Source of the DNA: Harmothoe impar
Lineage: Eukaryota; Annelida; Polychaeta; Phyllodocida; Polynoidae
Length of the DNA stretch: 64,000 nt
Direction of reading: 5' to 3'
Assembly: GCA_947462335.1 (NCBI GenBank)
Contig: OX381720.1
Coordinates: 48,348,981-48,412,980 of the forward strand
Shown here: positions 1 through 64,000 of the stretch, one piece after another
Layout: every line of letters begins with the position of its first letter
Numbering within the stretch: position 1 is the stretch's first letter
Translations under genes and position numbers: made by a program
Notes under the pieces: generated by a model
Told to the model about the DNA's origin: nothing
Databases searched by the model: none
What the model saw: the letters and a program-made list of their open reading frames with translations, nothing else

Positions 1-540
1 CCTCTTACTGTAATTGAAGTACTTTTTATTTTGTGTTGCTTTATCAGACTTCTAAATGCACTTTTACAAATGAAAAAAAGGGGAGACATATTTCAGGAAA
101 AGGCGACAGAGAAATCAAGAAGGGCAGAGAGAATTTTAAAGCAAAATACCAACATTTGACATTAAAAAGGACTATAATCTATGTTGTGTACATAGGATTG
201 GATATAAGAATCAATGAATATTGGACAAGATCAATTCCTCTGGGTTTGTATATATATACATGCCTCATGTATAGCACTAAACATCATAGGAAGGGGCGTT
301 TGATGTAGAGATAATACATCAATTATGCAAATTCATAACTACAGAATAACATGTTTCCAAATACTAGAATCAATGATCTTATGATGGAAACATGTACAAA
401 CTCTCTTTGCAACTAAGTAGAAACCAGGTAAATTCATGGCTCAGAGAACAGTTGATCTACACTCCTATTCCCCTGGATGCCATAAGTCCACATTTACATC
501 GTCATCACATTCCCTACAGGCCACAGTAAGATGGTTACTC

Positions 541-613
541 CCCACTAAAAGGTTTCTCGGGGGAGCATCCCCATGCACACAGCATCCTAGTGTCTTCTCA
601 GAGGCAGATGGTG
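541..613 (+). ncRNA. Candidate hairpin RNA, family A copy 1
   Basis: Arms at 552-565 (GTTTCTCGGGGGAG) and 592-605 (GTCTTCTCAGAGGC) pair at 12 of 14 positions, several as G:U, around a 26-base loop; an outer CAC/GTG pair follows an internal loop. Wobbles pair only if the + strand is transcribed. No expression evidence is available, so microRNA-like is an inference from shape and recurrence. Confidence 0.4.
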
Positions 614-1450
614 TTATAGAATTCAGAACAGTCGCCAGGGTGTTGTGCGTCTGTGCGGAATCTGCAGCTGCCTTCTCATCAGCTACCACAGTCTTTAATC
701 CCCCCACCCCCACCTGCTGTCCTACCAGACATCCCAATTAGATGGATTCTTTTCTTAACACAAAGTGTTTGCAGAGGATATCTGACACGATTGTAGTGTT
801 AGATGGTGTCCTTTTATGGTTTCCTTATCTTATACCCATTGAGAGTCTATCAGTTTGTAAAGCATCTCCGAGCTTTGTAGTTTGAACTGTTTAAAAAAAA
901 AAAAAAAAATTGAAATGTATTGACAAAGTATTGAAGTGGGCCAGACAACGTCCTGATACAAATTGTTGTAAAATACGCTGTAGTTCCTAGAGTACCATTT
1001 TTCTCCATTACACCCTAATTCCCAGTGTCCCCATACAAGTAGAAGATGAAAACCTTGCATGGCACTTTTCTGGTCAATACAAAACTAAAAAGGTCGCACA
1101 ACTGCATTACCTCTGCATTGCATCTTATATCAAAAGCAATGTCTCATGGGCAATGGGAATCTCTATATCTAAGAATTATGTTGTAATTTTGGTACCAAAA
1201 TGTCTTTTCTGCAACTATTAATTCTGATGTTGTGAGCAGAACATCTGAGATAATGTATGAATTATAATTCTCAAATAAAGATTATGCTTCCAAAACAGAA
1301 AACCTATGTTGAGAAGACCTAGCTTTTATTCTTTCCTAATGATTTAAGTAAATACCCTCAGTACAGTCTATACACAAAGTACCATGGAATTTCAGCACCT
1401 TCCCTCCCATATCTATTGCACCCCGACACATAGTAAGATGGTTATGCACA

Positions 1451-1520
1451 CTAAAAGGTTTCTCAGAGGAAAACCTCCACCATTAATCCACCCTGACTTC
1501 CTCTGAGAGGCCGATGCCAG
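1451..1520 (+). ncRNA. Candidate hairpin RNA, family A copy 2
   Basis: This is the best-paired family A copy. GGTTTCTCAGAGGAA (1457-1471) pairs at all 15 positions with TTCCTCTGAGAGGCC (1498-1512), two of them G:U, around a 26-base loop. An outer ACT/AGT pair lies across a small internal loop. Size and shape resemble an animal microRNA precursor, but a structured DNA repeat cannot be excluded. Confidence 0.45.
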
Positions 1521-3044
1521 TAGAGCATTTTGTCACCAGGGTGTGTATGTCTATCCACCTTGCCTACCTAACAGACTGTCCCAATTAGACTTTTTCTTTT
1601 CTCTGCCCTGGAGAAGAATTGTTTGCAGATGAAATCTGACACAAGCCCTGTGGTGTAAGAGGTACTCTATTCATGGCCACTTAGGCCCCTTTCACACCCT
1701 CTGGCCACTGAGCGACTTGAAAGGCTATTATCTGTGTAAAACACTACAGAGCATCTTATTCAGAATTAATTTGTCTTTAACAAGATATTTCATGCCCCTT
1801 AAAATGCAATGAGAAGGAAGCGCCACACACGAGCCTGCCAGAACGAAATATCCATGAAAGGCTAAATCAGAAAACCCAAATGCAGACCTCATAAGAGAGT
1901 TTATCACCTCCAATAAAGAAGGCATGTCTATTCGAGTAAAAGTGGAGCCTCACAAGTGATAGATAGGTAAAATTTGTAATGGGGGTTGTAAACCTCTTGC
2001 ACGGTAAGTACCGGCCTATTCACTTGGGAAGTGGACAGTCTGGCAATTGTCAAATCCCCATAATACCAATGAAATATAATTTCATGTTGAAACTTGCTGT
2101 CACTAAAAACAATGTGTAAATGGACATCTGAGTGAGGCCTAACAGTATATTGGCTGATACATACTGAGAATGAAGTAGGATGCTAATGATCAATGTCTTG
2201 ATTATAGCTGAGAGATGGAGACCATATATAGCACTTCTCTGATCAATATGGTGGGGCCCCTGGTGGCTGCATCTGTACTAGAGATAAGGAGGCAAGGGCA
2301 GAGAAACCCACTCCCAGGGGTTCACTACCATCAGATAGCAGCCATAAGACTTGCTTAAAGTCTGTGACACACCATTAACGATTTTTTGTCATAGCCATAT
2401 TGTATTTCCAATAACTCATATGTCTGTGCTTTTAGGCCGGACTGTAGCCTGGAGCTGTTTTATCACTAGGTAGAAGACCAAGGGACATGAGTCTAGACTG
2501 TTTTGAAGATGTATGTGCAAGGACACAGACAAGAGGCTGCTAGTGTCGTAGTTGTTTTTTTTGCTGGTGTTAGAGTTTAATTGTTTATTCATAACATCCA
2601 CTTGATTTTCAATCAAAAAAATGTTTTATGGTGGTACAATATATTCATTTCAGCTCTAGTATTAATACTCAGTGCAATCCCTGGCAGATTACCTTTTGTA
2701 AAACATTTATACATAATATTTACAAGCAATGGGTATCACATTTGACATCATGCAGAAAGATTTGACCATTTCCCCCCGACATTTCCCACCATTGGAACCC
2801 AACCTTTAGCATACCTGAATCTGGTGTTGTCAACAGATGCATCAATAATGAAGGCCCATACTGCACCCAATACTAGGACAGAATCGGTGATCCAATAACC
2901 AAAACTTTTACTCTCCCTTTGATAGGCAAATAGAAAAGGTAGACCTCAGTACAATGTATACTCCAATTAGCAAGGACACCCTAAGTATACCTTCCCTTCG
3001 TCATCACATTCCAGACACACCACCGTAAGATGGTTAATCCACAC

Positions 3045-3110
3045 TAAAAGGTTTCTCAGAGGAGTACATCAACCATTACTCCATGCCGGCCTCCTCTGTG
3101 AGGCAGATGG
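3045..3110 (+). ncRNA. Candidate hairpin RNA, family A copy 3
   Basis: GTTTCTCAGAGGAG (3051-3064) pairs with CTCCTCTGTGAGGC (3091-3104) at 13 of 14 positions around a 26-base loop, at the same place in the repeat as copies 1, 2 and 4. Confidence 0.42.
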
Positions 3111-4802
3111 TCTCAGATAATTCAGGACAGTCACCAGGCTGGTTTCTGTGCAGAATCAACAGCTGCCCTCTGCTCATCTATCACCACCTGTCTCTTATCT
3201 GCTGACCAACCCAGCTATATGCCACATTGTGCAAATTAGAGGCAATTTCTTTTATCAATACTATGGAGGAACTTTTTGCAGTGGAAAGCTGACAGAATTG
3301 AAGGATACAGTGCAAGATGTCCTCTCATGGCCTAAGCTTTTTAGAGGTTTCTCGGCTTTTTGGCTGTTGACTATTTTCAATTTGGTTCTATGTGAAATAC
3401 TTCAGAGAAGTTCATTCTAATTGTTTGTTCATATTTTGTCTGAAATCTCCAGTTTCCTTTTTGAATGATATAAGGAATCATGAAAGTGGATCATAGTGCA
3501 GCCTGCCTCATCCTGCACAATCTGCATTCTGTGTAGACAACTTCTGAATTTCTCGTATCAACACAAACTGGATCATCAGACCCTACCATGAGTCACTGTC
3601 GATAATCATGCAGATAGGCCTATTCAGGTATATTCCATGCTGCAGCCTAACAAGGGGTCTATTCACATTTGTTGCAACCTGATATCATACTCTAGTTTTA
3701 CAAGGCTCAAATCAGGATACCAGTATTCTAATCAGGCCAATTCTTGGTTAGATATGAACACAGAGATATTTATTGATCAGGTTTTTTCAGGTTCACCCCA
3801 GCCAATGATAGGCTAGAGTAATTCACAAAGAAGTTTATATGTTTCTTCGGTAGGGGAGTTTAATCCTTTTGTCTATAGATGGTCTAGCAATCATCAATTC
3901 CAAATAATTTCATACTATATAGATTGAAATTTGCTATTGTCTCACACAAAAAGCAATATCATAATTGCCAGGGTGTCCGAGCAGCTGGGAGATGGTACAC
4001 CATATATATCGCTTCTCTGGTCAATATGATGGGGCCCCTTGGCGGCTATGTCTATCCATATGTGTCTGTATCATCTCCAACACTAATAATAATCTTTTTT
4101 CATTGTCTTTTTTTGTGTTTTTACAGTGTTCCAGAATATGAGGTCCCATATGCCAACATATAGGGAGGGTGATTTCAGAAGGGAACAGCGACTAAGGTAG
4201 AAGGGAAGAGAGAAATAAGAAACCAATAAAGCAACATTTGCATTTAACATAAAAATTATAATGCCTTTTTGGTACAAAAAAAAGTATGTATATCATCATT
4301 TCTAGAAAGGAATATAACCCTTCAGAAGTTACCCTCTGAAAATTGCATTTTATCGATATTGCATACATCCATTTGCAAATTGTTCAATGATTAAAAGGGT
4401 TTGAAAGTTTTTCTGATCTTGCTCATTCGGCAATTGTCCATAGTAATACAATTTTAGAATAGCTAGCACAGCCCACTTTGTAATGCTATTTGCATAGTAT
4501 TGAATATTATAATCAATTAAGTGTGGCACAATGTCAATCTTGCTGGCTTCTGTGGGCTGTTTTGAGCCAGAAATAATGCATCAGTTTAGCAAGTCCATAC
4601 CTACCCAATAATATGTTCCCAAATACTAGAATCAATGATCTAATGATGGAAAGAAGTGTTCTCTCTTTAAAACTAAGTAGAAGAGGAAAATATATGGCTC
4701 GGAGAACAGTCAATCTACACCCCTTTTTCCCTGGATGCCATAAGTCCACATTTAGAAGTCATTACATTCCCTAGAGGCCACAGGAAGATGGTTACTCCCC
4801 AC

Positions 4803-4874
4803 TAAAAGGTTTCCCACAGGAGTAGCTCCACCCACACAGCATTCCGGCTTCCTCTCAGAGGCAGATGGTGAGGA
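4803..4874 (+). ncRNA. Candidate hairpin RNA, family A copy 4
   Basis: GTTTCCCACAGGAG (4809-4822) pairs with CTTCCTCTCAGAGGC (4848-4862) at about 11 of 14 positions, with an outer CAC/GTG extension. A further copy near 5340-5405 keeps the 3' arm (CTTCCTCTCGGAGGC) but has lost the 5' arm, so it is probably dead. Confidence 0.38.
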
Positions 4875-6180
4875 CAGTCACCAGGGTGTTGAGTGTCTGT
4901 GCGGAATCAGCAGCTGCCCTCTCCTCATCTACCACTCTCTGTCTCTAATCCCCTCCCCCACCTGCCACCCTACCAGACATCTCAATTAGATGGATTCTTT
5001 TCTCAACACTGGAGACAAAGTGTTTGCAGAGGATACCTGACACAACCATAGTATTAGATGGGCTCCTTTTATGGGTTGCTTGTCTCCTAGCTATTGAAAT
5101 ACTTGAGTTTATTGGTTTGTAAAGCATCTCAGAGCTTCACAAATTGAATGCTTACAAGTATGCTTCTACATTCCTAACTTTAGCACCTCTTGAAATGTAT
5201 CAATAAAAGTATTACTTTCAAGTAAAACCCAAACTAAAAACTGAACAGATATGTTTCCAATTTCCTTCATTATGCCACATATCTTTTATTGGAAATTCAA
5301 TATATCCAATAACATATGTGTAACAGAATCGGCCATTGGGAAACAGGGTGTCAGACACCATGCTCACAAATCTCCATGCTGGCTTCCTCTCGGAGGCAGA
5401 GAGTTCAGTCGGCAGGGTAGTTATATCCACCCAGCCTGCCTAAAAGAATGTCCCAATTAGATTGATCTTTTGTCAAGACCAGTGAGTGAAGAAGTATCTA
5501 CGGATGAAATCTGACATGGCCTTTTTGGTAAAAGAGGTTTTTATAGTCATATAGCTCAGAGTACCTAATTTGCATTATCTGCTCGTATTTTCCTGTGATC
5601 TGTAGTTCCGCACCCCTTAGAATTGAACAAAAGCGGAGTGGTCCATATTACAGCCTGCCTAATGCTGTACAATGGTCTGATCCCGAAATACTTCCTGACT
5701 AAAAGGGTATCAGTATAATCCCCTTTCCAAAGTCAGGTAATCACCTCTCACCTCATCGTAGAACCAAGGATGAGAGTGTAGGGCAATGAATGGATTCTGA
5801 CAACTTTTGTGTGTGTAGTATTTCTCCTTTTACCTGAAAAAAAACACCCCATATAAAACAGGAACTGCTTCTGGAAGCCCTAATGCAGAGTCATGTGGGG
5901 GATGTTATTTTCTTGCAATGAAGTGGGTGTTTCTATGTAAATAATTTATAAGGCTGGCACCTGACGAGGGGCATTCTAAGATTCTCCTCAGCTAATGATA
6001 GCTAGGGGGAATTCGCACAGAGGCTTATAAACCTTTCTATACATGACACTTACATGTCAATATAGTGAACGCCTGGTGGCATTTTCCGTACCAGTGATAA
6101 GGAGGCAGGAGCTGAGAACCTCACTCTCAGGGGTTCACCACCATCAGATGACTGCCGCGAGACTTGCTTCACATCTCTGA

Positions 6181-7660
6181 TAATACTCTTTTTACTGTAT
6201 GTTAACGATGTTGTAAAATGTGTAAAAAATTGTAAATTAAAACTATATGCGGACGATACAGTTATTTATGTAGCTAATCATGATTTTGAAGTAGCTAAGC
6301 GTCTCTTGCAAGAGGATCTCGATTGTTATCATGCATGGTGTCAGCAAAATAAATTGTCGGTAAATATTACAAAAACCAAGTTAATGATATTTGCAGCCAG
6401 CAAACGTAAACTAAACACACTTAATGTAAACATGTATTTGGATAATGAACTACTTCAAGTTGTACCTAGTTATAAGTATCTTGGTGTAATTCTTGACCCC
6501 TTGTTAACTTATAATCTTCATCTCAAATTTGTTGCCAAAACTGTAGCCTACAAAACATATAAACTATGTCAATTGAGACCTTTTCTTGATAACAAATTAG
6601 CTATTAGATTATTTAAAGCTACAATTGTACCGTATTTTGATTATGCTGATATTCTTTTTCTTACAACTGCTGATACCCACCTTAAGCCTTTACAGTATGC
6701 CCAGAATCACTGTTTAAAAATCTGTTTGAAATATCCGCATCTGACGGAGACTCACATTGTACATAAGGATGCAAAGGTTAATATGTTAAAAGATAGAAGA
6801 CACGCCCACCTTTTGAACTACATGTACACGAGGGCTCAAAATGTTAAATATAGAGATATTAGGCTAAGACCCACCAGAGCATTTTCTGCTCCTATGTGTA
6901 AGGTTTTACAACCGAATGGCATAGCATATGAAAACAGCGTAGAGTTCTTTGGGGCAGTGAGCTGGAATGGCCTAACCACCCTACGGAGAAGCGCTCAGAG
7001 TCTAGACATATTTAAAAAAGAAACCAACACTGACCTGCTAGCGATGATACCATAGGGTGCCAGCCCTCCAGTCTCTTTGTCATCTCTGTAGTTCTCCCCC
7101 CCCCCCAAACTCCTATACTAACTAAATTGTCAACCATTTATTTTCACCCCCCCAGACTTTTCACAGAATTTTAAAATGAAATCAATACCCAACCTAAGTA
7201 ATTCTAAGTCCTTTTTGATTAATTTCCAAACCACCATATATATTCTTGTGTCGGTACCGTATTTAATCATTAATTTACCTGGTTTATCCCGAAGTATCAA
7301 CCCATAACACTGAACTACAGTGGGGATGAAGGATACAACCATTCTTTGAGCCGCTTTATTCATATTTTGTATAAATGTGTAACCTAATTACATGAAATTA
7401 TGGTATTTGTATGTGACGACATCTTTATGATTCTGTAAAACTACCGGTATGATCCTATGGGGGCATTTGCCTAGATGGGATCTTACCGGTACTGATGCAT
7501 TCCTTTAATTATGGAATATGCAACTAATGACCGATTGCAATATATTGGTTTATTGTTATATATGCTTATTGATTGATGAGGAAAAACCCTGTGTCAACCC
7601 AGGATGATATCATGTAAAAGCGAACGTAAATCTATGGCGAAATAAAGATATTCCAAACTA
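6181..7660 (+). mobile_element. 5'-truncated non-LTR retrotransposon (LINE)
   Basis: The insertion holds the 3' half of a reverse-transcriptase ORF, an untranslated tail and an AATAAAG signal near 7641. The flanks can be joined by comparison with the related family A sequence at about 2330-2430: there GACTTGCTTAAAGTCTGTGA runs on into the TCATA-CCAT-TTATATTTCC region, which here is split between about 6180 and 7670. This gives a paralogous empty site and places the ends within some tens of bases. The 5' truncation is usual for LINEs. Exact ends and any target duplication are not resolved. Confidence 0.8.
6183..7055 (+). pseudogene. Reverse transcriptase C-terminal part (5'-truncated LINE ORF2)
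   Basis: This is the tail of an RNA-directed DNA polymerase of a non-LTR retrotransposon. Reading from 6183 the frame gives ILFLLYVNDVV, then LYADDTVIY, the catalytic YADD box. After that come the thumb-type KYLGVILD motif and a C-terminal region ending in RRSAQSLDIFKK, as is common in the Jockey/CR1 group. The frame is open to a TAG at 7053. The endonuclease domain and the front half of the RT (palm motifs before YADD) are absent, so it cannot retrotranspose itself. No start codon is expected because the 5' part was lost on insertion. Clade assignment beyond a Jockey/CR1-like LINE is uncertain. Confidence 0.88.
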
Positions 7661-8540
7661 AAAATGCACTAACCTAATGATCTTTGTCATATCCATCTTA
7701 TATTTCCAATAACTCCCAGAACGTATGGGACCTGGGCTGTAGCCTGAAGCTGAAAAAGGGTGTGTTTCAGGTAACATGGGAAGAAACACTAGGGTCGGTA
7801 GGTCGGATTCTTTTAAAACTTTTTTTTTTAACAGGCCCTCTACATACCCTAAAATTGACCAAAAAAGTGTAAAAAAATCGGAGGATTTTTTTCAAAATGT
7901 TTGTAAACCTAAAATTTACCCCAAAAAAGGATAAAAATATAAAAGAATCTTCAAAATTGCATTAAAAACGTAGGGTCGGCCTTATTAATGCTCAAGTAGA
8001 AGAGCGAGGTATGTATATGAGTGTAGACTGTACCGAGGGTATTTGCCCAAACACTAAATTGATGTTCCACACGTCTGCACGTTATATCAGAATGCATACA
8101 AACTGAGGTTGCCTTCCTCTAAGATTGCCTGGGTTCACTGCAACCTGATATTTCACTTCCGTAACCATAGGAGAGCATATAAAAAGAAAGGATGGACTAC
8201 TTTAGGATCTTCCATGAGCAATCCTGATGAAATATTAGGTAGTATTCACAGTAGAAGTAGGTCCCAAGGTGCTAATTAAATGTCCTTTTACCAGATTACT
8301 CTCATTTGACGTCGTCAGGGCAGGGACGTGCACCATAAACTGGCGTGACACGCTGGCTTTATTTCTCCTTCCCCCAAGTGGCAGCTCACGTTTACCCTCC
8401 AAAGTAAAATGAATAAAGTGTAGACAGTCCAGCTCCCCTGGCAAATAAAATGCGATCAATAATTGAATAGAAATCTTGGTCGGTAAGGATAAACCAACCT
8501 GTAAAAATGCCTCTACAAGTGCCGGCGTCTCCTGGCTCCC
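7661..8540. other. Non-coding stretch with a MITE fragment
   Basis: The beginning continues the family A sequence interrupted by the LINE. About 7757-7985 holds GTGTGTTTCAGGTAACATGG and AGGGTCGGTAGGTCGG with T-rich filler and, at its end, AGGGTCGGCC. This is a one-sided relative of the complete foldback element at 23484-23784. No gene is visible up to 8540. Confidence 0.5.
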
Positions 8541-8960
8541 CACTGCTCCTATTTAAAGCCCACTCCCCAGTAACAGCAATGAGATTGAGAGTTGGTTGCG
8601 GCGTGCCTGCAGGAGTCTTATTAGGTGGTATCGGCTGTCATTGCTTTTAGTTTAGAATTGCATTGGCCGTGTTGGCCCGAGGCCGTGTACAGCGGTATTC
8701 GCCACGCGAGCCGCTCGCGGGTCTTATACGAGTGGCTCTTTTGTCACGGTTGGCCGAGAGGTGGCGTTGTCGTCGTGACTGGCGCCGCTGGGTCGGAGCT
8801 ACTCGGAGCCACTCGGCGAATACCAGAGCAGTTGTACATTATCCAGTCGGTGATCACGGATCAACAGCGCCGAAATCACGCGTGAGATGGCGTTAGTCGT
8901 GTGACTGGACCCTCCGCACCGCCCCCTGGCGGCAGAACGGCGCGGCCGGTACGCCCTCTG
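8541..8960 (+). promoter_or_regulatory. CpG-rich, TATA-containing candidate promoter
   Basis: TATTTAAAG at about 8551 is a TATA-like box, and the following 400 bases are far richer in GC and CpG than the surroundings (for example GCCACGCGAGCCGCTCGCGG near 8700). Two overlapping frames of 77-86 codons lie here but match nothing I know. The site lies between arrays A and B and faces array B, so it could start a long non-coding or pri-microRNA transcript. That role is inferred from position only. Confidence 0.3.
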
Positions 8961-9177
8961 TACCACTTGTGGGCAGGGGAAGGGTGCCACAGGGGGGGCA
9001 AAGGGCAGTCTGGGAAGACAGGTGGGGAGGAGGTAGTCTTGTGTGGGGGAGGGTGTTAAGGGTGGTACAGATTGGTGTAGGAGGGGAAGGTTAGAGGGAG
9101 GGGGGACGGGACGTTGATCGAAAGAACAGGGGATGGGGGAGAGTCATGCGATAAGACAGGTGGAAAGAAAGTTGGAA
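8961..9177. other. G-rich low-complexity stretch
   Basis: Runs of G and GGGGGA-type words dominate the + strand from about 8985 to 9165. No gene or foldback is seen. Confidence 0.5.
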
Positions 9178-9274
9178 CCCAGTGGGCACAAAATTCATCT
9201 CAACACTGAATCAACATTGAATCAACATTGACAGCCATTTATCAATGTTCATTCAATGTTCTGTGCCCACAGGG
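9178..9274. mobile_element. Short foldback MITE with CCCAGTGGGCACA ends
   Basis: It starts CCCAGTGGGCACAAAATTCA and ends GTTCTGTGCCCACAGGG, with repeated TTGAATCAACATTGA-type words between. A second copy with the same plan is at 54551-54680. It has no coding capacity. Confidence 0.65.
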
Positions 9275-9476
9275 AAGATTGAGGGCAGATGTGCTGAGCT
9301 CGAGAGCACACAGAAGCCGGAAGGAAGTGGGAATGGAATTGGTGAGATTTGGTAGAAAAGGAGTAGGATGGGGTCAGGTGATGGAGTCTGTGTGTCAGGT
9401 GTACGTACAGGTAGGATCAGTGAAGGGGAGGTAATACCAGGTGTCCGCGTTTAGATGCACAGAGAGAAGAAAAGGT

Positions 9477-9669
9477 GTCCACTGTGTCTCCCAAGTGGCT
9501 CTGGTAAAATACACAGTCAAACAGCTAATTACTCTGCATATATATGAAGGGTTAACTTGAGTTGACTCTCTACTATCAGTGTCAACCCAAGTTGACCCTT
9601 GATATAAGAAGAGTCAATAGCTGATTGACACTCCATTTTTACCAGAGCCACGTGGGAGACACAGTTGAC
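9477..9669. mobile_element. Foldback MITE, about 190 bp
   Basis: The left arm ACTGTGTCTCCCAAGTGGCT continuing CTGGTAAAAT (from 9481) is repeated inverted at 9635-9665 with one or two differences. An inner near-palindrome pairs GGGTTAACTTGAGTTGACTC with TGTCAACCCAAGTTGACCC. It is non-coding and presumably mobilised in trans. Confidence 0.65.
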
Positions 9670-12600
9670 TTCTTTACTTTTCTGTGTGTGGTTATTATAT
9701 ACTGTAGTGATAGGAGTTGACCCAGGGTTTGGCTGATGTGGTAGTGGTGGAAGGTCGGTCAATGTTGAGGGGAGAGTTTAGGAAGGGGGCAGAACCCCTC
9801 AGGTCGTTAATATACCTTACTCTAGATGGGAGCCAGATAGCCCCCAGAGCTGCAACCTCCACATTGCTCCCTTCATCTACAATCCAACCGTCAGCTTGTT
9901 GGGTCTCCCCCAGGAAAACCTTCAGGAGATTGCCAGATCCTGCCAATCCAACCTAAAAAGATCCAAAGTAAATAGTTAGCTGACTTGCCGTCATGGTTTT
10001 CATGGAGATGAGAATATGTCAAGCTGTCGACCATTTTTAGGTTTTTAATTCTTTCTGTTTTCCCTCTTTAACATCTTACATTAACATCATTCTCTTTGGT
10101 TTGGGGTCCCTGCTTGGGTAATAACAAAAGCTTGCTGTCAAAATCATGTAGTAATATGACTTCACTTCACATAGTGCCGGAATAAATTCACCCATATTCC
10201 AACACAATAATACAATTCCATTTACAATAGAGTCTTGGGACTGTGCAGTGCAATGTGTTTATATCCATTCTCATACTTTTAATCCAGAAATAACAACATT
10301 ACAAGTGGGTTAATTAGAGAAGTAATTCAATTAGATTTAAAAGTTGTTAGGAACCGCAGTGATGACTCAAATTCACATTTGTATAATCAATAATTATCCG
10401 GGGCTACGAATTGAATTATATCACACTCAGGCCTAAAGCCAGATATTACAGTGATATGGTAATGGCATCTCGCTGAGCATACAATAACCTGTCACGCAGA
10501 GTGATAGCTGAATACCATGATTTTTGGCCAAAGCTAGATTAGATTAAAAAAAAGAATTTTCACCTTAGAAAATACTGAGTAGACGTTGCTCAGGCCTGGG
10601 TTCCTGTAGAAAAGACTTTTAGAAATTAAGCTAAATTGTAAGTTCTGAAGCGGTTTCTATGACAGTCTTGTGAGGGAAAATCTTCTGAAAATGATATCCT
10701 CTGATCTCTCCTGATGTGAAATTATGGAGCTCAAAGATGACTTTGTAGCAATTCAGCTGATGCCTGCATTGTTTATCATAGGTGAATTCATCGGCTAGGA
10801 CAGAACAATGCAAGTGTGATATCATTGATTTTCAGGATTACCTTTTAACAAGAGATCCATCGTCATAACTTTGGCTTACTACCATATAATATCCTGTCAT
10901 TAGTAATCATCACCCTCCCCAACACACACATCCCAGCCCTTACCAAGGACATGATATTTGATAGACCCCTAGTATGGTGAACAATGCCCATTACTATGGA
11001 GCCAATCTGAGCAGAAAACGTTGTTAGCCACCCGAAGTGAGATTTATTGTTATTCGGGGCTAATTCCCCAGACTCTACCAAATGGAGACAATATACAGCT
11101 TTCCCCTGCATTAGCTGTTGAGAGACTGGGGTTGGGCTAGATAAGCCTCCTGCTATTTTTACCATTGATTTTTGACTTGCAAAACAGAGCAGTCCATTCC
11201 ACACCCCCATGATGTGCTGGTATTAAGACTTCATGCAAAGCATTGCCTACACAAGTCTCCATTTATGAAGCTGTCATAGATAATGTGTCTACATTGAAGA
11301 AGTCTATTTCCACTTCTGTTCATATATGTTTGAAACAGTCAGAATATTCCCAATAGCAACAGTCAACTAGATATCTTGAGATTTCAATTTTAGATTTCAG
11401 CAGTCATTTTGTCACTGCAAAACGTGGACGGATGGAAAAATGTGTCTCCCAATATAAGTTTGAATAGTGAGTTTTCTGCTTTTGGCTGGGCAAAGTGGTC
11501 CTCGTATATTTGTTCCATAATAGAGATAGGGGAGGCAATGAGAGAGGGTTCAAGTCATTTGGTGAAGAGTCATGTGAGTGAGGCAGTATAGCTGACCGTA
11601 CCCCTCTCACTCACCAGCTAATGGCGCCCATTCATTGCGGGCCCCTGCCAACTTGTTCACCCATCTATTCCAACCCCTCATTCCATGTACCCTATCCACT
11701 ACTCTCTCCTTTCTAAATCTCTAACTACAGTTCAACAAGATCCTGGTAGAGTAGTACTGATAGGCCAATGACCTCAACCCCTTTAATGACCACCGAAATA
11801 ACAGCTAGAATTTTGAAGCTACCAAATTAGTCCTCAACTTGCCTCTACTTCTACTTCAAGAAAGCATTGCACTGGTGCTTTCATTTCCCTGCTCTCCCCA
11901 CTGAATACCCCTCCACCTGTAAATAATGGTCAGGCTGTAAAAAGTGATTGGGTGGGCGGCACCCAGGACAGAAGTAGCTGGGACTCCATCAGAGCCTGGT
12001 ACACCCTGGAGAAAGTAAAACGAGCCAGGTATTCTCCCGTTCTCAATACCCCTTCCTCTCCCCTGACCTGCCAATCTGATGACCCCCATACTGGTCATGA
12101 CACCCTCCAGTTAGCAATACAAAAGTAAGCTAGTACCATGATCTATGTTCAAGGCCTGCTTTTGAATGTATACCAGAGATGGTATATCGACCACAATTTT
12201 ATATAGGATTCTAATATTTATACGGCCACATCAACAGATGCAGCTTTGACATGGTATCATCATTACAACATCAATACATGCAGAAAGTGTGACATGAAGA
12301 GTACTTTTCTTTCCATTTTCAGCATAATTTGGAGTAGTTCTCAATGAGATTAGTGATGGTGAAAATAGCCTATCCTTGCCGGGTGACCCTTATATGTAGT
12401 TAGCCTACTATTTTTATTTATGATGAAATAAAACTAGGGAATGTAGCAAGCTTTTGATATCCTGTAATATGTAGCCTTGTGTTGGCTGCTGATAAAATAG
12501 CCTGAATCGTTAGGAACCAGAAGTGCAAGCCTCTAATGGCATGCCATTGGCTGATGGAAAGGAGGCTACGGATAATGTAATCAATTAGAACTCTCCAGCC

Positions 12601-13837
12601 AAAGAGGCAGTAATTGATGGGTCAGTTAGATGCTGAGACATGCAGATCCAGTTTGGGTCAAGTTACCATACGAGGGGATCATAGTAAGGACACACTCTCT
12701 CACTATGTACAAGACAGTTTCAGTTTCTATTACCCTGTTAATATGTGGGCATCCATGGATGAAATGGATAACATGAGGCATGGGGGTGACAGGCTGGTAA
12801 ATCCATGTCAAAGTGATGCTTAAAGGGGTTCACTAGTGGAAATGAAATATCATGAGAGCAAATCCATCGGAGTTTTAATCTGAGAATTTCTGAGATGACA
12901 TGTGATATGTCTTTTGATGAATGAATATATCTCAATGTGAGATGCTTACATGTTCCAAAATTAGTTAAAGATAGGTCGGAGTTGCAAAAAATGTAAACAT
13001 ATGGCCAGCAGATAGGTATACAGGATATATGGCATTAATTACAGGATGCCTTCATTACGATACCCATGGTGTAAAACAGTTATGGTCACAGGTTACCCTC
13101 CTGTCCACGTTCCATCATAATATGAAAGCTGTGAGGCCTTTTGTTCTGATACAGGCAAGTCTTTCCACAAACAATTGAGGCTGTAACGCTAAGGCTGCAG
13201 GCCTTAATGCAGAGCATGTAGTAGGCTAACCCAACCCCAGTTGAGACTCTGGGGTTAGCCGAGCCCATCAATGTACACTCAGATTACCCCCACCCTCTCC
13301 TCTCACCCTGAAGAGAACAGAGTACACACTGAAACCCTCATCTATCACCATAACACCCCTATACATGCCTGTAGATGCGGACGGGGGTATTCACCTGTAG
13401 TATACTTAGGATGAATAATTACACTCACTGCAGCATACACACTCTGGCAAAGAAGGTGAAAAACGAACCTGATATCAAATGGATCTCTACATTTCATTTA
13501 GCGTTTATGCCCATTTTGCAGTGAATCTACCTGAATTATTTAAATAGGGTTTCTCCATGAAGCTATTTACTGTCTCTTTTATAATATATATGTGTAAATG
13601 AGTTCTAAAGCTGTTTAAACAGTTAACCTTAAGAACTATATTGGTGGGCTTTTGATATCAAGGATTCTGTCATTGGTCTATCTTTACTCTAAATATAAAT
13701 GTGGCCATATTACTACTATTAAATCTCTGAATAAATCATGGCCTCATGGTACAAGGCTAGAGACTGGCCATTTCTCAACGAGGCTATCATTGCCACCTCT
13801 GTCTGGGTAATACCATATGGTCCATGCATATCAACTG
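9670..13837. repeat. Family B unit 1 (diverged, non-coding)
   Basis: This is the leftmost recognisable copy of the family B unit. Shared landmarks are CGTTAATATACCTTACTCTA (9806), TTCAGGAGATTGCCAGATCC (9920), GGAGCCAATCTGAGCAG (10998), GGAGAAAGTAAAACGAGCCA (12010), CAAAGAGGCAGTAATTGATG (12600) and TCAATGTACACTCAGATTAC (13268). They occur in the same order in the other units. No open frame is conserved between units, so I call no gene. The most conserved part is around 12480-12660. Confidence 0.65.
12580..12618 (+). other. Conserved 39-base inverted-repeat element, family B
   Basis: ATCAATTA (12580-12587) and TAATTGAT (12611-12618) flank CTCT...AGAG, which can form a small stem-loop. The same element is at 16465-16503, 20632-20670, 22629-22667, 26600-26638 and 31925-31963. 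There the left arm is ATCGATTA, so a G:U pair replaces the A:U pair seen here. The core is nearly unchanged between otherwise diverged units. It is short for a microRNA precursor and could equally be a protein-binding site with homeodomain-like TAATTGAT words. Confidence 0.4.
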
Positions 13838-14030
13838 CACTCTAAGAACAGTGTGTTGCGGGAACATGCATGAGGAGTTACACACACATATTTGCAACAC
13901 ACCTTTGAGATGACCACACTTTTGACAAAGAGTGTGCAATGGGTAGTGTGTTACACGAAAATATGTGTTAAAAGTGGCTGCAGAAAAGCGTGTTGATAAG
14001 TGTGTAAACGTAACGCACTGTTCTTAGTGT
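13838..14030. mobile_element. MITE with 20-bp terminal inverted repeats
   Basis: The left end CACTCTAAGAACAGTGTGTT and the right end (reverse complement CACACTAAGAACAGTGCGTT) match except for two positions. The interior is rich in CACAC/GTGTG and has no frame of note. A clear target duplication was not found. Confidence 0.6.
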
Positions 14031-15040
14031 GTACACTTTTGGAGGAGGAGGTTGGTAGAGAGGGTGGAACCATATTAGGGGATTTTTCTCTGCTATTAAC
14101 ACATTGGGGGCGCCAGTCTGTTACTGGGGGGCCGGATGGTCTACAAGCGGTGAGAAGAGGGTGATAACACATTGCCTGCTGTGCATGAGGATTGCAGCAG
14201 GTAGGCCAACTTCTATTTGTAAACACACCTTTCCATGGTTCATTTTGGAGAGTAAATGCTGGTGTATTTTGTATACACCAATATGTCTTCTACATGGTGT
14301 TGAATTGGAAAGCATATATATACACCCTTGCTATGTACGGGGCCGGATAGGTAAGGGAAGAGATGGACAGATGTGAATATGGCAGGACAAGGATTTGTAG
14401 GGCAGGGCAATGAAGAGATTGGGAGGGGGAGGGAATAGAGAAGAGGGTTGGGAGAAGTAATCGGACAGCGACGGCTAAGGCAACAAGGTAAGGTCCATCT
14501 GGAAATATTTGTAAAATTGCCTGATTAACTAAATATCTTACAGGGTAAGAGCGTAGGTGATGGTGGTGTGGACTGATGGTTTGGCTGATATGTATGGGAC
14601 AGGATCTGTGTTAGGGTTTAGGTGAGATCGAGATAGGAGTTTAGGGTGGACCCAGGGTTTGCCTGACGTGTGAGAGGCAGGAACGGTGTAACTGTCTAGG
14701 TGATAGGTTGTGGGCAGAGCTCCAGAGGGGGACCCTGGAGACCCCTGAGGTGAGGGTCGTTAATATACCTTACCCTAGATGGGAGCCTGTAGTCAGCCTG
14801 ATAGCCCCCAGGGCTGCAACCTCCCCCTACCCCGCTCATCTACAATTCGACCGTCAGCTTGTTTGGTCTCCCTCAGGAAAACCTTCAGGAGATTGCCAAA
14901 TCCTGCCAAACCAACCTAAAAAGGGGCAGCTCCAAAGTAAATAGACAGCTGATTGGATCTTGCGGTCGGGATTTGCATGAAATTGGAACGCTCTGCTTGT
15001 AAAGCTATGGAGATGAGAATATGTCAAGTTGTCAACCATT
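14031..15040. repeat. Family B unit 2, proximal part
   Basis: This stretch contains the family B hairpin copy at 14103-14190 and the landmarks CGTTAATATACCTTACCCTA (14758) and AACCTTCAGGAGATTGCCAA (14880). It runs without a break into the duplicated block that starts at 15041. No gene seen. Confidence 0.6.
14103..14190 (+). ncRNA. Candidate hairpin RNA, family B copy 1
   Basis: GCCAGTCTGTTA (14112-14123) pairs with TAACACATTGCC (14165-14176) at 10 of 12 positions around a 41-base loop. Compared with the copy at 28573, the 3' arm reads TAAC where that copy reads TATC, and the 5' arm has changed to match, which is a compensatory change. Followed by a conserved ATTGCAGCAGGTA. Confidence 0.42.
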
Positions 15041-16994
15041 TTTCTTTCATTCTTTCCTTTCTCCTCCTTTGACATGTTCCTCGTGGATTTGGTGTCCCTG
15101 TTTGGGTGGAGCCATAAGCAAGCTTGCTGTCAGAGTCATGCAGGACACAAACATACCTCAGTATGAAATCCCACAGGATCTCAGTAATATGAACTAGTTC
15201 AACGAAATGTCGCTTGCCGCTCCCTTAGAAATGTGGACTCATATTAATGTAACACTTTCAATAGTATTAGAATAAAGTCACATTTCACATTTGAATATAA
15301 TAATCCAGACATCTCAGTCACAGCAGTGCAATCTATTCATATTCATTCTGGAACGCTGCTATCAGAGCCTAAAACCAGGATTGCACTGTTACAAGTGGTT
15401 TGATTAGAGAACTAATTGATTTGGATGTAAAAGCTGATGGAAAATTCAGCAATCACTCTCAAATTCAGATTCAATTCATACTCAGTGATCATTCGAGGTT
15501 TCAATGAAGTAGATCTACCTAGATACCAGTAGAGGAGGTCTTAATAGTATTGCAATGTTGTTTTTGACATTTTCTGAGAGGAGAATGGCCAGCGAAATTA
15601 AATCACCTGATGTGAAATGCAGCTTCGAGATGACTTTGTATCAATTCAATCATACCGCCTGCATTCCTTATCATAGGTAAATCCATCTGCTTGGACAGAA
15701 CAGCGTTTTCACTTTTCTTTAGTACCAGATAATATCATATCACACACATCCGCTCCCCATTCCATTAACATGATGTGACACGATATTTGATAGCTTCTAG
15801 CCATGATGAGGGTTGGCTATCATTATGGAGCCAATCTGAGCAGTAAACGTTATTTGCCACCCTGAGTGAGATTTTTTTGTTATTAAGTGCTAATTCCCCA
15901 GACTCTACGAAGAGGAGACAATGTACGGCTTTCCCCAGAATTAGCTGAGATTAGGTGTGAGCTGGATTAGGCTCCTACAACTCATTGCCTATGTGGGTCT
16001 TCACTTATGAAGCTGTCATAGTTAATCTTACAGATTAAGCCTACTTGGACTTTTATCCGCATATTTGCAAAGCAGTGAGAATATTCCCACAACAGCAATC
16101 AACAGCATTATTTTTAGATTTTAATAGTAAGTTCACCACTGTCAATATGGATAGAATAACACTGAGGGAACCTCATCATAAGTTTAAATAGGGAGGTGTT
16201 TGCCCGTAGCTGGGTAAATTGTGTTAGGGGAGAAGGGATGGTAAGAAAATAGTTCACCCAAGCTGGTTGAACCTATCACGTCCTCAGCCTACGTATCTTA
16301 TTTATGATGAAATAAAAAGGAGGTAATGCACTGGGCTTTGGATCATGGGTAATATGTGGCCTCAGGTTGGCTACCGACAAAACAGGTTGTGTCTTGGAGT
16401 GCCGGAAATGTAAGCTTCTTTGAGCATGCCATCGGCTGAGGGAAAAGAGGCCGTGGATCATGTGATCGATTAGAACTCTCCACCCAAAGAGGCAGTAATT
16501 GATGGGTCAGTTAGACGCTGAAGCACGCAGATCCGGTTTGGGTCAAGTTACCATGAGAGGCGATTACAGCAAGGACACTCACTCCCACTGCAACTCGCAG
16601 ATAGGACAGGTTCAGTTTCTACTACCCCATTAATCTGTGGGCACCCATGTGTGAAATGGAAACATGGGATTGGCTCAGCGTCAGATCCATCAAATTGATG
16701 CTTTACAAGATGAAAACGATGTGAGATGAGAGTAAATAAATTGGAGCTTAACTGAGAGCTTCAGAGATGAAATCTGAATTGCCTGTCATCAGCGTGATGT
16801 TGTGAGGTTATTTTAAAGATTGCAATGTTAGTCATTGATAAGTGTCAGGTGCAAAGCAAATGAATTGAAAAGCAGAAGAATATCTATGAACTATGATTAT
16901 CTGTAATCAGGATGAAATAATGAAGCACCATGAGATTCAACAAGGGCTGCCTGTAATACTTTGTCCCTGGGGAGGACACCTCTATACAAGTAGC

Positions 16995-17737
16995 ATCACC
17001 ACAGAGAAATTAATAATATATTGTATTGTTATGATGCCTATTTGTATTGATGCGCCATGCCATTTGGATGACAAAGCCGTTAAAATTTTGTGTCTAGCCT
17101 GTTTAGAACAAATAATATTTGAGATTAATCATCACCAAAATAGGGGGTTCTATTGGAGAAAACACTCATTGAATAACACCCCACACATGGACCCCGCATA
17201 CAATGGGTGTTAACACGACCTAGCCATGCACAGTTTTCACAGCTTTCACCCCCCTCCCCCTCCCTCCCGGGAGACACCCTCGTGTGTCCCGTCAGTGGTG
17301 AGCGGTTTTACAAAGGGATGAAACACACCATAACAAATGTGCAAATCCGCGGCTCTTAAAATAAACTTAGGAAATAGATACAGGCATGAATGAATAGGTA
17401 TTGATTTCCTCTTTCATATGTATATTAAAGATAATTTGCGCGGGCTAAATATTATGAACACATTGATGATTTGTGAAAAAATCAACTTTATACAACCACA
17501 ATTTTACACCTGGTCGTCCCATCTAAAAATTACGGGTACTGGGCTGTAGCTTAATGTGTTTCCTAATTGCCTAATGCATAACTGAGGGGATGTGATATAC
17601 TAGGGACTCACAATAAGGAGAATAGGGAAGGGGTATCACTGTCTATTGTGTGAAAAACGGCCCGTGTGTGTGTGTGTATTCAGTAGGACCACGCATCCAA
17701 CTGATAAACACCACCAATTGGGGTAGCTAGTAATACA
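16995..17737. other. Segment present only in the left duplicate
   Basis: The right duplicate jumps from CATACAAGT (about 23152) straight to GAAAGATTCGTTATCCA, whereas here about 740 bases intervene. I cannot tell insertion from deletion. I see no terminal repeats or long frame in it; one short frame (16893-17213) crosses its left edge. Confidence 0.55.
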
Positions 17738-18189
17738 GGTGAAAGATTCGTTATCCACAGGCCCTTGAAGGCAATAGTGTATCATATTGAACAATAATGC
17801 TCTGGAGTTCTTTCTTAATGTGTGTCATATGTTAAAAGAAACCCTCATTCTTTATATACTTAAGGTTAAGAAAGATTACCAGAGATAATTCATAAACATC
17901 AATTGAATCATGTATTTGTCTTCATTTCATTTCATTTCAATAGAACGCTTAAAGCAGAGCAGTGCTAGATGAATTGTATAGTTAATGATTGAGCTAATCA
18001 TGATGCCAATCAAGAACTGATCACCTGCTGTTATCAAGATACCCATATGGAATTGAATTGGAATTACAATGGCATCATACCTCACTTCTGTATATATCCA
18101 CTAGAATAGTGGTGCTGAGGGTGTCTGGGTAGGACTCTATAGTACATGTGTGGTGGTTGTATGGATGGGGGACACTGGTATTTACACGT

Positions 18190-18265
18190 TATTGGCGGCA
18201 GTCTGGTGCCTGGTAGAGAGGGTATCTTGGAGGTGGAAATAGGGGGATGTCACATTGCCTGATGT
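18190..18265 (+). ncRNA. Candidate hairpin RNA, family B copy 2
   Basis: GGCAGTCTGGTG (18197-18208) pairs with TGTCACATTGCC (18248-18259) at 11 of 12 positions, four as G:U, plus further pairs inside. The 3' arm contains TCACATTGCC, shared with the copy at 28573. The four wobbles would be mismatches on the other strand, so the + strand is favoured. Confidence 0.42.
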
Positions 18266-18863
18266 GCTGGTGTTACTATCAGAGATGAAGTGCTGGTTTA
18301 CCCACCTCCCACAGACGCTGGTTTCATTCCACATCCCCATATTTCTATTCCCCCTTCTCAATGTAGTTCTCAGAGGAAAGCATACAAAAATATGGCCTGT
18401 GTCTGGAGCTGGATAAGGGAGCGAAGGGATGGCAGGGCAGGGAGGTGTAAAGCAGGGCAAAGGAGGGTTGGAAGGAAGGATGGTGTTTTCAAGTAAACAA
18501 GCGGTCTCAATGAAAAAAGAAAGATTAGAGAGAATGCAGAGCTTAGATTCAGTTCAATGTAGTTGCACACAAGCGTAATGTATCAACTAGATCTACAGTT
18601 GTCGTGGACATTAGCTATATCAAGACAACACTATTCGGCACTATGTATATGTTTAATGCAGCAAGGTGGAATGTAGCTTAGGTCATAAAATAAAAGGTGT
18701 TTCAGCTTACATAGGAAATAATCATTGCTGTGGGAAACCCATCCATGGTACATCAATTTCGAGAGTTATTTAAGTAAGTGGTGATCCATTTTAGATTGAA
18801 TCAACAAGAATGGTCACCAAAAAAAACTTTTCTGGCCTTATAAAGGCATATACAGAATGCTTA

Positions 18864-19082
18864 CGGTTCACTATATAAAGTAAACGCGTATAAGCCTAAC
18901 TCACGTATAAGCCGCACCTAAAGTTTGGGCTGATCCTATAAGCCGCAATGGCAATCTGATTATGGCAAATTTACTACTGTAACATAGAACATGTAGCAGA
19001 AACTCACATATATAAGCCACACCCTGACTCTGTGCTGATCTGACTTGTGTACTAGCCGCGGCTTATACGAGAGGTTTTACGG
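18864..19082. mobile_element. Mariner-type MITE, left duplicate
   Basis: Same element as 24860-25068, flanked by TA on both sides, with GCGTATAAGCC near the left end and GGCTTATACGAGAGGTTTTA at the right. The left tip has been altered (ACGGTTCACTATATAAAG in place of ACGGTAAAACCTCG), so this copy is probably immobile. Confidence 0.6.
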
Positions 19083-22000
19083 TATAGTCATGACGCGGGT
19101 TCAGGGTCTCCTCAAGGTTTGGCTGATATGTGAGTGGCAGGATGTAGGTGAGAGGCTGTGGCTGCACGAGGACTCTGAAGACCTCCAACGTGAGGGTCGT
19201 TAATATACTTTATACGCTATATGCAGTCAGCTTGATAGCCCCCAGGGCTTCTTCCTCCTCGCTACTCTCCTCATTCACAATATGATAGTCTCCCCAAGGA
19301 AAAACTCCAGGAGATTGAAAACCTGCCAAACCGACCAGAAAAGGTGGTTGGATTTTGTGGATGGGATTTTCACATAATTTGAATCTGTCTGTAAACCTAT
19401 GGAAATTAGAATATATGTCCAGCTGTCTTTCATTATTCCCTTTTCCTACTTTCCACCTTACCTTTTATATCTTGGTCATTGCTCTGGTCTCTCCAAAGGC
19501 TAAAGCACTGAACAAACAGAAAACACTGTATCGTAAATTAAAGAACCTTTAGCAATATACAATTTATCAACTAAAATAACGATGGAATTTTGTCTCTAGC
19601 CTGGTCTTTCATCTGAATGGCTTCACTTGAAATATGTGCCTCCTAATGCTATTTCTGTTAGTAGTACCAGAATGGAAAGTATAAGGGGGTTCAAGCCATT
19701 TGGCAAGAAGTCATGATTCGGCCAAGATAGACAAAGCTAACTCTTTTCTTCACAAGGCAATGGTGCATATTCTGACACGGTCTAAGGACCTGCTAACATG
19801 TCTATTGTCTATATGAACCCCTCATTCCTAGTATCCTATATACTACTCTTCCCTTTTTGAATCCCCAGCTATAGTATTTTAGGATGTGAGCTAAAGTCAG
19901 CTAGTTAACTACCCCCTGCCCTCTACTTACTGCAAGCATGGCCCTGGTGGTTTCATTTTCTCACTTCCCCCACTAATACCCCTCCCGCCATTAAATAATT
20001 GCCGGGCCATAAACAGGGATTGGGAGGGTGGCATGCAGGGCACAAGTAGCAGGGACTCTATCACAGGCCAGTGCAGCCTGGAGAAAGTAAAACGAGTCAG
20101 ATACATGCACTCTGCCCCACCTGGCCTCAATAGCCTGCGTTCTCCATCTATCCTGCCTTTGTAACTATCTGAGTGGTAGTCTTTAAGTCCTCCAACGTGA
20201 CATAAAAAAAAGAGTTATCACCTTGATTAATGACAGTCTGTGTGTGCATACCATAGATTGTACTTGTACCACACTGTTATAAATGGCCAGGATATTAATA
20301 AAAGCTATATTTGCTGCTGAAACCTGAAAGTGACAGCATCATTTCAAAAGGGCATGAATTTAATTTCTCGAACAGTCAGCTTGTTATTATGAGCCGAGTG
20401 CTATGGCTAGGGACCATATTCCAAATAAGCTGGCTGAACCTTTTAAGTAGTTCACATACCAATCTTACTCATGATTGAATGAAATAAAAATTGTACACTA
20501 GGCTTTACATCATGGGTAATATGTGGGCTTGTGTTGGCTGCTGATAAAACAGGTCGTGTCTTGGAGAGCCGGAAGTGTAAGCCTCAGCTAGCATGCCATT
20601 GGCTCATGGGAAGCAGGCCATGGATCATGTGATCGATTAGAATTCTCTGGCCAAAGAGGCAGTAATTGATGCTGAAGAAAGCAGATCTGACCAATATGGG
20701 TCAAGTTAGTATGAGAGGGGATAGTAGTAAGGACACAGAACAGTTTCAGTTTCTATTACCTTAATTTAGAATATATGGACACTTATTATGAAATGAAAAA
20801 CCTAAAAGACGGTCTCAACATGTTGATCAGCTGATATCAATTGCAAATTGACGCTTTAAGGGGTTATATTTAGTGAAAGTTATCATAATATGTGTAGAGG
20901 CAAGGGAAAAGGATACTCCAAGGAAAAAGTCAACTTTTAAATTGATGTCATAAGCTTTCCAGTGATATATTACACTTGAAGATATCAATTCTAGTTTTTG
21001 AGGAATGCCTTCCTGAATATGTGTAGGCATTGCCCTATAAAAAAGCCCAATAAGCTCTAACTCTCATATTTTCCCAGATATCCCTATCTAATTAGCATAA
21101 TGATGATAATGAGAAATATATCATACATTTTTCTTTCATTCTTTCCTTTCTCCTCCTTTGACATGTTCCTCGTGGATTTGGTGTCCCTGTTTGGGTGGAG
21201 CCATAAGCAAGTTTGCTGTCAGAGTCATGCAGGACACAAACATACCTCAGTATGAAATCCCACAGGATCTCAGTAATATGAACTAGTTCAAAGAAATGTC
21301 GCTTGCCGCTCCCTTAGAAATGTGGACTCACATTAATGTAACACTTTCAATAATATTAGAATTAAGTCACATTTCACATTTGAATATAATAACCTAGACA
21401 TCTCAGTCACAGCAGTGCAATCTATTCATATTCATTCTGGAACGCTGCTATCAGAGCCTAAAACCAGGATTGCACTGTTACAAGTGGTTTGATTAGAGAA
21501 CTAATTGATTTGGATGTAAAAGCTGATGGAAAATTCAGCAATCACTCTCAAATTCAGATTCAATTCATGCTCAGTGATCATTCGAGTTTTCAATGAAGTA
21601 GATCTACCTAGATCCCAGTAGAGGAGGTCTTAATAGTGTTGCAATGTTGTTTCTATGACAATTTTTGAGAGGAGAATGGCCAGCGAAATTAAATCACCTG
21701 ATGTGAAATGCAGCTTCGAGATGACTTTGTATCAATTCAATCATACCGCCTGCATTCCTTATCACAGGTAAATCCATCTGCTTGGACAGAACAGCGATTT
21801 CCCTTTTCTTTAGTACCAGATAATATCATACCATCCCACACATCCGCTCCCCATTCCATTAACATGATGTGACACGATATTTGATAGCTTCTAGCCATGA
21901 TGACGGTTGGCTATCATAATGGACCCAATCTGAGCAGTAGAAGTTATTTGCCACCCTGAGTGAGATTTTTTTGTTATTAAGTGTTAATTCCCCAGACTCT

Positions 22001-23483
22001 ACGAAGAGGAGACAATGTACGGCTTTCCCCAGAATTAGCTGAGATTAGGTGTGAGCTGGATTAGGCTCCTGCTATCTTCACCATTGACTCTCAAATATCC
22101 CATTTCATATCTACATGATGTGCAGGCATTACGAATTCATACAACTCATTGCCTATGTGGGTCTTTACTCCTGAAGCTGTCATAGTTAATTTCACAGATT
22201 AAGCCTACTTGCACTTTTATCCGCATATTTGCAAAGCAGTGAGAATATTCCCACAACAGCAATCAACAGCATTATTTTTAGATTTTAATAGTAAGTTCAC
22301 CACTGTCAATATGGATAGAATAACACTGAGGGAACCTCATCATAAGTTTAAATAGGGAGGTGTTTGCCCGTAGCTGGGTAAATTGTGTTAGGGGAGAAGG
22401 GATGGTAAGAAAATAGTTCACCCAAGCTGGTTGAACCTATCACGTCCTCAGCCTACGTATCTTATTTATGATGAAATAAAAAGGAGGTAATGCACTGGGC
22501 TTTGGATCATGGGTAATATGTGGCCTCAGGTTGGCTACCGACAAAACAGGTTGTGTCTTGGAGTGCCGGAAATGTAAGCTTCTTCGAGCATGCCATTGGC
22601 TGAGGGAAAAGAGGCCGCGGATCATGTGATCGATTAGAACTCTCCACCCAAAGAGGCAGTAATTGATGGGTCAGTTAGACGCTGAAGCACGCAGATCCGG
22701 TTTGGGTCAAGTTACCATGAGAGGCGATTACAGCAAGGACACTCACTCCCACTGCAACTCGCAGATAGGACAGGTTCAGTTTCTACTACCCCATTAATCT
22801 GTGGGCACCCATGTGTGAAATGGAAACATGGGATTGGCTCAGCGTCAGATCCATCAAATTTATGCTTTACAAGATGAAAACGATGTGAGATGAAAGTAAA
22901 TAAATTGGAGCTTAACTGAGAACTTCGGACATGAAATCAGAATTGTCTTTCATCAACGTGATGTTGTGAGGTTATTTTAAAGATTCCAATGCTAGTCATT
23001 GATAAGTGTCAGGTGCAAAGCAAATGAATTGGAAAGCAGAAGAACATCTATGAACTATGAGCATCTGTAATCAGGATGAAATAATTAAGCATCATGACAT
23101 TCAAAACAGGGCTGCCTTTAATACTTTGTCCTTGGGGAGGAAACCTCCATACAAGTGAAAGATTCGTTATCCATAGGCCCTTGAAGCCAATAGTGTATCA
23201 TATTGAACAATAATGCTCTGGAATTCTTTCTTGAAGTATGTCATACGTTAATAGAAAACCTCATTGTTTATATACTTAAGGTTAAGAAAGATTACCAGAG
23301 ATATTTCATGAACATCCCTTGATTTATTTATTTGTCTTCATTTCATTTCATCTCAATAGAACGCGTAAAACGGAACAGTGCCAGATTATGTAGTTAATGA
23401 TTGAGCTAATCATGATGCCAATCCTAGCCTAGTAGCCACATAACAATATACTACAGGATCGGTGAGACCTATTATCCTAATTA

Positions 23484-23784
23484 GGCCAAAAAAAGAAGGT
23501 GTGTTTCAGGTTACATGGTCTGAAAATCTAGGGTAGGTAGGTCGGATATTTTTTTTTTTTTTTACGTTAGCCGGAAAAGTACCCAGAAATCGACTCACCA
23601 ACTATAATGCCGACTCGTCAACAACTGCCTCGACTCGTGAACTATCAGATCGACCCTTAAATAGCCCCAAATTGACCCAAATTTCTTCTTTTTTTTTCAA
23701 AATTGCATAAAAATTTCTAGGGTCGGCCCTGTTTTGCTAGGTAGGGTCGGGTAACCTGAAACACACCTTTTTTTTTATTTGGCC
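23484..23784. mobile_element. Complete foldback MITE, about 300 bp
   Basis: It starts GGCCAAAAAAAGAAGGTGTG then TTTCAGGTTAC and ends GTAACCTGAAACACACC then TTT...GGCC, its reverse complement. AGGGTAGGTAGGTCGG and AGGGTCGGCC also recur inverted. It is missing from the corresponding place in the left duplicate, so either it inserted after the duplication or the left copy lost it with neighbouring sequence. A one-sided relative is at 7757-7985. Confidence 0.7.
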
Positions 23785-24066
23785 TTATAGACGTGATCAA
23801 TTAGATTGGTTAAATTTAAGCTTTTAGTGAAGTCAAAACATAGTTTATCAATAGGTCTGAGCTATCAAAGCATAGTCTTATATAGAACACCAATAAGAAC
23901 TAATCACCTGCTGTCATCAAGATACCCACATGGGATTGAATTGGAACTACAATGGAATCATTTCTGTACAGATCCACTAGAATTGTTATGGTGGAGGGTG
24001 TCTGGGTAGAACTCTATGGTACATGTGTGGTGGTTGTATGGCTGGGGGAGACTGGTGTTTATACGT

Positions 24067-24142
24067 TATTGGCGGCAGTCTGGTGGCTGGTAGAGAGGGT
24101 ATCTTGGAGGTGGAAATAGGGGGATGTCACATTGCCTGATGT
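24067..24142 (+). ncRNA. Candidate hairpin RNA, family B copy 3
   Basis: GGCAGTCTGGTG (24074-24085) pairs with TGTCACATTGCC (24125-24136) as in the copy at 18190, of which this is the duplicate. The arms are unchanged; the 3' flank differs at one base (GATGTAC for GATGTGC). Confidence 0.42.
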
Positions 24143-24859
24143 ACTGGTGTTACTATCAGAAATGAAGTGCTGGTTTACCCACCTCCCACAGACGCTGGTT
24201 TCATTTCACAGCCCCATATTCCTATTCCCCCTTCTCAATGTAGTTCTCAGAGGAAATCATACAAAAATATTGCCTGTGTCTGGAACTGGATAAGAGAGGG
24301 AAGGGATGGCAGTAGACTGGATGTGGAAATGGAAGGGCAGGGAGGTGTAAGGCATGGCAAAGAGGGGTAGGAAGAAAATGTGGTGTTTGTAAATAAACAA
24401 GCGGTGGCCTGTATGTCTTAGCTACATCGACATGTAGAATAAAATAGTATGCTTTCTAAATTTATGTTCTTCTCCTGTGTGTTAGAGCTTAGGGTCAAGT
24501 CTGGTCTAAATGAAAAAAAGGAGAGATCGCAGAGCTTGGATTCAGTTCAATGTGGTTGGAACCAAGCGTGATGTATCAACTAGATCTATACCTGTCGTGA
24601 ATGTTAGCTGTATCAAGACAACACTATTCGGCACTCTGTCTATGTTTAATGCAGCAAGGTGGAATGTAGCTTAGGTCATAAAATAAATAAAGGTGTTTCA
24701 GGTTACATAAGAAATAATCATTGCTGTCGGAAACCCATTCATGGTACATCAATTTCGAGAGTTATTTAAGTAAGTGGTGATCCATTTTAGATTGAATCAA
24801 CAAGAATGGTCACCAAAAAAAACTTTTCTGGCCTTATACAGGCATATACAGAATGCTTA

Positions 24860-25068
24860 CGGTAAAACCTCGCGTATAAGCCTAACTCACGTATAAGCCG
24901 CACCTAAAGTTTGGGCTGATCCTATAAGCCGCAATGGCAATCTGATTATGGCAAATTTACTACTGTAACATAGTAAATGTAGCAGAAACTCACATATATA
25001 AGCCACACCCTGACTCTGTGCCGATCTGACTCTCGTACTAGCCGTGGCTTATACGCGAGGTTTTACGG
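24860..25068. mobile_element. Mariner-type MITE, right duplicate
   Basis: CGGTAAAACCTCGCGTATAA at the left is inverted at the right as TTATACGCGAGGTTTTACGG, with TA on each side, the target preference of the Tc1/mariner superfamily. It has no transposase. Both termini are intact, unlike in the left duplicate. Confidence 0.7.
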
Positions 25069-28000
25069 TATAGTCATGACGCGGGTTCAGGGTCGCCTCA
25101 AGGTTTGGCTGACATGTGAGTGGCAGGATGTAGGTGAGAGGCTGTGGCTGCAGGAGGACTCTGAAGACCTCTAACGTGAGGGTCGTTAATATACTTTATA
25201 CGCTATATGCAGTCAGCTCGATAGCCCCCAGGGCTGCTACCGCCTCACTGCTCTTCTCATTCACAATATGACAGTCTCCCCAAGGAAAAACTCCAGGAGA
25301 TTGAAATCCTGCCAAACCGACCAGAAAAGGTGGTTGGATTTTGTGGGTGGGATTTTCACATAATTTGAATGTTCTGTCTTTAAAGCTATGGAAATAGAAT
25401 ATATATATTATATGTCCAGCTGTCATCTGTTTTTAATTCTTCCGTTTTCCTGTTTTCCACCTTGCCTTGTGTTGTATCTTAATCATTGTTCTGATCTCTC
25501 CAAAGGCTAAAGCACTGAACAAGCAGAAAACACTGTATCGTAAAGTAAAGAACCTTTAGCAATATACAATTTATCACCTAAAATAATGGCTTTACTTGAA
25601 ATATGTGCCTCCTAATGCTATTTCTGTTAGTAGTACCAGAATGGAGAGTATAAGGGGGTTCAAGCCATTTGGCAAGAAGCCATGATTCGGCCAAGATAGA
25701 CTAAGCTAACTCTTTTCTTCACAAGGCAATGGTGCATATTCTGACACTGTCTAAGGACCTGCTAACATGTCTATTGTCTATATGAACCCCTCATTCCTAG
25801 TATCCTATATACTACTCTTCCCTTTTTGAATCCCCAGCTATAGTATTTTAGGATGTGAGCTAAAGTCAGCTAGTTAACTACCCCCTGCCCTCTACTTACT
25901 GCAAGCATGGCCCTGGTGGTTTCATTTTCTCACTTCCCCCACTAATACCCCTCCACCCATAAATAATTGCCGGGCCATAAACAGGGATTGGGAGGGTGGC
26001 ATGCAGGGCACAAGTAGCAGGGACTCTATCACAGGCCAGTGCAGCCTGGAGAAAGTAAAACGAGTCAGATACATGCACTCTGCCCCACCTGGCCTCAATA
26101 GCCTGCGTTCTCCATCTATCCTGCCTTTGTAACTATCTGAGTGGTAGTCTTTAAGTCCTCCAACGTGACATAAAAAAAAGAGTTATCACCTTGATTAATG
26201 ACAGTCTTTGTGTGCATACCATAGATTGTACTTGTACCACACTGTTATAAATGGCCAGGATATTAATAAAAGCTATATTTGCTGCTGAAGCCTGAAAGTG
26301 ACAGCATCATTTCAAAAGGGCATGAATTGAATTTCTCGAACAGTCAGCTTGTTATTATGAGCCGAGTGCTATGGCTAGGGACCATATTCCAAATAAGCTG
26401 GCTGAACCTTTTAAGTAGTTCACATACCAATCTTACTCATGATTGAATGAAATAAAAATTGTACACTAGGCTTTACATCATGGGTAATATGTGGGCCTGT
26501 GTTGGCTGCTGATAAAACAGGTCGTGTCTTGGAGAGCCGGAAGTGTAAGCCTCGGCTAGCATGCCATTGGCTCATGGGAAGCAGGCCATGGATCATGTGA
26601 TCGATTAGAATTCTCTGGCCAAAGAGGCAGTAATTGATGGGTTAGATGCTGAAGAAAGCAGATCTGACCAATATGGGTCAAGTTAGTATGAGAGGGGATA
26701 GTAGTAAGGACACAGAACAGTTTCAGTTTCTATTACCTTAATTTAGAATATATGGACACTTATTATGAAATGAAAAAGCTAAAAGACGGTCTCAACATGT
26801 TGATCAGCTGATATCAATTGCAAATTGACGCTTTAAGGGGTTATATTTAGTGAAAGTTATCATAATATAAGAAGACATTTAATGCATAGGAGTTTATCTG
26901 ATTATTTGGTAATTAAAATCTGATATGAACATAACTATCTTAATATTAGTCAATGTTTGCTTGTATATGCTTCAGAGTTTGTTACCCTGTCAATCTACAT
27001 GTAGGCACTCAAGTATGAAATGGAAAACATCGGCTCAACAGGCTGATCAGTTGGCGTCAAGTTGACACTTTAAGGGGATGGTGAAAATGATGTGTGATGA
27101 AAGTAAATGAATTGGAGCTTATCTGAAAAGTCCTGAGATGAAATCTGAAATGGCTTTTATTAGAATGATGTGAGTTGATATTTGTTTGAAAGTCCTCAAA
27201 ATTTAATATTCCACAGTTAGGTATACCTTATCGGAACTTATCTTAGCACACCTGCAGTCAAATCTTTCAACTCAAATCAAAATGGGCTAATGCAATACCT
27301 TCACTTATTTGTGGTCAAGAAATGTAGGGAAAAAAAGGTCTAAATACCCTTTTCTATCCTGCACTAAAACACATCATGTGGTTATTTGAGATCATGCTAA
27401 AACAGGTCAATGTGGTAGATAAGTTACAGTGGTAGAAGGGAAAAGCAGCAGAATATCTATAATCAGGACAAAAAGGCTATTATGTCAAATTGCAGGATCC
27501 CTTCAATACTTTGCTTCTGGGGAAGAGCAGTCCCAAGGGAATCAGTGAGTTAATGATTGAGCAATTTATGTTGCTAGGTTACCATGCTAGCCAGCATCCC
27601 ATCATATTTTATTTCAATATCTGAGAGACCTATTATCCTAATATGGGCAATCCCTTAGGAGAACAATGCAGGCAGCACAGCTGAGGTTATAGCCTGTATG
27701 AAGAGTGTGTAGGAGGGATGGGGAGCATGTAGTAGGAGGGACCTTGGGGATATCCTTGCCCATCAGTGTACACTAAGACCCCCCTCCCCCAACTCCACCC
27801 TACGTAATGGGCAGAGAGTACACTCCCAGACCCGATCCATCACTATTACACTCCTACATGTCTATAGACACTGCTGGGGGATTTGTCAGTAGTCTGATTG
27901 GGGCAAATATAATTACATGAATACCAGCCACTGCAGTCTAGTATTTTTTTCTGCCAAGATAGCAAATTTCCCAAAGAGAAAGCAATCTGGTATCGAATTG

Positions 28001-28572
28001 ATTTCGTCACCTTGCTTTTTGAAGCTATCATTGTGTTTCCACAGCAAATTAAACTTAATCAGTTTTCAGTATAACTATTCTGCTGAAACCAATTTGAAAA
28101 CGATATAAAGGACATAAGAAACACATAAAGTGACTATTACCTATGTGAATCAAATTGCTATCGCTAAATTCTGGTAAAATGAAAAGATGACTTTGTTATA
28201 GACATGATCTTCATGCATGTTGGGTAAGAGGGACCATTGGTTATCCTAAACATGTTAAAGAGAATGGTTGTGATTATTATCAGTAATCTATGAAATCAAG
28301 CCGTCTCAAAAAAATAATGAAGTGTAAATTGTGGCCCCTATATATAGATATGGACCTCATCAGTCATACAGGCATCATTTATCTCGCAGATGACTACTGC
28401 TGCCATGTAACATTTACATCATTCATCTTGGAATTATAATTCAACATCTACAAGATTATCCTCTTATCTGTATAAGACTATAATAATATAATATCCTAGT
28501 GATATTGGGTATATGGGGTAGAAGGGGCAGGGGTAGAGCTAGGTGAGGGGGTATATCTCTGGGCACTGTTTA

Positions 28573-28662
28573 CATGTTCCAGCTGGCAGTTTGATGCCTG
28601 GTGGAGTGGGGAGCTTTACAATGGGGGCAAACATGGTGATATCACATTGCCTGATGTACATG
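28573..28662 (+). ncRNA. Candidate hairpin RNA, family B copy 4 (miR-23-like seed)
   Basis: GGCAGTTTGATG (28585-28596) pairs with TATCACATTGCC (28640-28651) at 11 of 12 positions. The stem continues outward with short pairs to CATG (28573) and CATG (28659), giving a precursor of about 90 bases. The 3' arm ATCACATTGCC equals the first 11 bases of vertebrate miR-23, which also lies on the 3' arm. The rest of that arm (TGATGTACATGG) does not match miR-23, so this may be only a shared seed. Confidence 0.48.
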
Positions 28663-30406
28663 GACATTGCAGCAGGTGCAGATATCAGGGTGGACCCTGT
28701 GCTTGTTTACCCACCTCCATCTGGTCTGTGGGGGGAGCGATGCTGGTTCAATCTGTCAGCACCAATTCCCCCTCCCACATTAAAGTTTGTGTTCAATGAA
28801 ACGTACACAATGACATGGGGTATGTACACTGATAGTTATCGTTATGCTCCAGGCTTAGTCTGTAGTGGCAAATTAGTCAGAGGGATATTGGTCTGAATGA
28901 TGAACCGATGTACGATATTCAAAAAGAGTTAATACTCATAGAGATGGAAAGACTAAGGTGGATTGGTTACTACTGACTAACCTGATAACATTCACTAGCA
29001 GTGGAACCGTGGTTAGAATATCAGTGTATGGAGCAGAATATGAGAGGGGATGTGTAAAGGTTAACAATATGTAGAAAGGGCAGGACAGGAATTAGCTATT
29101 GATAGTATTAGAGTCTACTCTGTTTTACTGGTAACCTGAAATACATAGGCCAAAGCTGAGGTTTTACTGGTAATATGTTCTCCTGAAACGAGGTTTAAGC
29201 TGTGCTGATGGTGGTTGTTTACCATTATTGTTTGAATGGTGCTTAAATGTTAACTCAAGGCCTGGCTGATGTGTGTGAGGTAGGAGGAGTGACACTATGT
29301 CAGCTTCTTGGACTTGGCCAAGGAAAACATTCAGGATATTGTCAAGTCTTGCCAGACCAACCAAAAAAGGGACTCAACAGAGTAAATTGACAGTTGATTG
29401 GATATTGCGGTTGGGATTTTCATGAAATTGGAAAAGTCTTCCAGTAAGGCTGTGGAGAAAATGTACAATTGTCAAACGTTTTTTTATCCTTCATCTTCAT
29501 TTTTCGTTCTCATCCATGCATTTCTGATTTCAAATAATGATGGAATTAAATCCACAGCCCTCATTTCTATCCAATAATGAAGAATTCAACAGTAATTTAT
29601 TCATTCTGTAAGGCCCTTATCGGAATCATAAACCAGAGATACCACTGTTGCTAGTAGTTTGAGCAGGGAACCAATCCAATTAAAGATAGCATCTGATAGG
29701 AAATAGCAGCAACCCCCTTAGATTGCGATCCAGCTTGTATAATCAGTGATCACGTGAGCTCCAATGATATTCTCCTCCAGACCTAACACCAGATAATATT
29801 AGAAATATGGTAATGTAATATCGCGACGAGTAATAGCTGGCGTCCACTATAAGCATAGCCACTAAAGCTGGTGTGATTTACTGATGAATCAAAGAGTAAA
29901 GCCTGGACACTGACACTGAATATTTCACCCGATGACACCTGGTAATGTTTGATATCACACCGTGACCTGTTAAAATTTTAATGCATTTCAGTTGACTCCC
30001 TCCAATGCTGCCCCAAGCACTGTCAAGGTCGTTTTGTGACAATTCCTTTTGCATGTTAAATTGAGTTAATCTGCAATCACCTCTAGCCTAGGGGATCGAG
30101 CCAAAACATGGATTGCCCTCATTTTGCAACATGCCTGAATTGTCTTGTGTAATTGAAATTGAATAAATCTTTACACCTTAGGCATTCAAGTACAGATGCA
30201 CCTTTTGAGAGCCCTGTAGCCAGCATTTCCATTAATTTAAGTGCTATAACTGTATGATACAGGTGACACCCGTTTCTCTCACACACACACTTATGGTGAC
30301 ACCATACTTGAATACCTGCTCACCTCGATGGACTATGGGTTTTATTATGGAGCCAATCTGAACAGAAAATGATGTTAGTCACCTTGAGTGAGGTTTCTTG
30401 TTATTT

Positions 30407-30469
30407 GCAGCTAATTCCCCAGAGTCCCCCAAGTGGAGACGTATTACAGCTTCCGACAGAATTAGCTGC
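30407..30469 (+). other. Inverted repeat GCAGCTAATTC / GAATTAGCTGC in family B
   Basis: Eleven bases pair perfectly across a 41-base interval. The same place in other units keeps a shorter version: GCTAATTC/GAATTAGC near 15889 and, with a T for the C, near 21985, and GCTAAT/ATTAGC near 11058. It could be a fourth hairpin type or a pair of protein-binding sites. Function unknown. Confidence 0.35.
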
Positions 30470-32152
30470 AGAGATATTGAGTTGGGGCTAGATTAGGCTC
30501 ATGATATTGTCACCATCAATTTCTACCTCACACCGAAAGCACCCCACTCCACTCCATTCCGACTGCATATCATCAGGATGTGCTGGTATTAAGGATTCAT
30601 GGAAATCATTGCCTATATGGGTCTTTATTTATGAGGCTGTCATGGATATGTTTCAGATATTGGATTCTTAAACGCAACGCTGTATTTATATTTAAAGCCA
30701 TAAAAACACCTCAAATTACAACAGCTAGGTATGTTTAGATTTCAACAATGAATATTGTGATGGAGAAGGTCTTGTCTTGCATCTGAATAACCTCACTAGA
30801 AAGCTCTCAGCGAGTTGATCAGGATCCCTTGGATAAATCTGCACTTCTATATTTTGTTAGTGGTACCACACTAGAGATGGGGGAGGCAATAAGAGAGAGT
30901 TCAAGTCATTTGCTATGGAGACATGTGAGTGGGGTGGTAAAGGTGACTTGACCCCTCTCACTCACCGGCTAATGGTGGTCATTCATTGTAGGGCCCAGCC
31001 AACATGTCCAGCCATCTATTCCAACCCCTCATTCCCTGCCTCCTATCAACCAGTCCCCACCCCTTCCTAAATCTTGACTGCTATGGGTTCTCAATGTAGC
31101 AGTCCGATACCAACGACCACTTTTCTTTAAGGCACCACCAAAACGACGGCCAGTATTTGGGGGCGTCAGCTAAAGTCCACTACCTAACTATCCCACTGCC
31201 CCCTACATCCCCCATGGCCCTCGTGGTTACATTCCCACACCCCAACTCCCCCTCCCCCCGTAAATAATGGTCAGGCAGTAAACAGGGATTGGGAGGCTGG
31301 CATGCAGGGCAAGAGAAGCCGGGACTCCATCAGAGCTTGGTCCGCCCTGGAGAAAGTAAAATGAGCCAGGCACAGTCACCCCCCTTCCCTCTCCATCCAG
31401 CTGGCCAGCCTGAGTATCACCATAATAGTCATGACGCCCTCGAGGTTTCCATAAAAAGTAAGCTATCTCTATGATTTATGGTTATGTTTTTTTTGTGTGC
31501 ATACCATAGATGGTATTTCCACGGGCATGGTGTACAGGTCAGGATGTTTATGCGGGCTACTTCTGCTTATGTCACGCAGAATTGACAGTATAATTATAAC
31601 ATAAAGATGAATACTGGGACATGATACAGGCTTTACAGTTTGGATATTTAGCAGGTCTTTACTGTGAGCTGTATCTTAAATCTTTAAAAAAAAACGGGAA
31701 AAAAACCGTTCACCCAATCTAGATGAGCAATCTTGTTGGTATGCTGATTTTGTTTATATGATACATGAATGAATATGGTTATGCAATGAGAATAAATGGG
31801 GTAAAGCTGGGTAAGATGTGGCCTTATGTTGGCTTCTGATAAAACAGTCAGTGTCTTCTTGGAGAGCTGGAAGTGTAAGCTTCACACAACATTGATGGAA
31901 GGGAAGAGGGCCATGGATCACATGATCGATTAGAACTCTCCACCCAAAGAGGCAGTAATTGATGGGTCAGTTAGATACTGAAACATGTGGATCCGGTTTG
32001 GGTTGTGTTACCATAAGAGGGGATTATAGTGAGGACACAGTCCTCTAGAATTCAGCTCCAGACAAAACGGTTCCTGTTTCAATTACACTATTAATCCTGA
32101 GAGCAACCATGTATGAAATCGAAAACACAGGGGGAGGAGCACCACAGGCTGA

Positions 32153-32158
32153 TATGTG
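32153..32158 (+). repeat. Target site duplication, left
   Basis: TATGTG directly before the element, repeated at 41686-41691. Confidence 0.9.
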
Positions 32159-32616
32159 AGTAGTATAGTATGTATCGGAACGGGACTATAGTTAAGTACT
32201 GTTTATTACTCAATCGACATGCAGCCAATCAGAGGCCTCCATTTGGTCACGTGACCGGAAGTGACCTACTTAGGGGATTAGTGGTGACGTCACGTGACCT
32301 AGTTAGCCAATCAGAGGCCTCCATTTGGTCACGTGACCGGAAGTGACCTACTTAGGGGATTAGCGGTGCATTCTGGGTAACCCTGCAGCCAATCAGAGGC
32401 CTCCATTGGGTGACCGGAAGTGACCTACTTAGGGGATGGTGCATTCTGGGTAACCTACTGACCTACTTAGGGGACCGGAAGTGACGTCATATGACCTAAT
32501 TTAGGATCACGTGATCGGAAGTGACCTGATGAGTCACGTGACCGGAAGTGACGTCACACGACTTAATGGCTAACCGGAAGCGACCTGATTGATCACGTGA
32601 CCGGAAGAAGAAGAAG
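32159..32616 (+). repeat. Left terminal inverted repeat with clustered TF-type motifs
   Basis: The outer 350 bases or so match the right repeat almost perfectly; the inner 110 bases are the same words rearranged. It contains about eight CCGGAAGTGAC-type words (ETS-like) and several CACGTGAC (E-box), TGACGTCA (CRE) and AGCCAATCAGAGG (CCAAT-box) words. GGTCACGTGACC is a perfect palindrome. ACCTACTTAGGGGA and GCATTCTGGGTAA also recur. The repeat lies beyond the 3' end of the polymerase gene, so it may serve in integration, replication start or outward transcription. Confidence 0.9.
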
Positions 32617-32663
32617 TTTTTTTTTGTTTAGGATCCCGTGACTGGAAGCGACGTCGTCACATG

Positions 32664-32691
32664 AGTGACGCTTTAAGAGACTGCGCGACTT
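32664..32691 (+). repeat. Inner inverted-repeat arm, left
   Basis: GTGACGCTTTAAGAGACTGC followed by GCGACTTA matches, inverted and with four differences, 40683-40710. It shows the symmetry of the element ends reaches further in than the terminal repeats. Confidence 0.6.
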
Positions 32692-32812
32692 ACTAGTAAA
32701 AGAAGCCGTATGATAATAAAAACACAACAATATTTTCTTTTAATTTTTTTTTTATTTATTTTTTTTCAATCTTGATAAACACTCTATTTTTGAAAAGATG
32801 CACACGCTTATT

Positions 32813-32818
32813 TTTTAT
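32813..32818 (-). terminator. Poly(A) signal candidate of the polymerase gene
   Basis: AATAAA on the minus strand, 13 bases past the stop codon; another candidate lies near 32750. Confidence 0.5.
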
Positions 32819-32830
32819 TATTTTTTTTTT

Positions 32831-35800
32831 TCATATCTCTAAAGGACTCGTTGTCACACCGTCAGAATGCACGCGACGCTTATAATACAAGTAGCGCACG
32901 CCGTCTTTCTCTATGGTGTAGGTGACCATTTTGTTTCGCACCACTTTGAAATTTCTATTTACAGCAATGAGAGTTTTTCGTTGGCGAAGAACATCCAAGA
33001 AGGCGTCTGGTTCCTGGGGGTTTTGTTTCTTCTGTACGCCTTTTGCACTCCATTTTTTGGATTTTCTTTCACCGGTGTCGCTGACTCGATCGTAGCAAAT
33101 GTAAGTCTTAGGGTTGAGACTTAGGATCCCGTCACCTTCCCACTCCGCTTTCATGAGCCCCGAAGTTCTCAGATCGTGAAGGTACCGTCTCTCACAACAT
33201 CCGCCGGGCGGCGCACACCATTCTCGCACTCTTTCCGTTTTTGTCTTCACGAAAAGCTCTAAGTGCTCGTCGCACACCGCTGTCGGAAGCCACTTTCGTT
33301 TCTCTCTGAAGTACGTCTCTCTCAGGCGAGGTTTCACTAGGTCATCCAACGTGGCACCGCTGAGAGCCATGTAAAGACTGTCGGTGTCCATTTGACAAAG
33401 GGCATAATCGCGCCGATCGACGAATCTATCCAAGAAGTCGTATGTGAACTCTAACATTTTCAACTTCGCGTACTGGTATACCATGAACCCTATCTGAATA
33501 GGGAGGTTGTTCTTGACCGTTTTCGGTTGTAGTTCGACTTCAAACAGATCGGAAGTCAACTCGGACGCCTTTTTGAAGCGCCACGAATTGGCCAATAGTT
33601 CGAACTTCCGACTGTCAGTGTATCTCACCGCCGTGTGTTTTTCTTTGTTGCAGATTGTTTTACCGTACGTTGCGTTTCCCATTAACTTGTAACAGTCTGA
33701 CAGAATTTTCTCGTTCTCGTTCACGTCGCCACGTCTTCGCGCCGCCGTCACTTCGTCCGCGAAACTGGCAAAGGCGCGTTTAGGTAGGTATTCTACCACT
33801 AGCTGCACTTTGGTGACTATCAAACCGTGCTCTAAATACCACTTGAGAAGCGGCGTTCCCAAGAGAATATTTTTTCCGTGGTAACTCCCTATCAGACATC
33901 TCTGAGGCGTGCTCAACAGCTTTTCTTCCTGCGCAAAGTCTGACATGTGAGGGCCTATGTCCGATTTTGAAACGGTCGCGTTCTTGAAAACGGGGGTCAT
34001 TTCTTCGAAGTACTCTCGTAGGTGAGGCGGCGTAGTGATGTCCACTTGAACTAAACCGAACATTTTCTCCTCTTTCACAGCGGAAAGGATGTCGCTCTCG
34101 CTCATCGCGTTTCGAGACACTTTCAAAGCGTCAACCTTCCAGCGTTGTTGGGAGGCCTTGACCCGCTCATCTCGACGCTTCATCTCTCGCCATTCGCACT
34201 CCCACACGACGACCAGCTTGTAACCTAACGCTTTCAAGTAAGCGCTTACTCTGGTCGTTCTGTCGCGTCTCTCCTCTCTCAGTGAAGCGCACTGATATCG
34301 GTGCGACGGTATGCACTCGTGAGCGTGGAACCAACACCCGTGAAACTGGAAAACCGTATTAGAGGCCGCGTGAAATCCGTCCACGCGAATTCTCCGACAG
34401 CCTACCGCCATCTCGCCGCCGTTCAGAGCGTGGCGCAGTTTCACGTCGCGGTCGTGCTCTACGAAGCGTAACCACTCCAAAGCGCTGTGAGAGTTTCTTT
34501 GCCTGATTTCGGGCTTGAACTCGGTCTCGGGCCGTCTCACCGCGTAATAGCCCGTGCAGTGCGCTTCGCTCATGCAGCGCAAGTACAGAGAGTTAGCGTC
34601 TAGTCCTAGGATGTGTTGGCACGGTCTCGCTTCTTCGCCGTACTTGTGCTCCCTTATCCGCGTGGTGCCCTTCTCGTGAAATCTATGGAAGATGATGGAA
34701 GGACCGCCGACTAGATTCTCTTTGATCAGAGCGTGGAGGACGGCGTCGAACTGGGGAAACGTTGTGAACGCGTCTTCTAGGTTTTGGAAGAGGAAGCGTA
34801 AAGTCAAACCGGCGAGAGAAACTCCGTCTTTCAACATGTCGATGCCGCGATCTTGGAAAAATTTAGCGTGATTTTTCAGAGCTTCTATGAAAGGTTTCAC
34901 GTCTTTGTTGTTGTAGTGGATCAAGTAGTCTTCCATAGTTTGCATCTTCTCGTCGGACCAAACTTTCTGACATGCGGCGTAGTCGGATTCGGACATTTTG
35001 ACGCCCGTCAGCTCGCTGTCGAAAGCCGATCTCGGCGGCAGCGTTCTGTTTGCCAGTTTCCTGGTAGACGTCATCCATTCGTAAGGAAAGTGACCTTTCT
35101 CTTCGTTCCTGGTGAAAGCTCGCAAATAGGTCGCGTAGTTGTAACCGGGTGCCAAATAGTTGACTACGTCCAAGAAAACCGTGTGCTGTGTGTAAACCGC
35201 CAAGTATTGATTGCTTCTCTTTATGACGCTGAATTCTTGGTTTCTTCGGTCTCCGGAGGCGAAGAACGAGTGAAGGCGTATTTTGATCAGGTTCAAGTCG
35301 TAACGCCCCGAGTTGAAGCCCACCACTGGAGCTTGACGGATGTATCTCAGAAGACGCTTCTTCAGTTGAACTAACGGGTGTCTGGTCTGAGCCGCAGCGA
35401 AGCCGCCTGGAGAAGGGGTGGTGAACGTCGCCTCCTCCAGCAGGAGAGCTTCACCTATCGCCGCATCTAACTTCGCTAACGTCGGTCGGTAAAGTTCTAG
35501 CACAGCTTCCCCGATCGCTTTGGCGTTCTCGTTTATGTGATTTAAAACTCGGTCCAACAAGGGGTCGGAATCTGCGTCGGACGCTCTGACGAAGCAGACG
35601 GGCCCCTCCCACCCCGGAAAGTCGGATGCGACGCTAGCCGACAAAGGGACGTGATCCCACAGCAGGGACACGTGCTCCGTCGACGGTTCTTTGCACGGTC
35701 TGAAGAAAGCCTCGAAATCGAAGGCGATCTTGTAAGGGTAGATTCCGGAATGTCCGTCGGGGGGAAAAATGGAGAAGTCTGCTAGCGCTTCGAAAATCGT

Positions 35801-36958
35801 TCTCGAATTTTGGTAGATGCCACCTACGTAGCGCAACTTGACTTGTCGGCAAGAGGAAAGCTGGTTCCTGTGTCTCTTCAGCAAGAACTCGGTGGTGAAC
35901 GCCGCCTTACACTTGCAACATTCGTATATGCCCGCGTACGCGTTGAAGTCCGTGACGAGAGAGACGTGCAAACCGCCTTTCGCCGTCAGGTGTAGGTTGA
36001 CTTTACCTCGGGCGGCCACAGTTCTGGAAGGCGGTCTGATCAGAGTAACGCGTCTTCTCAACTTCCGCCCCGGCACTTGACGCGACGCGGTGTAAACCGC
36101 TATTTGTACGTCAAACAAGTTCTCTAACGCGGGTAAGTCGCGGATGTTCAGACCCGGAAAGGATTCAGGTGTGGCAGCGGGACAGAACTGACGTAACAAA
36201 TCTGAAGCGCGCTTGCTGGTGTTGTATAAGTGAAAAGAAATGCAGCGGAAGATGCAGAGGTTGTCCTTGTTGGGAAAATCTAACACGCCGCTTCTCTTTC
36301 CAACTCGACCGGCCTGAGTGATCCTACCGCCGATGGGGAATTCCCCCGGTCCCATGTAAACGCAGATGTTCAAATTGGTAGGAAAAAGAACGTGCCACTT
36401 GGTGTCAGCGTCGCAAAGTTTCCGTACCTCCTCGCAAGCGACGGTGTTTTGCATCTTTGAGAGGAGCTCTTCCAAAGTTTCTGAATTAGTTACAGTAGGG
36501 AGCGGTTGTATGAGAGTTGCGTTGTTCTGGGAGGCGTGGAAGTAGCGCAGTTTGCTCTTGTCTTCTCTGTGTTGTAACAGTAAGCCTACCGAGAAACCCA
36601 CTTTGTATCTGAATCTTTGTGTCAAGTGAATGCGACGCATAGTATCTACAGCGTCACTCAACTCGCCGGTTGGTAGCCTGAAGTTTGTTACACTCACGCG
36701 AGTCCCGTGCATCCTGACGCCCGTTTGTATCGCAGGCCAATTCGCCGTGAACGTTTCCTCCCCGTTCGGTACAGCACATATGCGCGGAGGGACGGTCACC
36801 CCGTCCAGAGATTCGCGTCGACAAGCGCTCTTTCGGCAATCCCCTTCGCCGCATAGAGGGCAAAACTTAGCTACTACTCTACAATTTTCTACGTGTCTCT
36901 CGTGGTTGTACGCTCTTTTAAACATTTTGAAACACTTTTCGCATACGTACTGTGTCAT
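32831..36958 (-). CDS. polB: Protein-primed-type family B DNA polymerase (Polinton type), 1375 aa
   Basis: Replicative polymerase of the element. The start is the ATG at 36958 (AAAAACATGACA context); an upstream GTG-initiated extension is not credible. Order: C2HC finger (about 4-26); Cys-rich FCPLCGEGDC; a region with DNLC (D232, C235) and a later H331 that recalls OTU-type proteases; second C2HC finger (345-370). Exonuclease: ExoI DFE (414-416), ExoII N549...YD554, ExoIII YNNKD (682-686). Polymerase: motif A DANSLY (787-792), motif B KLMGNATYG (1091-1099), motif C DTDS (1191-1194) and KTY (1284-1286). Between A and B lies an insert with FHGCWFHAHEC and GYKLVVVWECEW (about 870-925), resembling a VSR-type endonuclease module found in Polinton-type polymerases. 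All catalytic residues are present, so it should be active. A terminal-protein domain is presumed N-terminal but not seen. Confidence 0.95.
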   Translation of the reverse strand: MTQYVCEKCFKMFKRAYNHERHVENCRVVAKFCPLCGEGDCRKSACRRESLDGVTVPPRICAVPNGEETFTANWPAIQTGVRMHGTRVSVTNFRLPTGELSDAVDTMRRIHLTQRFRYKVGFSVGLLLQHREDKSKLRYFHASQNNATLIQPLPTVTNSETLEELLSKMQNTVACEEVRKLCDADTKWHVLFPTNLNICVYMGPGEFPIGGRITQAGRVGKRSGVLDFPNKDNLCIFRCISFHLYNTSKRASDLLRQFCPAATPESFPGLNIRDLPALENLFDVQIAVYTASRQVPGRKLRRRVTLIRPPSRTVAARGKVNLHLTAKGGLHVSLVTDFNAYAGIYECCKCKAAFTTEFLLKRHRNQLSSCRQVKLRYVGGIYQNSRTIFEALADFSIFPPDGHSGIYPYKIAFDFEAFFRPCKEPSTEHVSLLWDHVPLSASVASDFPGWEGPVCFVRASDADSDPLLDRVLNHINENAKAIGEAVLELYRPTLAKLDAAIGEALLLEEATFTTPSPGGFAAAQTRHPLVQLKKRLLRYIRQAPVVGFNSGRYDLNLIKIRLHSFFASGDRRNQEFSVIKRSNQYLAVYTQHTVFLDVVNYLAPGYNYATYLRAFTRNEEKGHFPYEWMTSTRKLANRTLPPRSAFDSELTGVKMSESDYAACQKVWSDEKMQTMEDYLIHYNNKDVKPFIEALKNHAKFFQDRGIDMLKDGVSLAGLTLRFLFQNLEDAFTTFPQFDAVLHALIKENLVGGPSIIFHRFHEKGTTRIREHKYGEEARPCQHILGLDANSLYLRCMSEAHCTGYYAVRRPETEFKPEIRQRNSHSALEWLRFVEHDRDVKLRHALNGGEMAVGCRRIRVDGFHAASNTVFQFHGCWFHAHECIPSHRYQCASLREERRDRTTRVSAYLKALGYKLVVVWECEWREMKRRDERVKASQQRWKVDALKVSRNAMSESDILSAVKEEKMFGLVQVDITTPPHLREYFEEMTPVFKNATVSKSDIGPHMSDFAQEEKLLSTPQRCLIGSYHGKNILLGTPLLKWYLEHGLIVTKVQLVVEYLPKRAFASFADEVTAARRRGDVNENEKILSDCYKLMGNATYGKTICNKEKHTAVRYTDSRKFELLANSWRFKKASELTSDLFEVELQPKTVKNNLPIQIGFMVYQYAKLKMLEFTYDFLDRFVDRRDYALCQMDTDSLYMALSGATLDDLVKPRLRETYFREKRKWLPTAVCDEHLELFVKTKTERVREWCAPPGGCCERRYLHDLRTSGLMKAEWEGDGILSLNPKTYICYDRVSDTGERKSKKWSAKGVQKKQNPQEPDAFLDVLRQRKTLIAVNRNFKVVRNKMVTYTIEKDGVRYLYYKRRVHSDGVTTSPLEI

Positions 36959-37076
36959 GTTTTTTTTTTTCACTCGGTTACCAACTACTTAGCCGTCTAA
37001 CTATCTATCTATCTATCTAGCCATCTATCAATCTGTCGTCTATGTAACTATCTTTCTGTCTGCTGTCTGTGTATCC

Positions 37077-37108
<32 letters not shown>

Positions 37109-37174
37109 CATACAGCGTACGTCAAACGCTGTGTGTGTGTGTGTGTGTGTGCGCGCGTGAGCGTTGAGCGTCTC
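36959..37174. repeat. Microsatellite gap between the two minus-strand genes
   Basis: (CTAT)n at about 37001-37020, (CTGT)n at 37075-37107 and (GT)n at 37131-37151 on the + strand. There is no AATAAA or TATA box on the minus strand here, so the upstream gene has no visible poly(A) signal and polB no visible promoter of its own. Confidence 0.7.
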
Positions 37175-38402
37175 TCATTCCGAATCTATGCCGAGATATT
37201 TCAGAATGATCTCTGTTTTGTCATCCAACTCTTTGAGCGCTCTGGCGGACAGCGTCACCCCCTGCTGTGTGGGTTTTTTGTCAGGACCTTCGTACTTGCG
37301 CACGTGGACGAGGTTCTTACCGCTGTAGTAGCTCACAGCTGCGTACACTTCGCCCGCCTCATCCAGCACTGCGAACCAGGGGGTGTGATTAGGTTTTCCT
37401 TGCGCGGCCGCTGTGTCGCGTATGCGCACCACTGCGCGGATATCGGCGATGCGTGCTATGAGCTCGCGCAGCGCGTCGGCCGTGAAGTGCACTCGCTTGC
37501 TTCTGGTCAGAGACGCCTCTTTCACCTGGCCGTCTTTTGTGTAGCGCGGCCTCCTAGACAGTCTAGCCACGTCCTCCCAGATCTCCAGCGTCAAAGCTCC
37601 GTCTAAGCAGAACTCTAACCCGAGTGTTTTCTCTGCTTCTTCTCGTCCATCTCCTTCTTTTTCTTGTATTTTTCTCTTCTTAGTGGGCCTTGTTGTTCTG
37701 GAACTCACCTTAGAACGTTTCACACCCGCAGGATGAGTAACACCATCAGCGTGAGCTGAATCAGCAGCAGAACCGATAGCAGGAGCAGCGTCAGCGCTGG
37801 TGGTATCGGAGGTCTCGTTGTTGGAACAGCGCAGCCACACGCCGTCCGTGCTGTGTGTAGCGGTAGAAGATGAAGCGCCGCCGCCGCCCTCGTAAGGTGG
37901 CGGTGAGGGCAGTCGCCACGGACCGGACGGGGGGGCGCTAGCAGTGGAGGAAGTGAGGTCGAAAGGTCGAAGAGGGAAGCCGAAAAACGTACCGCTCACC
38001 CCTTGCCCTTCGGGTTCTTCGTACGCCTCGTCGTCAGCGTCGTTCTCTGTCTCACCCTGTTGCTGCTCCTCCTCCTCCTCTTCTTCTCGGTTCAGGGGCT
38101 GAGTGTCCGAATAGCTGTAACTCTCAGCGCGAGCGGCGTCGAGGGCGTCCGTCGATGTAGTGGTGGAGGAGAGGGGCTGTGCAACGTGCGGCAGGTCATC
38201 AAAGTCATCAACAGTAGTGGGGAGGTAAAAACCCGGTTGCCAGTACTGCGCTGTGCCAGGAGCGTTGTCGTCAGTAGTAGTAGCAGTAGCAGCAAGTGCA
38301 GCAGAAGCAGCCGCAGCAGGCGCAGCCGCAGCAGACGCAACAGTAGCAGGCGCAGCAGCAGCCTCAGCAGGCGCAGCCGTAGCAAGCGCAGCAGTAGCAG
38401 GC

Positions 38403-38435
<33 letters not shown>

Positions 38436-38764
38436 GCAGGCGGGACGGCGGTAGCAGCGGCAGCGCGCTTAGCAGCAACGTGTACCGTCGCGAGTGTAAC
38501 AACGTCGCTAGCACGACGACTGCTACCAGTAGTACTACTAGTACTACTACCACTACTACTACTACTGCTACTACTAGTGCTACTGCTACTACTACTACTA
38601 CTACTACTGCCGCGAGCGCTCGCTACAGCAGGAGGGTGATAAGACCAACCGGCTGCGGCGGTAGTCTCATGTTCAGTAGCAAGAGCAGGCACTGACGCTA
38701 AACGAACGCTGTTCCGCGTAGTCTTCTTGTTCTTGAACGCCGCTAGCTGTTGTCTTTTGCTCAT
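37175..38764 (-). CDS. Low-complexity protein with two C-terminal PC4-like modules, 529 aa
   Basis: Probably a single-stranded-DNA-binding replication or transcription factor; this rests on fold-level pattern, not firm homology. The start is the ATG at 38764 in a perfect CCACCATGA context. Residues 50-165 are Ser runs then Ala-rich repeats, 227-255 are acidic, PPPY (288-291) is a WW-binding/late-domain type motif, and RPTKKRKIQEK (359-369) is a likely nuclear signal. The last 150 residues hold two similar modules (about 380-442 and 464-526). The second, SYYSGKNLVHVRKYE...GVTLSARALKELDD, has the PC4/p15 pattern of a GK-V-IR-Y strand pair followed by GISL and a helix. A TATA box lies about 60 bases upstream. 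With polB it would make a replication pair. Whether other Polintons carry an equivalent I do not know. Confidence 0.85.
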
Positions 38765-38823
38765 GGTGGTGACTGTAGAGAGCAGCAAAAAAGAATGAGT
38801 GAGTGAATGGAGGTTTCCAAGCC

Positions 38824-38832
38824 CCTTATATA
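38824..38832 (-). promoter_or_regulatory. TATA box of the PC4-like gene
   Basis: TATATAAGG on the minus strand, 60 bases before the ATG at 38764. A start about 30 bases downstream gives a leader of about 40 bases and argues against any longer N-terminus. Confidence 0.65.
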
Positions 38833-39722
38833 CGCCTTCTCGCTTCTAGAGCTAAGCTACTTACCGACCCTGTTCAGCTGCCGCCGGCTGGCCGGCGGCC
38901 ATTCACAAAGAGAAACAAAAAGACATAAGGCATGACGTTTTCAGCTGGATCCCTTTCCCCCCCCCTCTTTTGAGAGATCGACTGTGATGATGAGCTAAGC
39001 CGCTTACCACCCTGTTCAGCAATTCAACGCGCATTAGCTGTATAAAGGGTTAAGCGGTTGCTGCCTGCCGTCGACTGACCGGCGGCGGCCATTCACAAAG
39101 ACATAAGGTATGACGTTTTCAGCTGGATCCCTTTTTGAGGGATCCACTGTGGTGAGCTAAGCCGCTTACCACCCTGTTCAGCCATTCAGCGCGCGTTAGC
39201 TGTATAAAGGATTAACGGTAACGGTGATGAGCTTACAGTGTGTATACAAAAAAAAACTACAGGAGGCGTGTGGCGTGAAGCAGGACCCCCCTAAGACGAA
39301 CGTGCCTGTCTGTGAGTAGAGGCGTGTGCATGTGGTGAGCGACTTAAGTGTAAGACAAAAATCGCCACCTCCTGCCGTGGTGAGTAGACCGGGCCGGCCA
39401 GGCGGGCGGGCGGCCGGCTAGTTCAATAGGGAGGGGTGACAGCTGCCTAAGGCTGTGCATGAAAAAAAATCCGATTTTCACCTGACCTCTGACGTTTGTT
39501 ACAATGAATGTCAGAGGGAGGGAGACGTCCTCGGGTAGGGGGTAGGAGGTATTAAGGCTATGAGTGAGGAAAAAACACCGTTTTCAGCTGGTCTCCACGG
39601 ATAGCGATGCCACACCCCCTCGTCATCTAAGCTCTTAAGGAGCGGAGCGGCTGAAAAAGCGTCATGCGGACAGGGGGCTAGACAGCTGGAGCGCTGTTGG
39701 AAATGGGATTAAACTCCCTCTG

Positions 39723-39731
39723 TATAAAAAG
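39723..39731 (+). promoter_or_regulatory. TATA box of the death-domain gene
   Basis: TATAAAAAG, 143 bases before the ATG at 39866. The intervening leader includes a CCACCACCGCC-type triplet repeat. Confidence 0.55.
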
Positions 39732-39865
39732 CTCTCATTTCTGTTGGAAAAAAAACATATCACCTCTGACCCCAGTAACGGCTACTACCACCACCACCGC
39801 CACCACCACCACCGCCGCCACCGCCGCCGCCGCCGCCGCTGCCGCCGCCGCCAAGACGAGACGAG

Positions 39866-40615
39866 ATGGCTCAAGCTATTCCACTTTCAAGCTCGCCTTC
39901 ACCGCCCGGTGCGCCTGAAAAAAAGTTAATGCGGCTTGACGACGTGAGACGCGGCGCGAGGCAGCAGACCGATGATGGGGAGACCCGACAGGTAGGACAG
40001 CGGCGGTTAGCCTATAGCGACGCCTTGCTTCGTCAACTAGGTAAAGAGTTGAGCGGCTGTTGGAGAGAGTTGGGCAGTAGCTTAAAAGTCAGCGCCGCCC
40101 GTATGGATGCTCTAGTAGAGCGCAGTGTCAAGACACCGGAGGAGCTGTGTACGGCGATGTTCCGAGTGTGGTGGGGTGAAACCCCGCATCGTCATAGATG
40201 GGGCGAGCTCGGTCGCGTCTTCACCCGCATAAGACGCATGGAACTGTTGGCTCAGTGGATGGCCCTTCTCCACAGACAGGGGTTGGATTTCGAAAACCCC
40301 GACTCGCGCGCGATGCACAAGCACTTGGGCACCCTCGGCAGACGTCTGGGTAGCAGGTGGAAAGAGGTGGGGGACCATTTAAAATTGTCGCCTGAGAGGT
40401 TAGATAAGATCGCTGAAGAATGCGAATACGGAGGAAGTCCCGCTGAGTGGGCCTTCCGAGTGTTGAAAATGTGGCAAGATGAAGCTGACGGCGCCGGCGG
40501 TACGCCTTTTGAACTCCTTCGAGTGTTGACTGAGGACATGGGAAAGTTTGGCCTCGGCATCGCGATATTACTTGACTTTATCAAGCAAGAAACAACGAGA
40601 ACGACGGACATGTGA
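39866..40615 (+). CDS. Tandem death-domain protein, 249 aa
   Basis: Two death-fold domains follow a disordered head of about 50 residues. Domain 1 (about 52-133): LLRQLGKELSGCWRELGSSL, KVSAARMDAL, then a VWWGET helix and a terminal helix. Domain 2 (about 151-238): HLGTLGRRLGSRWKEVGDHL, KLSPERLDKI, a KMWQDE helix and FELLRVLTEDM. The spacing of the W in helix 2, L-L-S/R-LD and the W of helix 4/5 is the family pattern, and the two domains resemble each other. No caspase, kinase or membrane segment is present. The ATG has G at -3 and +4. In host proteins such domains assemble apoptosis and NF-kB complexes, so a bare pair in a mobile element could act as a decoy adaptor; that is inference. It may have been captured from a host gene, though no intron is visible. 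Confidence 0.88.
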   Translation: MAQAIPLSSSPSPPGAPEKKLMRLDDVRRGARQQTDDGETRQVGQRRLAYSDALLRQLGKELSGCWRELGSSLKVSAARMDALVERSVKTPEELCTAMFRVWWGETPHRHRWGELGRVFTRIRRMELLAQWMALLHRQGLDFENPDSRAMHKHLGTLGRRLGSRWKEVGDHLKLSPERLDKIAEECEYGGSPAEWAFRVLKMWQDEADGAGGTPFELLRVLTEDMGKFGLGIAILLDFIKQETTRTTDM

Positions 40616-40682
40616 ATTGTTGTGTTTTATTTTCATACGTCTTCTTTATTAGTAAGTAAAAAAAAAAAAATATCATAACAAT

Positions 40683-41236
40683 TAAGACGCGCGATCTCTT
40701 AAAGTGTCACTTCCTCCAGTCGCAGCTGATCGCCTCATCGCAGCACGTGATAAACAAAAAAAAAACGAAGAGACACGCTTCTTCCTCTCGAGAGGAAGAA
40801 GCGTGTCTCTCGATTGAAATCTTTTTCTTTTCTTTTTTTCTTAAAAGAGACAAACACCCCTTAGAGTGCTCCCCCACCCCCCTAGAGTGCCCCCCTCCCC
40901 CCTCCCCCCCTCCCCCCCACCACCCGCCCCATGCATCCTAAAAGCGCCCCCCTCCCCATGCATCTTAAAGAGGCCCCCCTCCCCCCCTCCCCTCCCCTCC
41001 CCCCCCTTATACACTCTAAAGAACGCTTCTACCTAGTTCAATAAGTCACTTCCAGTCGCTCGTAAAAAAATAAAAAATGAAAAAAAAATGAAAAAAAACT
41101 TATATCGTAGTGTTTTTTATTAGTTTACCGAAAAAAAATAAGAGACTCGCCTCCTCCTCCAAAAAAAAAAGATATCACATTTTAAAGCCCGTGACCCCTT
41201 AAAGACGCTCATCTCTTCATTAAGTCGCGTGACGTC

Positions 41237-41238
<2 letters not shown>
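40683..41238. repeat. C-tract and CTTAAAG-type repeats at the right end of the element
   Basis: The inner inverted-repeat arm (40683-40710) is followed by the palindrome, then degenerate units of CTTAAAG/CTAGAGTG words alternating with long C tracts (40857-41010), A-rich stretches with AATAAA near 41068, and a last CTTAAAGACGCTC at about 41198. There is no gene. The left end of the element has no counterpart to this 500-base stretch. Confidence 0.6.
40769..40810. terminator. Perfect 42-bp palindrome after the death-domain gene
   Basis: AGAGACACGCTTCTTCCTCT followed by C and then its exact reverse complement, centre between 40789 and 40790, 154 bases after the stop. It could form a 3'-end hairpin in the transcript or a cruciform. 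Arms with no mismatch in a mobile element suggest selection or recent origin. Confidence 0.6.
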
Positions 41239-41267
<29 letters not shown>

Positions 41268-41685
41268 CTTCTTCTTCCGGTCACGTGATCAATCAGGTCA
41301 CTTCCGGTCACGTGATCCTCAATGAGGTCACTTCCGGTTGGCCATTAGGTCATGTGACGTCACTTCCGGTCCCCTAAGTAGGTCAGTAGGTTACCCAGAA
41401 TGCACCATCCCCTAAGTAGGTCACTTCCGGTCACCCAATGGAGGCCTCTGATTGGCTGCAGGGTTACCCAGAATGCACCGCTAATCCCCTAAGTAGGTCA
41501 CTTCCGGTCACGTGACCAAATGGAGGCCTCTGATTGGCTAACTAGGTCACGTGACGTCACCACTAATCCCCTAAGTAGGTCACTTCCGGTCACGTGACCA
41601 AATGGAGGCCTCTGATTGGCTGCATGTCGATTGAGTAATAAACAGTACTTAACTATAGTCCCGTTCCGATACATACTATACTACT
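41239..41685 (-). repeat. Right terminal inverted repeat
   Basis: Reverse complement of the left repeat: the same ETS-, E-box-, CRE- and CCAAT-type words, ending ATACATACTATACTACT. The inner edge is a (CTT)13-type tract, against a much shorter GAA tract on the left. The order of words differs in the inner 110 bases. Confidence 0.9.
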
Positions 41686-41691
41686 TATGTG
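41686..41691 (+). repeat. Target site duplication, right
   Basis: TATGTG directly after the element. Confidence 0.9.
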
Positions 41692-43700
41692 GACATCAAA
41701 GTGGTACTTTAGGGGTTTAAATCATCTGGAAAAGAATTAATTAGAGCTTATTCAATGCTTTCATAAACATAATTTTTGTGTTGAGAGTACTGAATGATTC
41801 TAGTATTAGATTCGGAAAGGTCACCAAATAAAAACATCCAAAGAAGCAAACATCAGGGCACCCTCAACCCCATGATTATAATCAGGAGAATGTAATCGAT
41901 TCCAGGCTGACTTTAATATTTTTCTTCATGCAGAAGAGAGCAGTGCCAAGGGAATTAGTAGATGAATGAAGGAGTAAACTATGGTGATAGGTTACCCTTT
42001 TTGCCAGAATTCAATCATAATACTTGAGAATGTGAGACCTAATATAGCTAATCCCTTCCAGAAATAATGATGGCAGCTGGGCTGGGGCCTTGTGCTGAGC
42101 TGCAGGAGGGGAACCAGGGGTGTGCCTACCTGATCAATGTATACCCAGATTGTTCGCGACCCACCCTGATGAGAACAGAGCACACCCTCAAACCCTCATC
42201 CATCATTCTAACACCCTTACGGCCTATAGATGCTGCTGGGGTATCGGCCTCCGGTCTAATTGGTGTCCATATTATACTACCACTAACTGCTATCTAGTAT
42301 ACTGAGCCATAATGCAAGATAATATGAAGCTGGTTTTCAGCCATCTTTATTGTCTTTTACTGCAACTTTAGCCAACGATGGTCTCTCCATTAGGGTTATT
42401 TTGATTTGTGTTAGATATTATCTGATGTAAATAATTTTTCTTTTTTACAAATATAGAATACGAAATTGAGGGTGGTTTCATGAATGTAATCAATATTTGG
42501 TAGAATAAATGCGTAACTTCGGTATGACTGGGATTGGATGGGTACTATCCTTGTAATAAAACCCTTTTCCAATTTGGGTGAATGTCATCATAACAATAAC
42601 GTAGGGAAAATGACGTTATTAATACTAATGAAGCCCACATGAATAAACCACCACAGCATTCACCAGGCTCCTCTACTGGCATGTAAAACCTGACCGTTAC
42701 CAGTAGTATCTTCAACTATCTTGTCTGTAAGAACCACTCCTCGTCAGTGGGAATCACGAAAATGGTAACTACTGTAAACTCTTTTAAGGACGGCATAGTG
42801 TATGAATATGCTAAACCCCCTGTTCTACATGTCTAGGCACTCTCAAAAGTGGGTTAAGACCCCAAAGAACAATGTGATCATTTCATACCACTTCTGTAAG
42901 GGGTTCCTATGAAATGGCGTCTCCAGTTGCGTAGAGGCCTAAGTACCCTGACCTGCTCCTGGAGTATTGGCAGGACTAGTGTGCCATATAAGAGAGCAAG
43001 TAAATATATAGGTGGAAGCAAGGCAAGGACCTATTTCTCTGACTGCTGTTTACACTTTGCTGGCGTCGGTCTGGTGCCCAGTGATGCGGCTATCTTGACA
43101 AGAGGTGAAACTAGGGTGATATCTGATTGCCTAACGTGCATGGGTATTGCAGCAGGTACTGCTTTAAGAGACAGATAAAGAGCACGCTGCCTTTCTCTCC
43201 TATATTTTATTTGGGGGAAAGATACGTGGGTTTAATCTGTAATCACCAATACTTCTCGCCCTCTTCAATGTAGTTTCCAAAGGGAAGTATAGGGGAAACC
43301 TCTTTACATGTGAGTTAGTAATGTGTCATAGGAGCCAAGAAAACCGCCAGCTAGAGGTCAGAGAAGGGTGTTCCCAACAAGGGTATTGACCCCAGTAGGA
43401 ATAAGACTTATCTGGAATGAGAAGGCTGGCGCCACTTTAATACAGGAAGCCCCACCATCAGCTGTGTCCCCTGAAGTATCCCAGCTCCCCAGCTGGAACT
43501 CCATGTCGCCTCCATGAGATATCCAACGGCAGTAAAGATAAGAGGTGGTGTGGCCGCCTCGTTTATCTGGGTAGGATTGCATCAGGCGCTAATGAAATGG
43601 AAGAAAAGTCGTCCGCAGCATAATGAAAGACTCTCCGGGGGCTGGATTATGCCATCACGAGACTCCACCTTCCTACCTAACGCCTTGATTTGCCACTTTC
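41692..43700. repeat. Family B unit continued after the element
   Basis: ACATCAAAGTGGTACTTTAG continues the unit cut at 32152; undisturbed units read GCGTCAAGTTGACACTTTAA here (for example about 27053). Further landmarks are TGATCAATGTATACCCAGAT (42131) and AACAGAGCACACCCTCAAAC (42174), then the hairpin copy at 43060. No gene supported; the 89-codon frame at 42909-43178 spans the hairpin and is not conserved. Confidence 0.62.
43060..43140 (+). ncRNA. Candidate hairpin RNA, family B copy 5
   Basis: GTCGGTCTGGTG (43065-43076) pairs with TATCTGATTGCC (43120-43131) at 10 of 12 positions. In copies 1-3 a C faces C at one place; here that position is a C:G pair because the 3' arm changed to CTGATT. 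It is the most diverged copy, with a different seed. Confidence 0.38.
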
Positions 43701-45200
43701 AGCACGGTCCCTTATTAATTTGAAAGCCATTTTCCTCATAACTGTTGGCAGCTGGTCATAATTGTCCTTCTTTTTTCCTGGATTTCATCCACACCAGAAC
43801 TGATTTCATTTTTTGCGAGGCATTCTGCCTGCTGCATTTGGTGTTTGTCATGGGTTGACCACTGCCCAGGGCATTTGTGTTAGTTTTCCTGTCAGCCTGC
43901 CCCTTTCCCACTGCCACTCTTATGGTCGTTACTTTGTGCCTATTTTTATGGCATTCAGAACACTGCTGATGAAGTATTTGGATCAATGAAAGCCAATTCT
44001 GGCCGGAAGACAACTTGCTCCGGCAATGCCGTTGACGGCGGACTACGAGTTGATACCCTGAGGCCTAAATCAATTGCGGTTCCTTCGGGGTGATAAAAAT
44101 CGTCGAATATCGTCTGCTCAATCCGGATGGAGCCTCCCTTTGGTAGGGCTACACCCAGCTAGACCTAATGAGGTGCTTAACAAGAAATCCACATGAACCA
44201 GAAGATTGGGGTCACCCCAAGATCCATCCATCAATCCCCACTTTGGCAGACGACACTTTCATTTTCACTCATTTTCCTGTGCAAAGCTTATATCACGCGA
44301 TCTCTCCTGACCATGCGACCGCAACGAGAGCAAGGAGCACATTTAAATTCATTGCTGGCTCTTATCGCTAGCGGTTCACCAGCGACTGGATAAGCGATCC
44401 CAGCCATTTATAAATTCGTGCTTCAGGGAGTACTTCGGCCCTGGCAATGAGACACCCTGTCTCTCCCGGAAACGGTTGCCTCGGGATGCAACGAGCGTTG
44501 TTTTTTTTTTTCGGGGCATGCCACTTTCTAATGTGTAATATGGGCAGTCCTACCAGCGGCTGACCTCTGTGCAGTGTGAGACGAAACAGAATATGCCGCG
44601 TGGTTAGTCTCTCTGTATTTTTCCCTCTGCTTGTTGGAGGAGTTTTGGGGCATGTATTGATTTTTCCCCTTTCATCATCTATAGCCTGCTGGGCATCTAT
44701 ACAGCATGAGGGGCTGCCTGGATACATAACCACCTCACAGACACTCTGTCCACCCCCTTCAGACTACTCAAGGCCAGCGGCTGTATGCCTCTATGGTGTT
44801 CCCTCCTGCTGCTGCACCCCCTCCTCTCCACAGCCCTAACACACACATGGCACACTACCTCAATACACTCAGACACTCTCCCACTGCCCCCCTCCTCCCA
44901 CCACCACATCCAACCTCACACACACACAGTGAGTTATCACAATACTCTGTATTATTGTGCCACCCATGGCCATTCTCTCACCATCCCTCCTACCCCTCCC
45001 TTCCTCATTCCAGCCAGCACATCGTTGCCCCAACATACATCTCATCCCCTTTCACCACCGCAATCACCCCCTCCCCAGCCATCACACAGATTACCTTATT
45101 CCAATACACACTAGATCCCTCTCCCTTTTGCACAGTGCTGGTGTGACCCTGACCTTGTCCTTGGGTTGCCTCTGTGTCCTTCCTCTATAGTTTCTGGCTG
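43701..45200. other. Non-coding stretch, pyrimidine-rich at the end
   Basis: No conserved repeat landmark or gene recognised. From about 44740 to 45130 the + strand is a C/A-rich low-complexity run (CCACCACCACATCC, CACACACACA), which produces several meaningless overlapping frames. Confidence 0.4.
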
Positions 45201-46620
45201 AATAGCCACGTGTCAGATAGCTCCTCGTAAACATGAATCCAGTTAGATTTGCTGTTCTGTGGGATCGCAAAGAGTATCCTGCAGCAGTATTACCACAGTA
45301 GTATGCTGTGTTGTGACCTTTGATGGAGCTGCTGTGGGAATTCTATATACAGAAGGAGGCCAATCACGGTGCCACTAGTAACTGCCACTCACATATATGA
45401 GGCAGCTATACAATTGTATTAAGGACAACCCCACCTTTCGTATGCACATACCAGACATAGGGAGAGGAAGCAGTCATGATCATTTAACAATATTAGCTTT
45501 AAGGGTAACTATTCAGACATTTCTAGGAAACATGAATTAAGAGCCCTAAAGCCCTCCTTTAATCACATAAATTGCTCCTCCTTTAAGAGGGTCACAGTCC
45601 CCTTAGGGGGGTCTACCTTTTCACTAGAATTTAAAGTTTAATGTAGGAGCCCATAAAGAAGAACCAGGCAGCAACTTTGATCTTTACCTTTTAAGTTGAA
45701 TCCTTTGCGCTGTAGGAAATTAAGTCAAAGAGACGTGCTCTTTGCTGAAAACGGTTCTAAGCACAATCTTTGAATCCAAGTTTGATTTTCAAAAGACTTG
45801 TTAAATGTGATTAAATCAGTTACTTTTGTCAATGGATCTTAACATGTCCGTGATCAAGAGAATACTCATTTTATCAGACTTCTCCCATACTATTGTTTTA
45901 TTTTTCTCGTCTACAAAGATGTATACTGTTTTAGCTCAAAATATTCAGGTTTGTTTTGTGCTGATTAAAATATACGGGTAAACCATCGTGGTATGCTGGA
46001 CAATGGACAGTATATATATTAGGCCACACTGTGAGCTCATTGACTACCTTGCTAGCTACCGTTCCCTTATTGTCCTTTAACTAATAAAAGGAATTGATAC
46101 ATACAATCAATTTACGTTATTCAATTGTGTAAACTACGGTGTAGTAATGCTGACCTTAGCCATGTGGGTCGACCTTCAGCTGTACCATCCCCAAATAGCC
46201 ATTTTCTTATACTACTGATGAAATCACTGTGTCACTTAAAAGCCATGCTTATGTTTATAAGGACCCACTGAGTAGGTGACCTCAGCAACATGACATTATG
46301 TGAGGCCTGGATATGACCAGTGACTCTTCTCAGTGTCTTATGTCACCATAGAGACAAAGTGCCATTCTCGTGTGTGATTGTGTACGGACACATCCGCTTT
46401 GTGGGGTTTTATAAGCAGTGCCTCTACATATGGTAGGCTCTTTTGCATTTGCTGAACTCTAATGGCCAATAAAAAAGAAACTGCCTAATCCTGAGAGTAT
46501 GAGTGAGAATCATCCTTATCCATGAGCAAAGGGGCTGTATGTAAAAGATTGTCCTTATTCAGACAATGTGATAACTCATAGCACACTCTGTAAACGCGAG
46601 GCAATATAGTCCCTCAATGC
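45201..46620. other. Apparently unique non-coding stretch
   Basis: I see no gene, repeat family or foldback here. Confidence 0.4.
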
Positions 46621-46709
46621 GCTTTATTATACGATATGGGCGCACACCGACCATTTTAGGTGATATTCGCGTTCTGATATTCCTGCATACCCCACACTTG
46701 AGGGGATCA

Positions 46710-46792
46710 AATCGTTCTGATATTCTGGATATCAGAACGATTCTGAATGGGGAATTCAGAATCGTTCTGATATCCTGAATATCAGAACGATT
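46710..46792. repeat. Two tandem 33-bp palindromes, 50-bp period
   Basis: AATCGTTCTGATATTCTGGA followed by TATCAGAACGATT (46710-46742) recurs at 46760-46792 with two changes. Each is an almost perfect palindrome, and CTGAATGGG follows each. Confidence 0.7.
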
Positions 46793-46825
46793 CTGAATGG
46801 GAATCGGCAGCCATAAAATCCGAGG

Positions 46826-46905
46826 TTCTTTGGAGACTCGAACACGCTACATCAAGACTTGAAGTCCGATGTGCTAACCACCACGCCGTGAAGGCGCTGG
46901 TAGAG
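46826..46905 (-). repeat. tRNA-like (SINE head) segment
   Basis: On the minus strand GGCGTGGTGGTTAGCACA resembles a pol III A box and GTGTTCGAGTC a B box at tRNA spacing, with CTTCAAG in the anticodon-loop position. The acceptor stem does not pair, so it is not a functional tRNA. Confidence 0.45.
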
Positions 46906-47133
46906 GTAGGTGGCGAAACAAGGAGTCTACAGGCGGATTTCCAGCCCTGTAGGACCATTATTTACCGAGTTACAGAAGAAAAGGCATTTTTTGGTCTAGT
47001 TTCTTTGAAAATCCAAATTTTTTTCTAATTTCTTTTTTACTATAAAGGTAGAAGTTGGACTTTACTTAGCCTTTCGTTAAAATAATTCTAGGGACTTTTT
47101 TTCACATAGAAATAGGCATTTTGAAAAAGGTTC

Positions 47134-47213
47134 GTTTCCACCCAGGATCGATCCGGGTACCCTTGGTGTGTGAGGCGGAGACGCTACGGGCCCTGCCTAT
47201 CCGGCTGTGGTGC
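47134..47213 (-). repeat. Second tRNA-like segment
   Basis: The minus strand has a T-arm-like CCCGG-ATCGATC-CTGGG and an upstream A-box-like TAGGCAGG. The remaining arms are poor. Probably a SINE or tRNA relic. Confidence 0.4.
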
Positions 47214-47477
47214 TTGTGAAGGGAAACGCTGGTTAGTATATAACATAGCCCCAAGCTGGCCCCCTCACAAATTCTATGTTGAACTCAGTGTTGGAGATTG
47301 AGGCGCATGACGTCACCAGGCTCCACCAATCAGCGAGCAGGGTTGGTGGGAGGTCAAAACAACATGGTGCTACTGGCGTACGAGTGATATTCAGTCAATA
47401 ATCCTTCAAAATGGCCAAACTAGGACTCATATAAGGTAATTAAAGACATATTAATCGGAATATCGTATAATAAACCT

Positions 47478-47598
47478 AATAATATATGAATATCACCGAA
47501 CTTAGGGTATGTATTCATGAATAACGACCTCGGTGCTATGCACCTCGGTCATTATTCAAGAATACATACCCTGCGTTCGGTGATATTCATACATTATT
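47478..47598. repeat. Foldback of about 120 bp
   Basis: AATATATGAATATCACCGAA at the left is inverted at the right as TTCGGTGATATTCATACATT. The middle AGGGTATGTATTC...GACCTCGGTG also folds on itself. It could be a MITE or a hairpin. Confidence 0.6.
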
Positions 47599-48795
47599 GG
47601 TTAAATATATCCTTCTGCACACCATTGTATGGCGAGTAACTGACCAAAGCTTCATTCTTTGACCCTCCGAGGTCGATACGCTCCATGAGTCAGAATACTG
47701 TACCAGTGCATCATGCTGTAAAATGAGGACAAAAACCTTAGCATATTATGCTGTCCTTGAGGGCTATACCGATACCCAGGGAGACCATTCATCATGGCAG
47801 GTTGTACCCGGGTAGCCTACGTTAGAGGTGTAGGTAATGAAGCCGACACTGGTGAGGGATGGGGTGAGGAGAATCTATATACGATATCTGCTCTACACCA
47901 AGACACCTTGCTGATATCACAGAGACAAGGCCGGTTTCTTTATGAAAAATGTGCAGGGTGATAAAACAATGAATCTCATTGTCAGTTTGTGTGTGCGCAA
48001 GTGGGGGACTGAAAAACGGACATTTTCGTGTAACGTAATGATTGTAGCTGATGTAATGTACAAGCTACAGACGGGCCATTGACCTAGTTACAGTTATAAC
48101 ACGACTTGCTACGATCTAGCCAATACATTAAAGACAGAGCTCCTCCCTGATTGGTTGAGAGTCCGTGATGGGCAGCTTTGACCAATCAGAGACGTCCTTA
48201 GCTACTGTAGGGTGAGTGACTAGACACTGTGGTATATCTAGATGGATATACCACTAGTAGCAGTGAAAGATTTATTTAAAATGGCAGACATGCATCGATT
48301 CACATGTATCTAACTGTTTAATCACATGTTGGGGCCAGTTTATTCACGTTTTTGGTGTGTTTATTCACGTTTCTACCCTGTTTACTTATATTCCTTGTGT
48401 TTATGTGATTTTTTGGCGTGTTTAAGTTACGTTTTTGTCGGAGTTTGTTCACGCTTTATTCAGTAAACAAATTCCTATGTTTGAGCGACTTTGAAGGGTC
48501 TAATTGTCTGCTGCCGCCTCTATGTCTGCCCCCCTTTGAGTGGGTACTCCACTGCCTTGATTGGATACCGTCCAGCATTGATTGGGTAGGCACAAATTCG
48601 TGATTGCCAGTTGTACATTTCATGTAGGCCTACTTGTGAATGGAAGTCGTTTGGGGGTAATAACCTTGCATTTCTAATCTACAGGTCCATTTGTGTTTAA
48701 TCTTAGATTATTTTAAAATATACTACTGTGTCATAACGTGAATAGGGCACTTGTACATCGACATGTGTGCCATCTAGACTGGATAGAGACGTCGA
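47599..48795. other. Non-coding stretch
   Basis: No gene recognised. GGTATATCTAGATGGATATACC near 48231 is a small inverted repeat, and two CCAAT-type words (GATTGG, CCAATCAG) flank 48155-48190. Confidence 0.35.
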
Positions 48796-48836
48796 GGAAG
48801 GCTCAGAGGATGGCGAAGCCATCTGCTGAGCCTTCC
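48796..48836. other. 41-base near-perfect hairpin with GAA loop
   Basis: GGAAGGCTCAGAGGATGGC pairs with GCCATCTGCTGAGCCTTCC at 18 of 19 positions around a three-base loop. The loop is too tight for a usual microRNA precursor. Origin unknown. Confidence 0.6.
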
Positions 48837-48924
48837 CTAACTAGTGCTCAGCATGCACTGTTACACTATAACAAACGGCACGTGACCTCTCTAGAGCTAT
48901 AACGCACGGCCAACCGTTTTATAA

Positions 48925-50000
<1,076 letters not shown>

Positions 50001-52272
50001 AGAGTGACCAGTGAGTTTGAGTTTTATATAGGTTTATTGACAAAGAAAAAATTCCAAAATACACATTGAGTCTCTGAAGTCCTGGTCACATAATAATTAC
50101 AAACCAACCACTAATACAGTCGTGGGTATATTTGTGACAAGTATCCTTCAGCGGTAGGCACACAGAAAAAAAATAGATATCACATATCTAGATAATGAAG
50201 TGGTTGAAATACTAATCTGTACTAACATCTGACATGAAATTGGATTAAGACCCTATTCTCCATTAGAGGAGCAACGTAATTTCAACCGACAAAACATTTT
50301 CTACTCTCTATAGATGAAGGCATAACAGGAGCGATAAGAGTGAATCATTTCACTTATCGAACCTCGTCATGAAAGACCATGATAAGACGAGCGGAGGGTA
50401 AAAGCACTAAGATGAAATTGATTTCAGAAATCATGAAATTGAGCTCAGGAGGAACACAAAGCGGCCATATTGAATCTGAAGATCAATGTGTGAATAGCAC
50501 GCCATAATACCAAATGCCCAGGCATTCTATTGGCCTGAGGTATTTGTCACAGCATTCCATTACACTATTTAGATTTCGCCCAATTGTAGGTAGGATTAAT
50601 ATTGATTCAAATAGTATAGATTATGTAGACATAAAGCCACAGATATACAGCTGTCCATAACAGAATGAAAGAGAATACTATAAACAGTTGCCGCAGCATT
50701 AAACTGGATACCAGTAGTTATATTGTTCAAATAAATGGGCCGTTTTGAAAGTCAAAAGCACGTCTTAAAGGGTGCTCTATATGCAAATGTCATATGTCAC
50801 ACGGGATTTGGTCATGAATTGTAACAGGCCAAGTCACGTCATAAAGGGGAAGTTATACAGAACAAGTACATGTGCTACCATGGCAACCTATTCTGTTACC
50901 TCAGCATGCAGGAGCCCTATCCCAAAATATAACCTCAATAACCTCAATATGGAGATTGCCAATGAAAGTTGATTTTCACATCTCATTATACATTGAGAAA
51001 TTGCTGTATTAAAAAGGTGCCTAATCAATTCCCATCGTCCTGTGGGTGCTAATTGGGATGACTCCAGGGGTTAGAATCAGGATTTATTGTAGCTGTTCAC
51101 AGCTAAACTCAATGAATCTGTCATTGGCGTATGCTAGTTAAAACTGGCTAGTATCCTATATATGTCAATACTACGACTAAACAAATCGGGAATATGGTAG
51201 TTTTATTCATACAGGCTGGTGTTTCAAATATGCATGAATTTATCAATAAAGTTCTCTGAAATGTAGGTTTCAGCCATAAACATCAGATCTAATCTTCCGC
51301 AGCACGAGTTTAGCATTGGTCATGATTGTGCCAAGACTTGTGCCCAGACTTGTGCCCAGACCCAGTGCCTGTAGTGTGCCCCTTCAGTATGGTACTGAAC
51401 CTAACCTCACAACCTACACCTCCAGGCCATCTCCCTCTTACCTTCCCCAGGCTGGAGGTACGAGGCTTGTATGGAATACCTCTTCCCTTGAGACTCCTTC
51501 AGTGATTGACCTCAGACTCCTGTGATTTATCAGAGACCTGGCCCCTCCTCCAGGGGTTGGGAAATCATAGGTTGGCGGCTGTGTTGGGACAGCCTTGAGA
51601 GGGTGGTGGGTGACTTGTCCCCAGGCGTCAGTCCTGCCTTATTTCCAAAGCTATTTCCTCCATACTATTTGTCGTCGCTCATTCACGTTGATAAGCTCAC
51701 TAATGTTTGGTCAATATCTAGTTCCCTGCCTATGACTATTCATAAAGACTGCCAGCATTGATTATTGACAATTCCAAGCATGCCAGGCCACTGAACAGCG
51801 CATCCCATGGGAAACCAAAGTTTGGCTCCAAGGCTCCCTAAGGACCATTTGCAAAAAACGAAAAAATATCACAAAGCGTTACAGACTGCCTTCTGTCAAG
51901 CAGCAAACATTGAGGGAACACAATACTCTGTCAAGTGATGTAATATACCTGGAAAAAATTGTAACTAAACATTGATTGATCTAGGTGTACTACATACCGT
52001 TGTTTTTTTATATGAATAGATTTTATCAAACTCAAACTCAAACTCTATGGTTAAATTGGGATTCTCAAAATATCTACCAATTATATTTCTTACATTTTTA
52101 GGGCCTGTCCAAAACATTCTAATTACTAACAGGACATTTTCTGAAGATAGCCTTTAGCCTTTATTCAGGAATGCACAGGATTAAATGATAATGATACAAT
52201 AATAACATAAGAGGCAATATTTACTCGCATTTGCAGTACCAGTATCATCACATTGGCAACAGACGACATTCA

Positions 52273-52344
52273 TCTGACTTCCCCAAAGGTCATGTGGTAC
52301 CAAGGGACCTTGCAGCACACCATGTGACCTTTGGGAGAGGCTGA
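52273..52344 (+). ncRNA. Candidate hairpin RNA, family C copy 1
   Basis: CCAAAGGTCATGTGGT (52283-52298) pairs at all 16 positions with ACCATGTGACCTTTGG (52319-52334), two as G:U. The stem continues outward with a few mismatches, to about 25 bases per arm. The 20-base loop contains CAAGG-GA-CCTTG. It is the strongest microRNA-precursor-like fold in the window. Confidence 0.5.
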
Positions 52345-52934
52345 GTACCCTGCCGGGCATCAGTCCGTATCAAGGTGCTGCTCTCACCAGTCCCTGAGCT
52401 GCTCCCATCAACTGGTCTGCCGTACAAGGTGCTCCCCGGAGGCAGTGTAGGGTGGTGGATGGTCCCCCAGGTAGCTGTAGGACCGCTAATGCTCTGTCAG
52501 AGAACATTGCCATAGTCTCCACATACACTGTCCCACCCACTCTATGTCTTCAACCCTCTCTACACCTACAGCCCTCATACCCATCCCTTACCACAATCAT
52601 GTACACTGATATCGCCAACCCTTCATATCATTACCTAAAACCTGTAAAAAGGGGTTTAAAACATATTTCCAAAACATGGGCAGTAGAACTTTCTAAAATG
52701 GCTTCTGATATAAACAATGATTTAGCCCACTAGACAGTGTCAAACCCAGGATTACTCATTCTATAGATATACCATCCTATTGGCACATACGTATACCACA
52801 GCAGGATACTCTGATGAACTGAACTATAAAAGACAATAGGCCCATAGCCCTGCAGGAAGGTGGTGTGCAGTATCTTTTTGTCATAGCAATTCCTTAAGTC
52901 CCTTACCCCCCTCCCCTCACACCTACAAACATTA

Positions 52935-53113
52935 GGCCCCACACCTCTCCAAGTCATGACAGTCCCCTTTCGCCCCACACCCAGGCCCCACACCTCTCCA
53001 AGTCTTGACAGTCCCCTTTCGCCCCACACCCAGGCCCCACACCTCTCCAAGTCATGACAGTCCCATTTCGCCCACATCCCAGGCCCCACACCTCTATCAG
53101 TCGTGGCAGTCCC
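52935..53113. repeat. 49-bp minisatellite, about 3.7 copies
   Basis: GGCCCCACACCTCTCCAAGT starts at 52935, 52984, 53033 and, with changes, 53082. It is absent from the other family C units. Confidence 0.9.
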
Positions 53114-54550
53114 CTCCACACCCAAGTCGTATTAACCCCCCCCCCTCCCCATCCTCACTAGCCGTCTGTTACAACACAGTCCAACCCCTAAAGCCCTCTC
53201 CCATGAATAATTTCATTCATTCCCATATCCAAACTTGCTTTCCAATAGTACACCATACATTCATCTATGTAAGTAGAAATAAATGTCCCATAGCAGTGCC
53301 ATATACATCCAAATGCCCTCATACTGAATAAATCATTGATATTGCATGAGATGTAGTCCTGTGTAATCCTCTTGCAGCTCACTAGAATGTCTGAAAAAGA
53401 TTAATGCATTCTCTTTATCATAAAACTGGATTTGTTCAATCCTAGAAGCATGGGGGAACTGTCAAATTATAAATGCCATCTCTGCAAAAGCAGAAATACA
53501 GTCATAACCAGCTCTTCCCGAAGGGAAATCAATAAAACAAAAGGTACATTCATATTGACACAGATAGAGAGAGAGGGACAGAAGTGGAGAGAACGAGAGA
53601 AACAATACTAACTGTTTGTTTCTACATTCCCTGAGATCCACACACACTGTAGTGGATAGCTGGGACATGGAGACGCTGCAGAGCTTTGTGCATACTAGCC
53701 CATCTCAAATTCAAAATACACTGTAATCATTGGATGTACTCTGATACATGTGTGTACAAGCAAAAATATATACACTTCCCTCCCAACTTACAATCATGTA
53801 CTGTTTGAAGGTTTGAATAGAAACTTCATTTACGTGGTTTTTGGATTACATTACAAGATATTGAATCAGCTGAGCACATAGTATGTGTACTAAAGATTAG
53901 AATTAGTGTTAGAGTGTTAGACTCAACTGACCTTCCTAAACCTTTGAATATCTTACATTTGTGCGTATACATGTATATGAGCTAGAAGGTACATTGATTA
54001 AAGTTAGTTAGTTTAAAAGGTAGGCCATGAAGGTATTAAAGTGGGTTCATTGTTGTTTGCTGACAAGTCAGTCATATTTGAAATTTAGGTTTGCATTCAT
54101 ACAGTAAAAGCCTAAGAGTCAGTGCTTCTTGAGCAAGCAATACTTCTATTCTTAATCCCTGTTTTGAGCAGGTTTGTAGGTTATTTCATCTACTGCTGCT
54201 TTCAGGCAGCAGTACAAATCCAGATCTAAACCCTGGAGATTGTGTTGTGTGTGATCCTAACCTAGGCACTATAACTCAGCCAGACTCAACGAATCCTCAC
54301 AAAATAAAACAGATTTCAAAGTGGTTTTTTTCTAGCGTATTTTTGACTTGGGACACCCTTTTCCGGTTGTATGCCTCGGACATAAAAGTACAGGAAGTGT
54401 CTGCATAGTGTCCAATTTCTGTTTGGAGTTTTAACTGAAGCCTTGAAGCGTAATACCACACTGTTCCAAAGAATAGCCAGGGTTAAATGTGTCAAAGTGA
54501 TAATGAAACCATTTTCATTCTGAGCCACCAGACTCTGCGATGCAACACTA

Positions 54551-54680
54551 CCCAGTGGGCACAGAACATTGATTCAACATTGATACTGATTATAAATGTT
54601 GAGTCAATGTTGAATCAATGTTGATTCAATGTTGATTCAATGTTGATTAAATGTTGAACTGAATTTTGTGTCCACTGGGA
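54551..54680. mobile_element. Foldback MITE, second copy of the 9178 type
   Basis: It starts CCCAGTGGGCACAGAACATT and ends GAATTTTGTGTCCACTGGGA. The interior is a run of TTGAATCAATG-type words on both strands. Confidence 0.65.
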
Positions 54681-54699
54681 TAATCATCATGATAGGATA

Positions 54700-55245
54700 A
54701 TCAACTGAGTAATATCCACAGTTTTCTATGGATATAATACATATGATATATATATATATATATAATATATATCATAAGACATCCATCAGGTACGTCTATT
54801 TCCACTCATCATAACACGTTTGTGAACGGGCCATGTGTGAAGATGAGGGCGGATGATGAGCTATAAACTATGATATGGCATAGATAACACCTTGAAAATA
54901 AAACAGTAACAGTGTCTTCTCCCCATGGAAAGCCATTAAACGAGCAATAAGAATGGATGATCTAATTGGTCAGTTCGATATGAGAGACCATAATATAGGA
55001 ATCAAACTGACTCCGGGAATTCTGAAATGGAGCTCAGGGAGAGCACTAAGCAGCAATATCGAGCCTGATGCAGAATGAACATCAATATGTGAATACAGTG
55101 CTATAGTACACAATGTCCCGGCAGTCTATGGGTCTGGAGTATTTCATTTCATTTCACTTCTGGTTCACAGTGTCTTGTCATGGGAGCAAAGCCATACGTC
55201 CCTGTATTGTAAGAACCTATACATTATCATATAGTATAGAGCTTT

Positions 55246-55316
<71 letters not shown>

Positions 55317-58300
55317 GTGTGTGTGTACATACTATACACAAAGGCTTATAATGGTAAAAAGATCCAATCTTATACCAACGGACATTTTAGATAGAATAGC
55401 TATTTTATTAAAGGATAAAAACAGTTCTGAAGAGACACCAGAAGATAAGATCATCTTAAAATGTACTCTATATGCAAATTATGTCACAGAAGAATTTGCC
55501 ATGTGACCGATCCTTGAATGGGATGTCAGTAATAGGCCATGCACTGCCTGAAAATAGTCTTAATGTATACTGCTATAGTATGGCTATACCTTTTGCAAAA
55601 AGATAATGACACAGCAGTATTAGCTGATGTTTTCCAATACAAGTAGCAAAGAAGAAGGGACTATATGTTTCCATCCTCATCTTAGACCTGATATCTCACC
55701 AGGGCAACCCCCCTATCTACCTCCCGCGTCAGCTACCTCAACATGGAGATTGAGTGCAAATGCTATTCAATGTTCACATCTTATTATACATTGGGTAATT
55801 GCTGTATTAATAAGCCATCCTCTCCCCCATCAATTCCCATTATCTGTTGCTACTGGTGTAAAATGCAGTGACCTTGGAGTAGGATGGTAGGGGCGTAGTT
55901 TATGAAGCGGTTCTGGTCGACACTTAATGAGTCTGTGACCAGATAAGGAAAGTTTAAAGGGGCTGGCCCTTTTAGTATTCCAAGGGGCTCAGCATAGAGT
56001 TATCAACTGATATAATTTATTGGCCTCACACTTAATGCTTTCGCTGAAAAATCTCATCAGTATTATCGCATGCATAGGATTTGTTTTAAATATTCGTTTG
56101 CTTTTAATAATTATTTCATTGGAATTAAAATGTTTGGAGTTTTACTTTAAATTTTCAACTTATTGCCAATACTTGGTAGAAGGCAAATTAAAGTAAAATT
56201 TCCCCAGACCTTCCCTTTAGTGAAAAAAAGGTGGGCTATGCTTGAATGAAGGACACTTGGTGATGAGAGGGCCTAGGGTAGAAGATGTGTTAAATAAAGG
56301 CGTAACACTACATAATATTTTCTTAGCAAAACTCATCATACTACCTCTTTATATCCCTTCCCTTGCCTGGAGGCAATATGTCTATTTGGAAAGCCCCTTC
56401 GCACTATTGACCCTCCTGCAGTGATTGCTCTAAGACCTGTGTGATTCGTCACCACCCTCCTTCAGGGTATAGTAGATCATAGGTTGGAGGCAGGGTCGGG
56501 ACAGGAGTGAATGAGGTGCCTTGCCTCTGGGGGACTCCACTCCAATGTCCACAGCTATTTCCTACAAGGCCTGGCCAACACTATTTGTCATCTCATATTC
56601 ACCTTGCTATGCTCTGACCAAAAAGCCTGTCACTTTTGATTACCACCAATATCGGGAATGCTTGGACTTCCCAGCAAATCAAATATTTACAAAGATCAGG
56701 TATAGAAGCTATTGGCCAATTTAAGCCCTTTATCAAAATAAGCAGCATAGATTATTCTGTTATACTTGATGTGTATAATTTTTGTGTTGCTGTGAATAAC
56801 CCCCCCTCCCCCCCCCCCCATCCAACCTGCGATTATAGGTTTAGAGACATGATTACCCTTGGTGTTTATAAGATCAATTCTGTGTGTCTCAAGACTGTCC
56901 TACCTTGTGCTTATACAAAACTGATCACATGATATAATGATGGTATGCTAAGCCCCTTTTGTTGGTCATTTCGAAATGACAGGAATAAGAAAGCAATAAA
57001 GTATCAATAATGAAAGGAAAGAGTATTCGAAAACTCTAAAGGCAAGGCACATAAATTTCAAGTTTATGTTACCATGGTTACGTTGGTTATAAGGGTTTTT
57101 ATTTTATCAGTGGGCTAAGGTCAGGCAATCCTTCATGGTATTGGAGTATTAGCATCTTCACGTTGGCAACAGACGACATTCATCCGACTTCCAAAATGGT
57201 CATTTGGCGCCAAGGGACCTGGTCGGCCACAAGTCATGTGACCTTTAGGAGAGGCCAAGTACCCGGCGTGGCATGAGGCGGTATCAAGGTTCTCCACTCA
57301 CCCCTCCCTGAGCTGCTCCTGTCACCACACGGCTGTAGGAGGTGCTCTGATGCAGGCAGCGGGGGGCAGTGGGTGGTCCCCCAGCTAGCTGTAGGCAGGC
57401 TAATCCTCTGTCAGAGAACATTGCCGTCCTCTTCACATACACCCACTCCCCACTACTCTATAACACCCACCCCCACTACATCCCCACCTCCACACCCTGA
57501 TAGCCATCCCACAGGGAGTCCCACCCCACCTCCCCAGCTCTCATATTACCACACCAGCCCCTGCACACCTTTTACAAGCTCGACCACACCCACAGACCTC
57601 ACCTATCCCATCACATACCCTATTCCAAAGCTTCCAAAATCCCATTTCATGAATGATATCATTCATTCATATGTCCAACTTGCCATTCAATATAATTCTT
57701 TGCATTGTGTCCAGTAAACAAAAAAGTCCCATAACCATGAACATAATACTACCATTATAGTCCCCACAATAAACCAGTATTTGTCCGACCCTATGAACGG
57801 CTTAACATTTTACACATAATCATACATAAATACACCCTACTATATGCAAAATGCAGCCACTCCCGCTGTCTGTGAAGGGAAATTAATAAATCAGAAGCTG
57901 GATGCTTATCGGAGAAGATGCACAAAAATGGAGAGATAGAAAGGGTGAAACATTAACCCATCGAGGAATGTACGCTTTTCTTTTGGCCTTCATAATCTGA
58001 GCTTCAGATAAACTGTGTTGATTCTATCTGAGACTTTGCGAAGTGGGGGAAGAGCAAGGACCGCTTCATTATCTGGGACTCAAAATGCAATGTAATCCAA
58101 GAGTAAAATCGGATAAACCCCCTATGGCAAAATCGTATGGCTTCTAGCTTCTGGCTTGTCATACACGAATGTATACTTTGCTAGATATTACATCGGCACA
58201 CACAAACATATACACAAACGGAAAACTCGCATATCCATATCGTGGATGCATACGGTTGATGAGAGAAAGATTACTGAAATTTAATACAAAACTTCGACTA

Positions 58301-58400
58301 GGTAAAAATGCTACAGAATCAGCTCAGGGCCCAAGCTTAAATCTTTGATGAATGGGGTCAGGAAAAGGGAAGGCCCATTTTTTCGTAGTTGTATGGACAT
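54700..58400. repeat. Family C unit 2
   Basis: It carries the family C landmarks at 55080-55130, 57165, 57407 and 57875, plus TA microsatellites at 54748-54770 and 55250-55314. No gene supported. Confidence 0.65.
57183..57258 (+). ncRNA. Candidate hairpin RNA, family C copy 2
   Basis: GGTCATTTGGC (57198-57208) pairs with GTCATGTGACC (57233-57243) at 10 of 11 positions, and CCAAAA/TTTAGG extends it with one bulge. At one position copy 1 has T:A and this copy C:G, a compensatory change. Confidence 0.42.
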
Positions 58401-58699
58401 GGAATAACAGTACATTGTACATATAGTACGTTATAAATGTGCTTTTAGTTTTATGATTCGAAAATAATAAAGGTCATGACATGATCGGATAAAGGGGTAG
58501 ATTTCCTCATTCTCTTGTTCACGCCTTTCTGCACTGCTGTCCCCCCTATTTAAAATATGTTGGTATGACCCTGATGACAAGGGACCAGGGTTTAAATTTC
58601 CTAGGAAACAAATCAGTTACCAGCCGGATGGTTCAACTGCCGTGTCTCCATAATAGCAGAACCGACTGAACAGTACTAACAGTTCTATGTAGATACATG

Positions 58700-61600
58700 G
58701 GTCTGATAAATGTCATAAGGCATTCAATCAGAAATATTTCTTATGGCCAATTGCGAAAGGTCTATAGTACAGCCCAGTGAACAAAAAATGTTATACAACA
58801 TTTGATAATGTTATATAACGAAATATAACGTTTCCCTAAGGCTCCTTACTATGGAAAAACATTATATAGCGTTTATAACGTTATTTGGACGTAAAATAAC
58901 GTTTTATTGTTAGCTGGGAGGGCACCGATTCTAACGGACACAACATTTTTCTATAGTGGCCATAGATATAAAGGTATTTTAGTAAGAGTAAGAAGTGAAT
59001 CACTCCACGAATCTGACATTGATATAAAGGACCACGATGAGACTAAAGTCACTACGATTGATTTCAGCCATATTGAATCTGAGGATCAGTGTGTGGAGAC
59101 GATGCTACAGTACCCAATGCCCTGGCATGCAGAGGTTTACAGTAAGACTAATGTTCTCACTGTAAGCCATGATACACTTTATAATTAAAAGATATTGGCT
59201 GCTGGAAATGTAAAACAGCTGATAAGAACATCTTGAAAGGTACTCTATATGCAAATCATCCCACATGGGACACAGGCCCTTCTTTGAATGGGATGATGAA
59301 AATAGGCTTTGATAGTGTACTGCCATATGATACCTTGTATATGTACAACAGCATATCTAGATTACAAGAATACAAGGAGGGACACAATGGGATTAGGTGG
59401 GGGTATCTTACACTATAGCAGAAGTGCTTGTTAACATGGCAATCCTCTGTTTTTCCCCAATACATTAGCAGCCGTACATAAATCTAGCACCAATGACCTC
59501 AATATAGAGGGAAATTGGAAACGCAAGTCTCATTATACATTGGGTAATTGATGCATTAAAAAGGCCCCACGATCAATTCACATAGTCCGGTGCTGGTGTA
59601 AATTACACTGACCTCAGGGGTAAGACGGGGGAGGCATAATTTATTGTACCGTCTAAAATCAATGAATCTGTAATTAGTTAGAGATCGTTAAAAGGGCATA
59701 ATGGGCCATATCCCCATGTCTCAGCGGTTTGCACTACAGTTCTGAACCCATGTATAATATTGAAGCACATTCTCTTTATTATGGTTAAATTGTGTGTAAA
59801 GCCAAGGTCGTAGCTAGAAACAAGCAGGCTTTGCAGTGTACATTAGCTAGTTTTGGGGATTTGATCTAATGAAAGGTCTGCTCCTGAAGACCAGCAACGT
59901 AAATCTCTTTTCATCCTAGATATTTCTTCCAGTAGTGTTGGTCTAGATTGAGATCATATACTGCTCCCTAATATATGCAGTGTCTGGAGCAATCTCCGTC
60001 AGTATGGTACTAAGCGTAGACCCAAAGGCCTCTGCCTGCTCCCTATACCCGAGCCTGACAGGACTATAGGCCTTTTTGGAATGCCTCCCATCACTTGAGG
60101 GTCCTTCAGTGATTGACCTACGACTTGTGTGATTTATCTAAGACTCCACCCTCCTCCAGGGCATAAGAAATCATAGAGTTGGAGCTGGATTGGGACTGGA
60201 GTGACGGTGAGAGATTGGGTGGGTGGCTTGTCTCCAGGGGAGGTTTCACCTTTATTTCCATATCTATTTCCTCCAGGGCATGTCCCGCACTATTTGTCGT
60301 CTTTCATTCACCTTGATTTGCTCATAGAGGTGAAATATTCACGGAGTAGTCGTATAGGGCCTAGTCGGGACTGGAGCTGGTTGCGGCGGCCAGCACTAAT
60401 AAGAGCTGATAAGACTGTTACTAGCCTGTCCCCTGTTTGTCCCCTATTTGTACCCATAGTGGGATGTCTTATCAGTGGGTGTAACTGCAACCAGCGAAAT
60501 ATAAAATGGCGGACCCACAGGGTATAGCTCTACATCCCTATAGACTGCTAACATTGATTATTGCAAATCTTATGAATGTCTAGGCCAGTGAGCAGGGTTG
60601 TTCATGAGGGAAAGAGAGAGACACATGTATGCATGTACATACCTCTAGAATAGACTTAGTGGTATTGACACAGTAAACCGACAAGAAACCCCTAATTACC
60701 AATAAATGTGTTTACAAACATATAACTAAAGGACAAAAGGTAAAGAGAAATGATGAATTGATAAAATGAACCAGAGCCAGGCAATCCTTTATGGTATTTT
60801 TGAATATAAGTATCCTAATAATTGGTAACAGATGACATTCATCCGACTTCCAAAAAGGTCTTTTGTCACCAAGGGACCTTGTTGGCCACAATCCATGGCA
60901 CCTTTAGGAGAGCCTAAGTCCTCTCCATCAGTTTGTATGATGGCCTTCCAGTCACCACTCAGTGGTCTGCCATATACAGGAGGTGCTCTAATGCAGGCAG
61001 TGTAGGTTAGTGGGTGGTCCCCCAGCTAGCTGTAAGCAGGCCAATCCTCTGTCAGAGAACATTGCCGTCCAGTAAACATACACCCTTATTCTCACAAACC
61101 CTGATGACCATCCAACTGGGAGGCTTCAACAGTCTCCTACTCCTTAAACACACATCCCTTTCCAGCCTTCATATAGTCCACTCATACCATTTTCACAGTC
61201 CCTCCCCCTCCACTCTCCCTACTCCTTTTGCACCCGCCCACTCCACCCCCAATCCCAGCCCTCCATATGCCTCCCTTATTTTTCTCATATACACAACCTC
61301 CATCAGGCGTCCAATTTCACTCTTTCTTGTATATGTCCTATCTAGTAGTAACATTACTCCCTGCATCCATCTAGTAAAGTAGGGAAATGTCCAATATGTA
61401 TATTACAATTCATACATCCACGTGCTCATACATAGGATGTATTAGTTCAAATTTACCTCATCCTACTGCGCCTGAACAGAAATGATACATCCAATGTAAA
61501 ATGCGAACTCTTAAAGATAAAACAGTATCAGTTTAATCCGAGATTCACGGCTGAGCTATCTACTCATAAGTAGTAATTATTGCAAAGCTGAGCCCTGCAG

Positions 61601-62050
61601 CTCAAAATTATCTAACTCCTACAATATATTCTACCAAAGCATAAATACAATCATTCCTGGCTCTTCCTGAAGGGAAATTGATAAAAACCAATGGTGGGTG
61701 CTTATTGAAGCAGACATAGAGAGAGGGGGAGATTGGAAAGAGAGGTAGAAACAATAATCCCCCATGACTGTTCATTTATGCATATTGCCCTTCCAACTTC
61801 GAGCGTCACACATACTCCGATGAAAATATTGGGGAGATGGGGGATGCCAGGAGGCAGGGGCATGTCTGCCCATACAATATTCAAAGCACAGTATAATCCG
61901 AGACTGTCCCTATGGCTATAAGAGGAGAAAACAGTATCTGTTTAGATCGTTGCCTCCATTAGTGAAAGTTTCGTATATAATTATGTAGGCATACGGCAGT
62001 ATATCATGTACGTATAAGGTATGTTAATATAGATGATGTTTCCATTAAAA
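58700..62050. repeat. Family C unit 3
   Basis: Landmarks at 59072 (ATCAGTGTGTGGAGACGATG), 60828, 61045 and 61662. It lacks the minisatellite and the TA tracts. The region 58770-58905, before the unit core, has repeated ATAACGTT words. No gene supported. Confidence 0.62.
60842..60918 (+). ncRNA. Candidate hairpin RNA, family C copy 3
   Basis: This is the most decayed copy: CCAAAAAGGTCTTTTG against the CCATGGCACCTTTAGG region pairs only partly (CCxAAA.GGT core and scattered wobbles). CACCAAGGGACCTTG in the loop is conserved. Confidence 0.3.
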
Positions 62051-62599
62051 GAAAAGATGATAAAATTGCTCCCTCTTTACTACTAAAGCTGATGTCGCGA
62101 TATAGGAGCGCAGGAACAGTATCTAACTGTATATATACTGATGTCAATTGTTATCCGTCTCAAGTACACAGTATTACCTAGTGCTAAGTATTTGATATCT
62201 TCATTGATATACTCAGTAAAGTACATTAAGCCCTGTTCTGGGCATCCTATATGTCGTACCATATATGATTACCTGTACCATTGTTATTACGTCATGTTCA
62301 ATGATTACTGATGTTATTTAGAAAATCATTTGATGAATAAATACACGTTTACAATTCTAACGAGAGACAATACCATGCTGTCCATTGCTTTGCAGTATTG
62401 CTGATTATGGTGTACCTATCTCTCTTACTTTGAGTTCAAAACATAATTTAAAAGAAAAAAATCTTTTTGAGAAAAGCTCATAATAATAGTTTTTTCTAAT
62501 ATGTACAACTAACAGAAAGGCGACAGGTATGTTACATACATTGGGAACCCAATATACCCGACATAAGGAAGACATGTCAGAGCTCATTTCCATATATGG

Positions 62600-64000
62600 A
62601 GAATATAATTTGGCTCTCAGGATCTAGACTAATGGATGCAACCAAATATATTGCACCATAAATTATCTTATCATACATTGATGGGATTAGAATTTCATTT
62701 GCTACTGCTGTGAATATGAAACATAAATAGCATTGTCCTTTTTGTGAGAGATGGCTAATAGGAAAAATAAATGGTAAATGGATTCCTGGAATCAGATACA
62801 AAAAAGGTCTGTGACACTATCTCAATGTAATAGGGTCCTGGAATAGGGTGCATTGCTTGCTGCGAGTGTTGGGTATGGGAAAGCAGTATGAGGAATAGAA
62901 GTACAACCCCTCAGACCAACCACCCTCCCAAACCACACCCCATCACCACACACATTCCAACACCCTGAGGCATCGAATCCAAATATATACAGTTTCGGAT
63001 CTCACACTAAAATATCATAATATCTTCCCCATGCCCCACGACACTCTGCCATAGAGTCCTGGGTTGAAGGATATATGCAAACCATGCTACATGAGGCAGT
63101 GATGGGCTTAGGATAGGCAAGTATATAAGTGACCAAACCAAATATGGTAGCAGTGTGATATCTGAGAGCAGAGTGGTAATGTACCGACAGACAGCATTGT
63201 GAGTGTATTCTGTGCAGCAGGAGACAGGCAGCAGAGCATCATGGGCACTAATGACACTGTGCAGGCTGTGACTGTACTTCCCAATCTGGTCAGGTGGTTA
63301 GGGCTGGCGGCACTAAATCCATGAGATTACAAATGTGCTGGCCACCATAGTTATTTGGACGAATGAAAAATATGTCTTATATACACTCTCTAGCTTTTAG
63401 GTCCTGGTTCACCCAATTTCATGAACTTGAATTATCTGAATGTTCTTAATTGTACAAAGAAACACACATTTCTATCCCTGATAACAGGCATATTCTGTCC
63501 ATTGATACATACCTATATTGCTGCTGGTAGTGTAGATCGAGCTGACTGGTTACTGAAGTGGACGGGGAGTATGATACATAGCTTTTCTTTCTTCTTGAGA
63601 ATAATTCCTCATAACAGTTTCTAATAGTAACAACTAATGTACATACTCACATTATGAGAAATACTTTGCCCTTACTCTAAAAAGACATTATTTAAAGCTC
63701 ATTCGCATATAATATGTGGAATAAGTTGTTCTTTTGGGACCCATTCTTACTGGACCAATTAATGGGACCAACTATTCTAGACCAGGAATTATCTGCTCTG
63801 AGTTTGATGAGATAAAAATTAGATTAGCTACAAATGTGGGATGAAATATAAATAGCATTGTTTGTTTTTGTGCCAGGTCGGTAATTGGAAAAAAGGTAAA
63901 TGCATTCCTGGAATTGGATACAAAAAGGTCTGTGACGCTATCTAAATGTAATAAGGGAGTTGTGCTCTACACTATCTATTGCTTGTTGCCAGGGTGAGGA
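62600..64000. repeat. Family D repeat pair (about 1.1-kb spacing)
   Basis: ATAAATAGCATTGT, TTCCTGGAAT-GGATAC and AAAAAGGTCTGTGACACTAT (62725-62820) recur at 63850-63945. No conserved frame or convincing hairpin was found. The array probably continues beyond the window. Confidence 0.55.

What the first reader, a model, noticed from the sequence alone, without database searches (positions are those of the whole stretch)
32159..41685. A reduced Polinton-like element that kept its polymerase but shows no integrase, ATPase, protease or capsid genes
Seen: 6-bp duplication TATGTG, AG...CT ends, terminal repeats of about 450 bp and three intact genes. Known: such ends belong to Polintons/Mavericks, which normally encode integrase and virion genes in 15-20 kb. 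Inference: a replication-competent but integrase-dependent lineage, or a new small class of self-replicating element using Polinton-type ends.
Basis: partly seen in the sequence, partly recalled or inferred. Interest (0 to 1): 0.9.

Follow-up and report, generated by a model that had tools for sequence, protein, structure and literature searches.

The report
One half of a split Polinton
This 9.5-kb DNA element carries only the polymerase half of a virus-like Polinton, and the same animal genome holds a second element with the same ends that carries the missing integrase and virus-shell genes, so the pair looks like a virus genome divided into two parts.

Summary
In detail: a 9,527-bp element with 6-bp duplications TATGTG, AG...CT ends, ~340-bp terminal repeats and three open genes. 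The element ("A") has thousands of copies in the 1.51-Gb host genome: 13,855 matching termini, 2,568 polymerase markers; 30 compared differ by 0.058% on average. A second element of similar size ("B", ~10.5 kb, 1,641 integrase markers) has the same terminal sequence and its own duplication. It carries what A lacks: rve integrase, packaging ATPase, adenain-type protease and a double-jelly-roll capsid protein. Of 58 listed B markers on C1, 0 have an A polymerase marker within 8 kb, whereas 28 of 41 other capsid genes of this genome have a polymerase close by. Further elements with the same ends (C, D, E) have nearly the same length, though D shows no ORF over 104 aa. Most likely this is a bipartite Polinton with satellites, mobilised in trans and held near 9-10.5 kb by packaging. 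Mobilisation and packaging are inferred. Eight literature searches listed no segmented Polinton; bidnaviruses are the nearest parallel.

The parts
32153..32158 (.). left target-site duplication TATGTG
41686..41691 (.). right target-site duplication TATGTG
32159..32500 (+). left terminal inverted repeat; the outer 60 nt are shared with elements B, C and D, and with E but for one base
41344..41685 (-). right terminal inverted repeat
32501..32616 (+). imperfect inner extension of the left repeat
   Evidence: pairs I4-I6
41265..41343 (-). imperfect inner extension of the right repeat
   Evidence: pairs I4-I6
32831..36973 (-). family B DNA polymerase of Polinton type, 1380 aa; stretches FDFEAF, FNSGRYDLNLI, YNNKDV, DANSLY, KLMGNATYGK and MDTDSLY present
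   Evidence: reading these as exonuclease/polymerase motifs is recalled
37175..38788 (-). 537-aa protein, low-complexity N-terminal half, C-terminal PC4-like stretch (possible single-strand DNA binding); weak
   Evidence: structure model unusable, pLDDT 43.8
39866..40615 (+). 249-aa protein with two Death-domain matches
38916..39215 (.). intergenic direct repeats (41 nt at 38916/39094; 66 nt at 38988/39150) between the divergent genes
   Evidence: D5, D9

Best explanation
The window element (A) is the replication part of a two-part Polinton. A supplies the DNA polymerase. B, a separate ~10.5-kb element with the same terminal sequence, supplies integrase, packaging ATPase, protease and capsid protein. 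Both are recognised in trans through the shared terminal ~60-100 bp: the polymerase copies both, the integrase inserts both with 6-bp duplications, and the capsid probably packages each one separately. That would hold every passenger near 9-10.5 kb. C, D and E share the ends and look like satellites of the pair. SHOWN: split gene content in the copies read, shared ends, own target duplications, marker counts in the thousands for A and B, near-identity of the 30 A copies compared, common length of listed pairs. INFERRED: trans-replication, trans-integration, packaging, and the advantage of the Death-domain and PC4-like genes.
For: A: 34 of 34 scored places (of 7,585 first-look candidates; the window copy included) have an open polymerase frame. 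In 30 of them, mean pairwise difference over 4,080 nt is 0.058% (max 0.196%), with 23 synonymous and 3 non-synonymous variable sites and 30 different left flanks (best-scoring places, so biased to intact ones). 13 of 16 right ends read repeat the left 6 bp. Termini 6,924 + 6,931, control 0. A marker 2,568; B marker 1,641. B copy C1:492661-503194: integrase rve 3.2e-13 with D87/D149/E184, ATPase Adeno_IVa2 1.7e-5, Peptidase_C5 2e-4; capsid model pLDDT 86.4 matches DJR capsids of PBCV-1, Sputnik and mavirus, listed E 9e-17 to 3e-12; capsid gene open in 97 of 97 scored places (of 2,818 candidates). Of 40 end pairs on C1: 10 A (8,967-9,747 bp), 10 B (10,344-10,537), 0 with both markers, none shorter than 8,728 bp. 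The one copy read of each of B, C, D, E has a perfect duplication. Controls: 28 of 41 other capsid places lie within 12.5 kb of a polymerase; 0 of 54 B-type ones do within 20 kb; of 58 listed B markers on C1, 0 lie within 8 kb of a listed A marker and 4 within 20 kb, against 2.5 at random.
Against: No virion, extrachromosomal DNA or trans-mobilisation was observed. Ordinary Polintons also live in this genome and could supply functions; their terminal sequences were not read. In the copies read, A and B ends agree only over the outer 98 bp. 13 of the 41 other capsid places have no listed polymerase within 20 kb either, so separation alone is not unique to B. The minor capsid assignment is a recalled resemblance, without a Pfam hit. 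Only zero-mismatch places are listed, so 'none with both' and the distances rest on listed places. Only one B copy was read through. Some of the 40 pairs sit in a duplicated stretch and are not independent insertions.
Confidence: 0.7

Rival explanations
1. A and B are two independent non-autonomous derivatives of a full Polinton that shares their ends; the full element (extinct, or one of the ordinary Polintons in this genome) drives both.
For: Ordinary Polintons with adjacent polymerase and capsid genes exist in the genome. C contains polymerase-region stretches about 79-85% like A, so rearranged derivatives do arise.
Against: A and B as read keep complementary core gene sets with open frames; A polymerase variation is 23 synonymous to 3 non-synonymous in 30 best-scoring places; both have over a thousand markers; 0 of 40 end pairs hold both markers. 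Non-autonomous derivatives usually decay and shrink (general knowledge).
Confidence: 0.2
2. The replicating form is one ~20-kb molecule (A joined to B) that is resolved into two parts when it integrates.
Against: D and E pairs, in which no core gene was found, have similar lengths of 8.7-9.8 kb; A and B are scattered, with 4 of 58 listed B markers on C1 within 20 kb of an A marker against 2.5 expected.
Confidence: 0.06
3. B is a full mobile element using a host polymerase, and A is only its parasite.
For: B has integrase and virion genes.
Against: A polymerase is open in 34 of 34 scored places with mostly synonymous variation, and A has the highest count of the three types counted.
Confidence: 0.04

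Closest known systems
Polinton/Maverick elements and adintoviruses
   Same: Polymerase family, rve integrase, IVa2/A32-type ATPase, adenain-type protease, DJR capsid, inverted repeats, AG...CT ends, 6-bp duplications.
   Different: Known ones are single: vertebrate Mavericks average about 17 kb and reach at most 38 intact copies per genome, though some genomes hold hundreds of defective ones (PMC8097293, passages); three adintoviruses from flies are 13.3-14.6 kb, one complete and two near-complete (PMC8363768, passages). Here the core genes are divided between two elements with marker counts in the thousands.
Bidnaviridae (Bombyx mori bidensovirus)
   Same: Two linear segments of similar size with inverted repeats; Polinton-derived polymerase; segments packed in separate capsids (PMC4061559, passages).
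   Different: ssDNA, 6.5/6 kb, parvovirus-type capsid and helicase. Here the capsid is DJR and an integrase is present.
Drosophila Vesanto virus
   Same: Up to twelve segments, many with similar terminal repeats (PMC8363768, passages).
   Different: Bidna-like, segments of 3.3-5.8 kb.

Membership tests
Polinton/Maverick | Polinton-type family B polymerase | tested here: met
   On A; relatives and tree
Polinton/Maverick | rve integrase on the same element | tested here: not met
   Absent from A's three main ORFs; present on B; no pair with both markers among 40
Polinton/Maverick | packaging ATPase and adenain-type protease | tested here: met
   On B, not in A's three main ORFs
Polinton/Maverick | double-jelly-roll major capsid protein | tested here: met
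   On B; fold search (model of a 95% identical protein)
Polinton/Maverick | minor capsid (penton) protein | tested here: inconclusive
   B ORF L056:1093-2289 has no Pfam hit; resemblance recalled
Polinton/Maverick | inverted repeats, AG...CT ends, 6-bp duplication | tested here: met
Polinton/Maverick | single element of about 15-20 kb | tested here: not met
   A 8,967-9,747 bp, B 10,344-10,537 bp (10 pairs each)
Bidnaviridae | parvovirus-type capsid and SF3 helicase | tested here: not met
   No such Pfam hit among the 3 A and 9 B ORFs scanned; B has a DJR capsid
Bidnaviridae | two segments packaged separately | not testable with these tools
   Two elements shown; packaging not observable

The most novel reading that the evidence does not exclude
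A living multipartite DNA virus of the Polinton lineage: at least two essential segments (A, B), possibly with C, D and E as further segments, each packaged alone in a small double-jelly-roll capsid of about 10-kb capacity, all inserted into the animal germ line by one integrase carried on B.
Probability: 0.35. Interest if true: 0.95.

Novelty: new variant of a known kind. Interest (0 to 1): 0.87.

Why it matters
A dsDNA virus-like genome divided between separately integrating parts would be a new genome plan for Polintons and a parallel to the Polinton-derived bidnaviruses. The uniform ~9-10.5 kb length of listed pairs, even of types in which no core gene was found, is indirect evidence that Polinton DNA passes through a capsid; PMC8097293 states that Maverick virions have not been observed (abstract in listing). 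The A copies compared are very young, and by my estimate the whole group makes up some 4% of the host genome, so the question can be tested in living animals.

Tried and rejected
Rejected: plain internal deletion of one full Polinton (many intact copies). Rejected: single-copy artefact. Tried without result: terminal-repeat DNA search (common words skipped); viral contigs with A polymerase, Death protein, polymerase alignment, capsid alignment and the terminus (no relative); PC4-like model (pLDDT 43.8, not used); solved structures with the 537-aa protein (none); Peptidase_C5 in the own genome (nothing, not even B's own copies, so uninformative); rve in the own genome (150 scored frames, probably mostly retroelements, not used). 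The C count was never obtained; E was not counted genome-wide. The host was not identified. Contig lengths of foreign polymerase relatives (some 9.3-10.1 kb, some 16-17.6 kb) are a lead only; those contigs could not be read. Literature searches: seen as listings with abstract starts (20 of 331 papers listed); the original adintovirus paper is not held.

Full report
OBSERVATION. The element at 32159-41685 is as described. TATGTG flanks both sides; the ends are AGTAGT...ACTACT; the inverted repeat is perfect for 331 nt and continues imperfectly to about 32616/41265. Three open genes encode a 1380-aa family B polymerase (PF03175, 1.5e-7), a 537-aa protein with a weak PC4-like C-terminus (1.3e-4, below cut-off) and a 249-aa protein with Death domains (9.2e-8).

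COPIES IN THE HOST. The window lies in an unnamed 1.51-Gb genome of 736 contigs. Named relatives of the polymerase and capsid come from animals (Pomacea, Littorina, Branchiostoma, Amphiura, Styela, Lytechinus, Holothuria, Patella), so the host is taken to be an animal. The polymerase search scored 34 of 7,585 candidates, the window copy among them; all 34 are about 100% identical and open. In 30 of these the 4,080-nt polymerase stretch has the same length, mean pairwise difference 0.058%, maximum 0.196%, 19 distinct sequences and 26 variable sites, 23 synonymous and 3 not. These are the best-scoring places, so the figures favour intact and young copies. All 30 have different left flanks. For 16 copies I read the right end: 13 repeat the left 6 bp, 2 do not, and in 1 the end was not found. 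The terminal 33-mer occurs 6,924 + 6,931 times with up to 2 mismatches; the reversed control 0 + 0. That is roughly 6,900 elements of all types, about 66 Mb or 4% of the genome (my estimate).

THE PARTNER. Pairing the 100 listed termini on C1 (the listed ones all have zero mismatches) gave 40 pairs and left 20 ends unpaired. 10 pairs hold the A polymerase marker (8,967-9,747 bp), 10 hold the B integrase marker (10,344-10,537 bp), 0 hold both, 20 hold neither. One B copy, C1:492661-503194, was read in two halves. Pfam on 9 of its ORFs finds: a P-loop ATPase (Adeno_IVa2 1.7e-5 and RNA_helicase 2.2e-4, both just over cut-off; Pox_A32 3.3e-4, just under); integrase, rve 3.2e-13, over cut-off, with a chromodomain match under cut-off; protease, Peptidase_C5 2e-4, just over cut-off; nothing for the other 6. 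The 435-aa ORF was assigned by structure. An alignment led by a 95% identical protein (P0122) folded with pLDDT 86.4 and matches double-jelly-roll capsids of PBCV-1, Sputnik, iridovirus, mavirus and faustovirus (listed E 9e-17 to 3e-12, TM by query 0.49-0.65, rmsd 5.8-15). The 398-aa ORF resembles a Polinton penton protein from memory only. Integrase D87, D149, E184 and the ATPase Walker A motif are present. The B capsid gene is open in 97 of 97 scored places (of 2,818 candidates). B integrase marker 1,641, A polymerase marker 2,568.

CONTROL. The same genome holds other Polinton-type polymerases (the window copy is not in that list) and other capsid genes, found with a sea-urchin capsid. I compared 68 polymerase places (one per frame out of 129 matches) with the 95 capsid places. 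Of 41 non-B capsid places, 28 have a polymerase within 12.5 kb; 13 have none listed within 20 kb (only best candidates are scored). Of 54 B-type capsid places, 0 have one within 20 kb. On C1 up to 91.9 Mb, of 58 listed B markers, 0 lie within 8 kb of a listed A marker, 2 within 12 kb and 4 within 20 kb, against 2.5 within 20 kb at random. So the method sees undivided Polintons where they exist, and A and B as listed are divided.

SHARED ENDS AND SATELLITES. In the copies read, the outer 60 nt of A, B, C and D are the same; E differs at one base, and differences set in after about 60-98 nt. Of the 20 pairs with neither marker, 8 hold the D marker (positions compared by eye), 8 share a tandem-repeat centre (E), 2 are C, 2 long ones (13,245 and 15,926 bp) are unclassified. 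The one D copy read has no ORF over 104 aa; the D marker has 893 hits. The one C copy read has a Death-domain ORF (1.1e-11), a pair of related ORFs of unknown family, and stretches about 74-85% like A. E, of which one left half and right end were read, has no ORF over 132 aa there. The one copy of B, C, D and E examined has a perfect 6-bp duplication each. No pair is shorter than 8,728 bp. Elements that need to keep no genes would be expected to shrink; that they do not points to a size requirement, most simply packaging (inference). Some neighbouring A and D copies lie about 39.5 kb apart in a repeated arrangement and are probably not independent.

MECHANISM. Most likely A and B are two parts of one Polinton: A's polymerase copies, B's integrase inserts and B's capsid carries any DNA with the shared ends. 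The Death-domain gene may block host cell death and the PC4-like gene may coat single strands; both are guesses from domain names.

RELATIVES. In a FastTree tree of 50 polymerases A groups with P0002 and P0003 (support 1.0), then with P0004-P0006 and P0033 (0.999). The longest contigs of these six relatives range from 4.3 to 17.6 kb; a split in them is not tested.

LITERATURE. Searches listed no segmented or bipartite Polinton, judging by titles and abstract starts; of six papers I read passages only. Most subscription papers are not in that library, and Repbase was not searched. Bidnaviruses and Vesanto virus are the nearest parallels.

Noticed in passing
own genome, (polymerase places such as C3:73516633, C8:29648304; capsid places such as C14:31285672, C12:7109090, C21:2803142): The 28 best polymerase places (23 of them with frames of 1177 or 1189 aa) are not the partner of any listed capsid place, and 8 capsid places with 443-aa frames have no listed polymerase within 20 kb: possibly a second split system, or incomplete scoring.
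   Followed up: partly
L058:1509-2366 and L060:2376-3512: Element C carries two related ORFs (285 and 378 aa, sharing MSPRKKKQLPLEARRE...) in opposite orientation, without Pfam match.
   Followed up: partly
L060:399-1142 and window 39866-40615: Death-domain proteins on both A and C, only 25% identical over 194 columns: captured apart or diverged fast.
   Followed up: partly
C1:987894-1008600 and C1:1027412 onwards: A neighbouring D and A pair recurs about 39.5 kb further on, which looks like a recent host duplication carrying both.
   Followed up: no
P0151: A Holothuria leucospilota gene model joins a Polinton-type integrase and capsid into one 734-aa protein.
   Followed up: no
window 6306-7055: ORF that looks like a fragment of a non-LTR reverse transcriptase (recalled, not searched).
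   Followed up: no
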